Source of the DNA: Onthophagus taurus
Lineage: Eukaryota; Arthropoda; Insecta; Coleoptera; Scarabaeidae
Assembly: GCF_036711975.1 (NCBI RefSeq)
Contig: NC_091972.1
Span: 39,685,001-39,749,000 of the forward strand
DNA length: 64,000 nt
Direction: 5' to 3'
Position numbers and translations under genes: made by a program. A model generated the notes under the pieces. The model worked only from the letters and a program-made list of their open reading frames with translations, had not been told where the DNA came from and made no database searches. Positions 1 to 64,000 of this stretch are shown here, in pieces; the first letter of the stretch is position 1, and each line of letters begins with the position of its first letter.

Positions 1-1870
1 AGGTGACAATTAGATGAAATCGTGATTTACATATTGTTGTTGATGTAGCACGGGATTCGGAACGTTTTAGAAAACAAGTTTTAATATAAAAGTTGTAGCA
101 AACTTTATTCTTAACAATATTGCTCTTTTACACTTTTGCTCTCAGATGCACAAATATTGAGAAAAATTCGAAAAGGTGTAAATTAAATGAAATCATGGTT
201 TTACTGCTTTTGTTGATTGCATGGGATTAGGAACGTTTTAGAAAAAAAGTTTTAGTATAAAAGATGTAGCAAACGTTATTCTTAACAATATTGTTCTTTT
301 ACACTTTTGCTTTCAAGTGCATAAATATCGAGAAAAAATTGAAAAGGTGACAATTAGATGAAATCGTGATTTACATATTGTTGTTGATGTAGCACGGGAT
401 TCGGAACGTTTTAGAAAACAAGTTTTAATATAAAAGTTGTAGCAAACTTTATTCTTAACAATATTGTTCTTTTACACTTTTGCTCTCAAGTGCATAAATA
501 TCGAGAAAAAAATGAAAAGGTGATAATTAGATGAAATCGTGATTCACATATTGTTGTTGATGTAACACGGGATTCGGAACGTTTTAGAAAACAAGTTTTA
601 ATATAAAAGTTGTAGCAAACTTTATTCTTAACAATATTGCTCTTTTACACTTTTGCTCTCAAATGCACAAATATTGAGAAAAATTCGAAAAGGTGCAAAT
701 TAGATGAAATCATGGTTTTACTGCTTTTGTTGATTGCATGGGATTAGGAACGTTTTAGAAAAAGACTTTTAGTATAAAAGTTGTAGCAAACGTTATTCTT
801 AACACTATTGTTCTTTTACACTTTTGCTCTCAAATGCATAAATATCGAGAAAAAATTTAAAAGGTGACAATTAGATGAAATCGTGATTTACATATTGTTG
901 TTGATGTAGCACGGGATTCGGAACCTTTTAGAAAACAAGTTTTAATATAAAAGTTGTAGCAAACTTTATTCTTAACAATATTGCTCTTTTACACTTTTGC
1001 TCTCAGATGCATAAATATTGAGAAAAATTCGAAAAGGTGTAAAATAGATGAAATCATGGTTTTACTGCTTTTGTTGATTGTATGGGATTAGGAATGTTTT
1101 AGAAAAGAAGTTTTAGTATAAAAGTTGTAGCAAACGTTATTCTTAACAATATTGTTCTTTTACACTTTTGCTCTCAAGTGCATAAATACCGAGAAAAATT
1201 GAAAAGGTGACAATTAGATGAAATCGTGATTTACAGATTGTTGTCGATGTAGCACGGGATTCGGAACATTTTAGAAAACAAGTTTTAATATAAAAGTTGT
1301 AGAAAACTTTATTCTTAACAATATTGCTCTTTTACACTTTTGCTCTCAGATGCACAAATATTGAGAAAAATTCGAAAAGGTGTAAATTTGATCAAATCAT
1401 AGTTTTAGTTTTTGTTGAATGTATGGGATTAGGAACGTTTTAGAAAAAAAGTTTTAGTATAAAAGTTGTAGCAAACGTTATTCTTAACAATATTGTTCTT
1501 TTACACTTTTGCTCTCAAGTGCATAAATATTGAGAAAAATTCGAAAAGTTATAAATTAGATTACATCATAGTTTTACAGTTTTTGTTGATAAAGCATATG
1601 ATTAGGAACGTTTTAGAAAAAAGTTTTGGTATAAAAGTTGTGGTAAATTTGATTCTTAACAATATTGCTCTTTTACATTTTTGCTCTCTGATGCACAAAT
1701 ATTGAGAAAAATTCGAAAATCTGAAAATTAGATGATATCGTGGTTTTACATCTTGTTGGTACAACACGGGATTTTGAAAGTTTTAGTATAAAAGTTGAAG
1801 CAAAATCTATTTTTAACAATATCGCTCTTTTACATTTTTACTCTCAGATGTATAAATATCATCTATAAAG
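1..1870. repeat. Intronic satellite, about 172-bp monomers alternating as two types
   Basis: The landmark GGAACGTTTTAG recurs near 60, 231, 404, 577, 748, 921, 1092, 1264, 1433 and 1606, a spacing of 169-173 bases. Two monomer types alternate: one carries GTAGCACGGGATTCGG before the landmark, the other GCATGGGATTAGG. The higher-order unit is therefore about 344 bases. Copies decay toward the right, and the last one near 1790 is barely recognisable. The array runs off the left edge of the window and ends about 100 bases before a Rab23 exon, so it lies in an intron. Short reading frames inside it are by-products of the repeat. Confidence 0.93.
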
Positions 1871-1975
1871 AATAAAAGATTTAAAAAAAGAAAAATCCCA
1901 AAAATGCGTTCAAGATGTTTTTTTAGAAGTTGTGATTTTATTGTGGAGTTATTTATAAAGTTTTTCTATTTTTAG

Positions 1976-2138
1976 AGTTGATGGTGAAGATGTGAGATTA
2001 ATGTTATGGGATACAGCGGGCCAAGAAGAGTTCGATGCCATTACGAAGGCGTATTACAGAGGAGCCCAAGCTTGCGTCCTCGCCTTTTCAACGACCGATA
2101 GAGATTCGTTCGAAGCGGCACACTCGTGGAAACTCAAA
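1976..2138 (+). CDS. Rab23: Rab23 exon with switch II
   Basis: The exon follows a pyrimidine-rich acceptor ending TTTTTAG and stops at a GTAAAT donor. It starts with one base of a split codon, then 54 codons. It encodes DTAGQEE and the Rab-conserved stretch AITKAYYRGAQACVL. Confidence 0.95.
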
Positions 2139-5100
2139 GTAAATAAAATAATTCTTCGTACAAACCTCTAGAAAATCTAAATTCATACACTTCGAAAATA
2201 TCGCATCCTCTTTGATGGCTTCGTTCCCTAAATATCTTTTCGTTACGTAACGAAGATGTGTCAGTCTTTCACTTTTCTCTCTTTTTAAGCTCGTTACAGA
2301 AACATTACCTCACTAAAAATATCTTCTCTGAACTAACTAAGATTTATATTGCTTCTAAGAATAATTTTCTTGGATTAACTGAGAATGAACATTTTTATGA
2401 GGGTATAATTAGATGGGGCTTATGCAGATTCCCTTATTGAAAAGTAAATTATGATTGCATTCCCATTCGTTACAATAACGACCTTTTTACACAAATTAGG
2501 GATGTGGATGTAATGAATAAAAAAGAAGTAAAAGAAACCTACAATTATTCTTGATGTACATTGTCCCAGAGAAAATTGCGAAATTATACATTTTATAAAG
2601 TCACGAATGCAAATTATTTCGAATTATGAATGTAATAAGACTAATTGAATAGGAAATGAATTTTAATAGATTAAGGTACTTTAATAAACCTGTAAAATGT
2701 GAGTTTCTTTTTTATTTTCTTATAGGTTGAAAATGAATGTGGTGAAATTCCTACGGTAATAGTTCAGAATAAAATAGATCTAATTGAGCACAGCGTTGTC
2801 AGCCCGTAAGTATATTAACGATAATAATTTTTAATCGCAAAAACCATCGAGTTATGTAATTACAAATCGTACGGCCTATAAATAATGATTACGACTTCTT
2901 AATGTGACGGGGAATCTCGTTTGAAATATGACCATTGTCAGAAATGCGGAAGGTGTAAAGCTTACGTGAATCTTTTTACGTGTGCACATCGACCGAACCT
3001 GTTATTTATTGCTCGTTAAAGTTCCTGGAAAGAGCGCGTGTACGGTTCATTAGAGTATTTGCCAAAAATCGAAATATCCACAACTCAAAAATATTCATTA
3101 ATTTTTAATTCATTCGAACGAATTGAAATTAATTATTTTATGATGCAGGTATTTGACGAAAGATTAGCATAATAAATGAAGTAATTATAACAAAAACGGC
3201 GGCGATGCAAAAACGTAAAGTGAGTAGAGACAAGGTTTGGTTGTAATGTAACTGTACACTCGACCTATAAATCTTATGCAAATTCTAAACTGGTTGCAGT
3301 AAATAAAACGATCTTGTCGGCCAGAAATTTCTGCGAAGGTGTACTGGTAATCTAAATATTGCCAACGACGACTACGACGTCGGTCGTTGTAATTAAACAT
3401 TCTACATGTTTTATTTATAATGTTACAGTTACCATATAACTGGGTTGAGTAAATACTAAAGATAAGAAAAATAGGTAATTACCACAATTATAATAACCTT
3501 GCCGCAACCCATTTCTAAGTAAATATAAGATGTCGAAGAATAAATTATAATTAAAGTTACAACATTTTCGAAAAAAGTGTTTTGAAGAAAATTGAAATTA
3601 CAATGATAAAATGTTATACAGTGCGTCCGTAAAGTAACGGATATAGGCGATAAAATCATTATAAACGGTTTATGGAAAAATCCCTGAAACGGGTCTAAAG
3701 ATTTAAATTTTTTGTAAGATTTTAAATTTCTTCCGCCATTTTTAAGCGAGTTATGACGTCATCGGTATTCATTTCAAATAGCAATCCTCCATTTTTATTA
3801 CGGAATATGAAAGAAGATTTTTTCCGAATCTAATACTGTCAATATTAATATTGCTTACATAAGAAAATTTTGTAGAAAAATTACTTTAAAGTTTAACTAC
3901 TTCAGATTTGTTGACATGATGAAAATAGCAGTAGCCATGAGTAACTATGGTAACCAATTATTTTAAATAATTTCCTAAGTGTCAAAAACTGATTTAGTAA
4001 GTAGTTGACCTCTTTAATACAACATATCCTCATCGCCAATTCATTAGCCAAAGTATGGCCATCTCTCGAAGCATTTTTCGAAGTCTGGCCTACTGAATGT
4101 TGCAAGGGAAGTTCAACAAATCGTGGTTTTGGCTGGGCAAGAATACCTTCATGTTACTTTAAGGAGTATTGGGTCTAATTTTGACATTAGTAAATCAACG
4201 GTTAATAAAATTTTAAAACCCGCAAAATATCATCCCGATAAAGTAAACCTGATTCACGAGCAATGAGTCGTAGTTTTTGCAACAACAATTTTGCAACGAT
4301 GACGAAGACTTTGTCAAAAACATAATTTTTTCGACGAAAGGACATTTACATTGAGTGGACAAGTAAATAGACAAAGTTGTCAGTATTGCGCTACCCAAAA
4401 TCCAAATTAGCCAAGAAACTCGCACACCCAATATCCGCAAAAGATTTGAAGAAACCTTAAGTGGAAAGAGATGTTTAAAATTTTTCAAAGCGATGTCATT
4501 CCTTCCATCCCGATAATGTTGACACAACTCAATTCCAACGGCAGTTATTCCAACAAGATGAAGCGCGACACCACACTTCAAGAAGCTTTACTAAATCAGT
4601 TTTTGACACTCAGGGAATTGTTTAGAATAATTGGTTACCATAGTTACTCATGGCTACTGCTATTTTTATCATTATACAAACTTGAAGTAATTAAACTTTA
4701 AAATAATTTTTCTCGAACATTTTCTTATGTAACCAATATTAATATTGCCTGTACTAGATTCAGAAAAAAATCCTCTTTCATATTCCGCAATAAAAATGGG
4801 GAATTGCCATTTAATTTTTTTAAATGGGAATCCCCCATTTTATATATTATATCGATGACGCCATAACTCGTTTAAAAATGGTGGAAAAAATTTGAAATCT
4901 ACACCAAAAAATTTAAATCTTTAGATCCGTTTCAGGGAGTTTTCCATAAACCGTTTATTATGATTTTGTCGCCTATATCCGTTACTTTGCGGACACACTG
5001 TATATGTCATTATACAGGATGATTTATTAGCTCACCATCAAAGTTTGACAGATGATAGCTATTCCAATGACCAAAAAATGCAACATTTTTTTAAAACACA

Positions 5101-8100
5101 TAAATATTACAAATATTGTTCAAATAGAGTTCTTCAGCCGAATTAAAATATCTGGTTGGTTTCTTATTTCAGTAGCAGCCATTTGTATTCTGTTTAATAA
5201 CTGTTCTCGTGTGTTAATTTCCACTTGATACAAAATTTGTTTCATTTGACCCCATAAGTAGAAATTCAATGGATTAAGGTCGGGGGATCTAGGTGGCCAA
5301 GCAAATGGACCATTATTACTAATCCACTTGTTTGGAAAATATTGGTTTAACCACTCGACAAATACTCTTCCGCGATGAGGTGGGGCACCATCGTGCTGGT
5401 ACCACATATTTTGAATTGCATTAAGAGGTATATCTTCAAGTAAATCAAAAAGTGTATTGTTCAAAAAAAAATCTGTAATTTACAGCGTCCAAACGTCCAT
5501 CAAGTACATGCAAACCAAGGAAATTGTTGTTAAATATTCCTCCCCAAACGTTGGTGCTGAAACGTTGTTGAATGCGATTAGGCCAAGGAGATGGCCTAAT
5601 CGCATGCGAATTTTGTAATGGCCAGATATGTTCGTTATGGTAATTATTTATACCATCTCGTGTAAAACATGATTCATCTGTCCAAAAACATTTGAAATGA
5701 AGTCATTATTTTGGGCAAGTTACTACAATAACCATTCACAAAATGCTAACTGTTGCTGATTATCTCCTGGCTGTAGAGCTTGAACATTCTGTTTACGGAT
5801 GAAGGACTTCGCGGTTCAATACGCGCCATGCAAAATTTTGACTTACATGTATGTTGTGTACTATTCTTCAAGTGCTGATGGAAGGATTATCAATGACAAC
5901 ATTAATTACAGCTTCTTCGTCCTCTACATTAACTACATGCGGTCGAATAGCTTTTGCTGGAGCAGGATTACCTGTTTCTCCAAGTCTTCTGAAAGGACCG
6001 CTAAAAACTGAATAATATGGAAAATGACGCTGTGGAAATCTTGATATTCCCGTACTGATTGTCGAGCATTGTGTTCACCCTAAGGATCTATTGTACCCCC
6101 ATGTTATCAAATTTCACCGTGCAGTCCAATGCTCTTAACGAACCTTAATATCTTGCTCGGTGAACAATCATTCCGATCCTTTGAGGAGATAAACTGCGAC
6201 TTAAAAATCGAGAATCTGATACGATTAACAGCAGGACAGTGGCATAAAACATGCTCAACATCGTCAGTTAGATCCAACAAGTTGAGGTGTGTTTTTAATC
6301 GGCAGTGCCCAGTAAACACCCATTAGAACTTTGCATGTCTCATTCCAGAAGAACTGGTCCACAGTAGGGGAAGTCTCTTTTCAGCCCACACTACTGGTTC
6401 TGGTCCTACAAACGCTTTAGCGCTGCCCTCTCGTGCTAGGTCTTCTGCCGCTTCATTGCCAGCAACCCCAGAGTAACCTGGGACCCAGATCAGAGTTTAA
6501 TGTTCTCTTACAGTCATTAACAAAAGTTGACATTGTTTTTATGGCTTAGCAGCGGCTGGAGATCGCCTTGACTGTCTGAGAAAAGTCGTACTGTCATGTT
6601 CTTCAACCCTCTCTCCAGAATGATTTTAACACCGATGTCAATAAGAACTACTTCCGCCTGGAATACAGTACAGTACGTACTCAGGCTATAAGCTTGCTTA
6701 ATCCGAGATGTCTGGCAGTATACTCCTTTTCCGACCCCTTCTGGCGTTTTTGATCCATCTGTAAACATGCAAATATCTGCCTGAACAAGAAAATTCTCGT
6801 TTTGGATCCAGGGCTACCGTTCAGACAGTACAATCTGGTGTCGAGCATTAATCACTGATAGTGATCCCGCCAGATCTGACGGCATTGATAGCACGGTATC
6901 AGTGCTTGTAATGTCTTCCACACCCCATTGGTCATGTCGAAACAGTTTTGAGCATATTGCTTAAATCTGTAAGTGGTAGTTCTAGCCACTTTCTCTATAT
7001 GCAAATGCAAAGAAGATAGACCAAGCAGAACATCCATTGCTAGAGTTGGCGTTGTGCTTATCGCACCAGAGATTGCCAATCCAGCTACTCGTTGAATTCG
7101 TGAAAGATTACTGATAACAGAAGTCGTCGGACTTTCCTATACCAGGTTGCTGCTCCGTATGTGATCATAGGTTTAACCAGTCACATAGAGCCAGTACAGT
7201 CTTTCAGGGGTAAGACCCCAATTTTTTTCACAAAAACTACGACAAGTCTACAAGGATAGTCTAGCTTTGTGCAAAACTCCCTGCAAATCTCCATTCCTTG
7301 AGACGGTTTTATCTAGGATTACTCCTAGATATTTGACTTACTTTGAGAGAGCAATTTCTTCACCTTGGATAGTTGGGCGGATTAGTCCATCCAAATTTCG
7401 TCTCCTGGCGAAGGGCACATCCCCTACACCAAGCGCAAATGGTATCTAGGGTCACCTGGAGGACTTTGGATATCCTCGACAAACAGGTTTCTTTGACCAT
7501 AACGACAATGTCATCTACACCAACGGCTTCGACTATCACAATCAGATCATCAACCAGAAGGGACCAAAGCAGGGGAGATAACACCCCTCCCTGTGGATAG
7601 CCACCTCCCGGTTTGAAACGTATCGTGTCTATTTTAGAAACTATTCTACTATCAAGCATATTACGAATCCAACCCGCTATAGTTGCTTCCACTACCCTAT
7701 CAAGAGCAGCTCTTTCAAAAGATTTTGGTATTGCGTTGTTGAGCGCACCTTCTATATCCAGAAACGCACAAACCAAGATCTCTTTATCCTGGAGTGTCCT
7801 GGATACTCTACCAACCAAGTTGTGTACAACCAATTCTGTTGATTTTCCCGCTTGATAAGTGTATTTTGGTAAAAATTTGCAGAGCGAGTGTCACATACTG
7901 GTGGCGACGCAGTGGACCAGATACCAGTGGCACCGTACGGATATACCGTTCCAGAACTTCAAGGGTTTTCAACAGAAATGACGTCAGGCTGATGGGTCGA
8001 ATGGAGGTACCCTCCAGGAGATTATCTTTGAGCTTAATATGATTGAGCTGAACGTAATGTCAAGTACCTCTGCTCTATTTCTGGTAACAAAGGTTGGGTT

Positions 8101-11100
8101 GGCGCCTACGTTATTAACAGTAACCCCCTCTCCTGATAGGTAATCAAAAAGCAACTCACCTCTTTCATTTACGTTGGTGCTTGCCCACATTCTGTGGTAC
8201 ACATTGACGTCGCACCCGACAACCACTTGTAGGTTATTTCTCCGGCTGTAATTAATTATGGTTTTTGTAGAAAATTTAAAATTTAATAGTGAAAGTTACG
8301 CAGTTTTTCGCACTCACTACGTGTTTAAACAAAGTCATCTTGACAGTAATTAAACTCGCAAGACAAGTGTTTTGTCAAAAACATAAATATATTTATATTA
8401 AATGAAGAATACTATTTTGCATACACTGAATCGATAATAAATTAATGAGTAATATATGATTTCATAAATATCAACAGCTATAAGAAATTTTTAATAGATC
8501 CAGGATCTAATACGAAGTGAATCCAAACAAACAATGTTTAGAATCTATTTCCAGTGTACGCCTTTCTATTTCTAGACAACACCTCACAAGAATCCCACTA
8601 AAATTAACGTGGACACGTCACTATAAATGTATTAAACAGATATGAAGTAAAATTATTATAGGTGATGAAGAAGGTTTAAATGATTCAATCAATGATGTTT
8701 GGAATAGCATGACTGATGTACAAATATAGGAATAGAAGTGCTAAATTACAGAGAAATAAGTACGACCACGCAGCTATTTTTAAGGTTAGATTTTCTGTTG
8801 GTAAGTGGGATTTGCTTATGAGTTATTAATTCTGATCTAGCATGACTCCAAGATATTTCGCTACCATGTCTTTGGGGTTCCAGTTTATTATATGATTATT
8901 TATTGATATCATAACAGGATTTCTTGTTTTCCTCCGTGTAAAAATATTTGCTTCACATTTGTTTGAATTAAGTTATATATTCCATTTAGTCGTAGCTGTA
9001 GCTGAATCTGCTTAGTTACTTCTTGTAGATCTGTATTTTGTAATACAGATTATCGACGAGCATACTTCATTAGGAACAGGTATGTTGTACATTGTTACAC
9101 AATATTGACGAGAGAGAGAGAAACTCCTTAAGGAATTTCAGCTTTCACTTGCTTTGCTACGTCTCATATTAGTTACCTGCATCAATTGGGCAGTTCAATA
9201 AGACTTGCGAAATTCAAACTATATATTTGGAATAACCCTTAAATCAATCACAAATTTCTTAATAATTTTATTTACCAGATAAACTTAAACAATAGATACC
9301 GTGCATATATTGTATATTAAAAAGGATTGGAGATAGGATGCTTTCTTGAGGAACACCTGCTCGAATAGGTAATTTGGTGGAGACGCTGTTGTGGATTTTA
9401 ATAGCAAAGGTTCTATCAGTTAAGAGCGATAATAGGATTTACTTGAGATATTGGGAAACATTTAGCGTGAGAATTTTGTATTTTAGCCCAACCAGATAAA
9501 TTCCATCACAAGCTTGGATGATGTCCAAAAAAACAGTAGCTTTATACATTTTTTTTTCATAACTATCCTTTATTAGGTCAACCAATCACTCGAGTTGATG
9601 ACTTGTTGAGTAACCTTGTTTGAAGTCAAATTGGAAAGGTAGTAATATTTGCTGTTCATTTAGTTCGTCAAGTAATCTGATTTGTACAATTTGAATACCT
9701 TTCTGGCAAGGCATTTTTTAAGGTATAAATGTGTGGGCAACTGCCCCCCAGTCGTGAGGTTTGCCCCTCCAGTGAAAGCCATTTGCCCACAAAGTAAAAA
9801 CTTTTAATTATTTTCCCAGATTTGCGGAAAGATTGACAATGGAATGAAAGAAGTTGTATTTCTATAATATGTATTTTATTCTACAATGGTCATTGGTGAC
9901 GGTTTATAAATTTGCTTCCTTTCTAAAAAATGTCTTTATAAATTCTCTGTTTGAATAAACAGATAACTCTGGTTCCCGGAAACGGCGTTCCTTTTTCAGC
10001 AAAAAATTCGTCAACTGCCAGTCGTGGGTCGTAATGTGCCGTTCCAATTCCATTTAATGCTATGAACATTTTGGCATTGATTGTTTCCTCTGATGTGGAC
10101 ATTCGATGTGTCAATTTTATTTGGTTGTGATGTGATATAACCTTTTCGACTGTCATCGAATGTGGAGATAACACCATGAGTACGCAGCTAAATCTTTGTA
10201 AAACTCCCGTTGTTGCAGAAATAAGTTTTCTTAATTTATAAGACATTTTTATTCCTATATCGGAAATGTCTAGGTCGCCGATTTGTTCTATTTGAGGCCA
10301 GCAATCACAAACGTTGGATGAGAACTCACTTACAGCATCTTTTCCTTCTCTACTGAAAATGTTTTCAACCAATGTTCTGCCGCCATCAATCATCTCCTTA
10401 GGGGTCTTGGCGTTTAAGAACAAAGTGAACGCTTTCATAACGCTGCTTTCTTCAATATTTAAACGTTCCTCCAAAAAATTTATGAAGGACAAAACCACTT
10501 CTTTCCTGACTGCCGACCATTCTCGGACGCCAGTGGTAACGACCATGTTACCAATTTTTCGCCTCTTCCTTGGAAACGGGTTGTCTACCATCAACAGTAA
10601 TTTTCGCAAGGCGTTGTTTCTTACAGTTATTACGTCAGGCAAGATTAAATCTCCCTTCTGGAGATGTTTCTGCAAGGTTTGTAAAATGGCAGTAATGTCT
10701 GCCATCAAACACGTTTGCTTCCGTTGGAGAGAATTCTCACTATCCCATGTCTTGAGCATTCCTGCTGCAGTAGCTTTTTCACGACGCATGGAAGGTTCCG
10801 GGTCGGCTATCAATTCTTGCCAAAACTTAATGCACCCAGGGAGATTATGCAGCACTGCAGTATAAGATTATGCACATGTTCTGCAAATCGCACTTCAAAA
10901 TAAGGTGGGAATGACAGATATTCGGGAAACATTTGTTGCATTTTCTTCAGTTTTGCGGGAGATGTTCGAAAATATCTCGAAGTTCCTGTTATATTACTCA
11001 TCCACATTTTTAGTTCAGGAACCAATTCTAAGGCCGATTCCACTGCTAGGTCAGATCGATGACAGTAACACCATACAGTTAGTAGTTTATGTCCTAGATA

Positions 11101-14100
11101 GTCCTCTAGCAATTTCCAAAGGCCACTTTCTCTTCCACTATTGGCAGCTTCTCCATCAGTTGTGACGCCAACTAATAATTCGGTTGGAACAAAAGATTTT
11201 TCACAAGTGTTGACCGTCACCTCGAGCAATCCTTTGGCTCCTTTCGATTCTGGCTGACTAACTCCTATGAAACGACTGCGGAGTACTGTAGGTTGATCCT
11301 TGGTAACATACTTAGCAACAACGTACTTCATGTCCTGATTACCACGATCTACACTTCCATCAATCTGAAGAGATATGCAAAGAGCCGATTTAAACTCGTC
11401 ACGAAGTTTCTTCTTCTCTGTATCTCCAATAACGGGGCTGAAACTCATCCAGCTGAATTTCCCAGTTATTCGAATCATTCAGCTGGGATTGTATTGATTT
11501 AGCGCGCATTGCTGCCAATGAACGAGCTGGCCAAGTACGAACAGTGGGCGTTTCAAGCAAAGAATCGTTTTAAACGTCAATGTATAAGCCAATTAAATCG
11601 TGGACAACCATTGCTCTATGCTTTTTTAAAGTTTTAACCCAAGGGTGTTTGTCGAATTGCTGCTTCCATAATTCCACCGTCTTCTTCGCATTCACGGCAG
11701 CGGCGTCCAGCGTCCTGAAGCAATCGGAACAGTCCCAGTTCGCAATCTGGAAGCTTCATCTTTATATTCGTGGCAGATTGTGCACGAAACATGTGTACGG
11801 TACAGTAGTTAGTACATTTGTCATGCATTTATGTGGGCGATTTGCATAGCATAGACATTTAGAAAAGCCGTTCCCGTTCGTAGTTCCAAATTGATCAAAT
11901 TTTAAATTGCGCCGTTTCCATGCACTGACCTTGGCAATTGGCAACGAGTGACGAGCAGGAACGGTGACGGAATTTTTTATAAATCGACCTTTAAAATAGA
12001 CCCGAAAATTTTATTACGTACCACAACTTTCTTCATTAGGGACACAGGTGGAAGGCCTAGTGAGCTATCGAAGTGAGCTATCGAAACGTAGAGTTTTGAC
12101 AGTCCAAAAAATGTTTCGCCCGCGGCGCATTTTTTAAGGCAAGTAGATCAGTGGAAATTTCTTAAAAAATGCCTTGCTTTCTGGTCTTGATTTGTTTTTA
12201 CCAGGATTGTAAAATAGTAAGATGTGAGCATGCCCCCATACTTCTGGAAAGTATCCAATCAAATAAATCACCTAAATCACCTATTATTATAGTTGGTTCT
12301 TTGACTTTGAATAATTGTGCTATATCACTTTCGAGAATCGTCTTATTTAGCTGTTTTGTTTCATGTGTCTGTTTTAATTGACACTGTTTCTAAGTTTTAG
12401 TAGTCATGCATTTAAGATTTACTAACAAGGGAAGTATCAGAACTGTCCCTCACCAATTTTGTTGAAATTTGGTACAGCGATAGTATGGGCAAAAATAAGG
12501 TTTACGTATTTTTTTATACGTGCTAATAAAGCCCCTGGGGCGAGTTATAAGGGTTGGAAATCGGGGCGAAATATATATATTCGCTTATAGGCTGAAAGCG
12601 AAAATAGCTATCGAAATGTGGTAAATGTAAACTGATATTCATTTTCAAAGAGCTTTCCATTGATATATCACACATATATCTGAGGGCTTCATGGGGTAAA
12701 CTACCCCTAGTTTTTTGGAATATTTTAAAAACTACCCTGTCGATTTTGGCGATATTATGTATCCTTGTAGTACGTTTAAAAATATTAATGACGTGTTTTT
12801 TCTTATTTGCCTCTGACCATCCCCTGCAAAGTTACGGGGTATGATAGATACCCCCTTTCCTTAAGAATAATGTGATAAACAGTTACACTTTTCAACAATA
12901 TTTTGAAAAAAACCATTAATTAGATGTAAATTAAGATTTACGCAGTAAAATAAACCCTATACGACATTAAGGGGTGGCGGAGGTTAACTATCCTAACCAC
13001 CCCAAATAAACTTCTTTTTGCGAAAATTGTTTGTCGATTTTGGAACAATTTACCACGCTGATTTTTTTATACGTTAGTACTATTGTAAGAACTTACAAGG
13101 GTTAGAAGTTTGGGGTAGAAAATATATTTTCGCTAATAACTTGCATATACTCCTACAGAAAAAACTTTTTTATACTTATTCTATTTAAATAACACAAAAG
13201 CTAGGATAATTATATAAATATTTATTAATAATGAGTTAAAAAGCAACTGAAAAAAAAATGGTTAAATATCACAAATTGTATTCTACATTGTTAGAATCCT
13301 CTGGTACGTTTAGACCGAGGGTAATAAATACAATGTTCAAAGCAGATAACATATTCGTTTTGGCATCAAAGTCTGGTAAACTGACTTCTGCTCATATGAA
13401 ATATTGGCTACAAAATGTCTATTTCCCAAACACCGGACCCAAATCATTACTATTACTGGATTCTTGGAGTAGCCACTGCCCTGAAATTATTAGTAAAGTA
13501 ACTCCATCGGATGTTAAGTTTAAATATTTGTCTATACCTGCAAGGACAATAGGTCAAATTCAACCCCTGGATGTGTTTGGTTTTAGAATATAGAATAATT
13601 TCATTAGAAGATTTTCTGATCAAATTATTCTTTACCAGTACGATGTCAATTTGCATCAGCGAGATAATATTTTAAAATTGCAATCCCTAACCAAGTTGTC
13701 TTCCCCACGATTTATTAATGTTTTTAAATACGCGTGGCTTGCGTCTGGATATATAGAGGAGAGACTAGAACAGTTTGAAAATGTCGTGGAGGTTTGCTTT
13801 TCCAATGAAAAACCTACGTGCGATATCTGTGAAGAAATAGCTGTTATAACTTGAGCATGGTGTAAACAATCGTTGTGTTTAAAACATTTTGCCATGATTT
13901 TCATTATTGCCAACAATACATTGAATAAAAAAAGTAAAAAAAAAGAAATTAAATTAATAATGTAGAATACAATTTGTAGTAGTCAACCATTTCTTTGCCA
14001 GTTACTTTTTAACTCATTATTAATAAATATTTATATAACTACACTAACTTTTGTGCTATTTAAATAGAGTAAGGATAAAAAACGTTTTCTGTAGGGTTAT

Positions 14101-17100
14101 GAAAATTATTAGCGAAAATATATTTTCTACCTCAAACTTCTAACCCTTTTAAGTTCTTTCAAAAGTACTACCTAACGTATAAAAAATCATCGTATAAAAA
14201 ATTTAATTCTTGGGGTGGTTAAGGTAATTAACCCCAGCCACCCCTAAATGTCGTATAGGGTTTATTTTACTGCGTAAATCTTAATTTACATCTAATTAAT
14301 GGTTTTCTTCAAAATATTGTTCAACAGTGTAACAGTTTATCACATTTTTCTTAAGGAAAGGGGTTATCTATCATACCCCGTAACTTTGCAGGGGATGGTC
14401 AGAGGCAAATAAGAAAAAACACGTCATTAATATTTTTAAACGTACTATAAGGACACATAGTATCGCCAAAATCGACAGGGTAGTTTTTAAAATATTCCAA
14501 AAACTAGGGGTAGTTTACCCCCTGAAGCCCCCCTGAAGATATATGTGTGATACATCAATGGAAAGCTCTTTGAAAATGAATATCAGTTTACATTTACCAT
14601 ATTTCGATAGCTATTTTCGTTTTCAGCCTATAAGCGAATATATATATTTCGCCCCGATTTCTAACCCTTATAACTCGCCCTAGGAGCTTTATTAGCACGT
14701 ATAAAAAAATACGTAAACCTTATTTTTGGCCATACTATCGCTGTACCAAATTTCAACAAAATCGGTAAGGGACAGTTCTGATACTTCCCTTGTAAGATGA
14801 GTCTCTGTTATGCACGTTCTATCTATATTATTTTTGGTCAAGAAGCCAATCAGGACCGCTCGTTGCTTTTAAACGCCATTGGCATTTTAATTAAGGAGTA
14901 TTAAATTTGATATTATTTGTTCATTAGATATTGAATATAAAATTTTTGATTTGTTCAAAATATGGTGATAATGGATTTAAGAGCGATTTTGATATGTTGG
15001 TTAAAATTGATTGACAGTTGCTATCAGTGCTGGTGACGCTTGGATTAACTTCTTGTGTGTAGGTAGGATGAGGATATCTGGGATTAGAAGTTACGGTGCA
15101 GTGTTTTAAAAGAATATGTGTTCTCTTGGTTGGGTGTACGTATGGGTTTTGGATTATTTTCGTAGTAAAATTATGATGTTATGGATGTTGTTGGCAGTTA
15201 ATACAACCTAGAAATGCTTTTTTAGATTTGGTACAATCTTTTGTAAGATAGTGCTCATTACATTTTACGCATCTAGGAGTTACTGTGCAATAATGTTTTG
15301 TATGTCCATATTTTTGGAATTTGTGGAAGGTTTTTCAATACTATATTTGTTAACATATCATGCTCAGAAGCTTTTTTTGTAAATTTTAGAATTCCATGTA
15401 CCTCTTTAGGTGTGATTTGAACTTCATATCGTTTACGAGAAGAAAGATGATTTTCATTAAATTGTTGTGTAGCAACACTTCGACATAGCATTACTACTCC
15501 TGTGCCAGTTTTTAGTGGGGGTGAACTTTTTTGGTTCTTTTTTCACTTGTGATGAAGTTTGTGTTATGCCAGCTTCGGTTAGCAGTACATCTGGAAATAA
15601 AAACCGTAAACCACACTATAGAGAAATTTGCCAAGAGTTATGAGGAAAGCGTACATCGTCAAGTTAACATCGAAGTTCTCCTTCTTTCAAAATTAAATAG
15701 CAAACTCAAGAGTAAAGGAATGAACGTATTTGAATTAATAACAGTAGCTAACTACGTTATTTTGAATTAAAGTAGTAATGTAATGTAATGACACACACTT
15801 CAGCTAAATCTTACAAAAAAATATAGATTACCAACTTGACGCTATAAATACATTTACGTGGTTTCCGGTAAATCTTATCCACAGTAAAATAAATTAACAC
15901 ATAAAACCCGTAGTAATCACGTCGTCACCGTGACAAACTTCGTAACTCGCTCATTAGGATTTTCGCTGTATTACAAAATAAATTACGACAATCTGGTTAA
16001 TTGACTCGCTATGGAATTCTCTTCATAAATTACACGATACAAGTTGACACTCGGTTTTCAAGTTTTAACAAGTAGTTAACCTCTTGTTAACGAGACGTGA
16101 ATTATTATTACAATATTAAAGTAAATTTATTATCAAATGAATAAGTTATAAGTTTATACATACAGGGTGTCTCAGCGAGACCGGTCATTAGACGTTTCTG
16201 GGGTTCTGGCGAAAATAAAAATTTGAGAATTCAGACTTAAGTATTATCAATTACGATCTCTTCGACTAAAATATTTTCAGATTTCTTGCACTTCCGGTTA
16301 TACCGGAAGTGGCCACCTACTTTATTTTTTTAAATGGAACACCCTGTTTTTTTTTACTTTTTGCAATTTGATTCGGCTGTTCTCGAGTTATTCAATTTTT
16401 CTAGAAAAATCTGCTCCAGCAGACATTTGTTCAAAAAATCAGAGAACACTCGATTTTTGGGATATCAATTTAGGATTCAGAATATGCTTAAACAACATGA
16501 TGGAGTATGTTTTGGTGCCGAGAACGGGTGTCTAGAACGTTTGGTCACTTTACTATGGCACGTTAACTTTTCAAAATTTGGAAGTACCATAACTTAATTT
16601 TTTTAAATGGCACCCCCCATATTTTATTATTTAGTCGTCTTCGGCGTCTCATTCTACATCTTTTATATTCCATATGTCCCATACCTAACATTAATAGTTT
16701 AGGAGATAATTAGGGTTTTTTGAAAAATGCACACATATCATATGGATATTTAGCCTAGTGTGCCATGAAAAATAAGCCTTCTGAATGAGTTGTTTTAATG
16801 AATTTTCATTAAACATTCTGCAAGTTCTACTAAGAACTTTGTCGCACTTTTCGTGCACAAAAAATAAATTATAGATTTCTTTATTTGTATAAACATTATT
16901 TACGTTATTAATATCCATTTTATCTGGTTTCAGACTCACAAGCATCAAACAACGTAAATCAGACTTTAACGTTTGTCAATAAGTCATTAAACATTTGCTT
17001 TCCATGGCACACTAGGTTAATATCGATATATGTGAGCATTTTTCAAAAAACCCTAATTATTTCTCAAACTATTAATGTTAGGCATAGGACATATAGAGTA

Positions 17101-19918
17101 TAAAAGATGTAAAATGAGACGCCGAAGACGACTAAGTAATAAAATATGGGGGGTGCCATTTAAAAAAATTAAGTTATGGTAGTTCCAAATTTCGAAAAGT
17201 TAACGTGTCATAGTAAAGTGACCAAACGATCTAGACAGCCGTTCTTGGCACCAAAACATACTCCATCATGTTGTTTAAGCATATTCTGAATCCTAAATTG
17301 ATATCCCAAAAATCGAGTGTTCTATGATTTTTTGAACAAATGTCCGCTGGAGCAGATTTTTCTAGAAAAAATCGAATAACTCGAGAACGGCCGAATCAAA
17401 TTGCAAAAAGTAAAGTTATTTATAAACCTTGAAAACAGACAAATCCAAATATGTAAAAATATACAGGGTGTTCCATTTAAAAAAATAAAGTAGGTGGCGA
17501 CTTCCGGTATAACCGGAAGTGCTAGAAATCTGAAAATATTTTAGACGAAGAGAACGTAATTGATAATATTAAAATAATAAACAAATAAATTTAATATAAC
17601 TTCTTATCTTGCAAAATTCAATTTATTTTAACGGAACCGGTTTCGACTAGTTTTACTTAGTCATCTTCAGCCGAATCTACAATTATATTTTAATTACAAT
17701 TTAATAATTAAAAGTTAAAATTCTTATAGAACTTACGGTCAATAAAAAAATAAAATCAACATCACAAAGAGCAGACATATAAATAACATTTTAAAAAATG
17801 TGAAATTACACTTTAAAATATAATATATAAATAAATAAACTGTAAAAAGACAAAACCACATAAGTTCTTACACAAACGATGTACAAAATAACACTAAAAT
17901 GGTAGACCTTTAAAACTTGTATGAAAAAACACATGCCAAGATAGAAACAGGTAAACCAAATGAAAATGCGGCGATTTCGAAAATAAAATCAAATATTTCT
18001 TAGACATTGAAAAAGCGGTGTAAACTTTATATCCAATTGATCATTTAACATGATGTAGTTTTTATTTTTACTGTGTTTTGTCTTTTTACAGTTTATTTAT
18101 TTATATATTATATTTTAAAGTGTAATTTCACATTTTTTAAAATGTTATTTATATGTCTGCTCTTTGTGATGTTGATTTTATTTTTTTATTGACCGTAAGT
18201 TCTATAAGAATTTTAACTTTTAATTATTAAATTGTAATTAAAATATAATTGTAGATTCGGCTGAAGATGACTAAGTAAAACTAGTCGAAACCGGTTCCGT
18301 TAAAATAAATTGAATTTTGCAAGATAAGAAGTTATATTAAATTTATTTGTTTATTATTTTAATATTTAAACGAAACTTGCAACATGGATATCAACAGTAG
18401 TAATTGATAATACTTAAGTCTGAATTCTCAATTTTTTATTTTGGCCAGAACCACAGAAACCGGTCTAATGATGTCTAATGACCGGTCTCGCTGAGACACC
18501 TTGTATAGGAAACGAACTAAATAAAAATTATTTTTTTAAATAAATCCAGGAACTAAGTTAAAGCAAACAATGTTTAGAATCTATTTCCAGAGTTTCGGAT
18601 TCTATTTTTAAACAACACCGTCACAAGAATCTTACTAAAATTAACTCGGACACGTCACCGTAAATGCAGCCTTCTCGTTCGAAGCAACGATTTCCGTTTA
18701 AAGATACAACGCGAGAACAAAACTTTGTTCTAAGTACTTAATATTTTTGGCAAAGGATGCGCAAGTTCTTTATATTACAATTGAAACACATATTTAACAC
18801 GTTAAAATAAGTGTTTTGATAGCAGCAATTGTGCAAAAATAAAATCCGATTTCACAAACCACAATGTTATTGCGTCCTTAAAAATCTTGTAATCTGTCGC
18901 TTGAATGTATTCTTTGCACTTGCTCTCGCGAAGTTTTAAAGCGTTTGTTGATGCATTTCTTGCCAAAGAAAACTTTATTGCACTCTAAGTTATAAAATAA
19001 TGAATCGCCTTTACTTTTATGTTTATTGTATATTTTGGGTTAAATTAAATTTCCAAACATCTTTATTTGCTTAAAAGAAATCTTCTTTAAACACTTTCCA
19101 AAGGTTATTATTCATTATTAATTAACGTGCTTATGGTGTAAAGTAAAGTAAAGTAAAGGTTTATTACCCCGCGTACGCTAATTTATTCATGTGGGCTTAA
19201 CTAAAATCCTTTTGATGTCCTACCGGTTAATTAATAGCCTTCGTGTTTGCTTTTAAAACACGGAATTAGCGCGACTCTAAGCAAAAGATTTAAATGATAT
19301 ACCGCTTTCTATTTAGTTAGTGTATTTTAATTTTTTGTTTAACATGTTTTCAGTGAAGAAGTTGATTTATTAGCCAGGGCATTGGGCTGCAAATTGATCA
19401 GAACCTCCGTAAAAGAAGACGTAAATGTAGCTGCCGTTTTTAGGCATTTAGCCGCAAGATGCCTTCAGGAAATGCGAGAACCTCGCGATGATTATTTTGT
19501 TGCTCCCAATGGACATCATCCAGTTACGATTAGTAAGTAAAAAAAATTGTTTTGATTATAAAAAGTGATTCATTTGATTAAAATTTTGCGTCATAAAGTA
19601 ACCTTTCGCAACGAAAAAAAAATCAAGTTTATTTTCGCCAAAAACTAAATACGTGGGAATATTTACGTTTCTAATGTATCTTTGCCAAAAAACTTCACCT
19701 CATTTTAATGAGGATCATTGTATAGATAAATGGTAATTCATTAAGACAGCTACAAGATTTATTACTTTTAGTAATTAAAATAATTATATTAATCTTTATT
19801 TTTAGGTGCCTTTAATACTAGTCACCCATCAAAAAATCAAAATGGCACGATTATCCTGCGACCTAATAAACACAAAAAACGAAAGAATGTGCTAAAAAGT
19901 GCCTGCAGATTGTTTTAA
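1976..19918 (+). CDS. Rab23: Rab23 small GTPase, last four coding exons (5' part outside window)
   Basis: Exons 1976-2138, 2726-2805, 19354-19532 and 19806-19918 join in frame through GT/AG sites and give about 177 residues plus a TAA stop. They contain the switch II motif WDTAGQEEFDAI, the G4 motif VQNKIDL and the G5 region RTSVKED, all strongly Rab23-like. The P-loop and switch I exons must lie upstream. The protein ends in CRLF, a single-cysteine CaaX-like tail, so one prenyl group is likely; the final Phe suggests geranylgeranylation (inference). Rab23 is a membrane-trafficking GTPase that restrains Hedgehog signalling in vertebrates and acts in planar cell polarity in flies. The third visible intron is 16.5 kb, swollen by nested transposons, yet every visible splice site is intact, so the gene is probably functional. 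Confidence 0.95.
2139..2725. other. Rab23 intron, no further feature seen
   Basis: This 587-base intron is bounded by GTAAAT and TTATAG. I see no gene, tandem array or paired inverted repeat in it; a small reading frame near 2258-2440 has no recognisable motif. Confidence 0.7.
2726..2805 (+). CDS. Rab23: Rab23 exon with G4 NKID
   Basis: It is an 80-base exon between TATAG and a strong GTAAGT donor. It encodes VENECGEIPTVIVQNKIDL and further residues, including the guanine-specificity motif NKID, and ends two bases into a proline codon completed by the next exon 16.5 kb away. Confidence 0.95.
2806..3618. other. Start of the large Rab23 intron, no feature seen
   Basis: I see no coding or repeat structure here before the inverted-repeat element that begins at 3619. 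Confidence 0.6.
3619..5000 (+). mobile_element. Mariner relic with TIRs of roughly 400 bases
   Basis: The ends CAGTGCGTCCGTAAAGTAA and its complement at 5000 are flanked by TA (3617-3618 and 5001-5002), the Tc1/mariner target site. The inverted arms extend to about 3999 and from about 4590, so most of the 1.4 kb is arm. Between them are plus-strand transposase fragments in shifting frames: an HTH-like STVNKILKPAKYHPDKVNL near 4190, the first catalytic region DERTFTLSGQVN near 4330, and FQQDEARHH near 4550 in place of the usual QQDGAPxH. The third catalytic region is missing. The copy is dead. Confidence 0.88.
5013..6060 (-). pseudogene. Mariner transposase, 5'-truncated relic
   Basis: Reading leftward from about 5710, the minus strand encodes TDESCFTRDGINNYHNEH, then NVWGGIFNNNFLGLHVLDG, QHDGAPPHRG and SPDLNPLNFYLWGQMK, the three catalytic blocks of a mariner-type transposase in order. 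A frameshift lies at a run of A near 5462. The N-terminal DNA-binding region was not found, and sequence toward 6060 is degraded. The left end begins TACAGGATGATTTATTAGC, a mariner-like terminus. It sits directly beside the preceding element. Confidence 0.88.
6107..8250 (-). pseudogene. LINE of the I/R1/LOA group with RNase H, fragmented ORF2
   Basis: The minus strand carries ORF2 domains in order. Endonuclease at 8226-7984 shows GCDVN and NPTFVTRNRAEVLDITFSS. Reverse transcriptase at 7833-7360 shows FLDIEGALNNA, GGVLSPLLWSLLVDDL and a degraded active-site box (VGVDDIVV). The RT C-terminal region lies at 7079-6852. RNase H at 6768-6517 starts FTDGSKTPEGVGKG and contains LFSDSQGDL. A C-terminal segment at 6319-6107 has an HVLCHCP-type zinc motif. 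Frameshifts separate the blocks and the 5' end is missing. The RNase H domain points to the I/R1/LOA group; the exact clade is undecided. Confidence 0.88.
8251..8829. other. Intronic sequence holding one dispersed repeat
   Basis: No coding sequence is seen. A segment at about 8494-8629 is repeated at 18541-18667 in the same orientation, with shared landmarks AACAATGTTTAGAATCTATT and TTAAC-GTGGACACGTCAC. Its identity is unknown. Confidence 0.55.
8830..9720 (-). pseudogene. Jockey-type LINE, reverse transcriptase fragment
   Basis: Reading leftward from 9720, the minus strand encodes LNEQQILLPFQFDFKQGYST, AVFLDI-QACD, TDRTFAIKIHNS and AGVPQESILSPILFN, the fingers and palm blocks of a jockey RT. 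A later block near 9000-8840 reads ANIFTRRKTRNPVM and NWNPKDMVAKYLGVMLD, the RT C-terminal part. The region 9060-9330 is too degraded to read, and the catalytic YxDD box was not found. It appears to be one piece of the same element as 12140-12427 and 14806-15545, split by two later insertions. Confidence 0.86.
9724..12126 (-). mobile_element. hAT-like transposon (KIAA1586/C17orf113-type transposase)
   Basis: A transposase-like gene fills the region on the minus strand. It lies between two parts of a jockey LINE, so it inserted into that LINE. A 13-base direct repeat, GCATTTTTTAAGG, flanks it at 9711-9723 and 12127-12139. That is longer than the 8-bp duplication expected for hAT, so the true ends are uncertain. 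Confidence 0.75.
9923..11950 (-). pseudogene. hAT-like transposase with RNase H fold, frameshifted
   Basis: Two long blocks are visible. The first (11478-10870) contains SLQIDGSVDRGNQDMKY and VGVTTDGEAANSGRESGLW, giving the first two acidic positions of a hAT catalytic core, then CHRSDLAVESAL, the usual CxxH region. The second (10855-9923) contains the C-terminal dimerisation block (MTVEKVISHHNQIK, INAKMFIALNGIG, YDPRLAVDEFF). One frameshift near 10855-10865 separates them. Upstream, about 11950-11490, frames show cysteine/histidine-rich pieces (CLCYANRPHKC) and KTVELWKQQFDKHPW-like sequence, probably the N-terminal zinc finger and linker. Homology is to vertebrate KIAA1586/C17orf113-like proteins, themselves transposase-derived. 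With frame breaks this copy is not active. Confidence 0.83.
12140..12427 (-). pseudogene. Jockey-type LINE, endonuclease fragment
   Basis: The minus strand near 12330-12230 reads SDIAQLFKVKEPTIIIGDLGD, like the start of the ExoIII-type endonuclease motif TIIIGDLNAK of jockey elements. Reading frames break soon after. It sits between the pogo-type foldback element and the hAT element, consistent with all jockey pieces being one interrupted copy. Confidence 0.65.
12428..14805. mobile_element. Pogo-type foldback transposon with about 850-bp TIRs
   Basis: Left arm 12428 to about 13290 and right arm about 13958-14805 are inverted copies, seen from AAGGGAAGTATCAGAACTG at the left and its complement at the right, through matching blocks such as GAGTTAAAAAGCAACTG near 13240 and 14010. 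The arms carry small differences, so they are old. They flank a short transposase remnant. The element interrupts the endonuclease region of a jockey LINE. Confidence 0.9.
13258..13854 (+). pseudogene. DDE_1 (pogo/Tigger-type) transposase, C-terminal part with one nonsense codon
   Basis: It encodes KSLLLLDSWSSHCPEI, with the catalytic Asp of the DDE_1 fold, and IPARTIGQIQPLDVFGFRI, the conserved block that carries the last acidic residue. A TAG at 13591-13593 falls where related proteins usually have Trp. The frame then continues (NNFIRRFSDQ) to 13854 and ends near a CDIC cysteine pair. N-terminal HTH domains and the first catalytic residue are absent. The Met at 13258 lies within the inner end of the left inverted arm, so transposase start and arm overlap. 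Confidence 0.85.
14806..15545 (-). pseudogene. Jockey-type LINE, ORF1 (gag-like) and start of ORF2
   Basis: From 15545 leftward the minus strand reads PLKTGTGVVMLCRSVATQQF and YEVQITPKEVHGILKFT. In another frame it continues CTVTPRCVKC and HYLTKDCTKSKK, a zinc-knuckle block of jockey ORF1. Near 14860-14806 it reads GFLTKNNIDRTCITETHL, the start of the jockey endonuclease, which is then cut by the foldback element. ORF1 has at least one frameshift (near 15300). Confidence 0.82.
15546..16160. other. Intronic sequence, nothing recognised
   Basis: An unrecognised reading frame lies at 15531-15770 opposite the expected N-terminal end of the jockey ORF1. No other gene or repeat was seen. Confidence 0.55.
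16691..16948 (-). pseudogene. N-terminal HTH remnant of a mariner-type transposase
   Basis: The minus strand encodes YTNKEIYNLFFVHEKCDKVL, which aligns with the usual mariner opening (FTNEEYADMxFIYGECxGN), followed by RMFNENS. It stops without any catalytic domain. It lies at the centre of the long-TIR element. Copy B carries a similar remnant on the opposite strand. Confidence 0.6.
17630..17673 (-). ncRNA. Hammerhead ribozyme motif (left arm)
   Basis: On the minus strand CTGAAGA (17670-17664) is followed by T, a GACTA/TAGTC stem and GAAAC. It mirrors the motif at 18258-18301. Confidence 0.72.
18258..18301 (+). ncRNA. Hammerhead ribozyme motif (right arm)
   Basis: CTGAAGA (18261-18267) is followed by T, then GACTA (18269-18273) pairing perfectly with TAGTC (18282-18286), then GAAAC (18287-18291). 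Stem III is minimal (ACC/GGT with no loop). The predicted cleavage site is after GTT, and CCG then pairs with the CGG just before CTGA to make stem I. Minimal stem III is the form seen in PLE ribozymes, which are thought to act as dimers. Confidence 0.75.
18541..18667. repeat. Dispersed direct repeat shared with 8494-8629
   Basis: The segment shares AACAATGTTTAGAATCTATT and a downstream ACACGTCAC block with 8494-8629, in the same orientation and with moderate divergence. I do not recognise the family. Confidence 0.7.
18668..19353. other. Intronic sequence before Rab23 exon; short AGTAA repeat
   Basis: No gene is seen. A short simple repeat (GTAAA/AGTAA units) lies near 19139-19160. The branch-point region ends in a TTTTCAG acceptor at 19353. 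Confidence 0.6.
19354..19532 (+). CDS. Rab23: Rab23 exon with G5 region
   Basis: The exon encodes EEVDLLARALGCKLIRTSVK and continues with FRHLAARCLQEMREP, bounded by TTTTCAG and GTAAGT. The SVKED block contacts the guanine base in Ras-like GTPases. Confidence 0.95.
19806..19918 (+). CDS. Rab23: Rab23 terminal exon with CaaX-like tail
   Basis: It encodes SAFNTSHPSKNQNG, the basic stretch NKHKKRKN, and the final CRLF before TAA. The ILRPNK segment matches the conserved C-terminal tail of Rab23. Confidence 0.93.
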
Positions 19919-20165
19919 AAAAAGAAGATCCGAAAATAAACCTACAAAACGATGCCCAACCACCAAAAGTGCTACTTTTAGTCACCTTTATTGTAATATA
20001 ATTTTTTGTTTTGTAATTTTTCCCCTCAGTTTGAATTTTTTTTTAATCAATAATCATATTCAGGCCAATGGTGAAGTGCTAATAATATAATAATATTGAT
20101 TGTATCACCTTAAAAAAAAACTGATTATTTTAATCGTATTTGTAAATATTCTTGCCCGACAAAAA

Positions 20166-20171
20166 AATAAA
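20166..20171 (+). terminator. Candidate polyadenylation signal for Rab23
   Basis: AATAAA lies 248 bases after the stop codon, with further AATAAA copies following and another at 20464-20469. Which one is used cannot be told. Confidence 0.5.
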
Positions 20172-20499
20172 CGTTCAAATAAAATTGTTTAAATAAACAA
20201 TAAATCGAGGATGTTGTATACACAAACACACATAGTATTTTTTTTTTCTTATTTTCGTACCTCGTTATGTATGTATATGTATTTTAATTTATTCGCATCA
20301 TGATGTGTATTATTATTATTCTCTCCTTCTTTTCACTTTCTGTTACGTTATCGTTTTATTTATGAATTTACTCTTAAGGTTTTTTTTTCTGAATTACGCC
20401 CTTAATTTGTATAAAAAATCATGGATTTTACGTATTGTATATGAAATAACACTATTATCAATCAATAAAGAAAAAATTTAGTCTACTGTTTTAGTTGTT

Positions 20500-20700
20500 T
20501 ATATTTTTATAACGATGTAAATTGTCACATAATGAACAACAATAAAATTGTGTCAAATATTTTAGAAAAAAATCGAAAATAAAAAAATCATATCTGCTTT
20601 ATTACGAACGATCTTGAAATGATTTTTGTGTTAATTACAGCTAAAAGCATGTATATCAACCTTCGAGCGGGCGCGCTGCCATAAAATTTATGATCATTTT
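20500..20700. repeat. Satellite-like monomer (178-bp family)
   Basis: The block with ATCATATCTGCTTTATTA, GAACGATCTTGAAATGATTT and AGCTAAAAGCATGTAT matches monomers at 25690-25795 and 27430-28060. A mariner element starts right after it. Confidence 0.65.
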
Positions 20701-21148
20701 CGTTTTTATAATACAGGTCCATTTAACGTGAGACAAGCGATTATCTCGAAAACGGTTCATTTTTATGTAAAATGAATCGGTTACAAATGAAAGTTGTTCT
20801 GTGCGGAGGGGAAAACCATATAACGATAACATTTTTTGACCTTGACATTCAAGGTTATATGAAGGTCACGACCAATTTTTTAAATGGCATTTTATTGTAA
20901 AATCTGAAGCTGTGGATACAAGTAAAGTAATTAAATAAAAAAATGTTACTGTAAAAACGGCAAAACACTTTTTGAAAAAAATTGTAACTTCTTCAGAAAG
21001 AATTAACTAACGTTTATAATATAGCAAGAACAAATAAGATATAAGTACGAAGGCTTTCACAGCCGGTGTGAATTAAACTAAAATTAGAACTAAAACTAGA
21101 ACTAACACTTGAAACTTTCGGGTTTTGCCGTGCGTCTTTTAATAAAAG

Positions 21149-21190
21149 GTTTGACGTTTCGGATGCCATGTTGCAACCTTCTTCAGAAAC
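21149..21190 (-). ncRNA. Hammerhead ribozyme motif of PLE (left arm)
   Basis: On the minus strand GTTT (21190-21187), CTGAAGA (21186-21180), a short stem II, GAAAC (21160-21156), GTC and AAAC (21152-21149) follow in order. It is the inverted copy of 23057-23098. Confidence 0.7.
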
Positions 21191-21278
21191 TGGTTCGAAG
21201 TGACGAGATAAAAAATCGGTAACTATATATAAGTCGGAAAAACTAATTAATAATCAGTTGACGCTAATTACAAGCTAA

Positions 21279-22783
21279 TTAATAACTAATTGCGTCGCGT
21301 CCTGGTGTGAGGCGGGAAGAGGTCTTCGTGTTCACCACCATCTTCCATGTTCTGCTAAGCTCCCAGCCATCCTCTCTGTTGACGTTATTTTTATGTCGGT
21401 GGATCTCTATGGCTTCTCTTGTCAGTCTTTGGTAGTATCTGTTGTCCCCATGCTCCTTGATGTGGCACTCGACGTTGCGTCCAGTTTGGCCAACATAAAC
21501 CTTCCCACAACTATACGATAGTCGATAGACTCCCGCTCCTTTTAATGGAGTTAGTTTGTCCTTGGCTATCGGGAGTGTGTTCCGAATTTTGCTGACCGTC
21601 CCGTACCGCACTGCGATGTCGTTCTTCTTGAGGTGTCTAGCAATTCGTTCCGTTACACCTGAAACATAGGGAAGACAGATAAATCCAAGTGGTTTTGTAC
21701 TTACCGTGTCCTCTTTCTGCTTTCGCTGCTTGATGGACTGGTTGATGTCCCCCGAAGTATATCCATTCTTCTGCAGCACGCCTCGTAGAAAGTGTTGCTC
21801 CTTCTTCAAGTTCTCTCCTTCACATAGTCTCGCTGCTCGCTGAAATAATGTACGGATCACGGACCTCTTCTGTTGGGGATGATGATGTGAACATGCCTGT
21901 AAATACCTGTTGGTATGGGTCTTCTTTCGGTATACACCAAGTTCTATATCTCCATTTGTCGTCCTGGTGACCAACACATCTAGGAAAGGTAGTTTTTTGG
22001 CAGTTTCTGTTTCCATGGTGAACTTAATCATAGGATGTTGAGAGTTCAAGTGATCCAAGGACTCTTGGAGTCGTTTTTGACCATGTTGCCATATCACAAA
22101 CGTGTCATCCACATATCGGAGCCATAGTTTTGGTTTCCACTGGCTCTTCTTCAAAGCGTCCTCTTCGAATAATTCCATGTAGAAATTAGCTATAACTGGC
22201 GAAAGTGGAGATCCCATGGCTGCCCCTTCGAACTGCTCGTAAAATTCTCCTTTCCAGCTGAAATACGTCGACGATAAGCACTACTCCACCAGATCTGGCA
22301 CGTATTCTGGTAAACCCTCCGGAATGAGTTTTCGGCGAAGACCCTCTACAGCATCCTTAACTGGTACCCTAGTAAAAGGGATTCCATATCGAAACTTACC
22401 AAGATATCACCAGCATCCAGCTTTACACCTTTTACCGATTCCACAAAATGTGTAGAATCCCTGACATACGATTCCGTGTTACCTGTAAAGGGAGACAGAA
22501 TCTTTGCAAGATGTTTGGCCAGCTGGTATGTTGGGGAGTTGATGGCGCTCACGATAGGGCGGAGGGGTACGTCTGGTTTGTGAATCTTCGGTAGTCCGTA
22601 GATTCTTGGTGGTACCGGCGCCTGCACAAACAAACCTTTCTGCTGTTCTGCTGGAATTCCTGTGGATTTTATCAGTTCCTTCATTTTCCTTACGATTTTG
22701 TCTGTGGGGTCCTTCTTGATCTTCCTGTAGATGGCTGGGTCCAGTAGGTTCATCATTTTGTCGTCGTATTCTTTCCTGTCCAT
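21279..22783 (-). pseudogene. Penelope-like reverse transcriptase with GIY-YIG endonuclease
   Basis: The minus strand encodes, from 22783, RT fingers (PPRIYGLPKIHKPDVPLRPI, DILVSFDMESL). After a frameshift near 22350 comes the palm with MGSPLSPVIANFYMELFEE and the active site RYVDDTFVIW (about 22217-22090). The C-terminal GIY-YIG nuclease follows, with GAGVYRLSYSCGKVYVGQTG (about 21530-21470) and a downstream basic region ending near 21279. That order is diagnostic of Penelope-like elements. The frame break between palm and fingers, and loss of the N-terminal part, make this copy inactive. The two long reading blocks otherwise lack stops, so it is fairly young. Confidence 0.92.
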
Positions 22784-23056
22784 AACAACGGTGCGGTGGC
22801 ATTCCCCTTGTATGCTGGTAACACGACGATTTCTGATTTTTCTTTTATAGATCGGAGTGCCTTCTTTTCACCAACCGTCAACTTGGATTTTGGTGGTTTT
22901 GCTCACTTCAATACTCTCGCAACTTCTTGTCGGATCTCTTCGGCTTTCAGTCCAGGCATCCCTCGAACAGCTGCTTCCACTTCGCAGATGATTTCCTCCT
23001 TAGTTTTTTCCGACTTATATATAGTCACCGATTTTTGATCTCGTCACTTCGAACCA

Positions 23057-23098
23057 GTTTCTGAAGAAGGTTGCAACATGGCATCCGAAACGTCAAAC
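23057..23098 (+). ncRNA. Hammerhead ribozyme motif of PLE (right arm)
   Basis: GTTT (23057-23060) pairs with AAAC (23095-23098) as stem I. CTGAAGA occupies 23061-23067; stem II GGTTGC/GCATCC has one mismatch; GAAAC is at 23087-23091. The predicted cleavage triplet GTC is at 23092-23094. Stem III is minimal, as in other PLE ribozymes. Confidence 0.72.
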
Positions 23099-23558
23099 CT
23101 TTTATTAAAAGACGCACGGCAAAACCCGAAAGTTTCTAGTTTTAGTTCTAATTTTAGTTTAACAAAAAGATTTATGAATTTTTAAACATTTTCCTACCCG
23201 CTTCGATACATTGTTTTTAGTTCTTAATTCTTAGAATACTGTTTAAGAATGCTCAACAAAAAGAATCCAGAAGAGGTACATCGGGTGACCTGGCTCATCG
23301 GAAATACCTTTGGAAAGAGGTCTAAAAGGTTTCGACATTTTTCCACCTTTATCAATTTGATAATACAATAACGCATAAAAAACAAGAGTTCGTGGAACTG
23401 CTTATGTCGACATTTTCAGAATATCGCTTTCAGAGACTTAATTGGTTTAAAATGTAACGAGTAAAGCTAAATTTGCATAAAGACTGCTTGGCAACATATT
23501 CTGAATTCATTCCATCGTTTTACATTAAGGTAAAGTGTTTAAACTAAGTCATTAAGTC

Positions 23559-24470
23559 ATGGATACTCTAAGTGTGGCAGAAAAAGTCGAAATGATTTTT
23601 ATTTATGGAGAAAGTGGCAGAAAAGTTACTGATAGTATAGCTTTGTATCGAGAACGTTTTCCTGATCGAAAAACGCCTTCGAGAAGTACCTTTTACAGAG
23701 TTGTGAATGACTTCACTAACACTGGAAATATGAAATCAAGAAAAAGAACTCGGCGAGCAACTGTAACTACAAAAGAAAAGGAAATTGTGGTATTAGCTAG
23801 CGTATTAGCACTCGATAACTTGCAATTGACGCCGGAATATCGAAGGTCAGCATTTTAAGAATATTAAAGCGCAACAAGTATCACCCATACCACATTTCAT
23901 TGCATCAACAGCTTTATGGAGGTGATTTTGAATAATATTTTGTCAATGGGCACAAGAACGAATGCGGTTGGACGTCAATTTCTTTGGTAACAAAAGTAGA
24001 ACATCAACGACCTTGGTCGGTTAATGTTTGGTGTGGCATAATTGGTGATAAATTGATCGGTCCATACTTTATTGATGGTGTGCTGAATGGGAAGAAGTAC
24101 CGAAATTTTTTAGATGACGTCCTACCAACGTTACTTGTAAATTTGAGCAGGGAAGGAAGACAAAATATATGGCTGCAAACGTGAAGCTTTAGATCGGGAT
24201 TATGCTGGGCGATGGATTAGAAGGGGAGATCCAACTTCCTGGCCTGCCAGATCACCTAATTTAACACCTCTTGATTTTTTTTTGTGGGACGTCCTTAAGG
24301 ATAATGTTTATCGCGAAATACTGACTACGCCAGAAAACATGAAAGAGCGGATAAGAAATGCATGCAGAAATAGTACCCAAGAAAACCTTTTAAGGTGTAA
24401 AGAAAGTTTTAGTAGAAGGGTTAACAAATGTATTGAAGTGGGTGGGGAAATATTTGAACATTTATTATAA
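23559..24470 (+). pseudogene. Mariner-type transposase, internally deleted
   Basis: It starts MDTLSVAEKVEMIFIYGESG, the usual HTH opening of mariner-type transposases, with a second HTH (SRSTFYRVVNDF). After a frameshift near 23858 it resumes EHQRPWSVNVWCGIIGDKL and DGVLNGKKYRNFLDDVLP. A third block holds ARSPNLTPLDFFLWDVLKD with the last catalytic Asp. The first catalytic region (around TDEA) and the HDGAPxH block are deleted, so no active enzyme can be made. It ends at a TAA at 24470. Confidence 0.9.
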
Positions 24471-24618
24471 ATTTTATACTTATTGTTGATTAATAGTATA
24501 GTTTAATCATTTTTTATAAATAAACAATATTTAAAACTATTTGAATAAAAAAATTATTATGTAAAATGAACCGTTTTCGACATAATCGCTCGTCTCACGT
24601 TAAATGGACCAATCTGTA

Positions 24619-25620
24619 TATCTCCTTATAGTATGCATTTGAAAGGATTTAACGCTAAGGTATTCATGTAACTAAGTATTTAGAACATGATGATTTATGA
24701 CAAAAAAAGTTATAAAAGACAAAAAATTTGCACATTAATTGATGATTTATAAGGCCGTATATGCATATATTATGGGATATATTAAGGAATATAAATACAT
24801 TATAAACAGGTTTTGAGTCATACATGAAGGTTTCGGATTCACATTTGCGTTTGCTCATTTTTCAAAAATACAGGTCCGTAATGACAATTTTGTCGGAATC
24901 GGAATTATTTTCATCTTTTCAATATTTCAATCTTTTCCGTTTCTGGAAACGTGAGTTTATGGAAATACTCAATATATTCAAAGGCTTAAGACGACTAAAC
25001 CTGAATGTTTCTAGTTCTAGGTCTAATGTTAATTCTAGTAACAGTGGTAGGTAGCGCTAGTTAACATAAGATATTACCATGTTGCATATTCTAATTGAAC
25101 TAAAACTAGAACTAACACTAGACCTAGAATTAGAATTATTCGGGTTTACCCGAAACTTTCTAGTTCTAGGTCTAGTATTAATCCTAGTTTTAATTGTTAT
25201 TCAGCGTTTGATTGTGGGATATTCTTTTTGAACGAAAAGTGGAACTAACACTAGACTGTAATTAGAAACATTCTGGTTTAGCCGTGCGTATCTTAAGACG
25301 GACGAAAGGTCAAGATTATCATAAGGACGTCACCTTTTTCCCAGCAAAGCTACCCAATGCCTGTACTATTAAGCTATGTTGCATTTTATGTGGGACAGTC
25401 CAAGTGCATAGTAGTTTCGTAACTATGGTTGCTGCATTCATATATTGTGACTTATATGAAATTCCCAGTATGTAGTTTGTAAATGTTGTTAGATTTGAAA
25501 AATTAATCGATTTCATTTTATGTTTTTAACAATTGTTTAATATAAATTAAATATTTTTACTCTAGCAAAATGTGTGTTTTAACTGTTTTATTAAAAATAA
25601 CGTAATACTTATTAATACGG
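24619..25620. repeat. Non-coding stretch with repeated CTAGAACTA motifs
   Basis: Short motifs such as AACTAGAACTAACACTAGA and complements recur at 25010-25050, 25085-25130, 25150-25200 and 25230-25265, partly as palindromes around CGGGTTTACCCG (25141). The same motif ends the PLE arms at 21080-21110 and 23135-23160. No gene is seen. Confidence 0.6.
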
Positions 25621-25689
25621 ACCTGATGTCATAAAATTTATGACACGCGCCCGCTCTAGTTATAAAATCGGGCGCGCCTGCTCGGTGAT

Positions 25690-25795
25690 TATTATAATAA
25701 AATGTCTCAATATTGACAAATAATGATATGATGTCAAAATTGACCATTTTTGCAAAATGCAAAAAATAAAAAAAAATCATATCTACCTTATACAG
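25690..25795. repeat. Satellite-like monomer (178-bp family)
   Basis: It shares TTATTATAATAAAATGTCTC, TGATGTCAAA and AATCATATCTACCTTAT with the arrays at 20500 and 27430. Confidence 0.65.
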
Positions 25796-26440
25796 AGTGA
25801 TATAAATACTCGTCAACGCGACCCTCATTTTTGAAAGAGCTATATAACCAGACAATTTATTGTTTCAATAGTTTTGTTATTTTAGATAATTCGTAATTTG
25901 TTGTAATCCTGACGAATAACATGTGGATTTTTGTCCGAGCACACATGGTAATTGTGTAAATTTAGAACACCATTTCTGGTAAAACACCATTCATCCGTTA
26001 CCAGTATACTGTTCGCAAAATCTGTTTCTCTGTTGGTACGATTTAATAGCCGAAATTGCAGCCGCAAAGGATAATCAGCAGGAGTCAGTCCTTGCATCTT
26101 TTGTAAAAGGTGTATAAACCATTACTTTCCAATGTACGCTAAACAATGTTCTGGGAAACTTCGAGTTGGTGAGAATCTTGACTTGGATCTGCATAAACAA
26201 TTTCTAGAATTTCTTCTTCTACATTCACTCCATGTTTGTTTAGTCTACCGTCACCAAGACCTTTCTTAGGTTGCAAATTTTCTGTCTCTCTTCCCCGCTG
26301 AACTAACCGAAGAAAAGTGTTTTCAGACAGCATCTGTTGATTTGGAAGTCGTTCCAAATGCATACGTCTTGCGTGTACAGTGTTTTCTTCAGCTGCCATT
26401 GTACTTTTTGAATTGTAATAGTTCTAAATTTGACGTTAAA
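25795..26440 (-). pseudogene. Mariner-type transposase, N-terminal half
   Basis: Reading leftward from 26399 the minus strand encodes MAAEENTVHARRMHLERLPN, a linker (KGLGDGRLNKHGVNVEEEIL), and after a frame break VTDEWCFTRNGVLNLHNYH and ENPHVIRQ-like sequence (26097-25882). TDE is the first catalytic block. The second and third are absent. A terminus-like sequence, TACAGAGTGATATAAATAC, lies near 25792 on the plus strand, suggesting an internal deletion that joined the middle of the gene to the left end. Confidence 0.8.
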
Positions 26441-26530
26441 TGAAATTGTTTATTAAAGTGTTAAATGACATGTGTGCTGCTAAGTAACCAAATCAACTGG
26501 ATTGGCAGCAATAAAAACATGGTATCAGCC

Positions 26531-26854
26531 CAAGGACAGTAGAATCTAACAGGACTGCTACATCCATTGTATTTTTGTAGTCCACTACGGGTTGGTTGCC
26601 CGCACTCTACGTCACACTATTTGCCACGCCTGGTAACTGTCTGTGTTTTTAGAGGTTATATGATAGACATTAATACGTCTAAAAACATAAAACTTCAAAA
26701 ATATAATGAATACGTCTAGGATATAACCTCTAATAATACACAGCAAACATAGACCATAACAACAGCTGGGCGTGGAAAATGGTATGACGTAGTTTGCGGG
26801 CAGGTTGTCACAACAATGGATGTAGCAGTCCTGTTAGATTCTACTGTCCTTGGT
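26531..26854. mobile_element. MITE, copy 1
   Basis: CAAGGACAGTAGAATCTAAC at the left end and its complement at the right end form TIRs of over 35 bases (shared internal landmark GGACTGCTACATCCATTGT). The core has subsidiary palindromes around GAGGTTATATGATAGACATT. No coding capacity. Confidence 0.85.
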
Positions 26855-26873
26855 ATCAGCCCACAACTATTAG

Positions 26874-27164
26874 CCAAGGACAATAGAATCTAACAGAACT
26901 GTTCTAACTGTTCTAACAGTACTAAATCCATTGTAGTGACAACGTGCCCGTATACTACGGCACATCATTTGCCACATCAAATAAATTTATGCCATGCCAA
27001 ATGTCTATCATATAACCTCTAAAAACACACAGAGAACGCATAGAATTCAATGACAGTTAACTGGGCGTGGCAAATAGTGTGACGTAGAGTGCGGGCAACC
27101 AATCCGTAGTGGGCTACAAAACAATAATGGATGTAGCAGTCCTGTTAGATTCTACTGTACTTGG
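26874..27164. mobile_element. MITE, copy 2
   Basis: It has the same TIRs as copy 1, 19 bases away. The left TIR contains a small internal duplication (ACTGTTCTA units near 26900). The interior shares TATCATATAACCTCTAAAAA with copy 1. Confidence 0.83.
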
Positions 27165-27429
27165 TATGAGAGGTTCTCAGTAAATAAACACCAGTTTTTG
27201 AACGTTTTAACAAATTTTTAAATAGACGTAACTGCCATATTACAAAGATTTTATTATTTTTGCTAATTATGCATTGTTGAAGTAACCCCGAAATATTCGC
27301 AGTTTGAATTTAAGCGTAGTATATGATGATTATTAAGTTATGGTGAAAACATTATTAAGAAAATATCTTCAAATTGGCCCCTAGTCCCTACCCTTTTAAT
27401 CTGACAATTTAACATTCAGGTTTAGCCGT
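27165..27429. other. Intergenic, nothing recognised
   Basis: No gene or repeat seen. Confidence 0.5.
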
Positions 27430-28065
27430 GCGCCTCTGAAGACGACCGAAAACTGAGTGTTATCATATGGACGTTATCTTTTTCCAAGCATGTAAACTTC
27501 TGAACATTGTCAAATAATAAGATGATGTCAAACTTTGACATTTTAGAAAAGTTCAACATTTAAGAAAATCATATATACTTTATTTAGAACGATATTGAAT
27601 CATTTTTGTATCAAATTAAAGCCATAAGTATGTACTTTAAAAGAATATGGTACAACATAGGTGTTTATTATAGTAAAATGTTTCAAAATTGTCAAATAAT
27701 AAAATGATGTCAACACCGACCATTTTCACAATATTCAAAAAATAAAGACATATCTGCTGATTTAAAACGTTCATGAAATAATTTATACATTAAATTAAAG
27801 CTAAAAGCATTTACTTTAAGAAGATATGTTACAATGTAGTTGTTTATTATAGTAAAACTTCTGTAAATTAACAAATAATAAGATGATGTCAAACTTCAAC
27901 ATTTTAGAAAAGTTAAAAATTAAAAAAATCATATCTGCTTTATTTGGAACGATCATGAAACCATATTTGTGTTAAGGATGTACTGTAAGAACATACATTA
28001 CACAATATGGTTGGTTGTTATTTATTATAATGAATCATCTCAAAATTGACAAACATTGAAATTAT
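27430..28065. repeat. About 3.5 tandem copies of a 178-bp satellite
   Basis: The motif AATAATAAGATGATGTCAAA (or close) recurs near 27511, 27696, 27870 and, decayed, 28045, with AATCATAT-type and ATTAAAGCTAAAAGCA blocks between. The period is close to the 181-bp intronic satellite at 29760-34260, and both contain AAAAATCATAT and TTAAAGCT(A/T)AAAG, so a common origin is possible. Confidence 0.75.
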
Positions 28066-28074
28066 GGCAAATAT

Positions 28075-28245
28075 TCTAGATGCTATTAGAGATAGAGCAA
28101 TCAAACAAGTTCACAGAATTGTGGTAGCTGCAACAGAGGCCTTCGATGCAAAGAGTTATTATTTGGATATCTTGTAGGCTTTCGATACGATCCAGCACGA
28201 TAGCTTACTTATAATATTAAAAAGGCAGTTGTTGAATGAGAGGTT
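28075..28245 (+). pseudogene. LINE reverse transcriptase fragment
   Basis: The plus strand reads SYYLDIL-AFDTIQHDSLLI, the RT palm block that carries the first catalytic Asp (FLDxxxAFDxxxHxxLL) of jockey/CR1-like LINEs, with one in-frame stop. Nothing else of the element remains. Confidence 0.65.
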
Positions 28246-28468
28246 GTCCTTTATTCAGTGTATCCCCAAATCTTCAGCTCGTACAAGCAATTCCACAGAT
28301 ATGATTACACCCTAATCATAAAGCAATGTGTGTGGTCAAACATATTGCTTTCAAGATCCAATTGTTTCCAGCACTGCATATTTTACCTAAAAACTAAACC
28401 AACGATTTCTAAAGCAGCTATACACAACAACACACTAGCATAATATAAACATACAAAAATAAATAAGC

Positions 28469-28474
28469 TTTATT
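28469..28474 (-). terminator. Candidate polyadenylation signal of CYP4 copy 1
   Basis: AATAAA on the minus strand lies 116 bases downstream of the stop codon. Confidence 0.5.
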
Positions 28475-28589
28475 TAACAGTAACAATAGCAAGTTCCGTC
28501 TCATTATGAAGAATTAAACGCTTATTTACTAAAACTAAAAAAAAATTCCAATTTTGACACCGCTTTAATATAAATTTTTCTTGAACAAT

Positions 28590-31500
28590 TTACACTCTGG
28601 GTTCTAATTTAATGAATAACCCATCTTTTGGTCGCAAAATTAATTCTACCATTGGTTTTATAGTTTCCTCAGTTTGCGTTGAAGTTATTTTGTAATTTTT
28701 TAAGATGTAAGCCAAAATAATCTTTTCTTCGTAAATTGCAAATTTTTGTCCTAAAACAACCATAAGTTAATACCTAAAAAATTTAACGAAATGATTCTTT
28801 TAAACCTATGCAATTTCTTGGTCCAGCACTAAACGGAACGTAAGCATAAGGATGTCTATTTTTAGTATTTTCTGGTAAAAAACGATCCGGATCGAAATTA
28901 TCAGGATTTGAGTATACTTTAGGATTTCTATGAAGTGATAGAATTTCAACCGCAACCGTGCAATCAGCTGGTACTAAATATCCCCCTGAAATTAGTTTTA
29001 ATAAGAATGTGTTTTATTAACAACATTATTTTTAAAAAACCTAATTCAATATCCCTAGTTAATTCTCTTCCTATCGCTGGAACGCTAGGATATAATCTTA
29101 AAGCCTCTTTACAACATCTTTCCAAAAGTTTTAAATCGTTCAAACTATTTATAGTTAAGTTTTCGTAATTTTGAAACACTTGATTGACTTCTTCGTAAAC
29201 TTTATCTTGGATATCTTGGTGATTTCCCAATAAAAAGAGCGCCCAATTTATTGCTGCAGTTGTTGTATCATGTCCCTGTAATGAAAAATATTTAAATAAT
29301 TTAAAAAAATAAAATAAAGTCGATTCACCTCAAACATAAATGTGTCAACTTGCTCTTTTATTTCTTCATCGGTAAACGCATTTTCTTTATTGGACATTTC
29401 AATAAATAAATCGAGGAAAGCTTGACGTTTTTTTATACCAATGTCTTCATCTATTGATGTATTCAACGAGTGTAAATGATCGTTTTTGAATGCTTTTTTT
29501 CTATCTTGAATAACCTGTATTAATTAAATTTTATTATTTGGAATAATATATATTAATTTATTAGGAATTACTTGTTTTGTGAAATTATGTAGTATTGTTA
29601 AATATTTATTATATTCTTTCCCGAATGGTGTTTTATAAAATATAAAATCAGGGTGTAACAAAGGCGTAGTTAATCTCTTCATGGTTAATTTGGTGATTCT
29701 AAAATTAACTTCATTTACATACAATTAATGTAAACAATAGTTTTCGTCAAAAAGTCAACAGATGTTTAATTTAAATATATGTTAAATTGTATGGATTGTG
29801 GTATGTATGTTAATTTGAAGCTTAAAGATTCTAGTTTATGATATGATATAGAAACTATACGATAATGTTATTGAAATTTCCAGGAAAAAATTTTTGAGAA
29901 AGAAATTGTCAAATTTATAAATCAGTAATAATTCGATATACTGAAAAAATCATATCAACTGTATTTTTCAGAATGTTGATATGATATGTATGTTAAATTA
30001 AAGCTTAAAGATTCTAGTCTATGATATGATATAAAAATTAAAAGATAATGATGTTAAAATTTATAGAATACAAATATTAAGAAAGAAATGGTCTAATTTA
30101 TAAATAAAAAACATTACGAAATTTAAAAGAAATCATACCGACTGTATTTTTAAGTCATGATATGATAAGTATGTTGGATTGAAGCTTAAAGATTCTAGTT
30201 TATGATATGATATAAAAACTATAAGATAATATTATAGAAATTTCCAGGAAACAATTATTAAGAAAGAAATGGTCTAATAAAAAATAATACGAAATTTAAA
30301 GTAATCATGTCGACTATATTTTTATATCATGATATGATAAGTATGTTGAATTAAAGCTTAAAGATTCTACTTTATGATATGATATAAAAACTATAAGATA
30401 ATATTAATGAAATTGCCAGAAAAAAATTATTAATGAAGAAATTGTCAAATTTATAAATCAGTAATTATTCGATATTTTGAAAAAATCATATTAATTGTAT
30501 TCTTAAGAATCTTGATATGATGTGTATGTTAAATTAAAGCTTAAAGTCTCTAGTTTATGATATGATATAAAAACTAAAAGATAATGTTATTAAAATTTTC
30601 AGGAAACAATTATTAACAAAGAAATGGTCTAATTTATAAATAAAAAATAATACAAAATTTAAAAGTAATCATACCGACTGTATTGTTAAGAGTCATGATA
30701 TGATAAGTATGTTGAATTGAAGCTTAAAGGCTCTAGTTTATTATATGATATAGAAACTATAAGATAATATTATTGAAATCACCAGAAAAGTTATTAATGA
30801 AGAAATTGTAAAATTTATAAATCAGTAATAATTCAATATTTTGAAGAAATCATATCAACTGTAGTTTTAAGAATTTTAATATGATATGTATGTTAAATTG
30901 AAGCTTAAAGATTCTAGTTTATGATATGATATAGAAACTATGAGATAATGTTATTAAAATTTCCAGGAAACAATTATTAACAAAGAAATGGTCTAATTTA
31001 TAAATAAAAAACAATACAAAATTTAAAAGTAATCATACCGACTGTATTGTCAAGAGTCATGATATGATAAATATGTTGAATTGAAGCTTAAAGATTCTAC
31101 TTTATGATATGATATAGAAACTATAAGATAATATTATTGAAATTGCCGGAAAAAAATTATTAATGAAGAAATTGTCAAATTTATAAATCAGTAATTATTT
31201 GATATTTTGAAAAAATCATATCAACTGTATTTTTAAAAATCTTGATATGATATGTATGTTAAATTAAAGCTTAAAGATTCTAGTTTATGATATGATATAA
31301 AAACTAAAAGATAATGTTATTAAAATTTTCAGGAAACAATTATTAACAAAGAAATGGTCTAATTTATAAATAAAAAATAATACAAAATTTAAAAGTAATC
31401 ATACCGACTGTATTTTTAAGAGTCATGATATGATAAGTATGTTGAATTGAAGCTTAAAGGCTCTAGTTTATGATATGATATAAAAACTATAAGATAATGT

Positions 31501-34500
31501 TATTGAAATCACCAGAAAAGTTATTAATGAAGGAATTGTAAAATTTATAAATCAGTAATAATTCAATATTTTGAAGAAATCATATCAACTGTATTTTTAA
31601 GAATCTTGATATGATAAGTATGTTGAATTGAAGCTTAAAGGCTCTAGTTTATGATATGATATAGAAACTATAAGATAATGTTATTGAAATCACCAGAAAA
31701 GTTATTAATGAAGGAATTGTAAAATTTATAAATCAGTAATAATTCAATATTTTGAAGAAATCATATCAACTGTATTTTTAAGAATCTTGATATGATATGT
31801 ATGTTAAATTAAAGCTTAAAGATTCTAGTTTATGATATGATATAAAAACTAAAAGATAATGTTATTAAAATTTTCAGGAAACAATTATTAACAAAGAAAT
31901 GGTCTAATTTATAAATAAAAAATAATACAAAATTTAAAAGTAATCATACCGACTGTATTGTTAAGAGTCATGATATGATAAGTATGTTGAATTGAAGCTT
32001 AAAGGCCCTAGTTTATGATATGATATAGAAACTATAAGATAATGTTATTGAAATCACCAGAAAAGTTATTAATGAAGGAATTGTAAAATTTATAAATCAG
32101 TAATAATTCAATATTTTGAAGAAATCATATCAACTGTAGTTTTAAGAATCTTGATATGATAAGTATGTTGAATTGAAGCTTAAAGGCTCTAGTTTATGAT
32201 ATGATATAGAAACTATAAGATAATGTTATTGAAATCACCAGAAAAGTTATTAATGAAGGAATTGTAAAATTTATAAATCAGTAATAATTCAATATTTTGA
32301 AGAAATCATATCAACTGTATTTTTAAGAATCTTGATATGATAAGTATGTTGAATTGAAGCTTAAAGGCTCTAGTTTATGATATGATATAGAAACTATAAG
32401 ATAATGTTATTGAAATCACCAGAAAAGTTATTAATGAAGGAATTGTAAAATTTATAAATCAGTAATAATTCAATATTTTGAAGAAATCATATCAACTGTA
32501 TTTTTAAGAATCTTGATATGATATGTATGTTAAATTAAAGCTAAAAGATTCTAGTTTATGATATGATATAAAAACTAAAAGATAATGTTATTAAAATTTT
32601 CAGGAAACAATTATTAACAAAGAAATGGTCTAATTGATAAATAAAAAATAATACAAAATTTAAAAGTAATCATACCGACGGTATTGTTAAGAGTCATGAT
32701 ATGATAAGTATGTTGAATTGAAGCTTAAAGGCTCTAGTTTATGATATGATATAGAAACTATAAGATAATATTATTGAAATCATCAGAAAAGTTATTAATG
32801 AAGAAATTGTAAAATTTATAAATCAGTAATAATTCAATATTTTGAAGAAATCATATCAACTGTAGTTTTAAGAATCTTGATATGATATGTATGTTAAATT
32901 GAAGCTTAAAGATTCTAGTTTATAATATGATATAAAAACGAAAAGATAATGTTATTAAAATTTTCAGGAAACAATTATTAACAAAGAAATGGTCTAATTT
33001 ATAAATAAAAAACAATACAAAATTTAAAAGTAATCATACCGACTGTATTGTCAAGAGTCATGATATGATAAATATGTTGAATTGAAGCTTAAAGACTCTA
33101 GTTTATGATATGATATAGAAACTATAAGATAATATTATTAAAATTTCCAGAAAAGTTATTAAGAAAGAAATTGTCAAATTTATAAGTCAGTAATAATTCC
33201 ATATTTTGAAGAAATCATATCAACTGTAGTTTTAAGAATCTTAATATGATATGTATTTTAAATTGAAGCTTAAAGATTCTAGTTTATGATATGATATAAA
33301 AACTATGATATAATGTTATTAAAATTTCCAGGAAACAATTATTAAGAAAGAAATGGTCTAATAAAAAATAATACGAAATTTAAAGTAATCATGTCGACTA
33401 TATTTTTATATCATGATATGATAAGTATGTTGAATTAAAGCTTAAAGATTCTACTTAATGATATGATATAGAAACTATAAGATAATATTATTGAAATTGC
33501 CAGAAAAAAATTATTAATGAAGAAATTGTCAAATTTATAAATCAGTAATTATTCGATATTTTGAAAAAATCATATCAACTGTATTTTTAAGAATCTTGAT
33601 ATGATGTGTATGTTAAATTAAAGCTTAAAGATTCTAGTTTATGATATGATATAAAAACTAAAAGATAATGTTATTAAAATTTTCAGGAAACAATTATTAA
33701 CAAATGGTCTAATTTATAAATAAAAAATAATACAAAATTTAAAAGTAATCATACCGACTGTATTTTTAAGAGTCATGATATGATAAGTATGTTGAATTGA
33801 AGCTTAAAGGCTCTAGTTTATGATATGATATAGAAACTATAAGATAATGTTATTGAAATCACCAGAAAAGTTATTAATGAACAAATTGTAAAATTTATAA
33901 ATCAGTAATAATTCGATATTTTGAAGAAATCGTATCAACTGTAGTTCTAAGAATCTTAAAATGATATGTATGTTAAATTGAAGCTTAAAGATTCTAGTTT
34001 ATGATATGATATAGAAACTATGAGATAATGTTATTAAAATTTCCAGGAAACAATTATTAAGAAAGAAATTGTCTAAATTATAAATAAAAAATAATACGAA
34101 ATTTAAAAGAAATCATATCAACTGTACTTTTAAGAATCTTGATATGATATGTATGTTAAATTGGAGCTTAAAGACTCTAGTTTATGATATGATATAAAAA
34201 CTATAAGATAATATTATTGAAATTTCTAGGAAATTATCATTATTAAAGAGGAAATTGTCGGATAAGCAATAAAAAGAACCAATTAATTTAACTAATAATG
34301 TTTGGTGACAATTATTGGCCCTTTTTTCGAAATACTCTCTCCCAAAGATATATAGAAATGTTAGAAAACATTTTTTTCCAGATTATAACGGATATCCCAT
34401 TAAAGATTAGCCCCTAAATGTTTTCAACAAGACAATGTCCAGAGCACAGTACACGAGATAATTTGTTTCCAAACCGTTGGATTTGACGGTTTCCTGAAAA

Positions 34501-35386
34501 TCCATTATCATCAGACTTAACGCCATAAGAATGCGAAATTTTCGGGATAAATTATTAAAAAACAAAGTGTTGCTGACTTTTTGACGGATACTATAATATA
34601 ATTATACCCGTAAATGCTTTTTATGTATTCATTTTCTGGATTGTCTAAAGCGTTAATTTTAACACCCATGGCAGTTTCTAAAATTAAATTATTTGAAATA
34701 TATTTATAAATAATTTCTTTTCTATCTACCACAAATAATATCTAAAGTACATCTTGTAATGTACGGATATATATTAAAAATATCTCCATCAGCTTTAACC
34801 TTTAATATTTCGACCAATTTCTGGCTTTTTTCTACGAAAATATCCACAAAGTTTTCCAAGATTTTAAAGTGAAAAGTTGGTGTAATAAACTTTCGATGTT
34901 TATGCCATTTCTCTCCGGCACTAGTCAGCAAACCATCTCCAAGCCAAGGATGTACTATTTTATACATTTTACTTTTAGTAATTTGAATAGAATTATTCAA
35001 AATAATCTAAAAAAAAATTCAATTTATATTTGTTTATTAATAAAATTAAAGAATTACTTCAACATTTTCTGGTTCTATACAATGTATAGCCGGTTCTCTA
35101 CCCAACCACGATCTCATAATTGGACCATAACTTCTCAAAACATCTTTTGACACAATAAACATTACTTGAAGAAACTTAAGTTAATTTAAATACAAAAATT
35201 TAATTGAAAAATGTTACCAGATTTAGGCAAAAATAACAAAGGCCATGTTGTTCCAAAAATAGGAAGTTTAATCGGTCCAGGAATTTTATCCACATATTTA
35301 GTTATTCTATCACGCAATAGAAACTCTAAACTAAAATAAAGAATCAACACGGTCACTGTAATTAATAATAAATTAAACGGATCCAT
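28590..35386 (-). CDS. CYP4: Cytochrome P450 of the CYP4 family, copy 1 (nine exons)
   Basis: Exons on the minus strand are 35386-35218, 35164-35058, 35006-34730, 34677-34608, 29698-29572, 29514-29329, 29275-29041, 28985-28806 and 28750-28590. Every intron is GT-AG; the joined frame is 1512 bases, 503 residues plus TAA. An N-terminal hydrophobic anchor ([19 protein letters not shown]) precedes the hinge PGPIKLP, so it is an ER membrane enzyme. Conserved P450 parts are present: [14 protein letters not shown] (C-helix), the CYP4 signature [14 protein letters not shown] (I-helix), KEALRL (ExxR), FDPDRFLPE, and the heme loop [11 protein letters not shown] with the cysteine ligand. CYP4 enzymes are NADPH-dependent monooxygenases, often fatty-acid or hydrocarbon hydroxylases; the substrate here is unknown. 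The 4.9-kb fourth intron holds a satellite array. Codons are intact, so it is likely functional. Confidence 0.95.
29760..34260. repeat. Intronic satellite, about 25 copies of a 181-bp unit
   Basis: The landmark AGCTTAAAG occurs 25 times from 29820 to 34167 (one copy reads AGCTAAAAG), mostly 181-183 bases apart. Two monomer types alternate: one has GGTCTAATTTATAAATAAAA, the other AATTTATAAATCAGTAAT. Around 31450-32360 the second type runs several times in a row, a sign of local unequal exchange. The array fills the fourth intron of CYP4 copy 1. Confidence 0.96.
34290..34607 (+). pseudogene. Mariner transposase relic in CYP4 copy 1 intron
   Basis: Plus-strand frames recall FQQDxAxxH (near 34420) and the SPDLTPxxFFxWGYLKN block (near 34505), with stops. 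The end AGTGTTGCTGACTTTTTGAC is TIR-like and lies just inside the exon 4 donor. The same relic sits at the same place in copy 2. Confidence 0.8.
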
Positions 35387-35422
35387 GCTTAAAACGCAAT
35401 TTAAAAAATTAATCGACGTGGA

Positions 35423-35430
35423 TTTATATA
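35423..35430 (-). promoter_or_regulatory. TATA-like box of CYP4 copy 1
   Basis: TATATAAA on the minus strand lies about 37-44 bases upstream of the ATG, which implies a very short 5' leader. Copy 2 has a TATATA at the same distance. Confidence 0.5.
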
Positions 35431-35503
35431 TTTTGTTGTATTATCATTTTCTTAACATGACTGAGCGTTAAAATAAAATAATCACTGATATATTAACTTC
35501 TGG

Positions 35504-35517
35504 TGTTATCTCAGCTG
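35504..35517 (-). promoter_or_regulatory. GATA/E-box motif shared by both CYP4 promoters
   Basis: CAGCTGAGATAAC on the minus strand corresponds to CAGCTAAGATAAC in copy 2 (56095-56107). It contains AGATAA, a GATA-factor site, next to CAGCTG. Conservation between paralogues is seen; function is inferred. Confidence 0.4.
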
Positions 35518-35972
35518 TTGAAATTTATAATTTAAGAGTTGTTAATTAAAATATTTACTTTCAACATAAAGGCGATTTTTATGTACCTACAATTTTAAAC
35601 AGAAATGTTTGTGACATCGCCTGATAGGCACAATGCTTATATTTTGATAATAACATTTTACGCATTCATTTGCAAGCTGATTAATTTATATATTTTATAT
35701 TAAATATTTGGTCTATATATTGGTGAAAAATAAATTAACATTTAGCCTCTACCAATTGTGATAACGAATATTTCAAGTGGTAAGGTCAAGACGATATCAT
35801 ATTTACAACAATTACAAATGCAAAGTTATTGACGCTCGTTAAAACAGAAATCCATAAAGTAGAGGTAGCTTTCAGCAGTGCCCATATTCAACGTTTTGGA
35901 TAAAGGTCTACTGTACGTATTATTTTTTAAAAGCTGTTGAAAAGTTGATGCATGATAGAAATCTATATACAG
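35518..35972. other. Intergenic, nothing recognised
   Basis: No gene or repeat seen upstream of CYP4 copy 1. Confidence 0.5.
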
Positions 35973-37870
35973 TGCTAGCGTAAAGTAACCCCCCCCCCCT
36001 GTTTAACTTCTGAAAAGATTGAGATATCAATATGAACAAAAAAACGTCAGTTTCTATATTTTATCAGCACAAATATTTTCTTATGGAAAATTTTGGTATC
36101 ACTTTTAGTTTTTCCGGAAAATGGAACAGCTTTGTTTTTTTAAATGGAACACCCAGTATATTATGGTATCTTTCGAAAGAATAAAACAATACGAATTCAA
36201 CGATACCTCACAATCAAATATCGGTTTATTAGTTTTTTACATAAAAATTAAACAAAATGCGGAATTTCGCCGGAAAAACCAACGTATCTTCGTTGACTAC
36301 CTGTCGAGATACAATGGGCCAGATAAATGGTGGACGGTCAGTTAAAGGTCGGTCTACGCTCGGATTAAGCAGGGTTAAAATCAGCAATTCTTTTAGAATG
36401 TTTTTATGAAACAATCAATACAAGAAAAAGATAAAAAGAAAGTTCTTTTTAAAACTTCTAAGAAAAAATTGTCATAACAACAATTTTAAAGTTTGTAGGT
36501 ACTTTGAAATTTTGTATTTAAGGCAGCATGCAAATATTTTCCTTCATTTCTATCTTTGAATTCTACCCGACCAAGTATAACCAAAGAAAGGCGAGATCAA
36601 AATGGCTAGAAGGAGTTTAGAGCACAATATCGAAGCAATTTTAATATTCGCTCGTGCTGACAGAAATCTACATGAAACAGGGCGACAATTTAAGGAACGA
36701 TTTCCTGAACATCCAATTAGTCGAAAATATTTAAGAGAGCTTGTGAATAAGTTTTTGGAAACTGGAAGCGTCGAAGACCGCAAAAGAACTGGTCGTCAGA
36801 TATTAACAGAAGTATTTAATGTGCCCATGATGTCGTCTGCTGCTATCGCATCAACGTGTGATGTGTTAAATATTTCCGCGTCGTTGTTGGAAGACATGGA
36901 AATACTTAAAGAAGAATAAATATCATCCATTTTAAATAAAAATGCTTCATGAATTAACAGAAGATGACCCTGATATAGAAGAACAGAATTTTGTGAGCTA
37001 ATGACAAATATGGCTGAACGAAATCGATTATACTTGAAACATATTTGTTTCAGTGATGAATGTACTTTCTTTTTGGGTGGAAAATTGCATCGGCGTGATG
37101 AACATGAATACCGTGACGTTATCACTCAATTTCATTAGAAAGTAAATGTTTTTTTTTCAAGACTTTTGCAAATTGTACAACAGAATTCTGACGATTTTGA
37201 AATGGAACTAGTGTTTCATCAAGACGGAGCACCTCCACATTATGCGCCAATGGTACGAAATTATCTTGATAAAAATTTTAATGGACAACAAGATCACCAG
37301 ATCTGACACCTTTAGATTTCTTTTTATGGGGTTATTTAAAATCCAAGGTATATGAAATTCCGTTGGGTAGTATTGAGGATTTAAAACAAAAAATTATTGA
37401 CGTCTGCCAAAATATTGATCACATGTTAAGCCGTGTGAGAGAGGAAACACTACAAAGATGGTACCACTGCCTAGAAGTTCAAGGTAATCATATCGAACAA
37501 TTTACTTAATATTTGATTCTTAATAAATAAAAAATTCTTTTATTATTCAATAACAACACTAAGCAAATTTTTCAACCGTTACCTATACTAGCAAAATCTT
37601 TAATAAGAAAATTTCATTTCTTATATTGACTTTTTTTCTTTATAAATATTTTTTGATAAAATATGATTAATTCATAAATTTAATATACTTTCAAACAACT
37701 TTTATTTCATTTCTAAAAAAAATAAGTAATTGAACTTGCAATTTTAAATCCGTCTTAGCTCGAGCGTATACCGACCGTTAACCTACCGTCCACCATTTAC
37801 CTGGCCGATTGCATTTCGACAGGTAGTCGACGAAGATACGTTGGTTTTTCCGGCAAAATTCGTAGACTTG
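35973..37870 (+). mobile_element. Mariner-type element relic
   Basis: The left end CAGTGCTAGCGTAAAGTAAC follows TA and resembles the end of the 3619-5000 element; a run of about 13 C follows at 35988. Inverted blocks GACGAAGATACGTTGG and TCCACCATTTA match between 36275-36340 and 37785-37840. The right outer end is lost. Confidence 0.75.
36602..37509 (+). pseudogene. Mariner-type transposase with several frameshifts
   Basis: It opens MARRSLEHNIEAILIFARAD with the paired HTH region (SRKYLRELVNKFLETG). After a shift near 36900 it reads KYHPF and LHELTEDDP, then LYLKHICFSDECTFFLGGK (first catalytic Asp, about 37030), VFHQDGAPPHYAPMVRNYL (second, about 37210), a damaged SPDLTPLDFFLWGYLKSK (third, about 37310) and a tail ending EGNHIEQFT-like at 37509. 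All catalytic blocks can be seen but are split by at least four frame breaks. Confidence 0.88.
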
Positions 37871-38423
37871 ATGGATACTTCCTACATTTATATGAACAAG
37901 AGACATATTGAAAATTTGACGCAGACTTCAAAAACTAGCTCTTTTTGAACTGCAAGGACTTTTATAAAACCTTTTCTTTTATGAGAAAATTTTATAAAAT
38001 CGTGAAGTTACCTTGATACACAACTAGATATAATTTTTATGAAGATCTGATATATCTTGTTAAAGGCTTAACTCTGCACAAACCTTACAAACATAATAAA
38101 AACTTGATGCAAAGGTTACGTAGCTTTTATACGGAGTTATCTTCATGCAAATTTGATGAAAACTTGATAGGAGAACGATACAAATTTTAATTAGAGTGAT
38201 GGAGGCTTCCTTCATTTATCCGATTAGAAAACATATTGAATAATTAGTGCAGACTTCAAATACCAAATGATTTAATATAACGCCGAAAAGTTTAATTATG
38301 CGATGCTTGATTGTTGGTAATAATCTTTCATTATCGCGTATTTTTGGATTTTCTAGAATCTTCGGTAACATATCATTTCAGAAACTTCAATCCCCTTTCG
38401 GCATATAACATTTATGGTCCAGA
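37871..38423. other. Intergenic, nothing recognised
   Basis: No coding sequence. Weak repeats of a GATGAAAACTTGAT-like word occur near 38090-38170. Confidence 0.5.
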
Positions 38424-38431
38424 CTTCTGAG

Positions 38432-40426
38432 TAGTGATGGGCACTATCGAATAAAAACTATCGAATAATTCGATAGTTGGTAAGTATTCGAATAATTCGA
38501 TTGTTGTTACCAACTATTCGAATATTCGATTAGTTATGAACACTATAGAATAATTCGATTGTTGTCAAGTATTCGAATACATCGATGTTATAGAATTTAT
38601 TCGAATGTTTGAATAACTATCATAATATTCGTTGATTTCTAAAACAGATTATCAAGCAAACGAATAAATAAAATGAAAATATAATTATTTTCATTTTAGT
38701 CGAATGCAAGTTATTCATTCAGCTGTTCTAGAAGAATCGCTTATCATACAATGAACAGTCGTCTGATAGTTGACTGAGACTCAAAGTAATGAGTTGAATC
38801 AAGTGAGGGAAACTATGGACAGTATGGACATAATAAGGATTTTGGCGTGCATTATAATTCAGTAATAATGAATTTTATAAATAGTACACGTTAAATAATT
38901 TATTTATAAAACAAATACACTATTCTAGTAAAAATGTATGACAAAAATAACAAATATATTAATTAAACAAATTTATATTACTATTTAAAAAAATAATCAT
39001 GTCGAGGTTTTTCCCAGAGAATCTGTTTCGGCGTTCATTTATAATTTGTCCAGCTTTGGAAAATACTCGTTCTGAAGGAACTGAGGTAGCTGGAATGCAT
39101 GAATATCTTTTATGCAGTTGATATATTTCAGGAAGTACACTTTTGTAGCGCTTCCAAAATTCAATCGGATTTTGAGTTCGTACTACAAGCGAGATCTCTA
39201 AACATTGTGTAACCATCAATGCTGCAGTCGTGCATGGTGTTGAAATACTTTTTAAAGTGACAATTTCTTGATCAAAGTGTGACCTAATGTTTTCTTTATC
39301 ATCAATATTGTCAGTTGTAGTTTCTATGGTCTCTTTTTCAATTGTCTCACCTTTATTTTGTAAAATAGAGGATATTTCTTCTATAATTAATTTTTGAACT
39401 ATGTCACCATTTTCTGCAACACTAAAAGCTGCTTTTTTAAATCTAGGATCTAAAAACGTTGCTTTTGAGCAAAGTAAATTTGTTTCTAAGATCCCAAGTC
39501 GTGTTCTAACATTATCTTGTAAAACAAGTTTTAAAGATTCTGCACTGGTCGTTTTAGAAATGCGGATTTTTAGCGAATGCTGTAGACATCTTATAAGAGG
39601 AATAATTAAAGACATTGTTATATATTTTTCGCCTGATAATTCAATAGTTATTTTTTCAAATGGCTTCAAAATGGATACCACATCTATCAGCAGATCCCAT
39701 TCTGTTGCTGTAATAAATTCTGGAGCTCTTGGTAGCGATGTAATGGCGGCAGATAATGGGTCTTTAATCGCTAATAGTTTTTCTGCCATAATTAAAGTAG
39801 AGTTCCATCTAGTAGATACATCTTGTTTTACTTTTAATTCAGGGTATAGCATTTGTTTTTGCATGCTTTTTAATTTTTCACATGCCACTGTGTTGTGCTT
39901 AAAATGAGCTACCAATGCTCTACATTTTTTTATTAATCGCATTACTGGTTCGGTTGACTTTAGAGCATCTGTAACACATAAATTTAAAGTATGCGCAATA
40001 CATGGATGGTGTTCTTTTTGAAGCTGCCCAATTATGGCATTTTTTATATTAGCACCGTTGTCACTAACAATGCTAATTATTTTATAGTCAATTTCCCAAA
40101 CATTAAAAATTTCTGATAAAGCAGACGCAATGTTTACACCAGTATGGGCTTAAATTTAAGAATTTAACTTTAAAAGTGTATGCAAAGCTGTTAAGATATA
40201 ACAGTTTCATTAGATTTAACTTTTAAAACTAAATCTTAAAATTTTAAATTTACAGCTAAATTCTGTATAAACCCGGTATACCTAACCTATATTGCGCATT
40301 ATTGGATATCCTCAATCCTCACCGAATTCGAATGAATGAATTTATTCGAATAAATCATTCGATAGTTCGAATCATTCATTTACTATTTATTCGATGGTCG
40401 GATTCATTCGATAGTGCCCATCACTA
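38432..40426 (-). mobile_element. hAT transposon with perfect TIR ends and 8-bp target duplication
   Basis: The ends TAGTGATGGGCACTATCGAA and complement are flanked on both sides by CTTCTGAG (38424-38431 and 40427-40434), a perfect 8-bp duplication diagnostic of hAT insertion. The subterminal regions are full of ATTCGAAT/ATTCGATAG words on both strands (38450-38640, 40320-40410), likely transposase-binding repeats. Total length is 1995 bases. Confidence 0.96.
38959..40149 (-). pseudogene. hAT transposase, N-terminally deleted but otherwise open
   Basis: The open frame on the minus strand runs from about 40149 to a TAA near 38959. It starts in mid-protein: HTGVNIASALSEIFNVWEID, then SIVSDNGANIKNAI (second catalytic Asp) and HHPCIAHTLNLCV (CxxH motif). 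QDVSTRWNSTLIM follows (the W-N-S/T block with R-W). It ends with the dimerisation block PATSVPSERVFSKAGQII and LDMIIFLNSN. No stops are seen across nearly 400 codons. The N-terminal BED finger and first catalytic region are missing, so this is an internally deleted, non-autonomous but young copy. Confidence 0.92.
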
Positions 40427-40454
40427 CTTCTGAGCCATATGTTTTAAAAAATAC

Positions 40455-40790
40455 TAAAGGTGTCAGAAATCTTGTTTTATATCTTTGCGGATACGGTGGT
40501 CTTTCCAGATTTTAACCAGTCTGTACATATCCTCCTTTGCCATTCCGATTCTTCTCTTTATTTCTTGTTCTGAGCCACCCCTATTTGTTATTTTCGTACC
40601 CAGATAGTTGATGTCATCCTTAACCCCTATGCCATGGATTACCCGCCCCGTCCATAATCATCAAATGGCATTTAGATCTATTCAGTCGCAGTCCGCACTC
40701 CATGCTTACTTGCACGATTCTTTTCTTGTTCATCTTTAGCCGTTGCGATAGTGTTATCTGCGTTCGAGATGTTTTTCCCTACAATAGATA
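40455..40790 (-). pseudogene. LINE 3' coding remnant
   Basis: The minus strand encodes MNKKRIVQVSMECGLRLNRS, then QLSGYENNK-type sequence and RRIGMAKEDMYRLVKIWKDH, typical of the C-terminal RT region (SKTEYLGxxI... RIGxAKxAF) of widespread animal LINEs. Several frameshifts are present. The active site is not visible. Confidence 0.68.
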
Positions 40791-40822
40791 TACCACCCTA
40801 TGGCAAACCCATATGGAATATA

Positions 40823-40933
40823 CAGGGTGTATCTGAATGACTGCAACAAACTTCAAGGGGTTTCAACTTTAAAATTCACTAAAGAATCACCCCTAGAAGT
40901 TTAGGGGTGATTACAGTCATTCAGATACACCTG
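40823..40933. mobile_element. Short MITE of 111 bases
   Basis: CAGGGTGTATCTGAATGACTG at the left and its near complement at the right are flanked by TA on both sides. The inner hairpin contains AATCACCCCTA/TAGGGGTGATT. It is a mariner-type MITE by its TA target and CAGGGTG end. Confidence 0.82.
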
Positions 40934-40938
40934 TATAT

Positions 40939-41488
40939 CGAGTTAGCTATGTGACACTAGTTACCAAAATAATATTGTTATATTGTTATTATTCCTTTCT
41001 CTGCATACTAAAAAACATAAAATTACATAAAAGGATATTATGATCATCACTATCAAGATTTCCTCAAAGTTTATTCAAGTGACGTGTCAAAAGTCTTCCT
41101 CTAGTCTAGGAAACAGAACATTACTGGGACCTTATAATCGAATAATAAATTGGTCTACATCGAATAATAAAAAGAGGATTATCTTGAAAACGATCAAGTT
41201 TAGCGCATTTTGATAAGAGTACCGTTTTTGCTTAAAAAAGTACCAAGAATAAGAATTCTTATTCAAAAAGGCTACGTTACAGAGCGTATCCCATCATAGC
41301 CCTCTATCGGCTATAGTAAAACGGACTCCATAATCGTCTTTCTCATGCCAAAAAACCTCCGTATACCAAATTTGAAAATAATCGGTTGAAGTACACGTGT
41401 AATATTAAATAAAAATCTATTTGAAAATTTAATTGGAACACCCTGTATCTCCAAAACAAAGCGTTTGTCGACCTATCTATCGGCCTAT
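40939..41488. other. Intergenic, nothing recognised
   Basis: Only a stray GGAACACCCTGTAT end at 41431-41447 was noticed. Confidence 0.5.
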
Positions 41489-42627
41489 TGTAGCGATCCG
41501 CAGATCAGTTCAGATTTTGGTAATTAAATTATATTTATTAAATATTTTTATTCATTCTCGGATAGAGGGGATCGCTGCTCGACTCATCCTTCCCTTCCTT
41601 TTCTTTTGTCTAATTGTTATAGTTGTAATTGTTTGATTGGTTAAACCACGCGTTGACCAATAAGATTATTCTTAGAGTTAAGAGCGTTCAGGGGGGAAAA
41701 CGTTTTCCTTTTGTTTTCCTTCCCTCTCTTTTGTTTAATTGCTGATGTTGCAATTTCTAATTGGTTGAGCCATGTGTTGGCCAATAAGGACTTTCCTAGA
41801 GGAAAGAGCGTCCAGGGGGTAAAGGTTTAAATATTGAGGAGGAGCGCCTTTTGAGGAAGTTAAGTTGAGTTAAGTTAAGTACAGTTCGGTTTCGATTTAA
41901 ATTAATTTCTTCGGCGAAGCACCCTATTCGGTTTCGGTTAAGAGTCTTAGTGTAAAGTCCGAGTAAGACTCCGGTAATTCTTAAGTTTGATGTAAGTTAT
42001 TTTATTAATAATTATTAATTAACTTTTATTCGATCGGATTAAAATTAAAGTGTTATACTTTTTGACGAGGCGCTGTAAGTCGTTAACGTTTTATTTCATA
42101 TATTAACTTGTAAAGATTATAACTAATTGCTTTGGCTTCTTCTGATTTGGTATAAACCTACGTAATATTCGATGTTATTTTTGAATTATTCATTTTATTA
42201 AATTGATCATTTTGTAATTGTTGAACTTAGATATTTTTTGATGTTTTTAATTAAATTGCTTATACAGATTTTCAAGTAAAGTCAGGTAAATTACTAGATT
42301 AAAATTTCTCTTGTTAATCAATATAAAGTTTTCGAGTTATTTTTGTAGTTAAATTTTGTTTGTTCCAATTTATTTTAACTTTAATTCTGTTTATTAATTT
42401 TCGGTTGTATTTTATTTCTTTTGCTATTATTTTTGTTTGATTTCACTTCATTAAATTTGTTATTTAAATTTGACTTGATTTCTTTTATTAAATTTCATTT
42501 AACTTTGCTCCCTAAATCCAAGCCGGCGTGACAAGGTTCTGCTTGTCGCATACGCCTTTAGCACGCCCACACAACAAAGTAAGAGCCGCTCCTTACACTA
42601 TCTATCGACTGTTAAAGTCCTGCTACA
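41489..42627. mobile_element. Probable solo LTR of a retrotransposon
   Basis: The unit starts TGTAGCGATCC and ends CCTGCTACA, TG...CA with a 6-bp inverted end. Near the left it has a direct duplication of about 115 bases (41590-41700 and 41715-41820), each copy with an ATTGG...CCAAT pair. A TTTAAATATTGAGGAGGAGCG stretch (41826) may be the promoter. No gag or pol was found beside it and no clean target duplication is visible, so solo-LTR status is inferred. Confidence 0.55.
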
Positions 42628-43440
42628 ATAACCTGAAACACCCTGTATACATACTTCCTCCATTATTCTAACCATTTCCCATATTTCTAGACAAATGCGG
42701 TGTAACAAAGTAATAACCATGATATCAGTGCATTTTAACATTTTCGCTACGACATTATCTGAGCTTGGCGATTTTCTATCCCCTTAATTTATGAAGAGCT
42801 GTTTCAACTTTATCCCTCAGAATTCGTGATTTATATTCTCGAACTTTAAGATTCTTCTGTCAAAAACGGTATGGGTCCAGTAAAAAATCTTGTGCAATTC
42901 CACACCACACACATTTTTGGTGGATAATCAATGTAAGATACAATTCAATTCGATTTTGACAGCTTAATAGTTCCAGGTTATTGGTTGTCCATATTAATAA
43001 CCAAAAGCCACCAGTTGTCCAAATGTTTTCTTGATGTACCTTTGTACCACAGCCTTTTGGAACTTCACCCAGTATAAATCAAGTTATTCATCAATCCGCT
43101 TGATGTGCTGGTTATCTCCGCCGTCAGGAACGGCTTCATTGATCATTGTTTTCTTGATTATTTCAAGATTTTCCTTAATAAATGATATTTCTAGTCTGGT
43201 TTTAGAAGTGCCTGCTTCAGATATTTGAGGTATCTCTGTATATTTAATCTTTGAATAAAGCAGGTTACCTGATGCTGCTCTAACTCCCCAATTAGAAGAA
43301 GGTAGGGATAACGATGGGATTCAATGGAAGGAACCGGGTGCCCAAGTTTAAAGTGTAAGGCATGATGATATTCAACAACACCAGATCATCGGCGTTGACG
43401 ACAGCAGTGAACTTCATTTCGTTCTTGATGGAATCACTGG
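42628..43440 (-). pseudogene. Unrecognised coding remnant
   Basis: On the minus strand 43240-43030 reads SEAGTSKTRLEISFIKENLE then IIKKTMINEAVPDGGDNQHI and RIDE before a stop, then continues in frame with DLYWVKFQKAVVQRYIKK. The composition is protein-like (charged helices), perhaps the gag of a retroelement, but I do not recognise it. The rest of this stretch shows nothing. Confidence 0.35.
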
Positions 43441-43465
43441 TAGGTCCATAACAATGTTGAATAAA

Positions 43466-43504
43466 AACGGGCTGAACGAGTCAAGGGGACTCGTTCAGCC
43501 CGTT
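43466..43504. other. Perfect 17-bp hairpin with 5-base loop
   Basis: AACGGGCTGAACGAGTC (43466-43482), loop AAGGG, then the exact complement (43488-43504). It is GC-richer than its surroundings and perfect, so it is recent or maintained. Confidence 0.85.
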
Positions 43505-43984
43505 CTTGCTAACTGTACGTATGTTGAAATTTGTGACGAGAAACTGGTTTATACTGTTCAACAGTTAAGTACCAATACTCCTTCGCTTGATAAACTTGTG
43601 TCAGTATATCACAAATTGCTTTATAATTGTATATCTTCTAGCATTGTGCAAGCTTTAAGAATATCATGGGTACGAGGGAAGGTCCATAACGAACAAAAGT
43701 GAAGTGAAAACAAAATACTCAAATCTTCAGAGATGTTCCCGATTCAATTGAAACTCGCTCAATCTCAAGAACATTCTTCGAATTCTTGGAGCGAGACGTC
43801 AGTAGCAGAGGTACCCTTGGTAGCCTTTATTTTACGCGTTAGCTTTGCATAGTTCATTTAGTTTTAAAAACCTCACTTATTCAATGTTGAAATGAAATAA
43901 TAATAAGTAGGCCTCTTGACCTCTAAAGTTTTTTTTTATTAATTAAGTTTATATACTTGGTACTTAAACGTAATTAAGAAAGAC

Positions 43985-45119
43985 CCATTAAATTCAATAA
44001 CAGTTAAAACTAAGAATGTCATCAATAAACATAAAGATACTATCACAAAGCTTGGTCAAAACCTATATTTTCTAATGCCTATGAACTGCTTCATACCACA
44101 ACTTTATTCTCTCATAAAACTCCATAAGGCCAATTTACCCATTAGGCCTATAACCACATGTTTTGACTCTCCTACCTCTAAAATTACTGATTTTATGTAT
44201 GGTATTTTTAAACAAATTGACTATAAACCAATACACTCTCTGAAAAACTCATTGCAACTCATCAAAAACTTAAAACATATTTCACCTGATAATAATACAC
44301 TGGTATCCTTCGATGTGGTCAATCTATACACAAATGTTGGTACCACTTACACTTTAAAGGTGATTGAAGACATATTTTTTCAACATTTTAAAGATAAAAC
44401 CATCACTGCTGACTTGATCGAAATATTTAATCACATATTATTCAACACAACTATTGTCGCTTTGATAATAAAATCTACAAACTTTAACATGGACTTCCTA
44501 TGGGTCTTTCCATTTCTGGATTATTAGCTGATTTGTATTTAGATAATATTGAAAAGAACTTCATTGTTAACTCAAAAAATCCATTCTTTAAGAATATCAT
44601 AAAATGGTTATCTATACCATTTCGTCGACGACATATGTGTGTGGAATGGAAATAAATTCGATCTTGATAGTATGCTATCTTACATGAACAACATCCACAA
44701 GAATCTTAAATTCACCTTGGAGATAGAAAAGGACAACTGCTCAAATTTCCTAAACTTAAAAATACAAAAAATTGACAATAATTCTAAGTTTGACATTTTT
44801 AGGGAGCCGTCATCTTTAAATACTGTCATCCCTTCTGATTCGTTCCATCCCAACAACTACAAATTAGCTGCTTTCCAGGGTTTTATTGTCAGACTATTGA
44901 AATATCCTCTAGACTAGTCTAGACTATACATCCAGACTAAAAGAACTAAATTTTATTAACAAATTAGCAAGAGAAAATGGTTATCCAAGTTATACCATCG
45001 ACCAATTACTATATAAAAACCTCATAAAACTAGACCCTTTATACTCTACGAATAAAAATAACTTTGACAATTATAAGACAATAACATACAACAAAATAAA
45101 CTGCAAAATTAAAACCATA
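43985..45119 (+). pseudogene. Second Penelope-like reverse transcriptase, truncated
   Basis: The plus strand encodes PQLYSLIKLHKANLPIRPIT (fingers; PxLYGxPKxHK...PxRPI), LVSFDVVNLYTNV (first catalytic Asp), MGLPISGLLADLYLDNIEKN and, in a shifted frame near 44625, HFVDDICVWNGN (active-site VDD). LDSMLSYMNNIHKNLKFTLE then follows. The lineage differs from the 21-23 kb element and no GIY-YIG domain remains. Frameshifts near 44500 and 44620 break it. The 3' part is cut off by the long-TIR element at 45120. Confidence 0.88.
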
Positions 45120-47086
45120 CGTCATCCACGACGACCGTCCATTAGAACTTTACAGGGTTCCGGCCAAAATTAAAATTTGAAAATTCAGATTTAAGTATTA
45201 TCAACTGCGTTCTCTTCGACTAAAATATTTTCAGATATCTAACACTTCCGGTTATACCGGAAGTCGCGACCTACTTTATTTTTTTAAATGGAACACCCTG
45301 TATATTTTTACATATTTGGATTTGTCTGTTTTTAAGGTTTATGAATGACTTTACTTTTTGCAATTTGATTCGGCCCTTCTCGAGTTATTCGAATTTTTCT
45401 AGAAAAATCTGCTAAAGCAGACATTTGTTCAAAAAATCATAGAACACTCGATTTTTGGGATATCAATTTAGGATTCAGAACATGATGGAGTATGTTTTGG
45501 TGCCGAGTATGGCTGTCTAGAACGTTTGGTCACTTTACTATGGCACGTTACTTTTTCGAAACTTGGAAGTACCATAACTTCATTTTTTTAAATGGCACCC
45601 CCCATATTTTATTACTTAGTCGTCTTCGGTGTCTCTTTTTACATCTTTTGTATCCGATATGTCCTATACCTAACATTTATAGTTTGGGAGATAATTAGGG
45701 TTTTTTTGAAAAATGCACACACATCGATATTTAACCTAGTGTGTTATGAATACCTAGTGCGACCTAGTGAATAACCGGATGAAGTGAAAGTTTGAAAATT
45801 TGTAGACTTGTGATGTTTGATGTCAGCTTTTTAACTAAAGTATTTTCAGGTTCCGGGTACTTGTGGTTACATCGGAAGAGGTGACAATTTTCATATTTCA
45901 AATGGAACACCCTGAGTTTTATTACATTTTTCAATCAAAAATGTCAACTACAACGTTACTTTTTATAATTTATAAATCATCTAGTTTGACCGCCGGAAAA
46001 AAAAATTTGGTGTTTTGGAATGTTGTTGTGGTTATGTATTATCAGAGGATCAGTAAGGAAAGAGTAAACAGTTTGACATTTGCTAAAGCTATGGTTTATT
46101 GCTGTTGGTGTGATGACTAGGTTACTTTTTGTAGTGATCTGTTCTCAAGAAATGCCACATTTGGAATTTAGTAATGAGGATTATTTGAATTTGATAATAA
46201 TTTATGGAGAGTGCAACCAAATAATTGCGTATACGTGTCGGTTGCAACATACAAATGGCCTAAAATTGAACAAAAATTTCAAAAATGTAATGAAATACAG
46301 GGTGTTCCATTTGAAATATGAAAATTGTCACCTCTTCCGGTGTAACCGCAAGTACCCGGAACCTGAAAATATTTTACTAAAAAGCTGGCATCAAACATCA
46401 GAAGTCTGCAAATTTTCAAAAGGCCACTTCATATGGTTATACACTAGGTCACACTAGGTATTCATGGCACACTAGGTTAAATATCGATATGATGTGTGCA
46501 TTTTTCAAAAAACCCTAATTATCTCCCAAACTATAAATGTTAAGTATAAGACATATGGGATATAAAAGATGTAAAATGAGACACCCAAGACGACTAAGTA
46601 ATAAAATATGGGGGGTGCCATTTAAAAAAATTAAGTTATGGTATTTCCAAATTTCGAAATGTTAACGTGCTGTAGTAAGATGACCAAACGTTCTAGACGG
46701 CCGTACTCAGCACCAAAACATAGTCCATCATGTTGCTTACGCATGTTCTGAATCCTAAATTGATATCCCAAAAATCGAGTGTTCTCTGATTTTTGAACAA
46801 ATGTCTGCTGGAGCAGATTTTTCTAGAAAAATTCGAATAACTCGACAACGGTCGAATCAAATTGCAAAAAGTAAAGTTATTCATAAACCTTGAAAACAGA
46901 CAAATCCAAATATGTAAAAATATATAGGTTGTTCCATTTAAAAAAATAAAGTAGGTGGTGCTACAAATCTGAAAATATTTTAGTCGAAGAGAATGCAATT
47001 AATAATACTTAAATCTGAATTTTCAAATTTTTGTTTTGGCCAGAACCTTGTAAAGTTCTAATGGACGGTCGTCGTGGATGACCCTG
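45120..47086. mobile_element. Long-TIR mariner-derived element, copy B
   Basis: The arms share GTCATCCACGACGACCGTCC with its complement at 47060-47082. Inner landmarks match copy A (CTTCCGGTTATACCGGAAGT at 45246, AAATGGAACACCCTGTATA at 45285, TGGCACCCCCCATATTTTAT at 45593). TA flanks the right end and the left end lacks a few bases. The centre (about 45735-46480) holds inverted blocks around TTCCGG-TACTTG and GGAACACCCTG that are absent from copy A, so a related element inserted or the core was replaced. Confidence 0.86.
46080..46290 (+). pseudogene. N-terminal HTH remnant of a mariner-type transposase
   Basis: It encodes MPHLEFSNEDYLNLIIIYGE then CNQIIAYTCRLQ, matching the mariner HTH opening (FTNxEYxDMxxIYGECNGN). 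No catalytic part follows. Confidence 0.68.
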
Positions 47087-48002
47087 TATTTACAGAACAA
47101 CTCCTCCACACGACTTTTTCATATATTCTCTGGAAGATTCTACCATCACTGTAACTGCGGTTCTCTTTGTATTCCAAACCATGTTAAAGGATTCCATGGA
47201 ACTCGGCGCTTATGTGAAAAAGAAAATCTGATTAAAATCATAATTTGTGTATTATAGTAACGTTGCCGAGTTTCGAAATAGGAACAAAATTACTTTTCGC
47301 TCGTCGGGTGTGTAACTCTTTTATTATTTCAACACCTTTCAAAGTTAACACGCGTATTTTAAAATTGGCACCATTTCGTTAAACGCCTTTCAATCGAAGG
47401 TACCGTTTATAATGGCAGTGCACACGAAGTCATTCTTCACTAGAATCCTTCATGCCCTCCCAGGTATTTACTACTACCATCAAAACCTGCAGGCTCGCAC
47501 ATCATCCTTGCAACGTCGATCAAATCGGCTGACTTATCTCGCATTAGTCGGCACAATAAAAAACAACTTATAAATAAAATCTTTGTTAATTTTTATTGAT
47601 AACGTCATCTATAAAACAAATTGATAAGTTTAAAGTAAAACATTAAACTGTATTTTAGACCATCTACAATACGGTTTCAATTAAACCTTTATTATAACTA
47701 ATTTGTTATGCAATTTACTTTTTTGTAAATATGTAGTAATGTGCGTGCACAAACGTAGCCTTTCCGGCGACCTTCGCAACTCAATAATATTAATAAAGGA
47801 TTTCTACTTTCAATTCAATTTTTGCAAATTTTAATATTTTGCAATTTTAATTAAATTTATAAAAATACTTTTTATAAAGCCGATATTGTTGGTATAAATC
47901 ATGTAAAATAAAAAGATATTTAAAGAAAAATAATATAATAAAGATCACAATTAATAGATTATAGAGAATAAAATATGAAGATGAAAAAATTATTGTTAAA
48001 TT
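47087..48002. other. Intergenic and 3' flank of CYP4 copy 2
   Basis: No gene is seen. The 3' untranslated region of CYP4 copy 2 reads leftward from 48002; minus-strand AATAAA words occur near 47690 and 47590. Confidence 0.5.
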
Positions 48003-56029
<8,027 letters not shown>

Positions 56030-56068
56030 GTCTTGTTGTTAGAATGACCATGCATTAAATGAAGCCAA

Positions 56069-56077
56069 ATATATAAT
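56069..56077 (-). promoter_or_regulatory. TATA-like box of CYP4 copy 2
   Basis: ATTATATAT on the minus strand lies about 40-48 bases upstream of the ATG at 56029, matching the spacing in copy 1. Confidence 0.45.
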
Positions 56078-56094
56078 CACCGATAAAACCAGAC

Positions 56095-56107
56095 GTTATC
56101 TTAGCTG
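56095..56107 (-). promoter_or_regulatory. GATA motif shared by both CYP4 promoters
   Basis: CAGCTAAGATAAC corresponds to CAGCTGAGATAAC in copy 1 but sits 66 rather than 119 bases from the ATG. Confidence 0.4.
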
Positions 56108-56639
56108 CTTGAGTTTCAAGTATACACTATGAAGGTCAATAATCAATTATGTATTAAAAATTAAATAACTTAATTTATTAGTTTTATTTTGTGCTTAAGA
56201 TCAATTAAATATTGAAAATGACACAACAAAAATTGAATTTATGATAAAGGTTTTGCGATGTCTATCGAAAATGAATCATTTAGATGAGAAATGATGATCA
56301 TTATTTTAAAATCAAGACAACAGTGGTTTATTTTAAATGATCATCAACACCATAAATTTTATCTAAACTTTTAACTTTTTAAACTCTTTTGCTCATACTG
56401 CAGATCAAAAAATAAACTTAAGAATTGCAGATTGGGTTGCATAAAGAACACTGTCTTATGGAAAAAGTTAAGGAGTGTATACGATTTGTTACTTTGTTAA
56501 TATTGGCAGAAGTTTATAAATCCCATAACGCAGGAGATGGATAACTGCAAACAATCAATTAGTTTTTATTACATTAATTATTAAATATTAATAAAAAGTC
56601 AATTAAAACACAATTTTTAGGTGAATTTGATGTATGTAT
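56108..56639. other. Intergenic, nothing recognised
   Basis: No gene or repeat seen. Confidence 0.5.
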
Positions 56640-56950
56640 TTTGAAATTGATTGAAAGGTACCAGAAAATAAAAAATACTTATTGGTACCAATGTGTCAAA
56701 ATGTTAGTAATTGTTAAGGAACGTCCTTTGGGTGATTAAAAAAGGTGAAGGAATAAACAGGTTGATTTCGATGTTTTTTGAAACTGTTTCAAAGGTGCTA
56801 GAAAATAGAAAATACTTATTTATGTGACAAAATGGCATTAATTGATAAAAAACGTCCTTAGGATAATTGAAGGAATTAAAAAGTTGATTTTGATTGATGT
56901 ATGCCAAAATGCTACTAATTGATTAAAAACATCTCTAAGACAATTTGTTA
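56640..56950. repeat. Degenerate tandem repeat, about 2.5 copies of roughly 120 bases
   Basis: Words GAAAATA(A)AAAATACTTATT, CAAAATG(T/G)...TTAATTG and AACGTCCTTAGG-type recur near 56660, 56790 and 56890. The small reading frame opposite is a by-product. Confidence 0.65.
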
Positions 56951-57116
56951 TCTAAGTTGCTAAATTGTCAGCTAAATGTAGAAATCTTAGCATTTTCAAA
57001 AGCCCCTTTAATCACATCATTCGATCAATTCTTTCCCAATGAAAGTTGTCACCACCAGACCATTTTAAGGCCAATACAATGGAACATTAAATAGAACAAA
57101 GTGAGACGACGTAAGA

Positions 57117-57270
57117 GTGCAATATGGAACTTATTCACAGTTAAAGATAAACCATTCAGTAATTTGTAAATACTGCAGTAAGGAGTACTTCGCAAATGTA
57201 TATAAAATAACGATACACATATTTAACCAATGTGTTAAGTGCCCAGTGGATATTAAAAGGCGCATTCAAC
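57117..57270 (+). pseudogene. BED zinc-finger fragment of a hAT transposase
   Basis: The plus strand reads SVICKYCSKEYFANVYKITI then HIFNQCVKCPVDIKRRIQPK, i.e. CxxC followed by a His and a CxxCPxDIK block, as in BED fingers at the N-terminus of hAT transposases. The frame continues to 57422 without recognisable domains. Confidence 0.6.
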
Positions 57271-57856
57271 CAAAACTTCCGAAAATTTTGCAACGAATTA
57301 CATCGACGATAGAATCAAACACTTCGATCCACAAAATGCACAGTGCACTCTCTGAACTAGAACTAAAAATTATACGTAACATTTCAAATTTTGCACATCT
57401 GAGGAAGAAGGAGATACAATAAATCAAAAGGTATTTAATCGCAAGGAATTTGATTCGCAGTACTACTGAATCCTTGTTATAAAGGAAGCAGTACACAACC
57501 TATCCCAGTTAATACATTTGGATGTAATGGCAAATTCGGCAAATTATAAATCAAATGATGGATTGTGGGGAAATAGATTTTTGTGGACCAGTGTAGTAAA
57601 GATTAATTCAGTTGCATGGTGATAGCAGCTCCAATCTGAGTAAGGTTGCTGTTAGGATTTTATCAGTCCCAGTGTCTTCATAAACTGTTCTTCAATAAAC
57701 TGTTATTATCCTTTATATCGTTTAGAAACAATCGTCAGTAATATAAGCAATAAAAAAATGTTGGCCGCGTAGAATGCTCAAATACCCGTATGTGCGTCAT
57801 ATGGAACAATCTGCCTATAATGACTTTGATTATAATGAATGATCTTTTTATATATA
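57271..57856. other. Intergenic, nothing further recognised
   Basis: Beyond the tail of the frame ending at 57422, no gene or repeat seen. Confidence 0.5.
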
Positions 57857-57930
57857 GGCCCATTAGCTCAGTTGGTTAGAGCGTCGTGCTAATAACGCGA
57901 AGGTCGCGGGTTCGATCCCCCCATGGGCCA
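57857..57930 (+). tRNA. tRNA-Ile (anticodon AAT)
   Basis: A 74-base cloverleaf with a perfect 7-bp acceptor stem (GGCCCAT/ATGGGCC) and discriminator A. The D arm has TAGCTCAGTTGGTTAGAGC (internal A box), the anticodon loop is CTAATAA, and GGTTCGATCCC is the T arm and B box. A T-run (57934 onward) provides the pol III terminator. There is no intron. It is intact and isolated from other tRNAs in the window. Confidence 0.97.
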
Positions 57931-58175
57931 ATTCTTTTTTTTCTTTAATCAACATTTTTTTATAATAAGATCAAAAATCAGTTAAATTTTCAATTCACAT
58001 GGTACATAAATTATTAAATATTAAAAACTAAATATTATATGGGCTACCCAGATAATATTTATTTATACAGGAAAAATAAATATTAAATAAATATATTTAT
58101 TTTAGGTGGTTCAGTTTTAAATCGGGAAACTTTAGTAGGTTTAGTACTTGCCAAAATAACGCAAGTTGCAGATAA

Positions 58176-60207
58176 TGAAATTCACCATCCCCTTGATTTT
58201 TTTTAGAAGAACTTTTTAATGCTATGGAATATTAACATAAAAAATATGGGTTGTGTAAAGCTCATCCTTTAGTGGTACTTTTTTGTCTTCTTAGTATTTT
58301 CCTTAGTAGTTAATAGTTTCCGTGTACAAAAATAAAATATCGTGCTATGTACCGCCATGTTTAAATAAAATTATTCTAAAAGTTGGCTCTGAGAACTTGT
58401 AAGTTCAGTTACTTTTGACTGTTATTAAGCAAGAGTATCAATTTTTTAATATTGTTTAAAACAACGTAATTTGTTCAGACAGAAATTCATCATATTTATG
58501 GTTTTTCTTATGAAAATCATAATTAATTGGTGTTATTTCGTTAGTACTAGATCCTAGTAAGTGCACAACTTCCATAGCCAGCTATAAAGAAATTTTTTTT
58601 TAATAATAGCAGCACTTTACAGTACAGGATGGATCAAATTCGATGTCCGAATAGGCTAACTCGGAAACTATAAGAGTTAGAAAAAAAGTAGCTTACATGT
58701 CATGATCTCGTTTTTCGAGAAACTGCTAATGCCGAAAACCTCATAGCGCTATCGTCTTTTGTTTTTCCCCTAGAGGCCAAAATTGAAAATATCGTAAAAC
58801 CAATAAGTGCAATTATCTTGGTTATTATTATAGGTGGAGTATTATAACTACGACATTATACGGACACTTTTTTACGGAGAATTTCATGACATAGTCAAAA
58901 AAAATTTTTCGGTTTTAGATTTTGAGATATCACGAGAATTTTCATTTTTTTTTACATGGAAACAACCACTGATTATTCGCTTATTAAATTAGTTATTTTT
59001 TTCTGATTACAAAAATATAGGGTTCGACAGGTCTATTTCTTATTGTTTTAGAATAAAGCTAAAAATAAACTTTTTTTATAAAATTTCCATCTAGTGTCGC
59101 CGAGGAAATTAAATTTACAGTTTCCTGTAAATTACGGGCGGTAGATAAAATCTAAAAAGTTAACAATTAAATACGAAGATAACTTCTGGTATTTAAACAC
59201 AAATAATTTTTTAATATGTAACATTCTAACATGTCAAACTTTTCAAAATTTTCGTAATTGATCTTAAAAACAGGATTTTTAAAGTGACACTTCAGAAAAT
59301 TTTTGAATACAAACAAATGTTGCTATGTTTATTTGAATTAAAAATAGAACATGAGCGCCATCTATCGATAATTTATTAAGTCATTTAAAAATAATATTAT
59401 ATCGTAATAAAGAATGTGAAATAATGCAATCTATTCCAACTTTTGTGTAAAACATATATAAATTAAACAGTTCAACAAATATATTTGTTTCAAATATCAG
59501 AAATATGTTTTTTTCATTTTTAGTTATAGAATCGTAATTTACAGAAAACTGTAAATTTCATTTCTTGGACGACACTAAAAGAAAAGTTTATTTTTAGTTT
59601 TATTCTACAACAATAAGAAATAGACCTGTCAAACCCTATATTTTTGTAATCAGAAAAAAATAACGAATTTATTAAGCGAATAATCAGTGATTGTTTCCAT
59701 TTAAAAAAACGAAAATTGTGATAACATCTCAAAATCTAAAACCGACAAAATATTTTTGACTACGTCATGAAATTCTCTGTAAAAAAGTGTCCATATAATG
59801 TCTTAGTTATAATACTCCACCTATAATAATAATAATAATAATAACCAAGATAATGACATTTGCGGGTTTTACGATATTTTCAATTTTGGCCTCTAGCGGA
59901 AAAACAAAAGACGAAAGCGCTATGAGATTTTCGGCATTTGCAGTTTCTCGAAAAACGAGATCATGACATGTCAGCTACTTTTCTTCTAACTCTTATAGTT
60001 TTCGAGTAAGCCTATTCGAATTTGAACCATTCTGTACAGTGTAGCATATTTTAGTTTTTTACGCTAAAACTATTATCTTTAAGGAAAAAAGTAGAGACAA
60101 AAAAGTACCAATAATGAATGAGCTTTACAACCCATATTATTTTATGTTAATATTCCACGGCGTTAAAAACTTGTTTTAAAAAAATCAAAGGAGTTTGTGA
60201 ATTTCAT
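58176..60207. mobile_element. Outer inverted-repeat element (two-layer nest)
   Basis: GGAATATTAACATAAAAAAT and GGGTTGTGTAAAGCTCAT at 58225-58265 recur inverted at 60110-60165, with TGAAATTCACC/GTGAATTTCA at the outer ends. Arms are about 170 bases. A second element (58625-60034) sits inside. No transposase coding is seen. Confidence 0.78.
58625..60034. mobile_element. Long-TIR element without a recognisable gene
   Basis: Ends CAGGATGGATCAAATTCG and CGAATTTGAACCATTCTG are flanked by TA on each side. Arms of about 480 bases match through CATGATCTCGTTTTTCGAGA, AAAAGTGTCC and TTTTTTTACATGGAAACAA. An ATA microsatellite expanded in the right arm at 59825-59842. Internal frames show no transposase motif. 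Confidence 0.87.
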
Positions 60208-60724
60208 CCAATTAGAGTGCGTTAGGGTTAAAAATAAGGTATTTCAAATTCTACGGTTTACTTATACCAGAAATAAAAGATAAAATGTAAATTTTTGGCT
60301 TAACTTTGACAGTTCATAGCTCGAAAACAAAAGACCCTATGTTTATACAGAATGTGTCAAATGTCTGGAATATAGCCAATAACTTCGTCATTTGTGGTTT
60401 TAAACAAAAATATTTCAATACAAGTTTCTTTATTAATCGTGGCGCATTTTTTGGCGATATTTGCTTGTTTGTATTGTTTTTAGTTTCGTTGCTATGACAA
60501 CCAACATTGTTATTTTAAATGGGATGCATATATTTTCTTTGCACACTTTGACAGAGGATAAATCCCTCTATGCGATGAACATGTCAAATCATATGGTTGT
60601 ATAAGAAAACAATGGAAAAAAACGCGTTTTCTGAAAATATTAAATCAGCAAATTACTATCAAAGTAGGTGCCGAAATAACGCCGTTGACAACTTTAAATG
60701 TCAAAAAATGACAGTTCAAACAAA
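60208..60724. other. Intergenic, nothing recognised
   Basis: No gene. AT-rich sequence with a CTATGACAACCAACATTGTT segment like those near other TIR elements. Confidence 0.45.
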
Positions 60725-60946
60725 TACTCCCTCTGTCCCATAATAAATGACCGATTTTGGCATTTCCCGAAACTTAACGTTATTTCGAAATGTCAGTTGC
60801 AATCTTGTATTCCATCAAGTGACTTAAGTCAAAACTGACACATGAATGTTGTCAATAAATTTAAACGCGTCTACTTAACTTTTGAGTAGTGATTTATAAA
60901 TCATACGTCGTCTTGTTATTTCTAAAAGTACCGGAGTGGTCACATA

Positions 60947-61578
60947 ATGGACCGTCGAGGAGTTTTTGAAGTTGTGTCTCAACGAAAAAGGCCTAACCTA
61001 AACTAGGAAGCGCGTCAAAGTGTGTACCATTATTTGCTAGAAGTAAGTGTAAATGGTAAACTTAAGCATGGATCGATAAAGGATGCAGCTGCTCGGTATT
61101 CTGTATCGGAGAAGACTATAAGTCGAATTTGTGTAATGTAAATTCTCGAAAATCTGGAAGAGTCGGCAGGAAACGAAAAATCGTAGATATAGAAAAAATA
61201 AAAGAGATTCATCGCCGCAGAAATATCCGATCACTTGCATATGCCATTGGAATTTCAAAAAGCACAATTCACAAAAGCATTAAATCTGGACTGATCAAAC
61301 CTCATTCAAGCGCAGTAAAACCATTTCTTACTGACCGTAACAAAATCCAACGTTTGGAATACTGCTTGGCAATGCTTGATTCTGAAAGTATCGCTGCTGG
61401 TGCACCTATTTTTAACGATATGAAAAACTACATTCATGTTGACGAGAAATGGTTTTATTTAAAAAAGACCTCTAATAAATACTACCTCGCTCATGATGAG
61501 AGGGAGCCTCATGAAACGTGTAAAAGTATAAAGAGGTTTATTACGAAGGTCATGTTTTTAGCCGCTGTTGCGCCTTAA
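60947..61578 (+). pseudogene. Plant-type mariner transposase, first half
   Basis: It starts MDRRGVFEVV. After an in-frame TAG comes ARQSVYHYLLEVSVNGKLKH and IKDAAARYSVSEKTISRI, the first HTH. A frameshift near 61130 leads to GRVGRKRKIVDIEKIKEIHR, RNIRSLAYAIGISKSTIHKS (second HTH), and NYIHVDEKWFYLKKTSNKYY with the first catalytic Asp in the HxDEKWFY form. TCKSIKRFITKVMFLAAVAP ends the block. This HVDEKWFY...KVMFLAAVA signature is typical of plant MLEs. The segment holding the second Asp is missing. Confidence 0.92.
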
Positions 61579-61771
61579 AATTAACTAATGGGTAATTATA
61601 CAGAAACTATCATTTTTCACATGGTAATTTGAAAATAGTTTTTTTATTCCAAATTTTGTTTTTTAATACACAAACACGAACTTTTGTTCAAAATGAACCT
61701 TGCAACGTTCAAGATCAAACAGTTCAATTATTTTCTAGCCAGAATTGACTTGTTTTTGTAAAAACGATATG

Positions 61772-63666
61772 CAGAGGAATGACGAGATAAGCAGAGGAAT
61801 GATTTTTTAATTTGATACGGCAAAATAATACAATATTAGGCATAATATGCATGTTAAAACCAAAACAGTGAATAGGGAAAACTAAAATACAAACTTGCTT
61901 AAAACAAAAGAATATTCAATGCAATAACGTTTTACACTTGAACAAGCAGCTTCTTCATCTTCGTCAGAATAAACGTCTTCAAACTGTAGCTTGTTTTGAA
62001 CTTTTATGGAACCGCTGATATATCTGCTTAAAGGAGTGTCCTCATCATCACTAGACGTGTCACTAGAAGATAGTTCATCATTAAGCCCAATTTTGTTGAA
62101 TTCAAGGGAACCAATGAAGTATTTTTTATTGCCGTTTATGAAAGTGCTAAGTTCATAAAAGTTTAATCTGATGCTACTTTCATAATCTTCTTTTTTTATT
62201 TGGTGTACTTTCATTGTTCCTCTAAAGGTTTGTAGCAAAACATTCTTAAGTTTTTGGGACATTTCATCAATTTTGTCTGCATCAATCTGATAGCAAGTTA
62301 TGTTCTGAATGTTTTGGCACAGGTTATTCAACATAGCTTTTATTTTGACCATATCTGCTCCTTGACCAACCAATTTATCTAACGTCCTTTTAGTAACTCC
62401 TCCTATCCCGTCAGGTGCCCCCTTTCCGTGACCAGCTTCTAAATAGTTCCAAATAAAAATTTTTACTTTTGGGTGCAATTTTGGCAACTCGATTGCTAGG
62501 AAATAAAACATGGTTTTATTACGGTATTGAGTCGACGGTGAGTCACTAATAAAGTGAAGCGTATCAACTGTTGGGTAAGAGTTTGTTATGCACTTTATTA
62601 TTGGGTCTAAATGCGCCCAAATGGCCGGGACATTATGTAGAAGCGATTCTGATAAAGTGCAAAAGCATTGTTGCTGTACCTCATCTTGTTTGGTATATAC
62701 AACAACAGTATGTAGAGATATCTGTTTTCTTGATCCTCCGAAGTGGAATGCTTGCATCTCTTCTGCATATTTCATGTTGTAGTTTCCACTAAAATCCATG
62801 TGAATAACCGCCTCGGTAATTCGAAGATTCTCTTTAAGTTCTTTGAGTTATTTGTACTGATGTAAGGATCTGCCTTTGTGCTTCAGAAATGGTATAATAC
62901 TTTGCTTAAAATCAGCTATAATATCAGAAACCTGGCATTCAACTTTCTTCTTTGATGTCTTTCTAACCTGCTTTTCTTTTTGTGATGTCTTGTCAACATA
63001 CGTGCATTTTTCTGCCATCCATTTGAAGTAGTAACTGCGTTCCCTAGGGTTGTATTCACGGAATGATATTTGCATAGAAATACATTTATCGCATCTCTAG
63101 AACTGGTCATTCCTCTGTGCCTGTCATCAGTCCTCTGGATCTCAGTAATCCAGAGGAATGGTGCCAGAGGAATGACGACTTCTTCGTTTATTAGTTTTTA
63201 GTTTAGGAAATTGGATGCATCCTAACCTACAAATTGGTCCACGGAAAGGAAACTCATTATTTCGTATTTAAATGAGGGAATGGATGCAACAAAAATATAA
63301 ATAAAGTAAATACACTTATCAGAGGAATGGTCAATCTGTGTGTGACATTAACAATTTGGGAACAAAATGTTAAAAAGAACACGTATTGTTTTAGTTCGAC
63401 AACATTTGCTTACTGACACTCTGCAAGAACTAGGTTAGGAAAAGCATTCTTGCGTGCCAGAGGAATGACCGCTAAAGGTGGTAACATAGTTTCTATCATC
63501 TTTTTGAGGGGAGTTTTAAAGTGAAACATATTTTTATATTAGTTTTACTGAAAGTTCAGGTTTGCTTAATCAAAATGTAAAATTACAAATGAAGAATGTT
63601 AATAGATTTTTGTCTAATATGTACATAATGTTAGACGTCTCCAGTTATAACATGCCAGAGGAATGA
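61772..63666. repeat. Recurring CAGAGGAATGA motifs of the unnamed transposon
   Basis: Seven forward copies (61772, 61792, 63151, 63165, 63320, 63458, 63656) and one inverted copy (63107-63117) occur, with none seen inside the gene. A degenerate inverted copy lies near 63128. They could be transposase-binding sites like subterminal repeats of other transposons (inference). Confidence 0.88.
61882..63075 (-). pseudogene. DDE-like putative transposase, one nonsense codon
   Basis: On the minus strand the frame runs 63075-61882 (398 codons including both stops). The N-terminal part has a basic stretch (KTSQKEKQVRKTSKKK). A TAA at 62850-62848 interrupts it. VIHMDFSGNYNMKYAEEMQA follows, then HFGGSRKQISLHTVVVYTK, LHFISDSPSTQYRNKTMFYF and WNYLEAGHGKGAPDGIGGVT. 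The Asp in HMDFSGNY, the Asp in SDSPSTQ, and the EAGHGKGxxDG block would fit a DDE/RNase H fold (inference). An acidic SSSDTSSDDEDTPLSR stretch lies near the C-terminus. Similar proteins are, to my knowledge, common but unannotated in animals. Apart from the stop the frame is open. Confidence 0.8.
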
Positions 63667-63853
63667 TATTTTGACATGATTTTTTACTATAATTTAATAA
63701 TAATATGTATGATTTCATTAACTCTTTAAGAACTCAATATAGCTGGTCTATACTTTTCTAGAAACAATACGATATTTGTAGAAAGTAATTTTTTGTCGAA
63801 ATTGTTACCGGTAACAGCAAAAATGATAGTTTCTATAGAATTACCGTAATGCT

Positions 63854-64000
63854 TCAATAACCCTAATGTGTCAACCCCCGAATAGTCCGGATACCAATGT
63901 TCTGGACCTCGATTTTTTTAATGCAATACAGACGCTGCAGTATCAAACTGCTGCTTCAAACATCGATCAATTCATCGATTCAGTCACCAAGGCTTTTAAC
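63854..64000 (+). pseudogene. Plant-type mariner transposase, C-terminal part
   Basis: The plus strand reads SITLMCQPPNSPDTNVLDLD then FFNAIQTLQYQTAASNIDQF and continues to the window edge. LMCQPPNSPDxNVLDLGFFxAIQSLQ is the conserved block of plant-type MLE transposases holding the third catalytic Asp. It continues the gene at 60947-61578 on the same strand, after the 2.26-kb insertion and loss of the middle segment. Confidence 0.92.

Follow-up and report, generated by a model that had tools for sequence, protein, structure and literature searches.

Introduction

Sola transposases carry a DDD triad. Sola3, piggyBac and Kolobok are known to target TTAA only, and hAT elements duplicate 8 bp of their target. 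The sections of PMC5199201 that treat target sites give TTAA for piggyBac and TA as the duplication made by mariner. For Sola2, the passages of PMC3627910 on Dictyostelium fasciculatum (DFa-2) and Polysphondylium pallidum (PPa) describe 4-bp AT-rich target site duplications (TSDs) of the form AWWT or ATAT/AAAT/ATTT, terminal inverted repeats (TIRs) of 12-21 bp and, in DFa-2, a transposase of 888 aa. The hAT element Herves has a short word inside both of its ends that is bound by its transposase, as described in passages of PMC3143072.

Here we analyse a transposon in a 64,000-nucleotide stretch of the Onthophagus taurus genome, hereafter the window. It resembles Sola2 in its 4-bp AT-rich TSD, its short TIRs and three aspartates in a modelled RNase H-like fold, and differs in TIR length, which is 27 bp here. 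It resembles Herves in a short subterminal word present in both ends, binding being demonstrated for Herves and presumed here; Herves belongs to another superfamily, and the passages on it are silent on distances kept across families (PMC3143072). What is new is that two sister families each have a word of their own, spaced from the 5' terminus almost as it is here, with the DNA between the words nearly unalignable.

An internally deleted transposon within a mariner copy

The features of the element are collected in Table 1. Its TIRs pair over 27 nt (61591-61617 with 63819-63845) at 93% complementarity and reach the 28 bp proposed in a first-pass annotation when an additional G on the left is counted. 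That annotation had also placed TAAT on both sides and mariner sequence on each flank, and both observations hold. The HTH_Tnp_Tc3_2 match of the mariner remnant scores 24.9 bits, below the curated cut-off of 31.5, and mariner sequence resumes 3' of 63850. A search for the mariner listed 52 matching pieces, and the best 6, which include the window copy, were taken as loci. The empty site (joined flanks with a single TAAT, 40 nt) was uninterrupted in all five fetched loci (L052-L056), identical in four and with 2 mismatches in one; since L052 and L056 are the same place, these amount to four independent empty sites. The interrupted mariner (61564-61589 and 63851-64000) apparently has an internal deletion of its own of ~290 bp with an 8-bp overlap, as judged from other copies in which query parts 1-272 and 265-440 sit ~290 bp apart.

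Table 1 Features of the element and its flanks, in positions of the window.
Feature	Position	Strand	Remarks
Remnant of interrupted mariner/Tc-type gene	61129-61578	+	HTH_Tnp_Tc3_2
Left TSD	61586-61589		TAAT
Element	61590-63846		2257 bp; internally deleted DNA transposon copy
Left TIR	61590-61617	+	3' side of gene
Motif site CAGAGGAATGA	61772-61782	+	exact; 3'-side pair, 181 bp from terminus
Motif site	61792-61802	+	exact; 3'-side pair, 20 bp from 61772-61782
Open frame	61882-62799	-	305 aa; catalytic core
Putative catalytic D codon	62410-62412	-	
Putative catalytic D codon	62542-62544	-	
Putative catalytic D codon	62794-62796	-	
Upstream part of same frame	62848-63075	-	75 aa; closed by TAA at 62848-62850
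Internal-deletion junction	63092-63094		3-bp overlap; ~1.2 kb present in L009
Motif site	63107-63117	-	exact; inverted pair adjoining gene start of longer copies
Motif site	63127-63137	-	1 mismatch; second of inverted pair
Motif site	63151-63161	+	1 mismatch; removed by 14-bp deletion in 4/13 short copies
Motif site	63165-63175	+	exact
Motif site	63320-63330	+	1 mismatch
Motif site	63458-63468	+	exact
Motif site	63656-63666	+	exact; 180 bp from right (5') terminus
Right TIR	63819-63846	-	5' side of gene
Right TSD	63847-63850		TAAT

The frame comprises 404 codons, and its single internal stop, a TAA, agrees with the first-pass annotation. The transposon had been called complete, but in longer copies the N-terminal half of the protein is encoded by additional DNA located at element position 1503-1505. 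In L009 (3047 bp), element positions 772-1505 lie at C10:9550634-9551367 and positions 1503-2257 at C10:9552569-9553377, separated by ~1.2 kb that encodes 'MPLSGEEKLKRKREAEKRRY...' plus a cysteine-containing part. As the window copy lacks this ~1.2 kb, about 390 N-terminal residues are missing. With the full-length relative P0121 (879 aa) as tblastn query, the match to the window copy (51-53% identity) does not begin until residue 389-390, while L009, L014, L016 and L017 match from residue 1. L009 itself is without the 3' part of the gene, and no fully intact copy was found among the listed frames (L003, L009, L010, L012, L013) or the copies covered by the P0121 search. The window element is an internally deleted, probably non-autonomous derivative, and a single deletion followed by spread in trans would be the simplest reading of the short copies.

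The 4.9-kb copy L013 contains a 905-aa open frame (L013:2575-5292, minus strand) that, by eye, resembles the reverse transcriptase of non-LTR retrotransposons.

Copies and target site duplications

The element belongs to a family (family A) of ~20 copies in the 290.8-Mb genome. BLAST with the element gave 47 matching pieces, most of the long ones 91-97% identical with gaps counted, and an end-pattern search of the genome gave 40 matches against 0 for the reversed control. Both ends are present in 17 of the 21 loci examined (not in L010, L011, L018 and L020), and the 13 two-ended copies below 2400 bp diverge by a mean of 2.0%. The ends agree among copies, and the 4-bp duplication that had been remarked on as unusual is perfect in 14/17 two-ended copies (TAAT, ATAT, TAAT, ATAT, TATA, ATTA, TTAT, ATAT, AGAT, ATGT, ATAT, ACAT, TATA, TTAA). 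The exceptions are L022, which has TTAT once a single inserted base is tolerated (15/17), L003, where 3 of 4 bases agree, and L019, which has two ends and no matching 4-bp TSD.

Taking 15 TSDs of family A together with one each of the sister families B and C described below, 13 of the 17 consist of A and T alone and 4 contain one G or C. TTAA occurs in just one of these 17, which argues against Sola3, piggyBac and Kolobok; a 4-bp length fits neither the TA of Tc1/mariner nor the 8 bp of hAT.

A transposase with a modelled RNase H-like core

From the letters alone, the blocks HMDFSGNY, SDSPSTQYRNK and EAGHGKGAPDG had been proposed as a DDE/RNase H core. Alignment and structure models bear this out, with three conserved aspartates in an RNase H-like core within the remaining gene. 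In the DFSENY block, the E, conserved at 90% or more, is G in the window copy. Compared with known structures, the core model gave weak Foldseek matches, and its best VIA-align rows were the Mos1 mariner transposase and retroviral integrases, which share the RNase H-like core; they differ in showing no detectable sequence match to the transposase and, for mariner, in a TSD of TA.

Three overlapping searches gave 334, 231 and 609 significant protein matches, of which the best 120 each were inspected. Those listed come from, among others, insects, spiders, molluscs, fish and a sea star, and the names they bear are either 'uncharacterized protein' or unrelated ones. Among the 120 relatives listed from one of these searches, the median length is 855 aa, against 888 aa for DFa-2, and 84/120 measure 800-930 aa, within an admitted range of 0.55-1.75 times the 780-aa query. 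The link to mobile elements with defined ends, TSDs and a modelled core offers an explanation of these 'uncharacterized' animal proteins. A chromo-barrel-like domain found in some relatives had no tblastn match in families A, B and C.

Two database entries deserve mention. XP_022911617.1 (P0001, Onthophagus taurus), which covers 84% of the query derived from L003 at 99% identity, is entered as a gene product rather than a transposon and resembles what a deletion derivative would encode. The family member P0235 is filed under a Wolbachia metagenome-assembled genome and is most likely host DNA in a Wolbachia bin.

The first-pass annotation could name no superfamily for the protein and put forward Sola elements as the first comparison. 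No convincing match for the transposase was obtained from Pfam and none from a PDB sequence search; the protein belongs to a large animal family, and the TSD, length and triad fit Sola2. We therefore lean towards a Sola2-like label, provisionally, from descriptions of that group. It seems rather unlikely to us that the element represents a DDE/D superfamily not yet on the published list: the Pfam and PDB results would suit it, as would the fit to AWWT in only 4/17 TSDs (ATAT in every case, the others being TAAT, ATTA, TATA, TTAT, TTAA, AGAT, ATGT and ACAT), but the DDD triad fits Sola2 too. The 4-bp AT-rich TSDs and transposases of ~890 aa also match what the relevant passages report for Sola2 (PMC3627910).

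Repeated sites in family A

Eight copies of an 11-base motif had been noted around the gene. The enrichment is real, but the count is nine: allowing one mismatch, the 2257 bp hold 6 exact sites and 3 with one mismatch, compared with a mean of 0.04 and a maximum of 1 in 100 shuffles of the element, and the rest of the window holds none. At 2 mismatches, the whole window gives 23 sites against a shuffle mean of 13.9, a modest excess reached in 3/100 shuffles. The motif recurs in all 17 two-ended copies, with 7-11 sites in each. An extended word, TCATTCCTCTGG, has 66 exact matches in the genome (reversed control 5), and 62 of these lie, by coordinates, inside family A copies or pieces. Within family A, substitutions are rarer in motif sites than in other noncoding positions (0.0047 vs 0.0142, permutation p 0.041), a signal that is gone when gaps are counted (p 0.84). 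The spacing between the sites at 63320-63330 and 63458-63468 is 54 bp below the common one in the window copy. The motif points the same way at the two ends, contrary to what one would expect of a symmetrical complex.

Sister families with different words at similar distances

At least two sister families with GGGT ends, B and C, are found in the same genome, and their proteins are ~34-40% identical to P0121 over the longer matches. One two-ended copy of each was examined for ends and TSD, L040+L047 for family B (3492 bp, AGAT) and L050+L045 for family C (2713 bp, ATTA). With coding parts masked, the top 8-base word occurs 8 times in A, 7 times in B and 4 times in C, where shuffled sequences reach 3 at most; the repeated words are TCATTAGAGTGG in B and TCAACTCCGTTACC in C. 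The family A site, with one mismatch allowed, is absent from 20 B and C loci, and the B and C words are absent from the 17 family A copies.

Locus L042 has an open 662-aa family C frame (L042:595-2583) and, downstream of it, a 171-aa frame (L042:3445-3960, plus strand), which we take to resemble a PIF/Harbinger-type transposase.

Measured from the 5' terminus, the family A sites lie at 180, 378, 570, 725 and 739 bp, followed by inverted sites at 762 and 782 bp. These distances are exact in L002, L003, L005, L006 and L009; in the other 12/17 copies, including that of the window, they are shifted or sites are partly lost through indels or insertions. Family B has sites at 181, 378, 569 and 723 bp and inverted ones at 768 and 787 bp, exact in 3 of the 5 copies whose terminus could be read (L061, L063 and L040/L047), and L062 and L064/L057 show an 8-bp shift after the first site. 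In family C, sites lie at 382-384 and 572-574 bp in both terminus-bearing copies and at 729 and 744 bp in L067, the spacings in L066/L046 are 190, 155 and 15 bp, and a clear first site is missing. The positions in A, B and C thus run parallel as 180/181/-, 378/378/382-384, 570/569/572-574 and 725/723/729. On the 3' side, a pair is found at 181/201 bp in 13/17 family A copies, at 169/189 bp in B1 and at 158/177 bp in C1 and C2.

Random placement, with site positions entered after the data had been seen and without being a model of descent, matched A and B within 2 bp (4/6 sites) in 1 of 200000 trials and within 6 bp (6/6 sites) in 0 of 200000. Within 4 bp, A and C (4/4 sites) were matched in 1 and B and C (3/4 sites) in 75 of 200000, the C positions 727 and 742 in these trials being pooled from two copies where a single copy gives 729 and 744. 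Outside the sites, the A and B leaders are 33% identical against a background of 29%, and leader alignments yield z-scores of 4.3 (A-B), 2.9 (B-C) and 0.6 (A-C), so that weak residual homology exists. This similarity, the divergence of only ~2% among family A copies and the tolerance of deletions that remove or shift sites would agree with sites and spacing being inert relics of shared ancestry. We consider this quite improbable, as the distances agree within 1-6 bp despite an A-B identity close to background and the low A-C score, and as random placement so rarely reaches the same agreement. Indels are common in the young A copies while their net effect between families is small, which argues for selection on the site distances in autonomous lineages.

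A proposed role for the sites

The likely explanation, in our view, is a non-autonomous, internally deleted copy of a cut-and-paste transposon, provisionally Sola2-like, with transposase-bound internal sites. It draws on the copies, their ends and TSDs, the empty sites, the deletion and the site positions, together with the modelled core fold, and from these we infer catalysis, mobilisation in trans and the binder. The full transposase, as joined from pieces of several copies, would measure ~790 residues; its N-terminal half would be basic and coiled-coil, and it would also contain a cysteine cluster and the RNase H-like core with its three aspartates. Its cleavage sites are most probably the GGGT ends, and insertion into AT-rich DNA would leave the 4-bp duplications; longer relatives would have mobilised in trans the short copies that are without the N-terminal half. 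This half most probably binds the CAGAGGAATGA sites inside the element. Counted from each end, the first site lies at ~180 bp, the 5' leader holds an array, and an inverted pair adjoins the start codon; the sites would serve the assembly of an end complex and perhaps gene regulation.

The fixed distances suggest a measured landing pad for the transposase, and the word would change in step with the factor that reads it, for which the N-terminal half of the transposase itself is the simplest candidate. If true, conserved distances with swapped words would mean that a set of binding sites was exchanged in concert with its protein within one genome. An extended form of this idea appears unlikely: a fixed-distance lattice (~180 bp in A and B, with further steps of 198, 191 and 155 bp) would be held by selection as a ruler, its word swapped everywhere at once and co-evolving with the DNA-binding half. 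The intervals of 155-198 bp would each accommodate one nucleosome, and the sites might mark the linkers of a phased array, a chromatin reading that is speculation.

That a host transcription factor or repressor binds the sites and controls the promoter of the transposase gene is distinctly doubtful: the 5' side holds 7 of the 9 window sites and the inverted pair abuts the gene start, but a host factor does not readily explain different words in three families of one genome, only 4 of the 66 exact TCATTCCTCTGG matches lie outside family A (C2:8341328, C2:16418761, C3:18144974 and C6:3424295), and a pair of sites is also positioned 181/201 bp from the 3' end.
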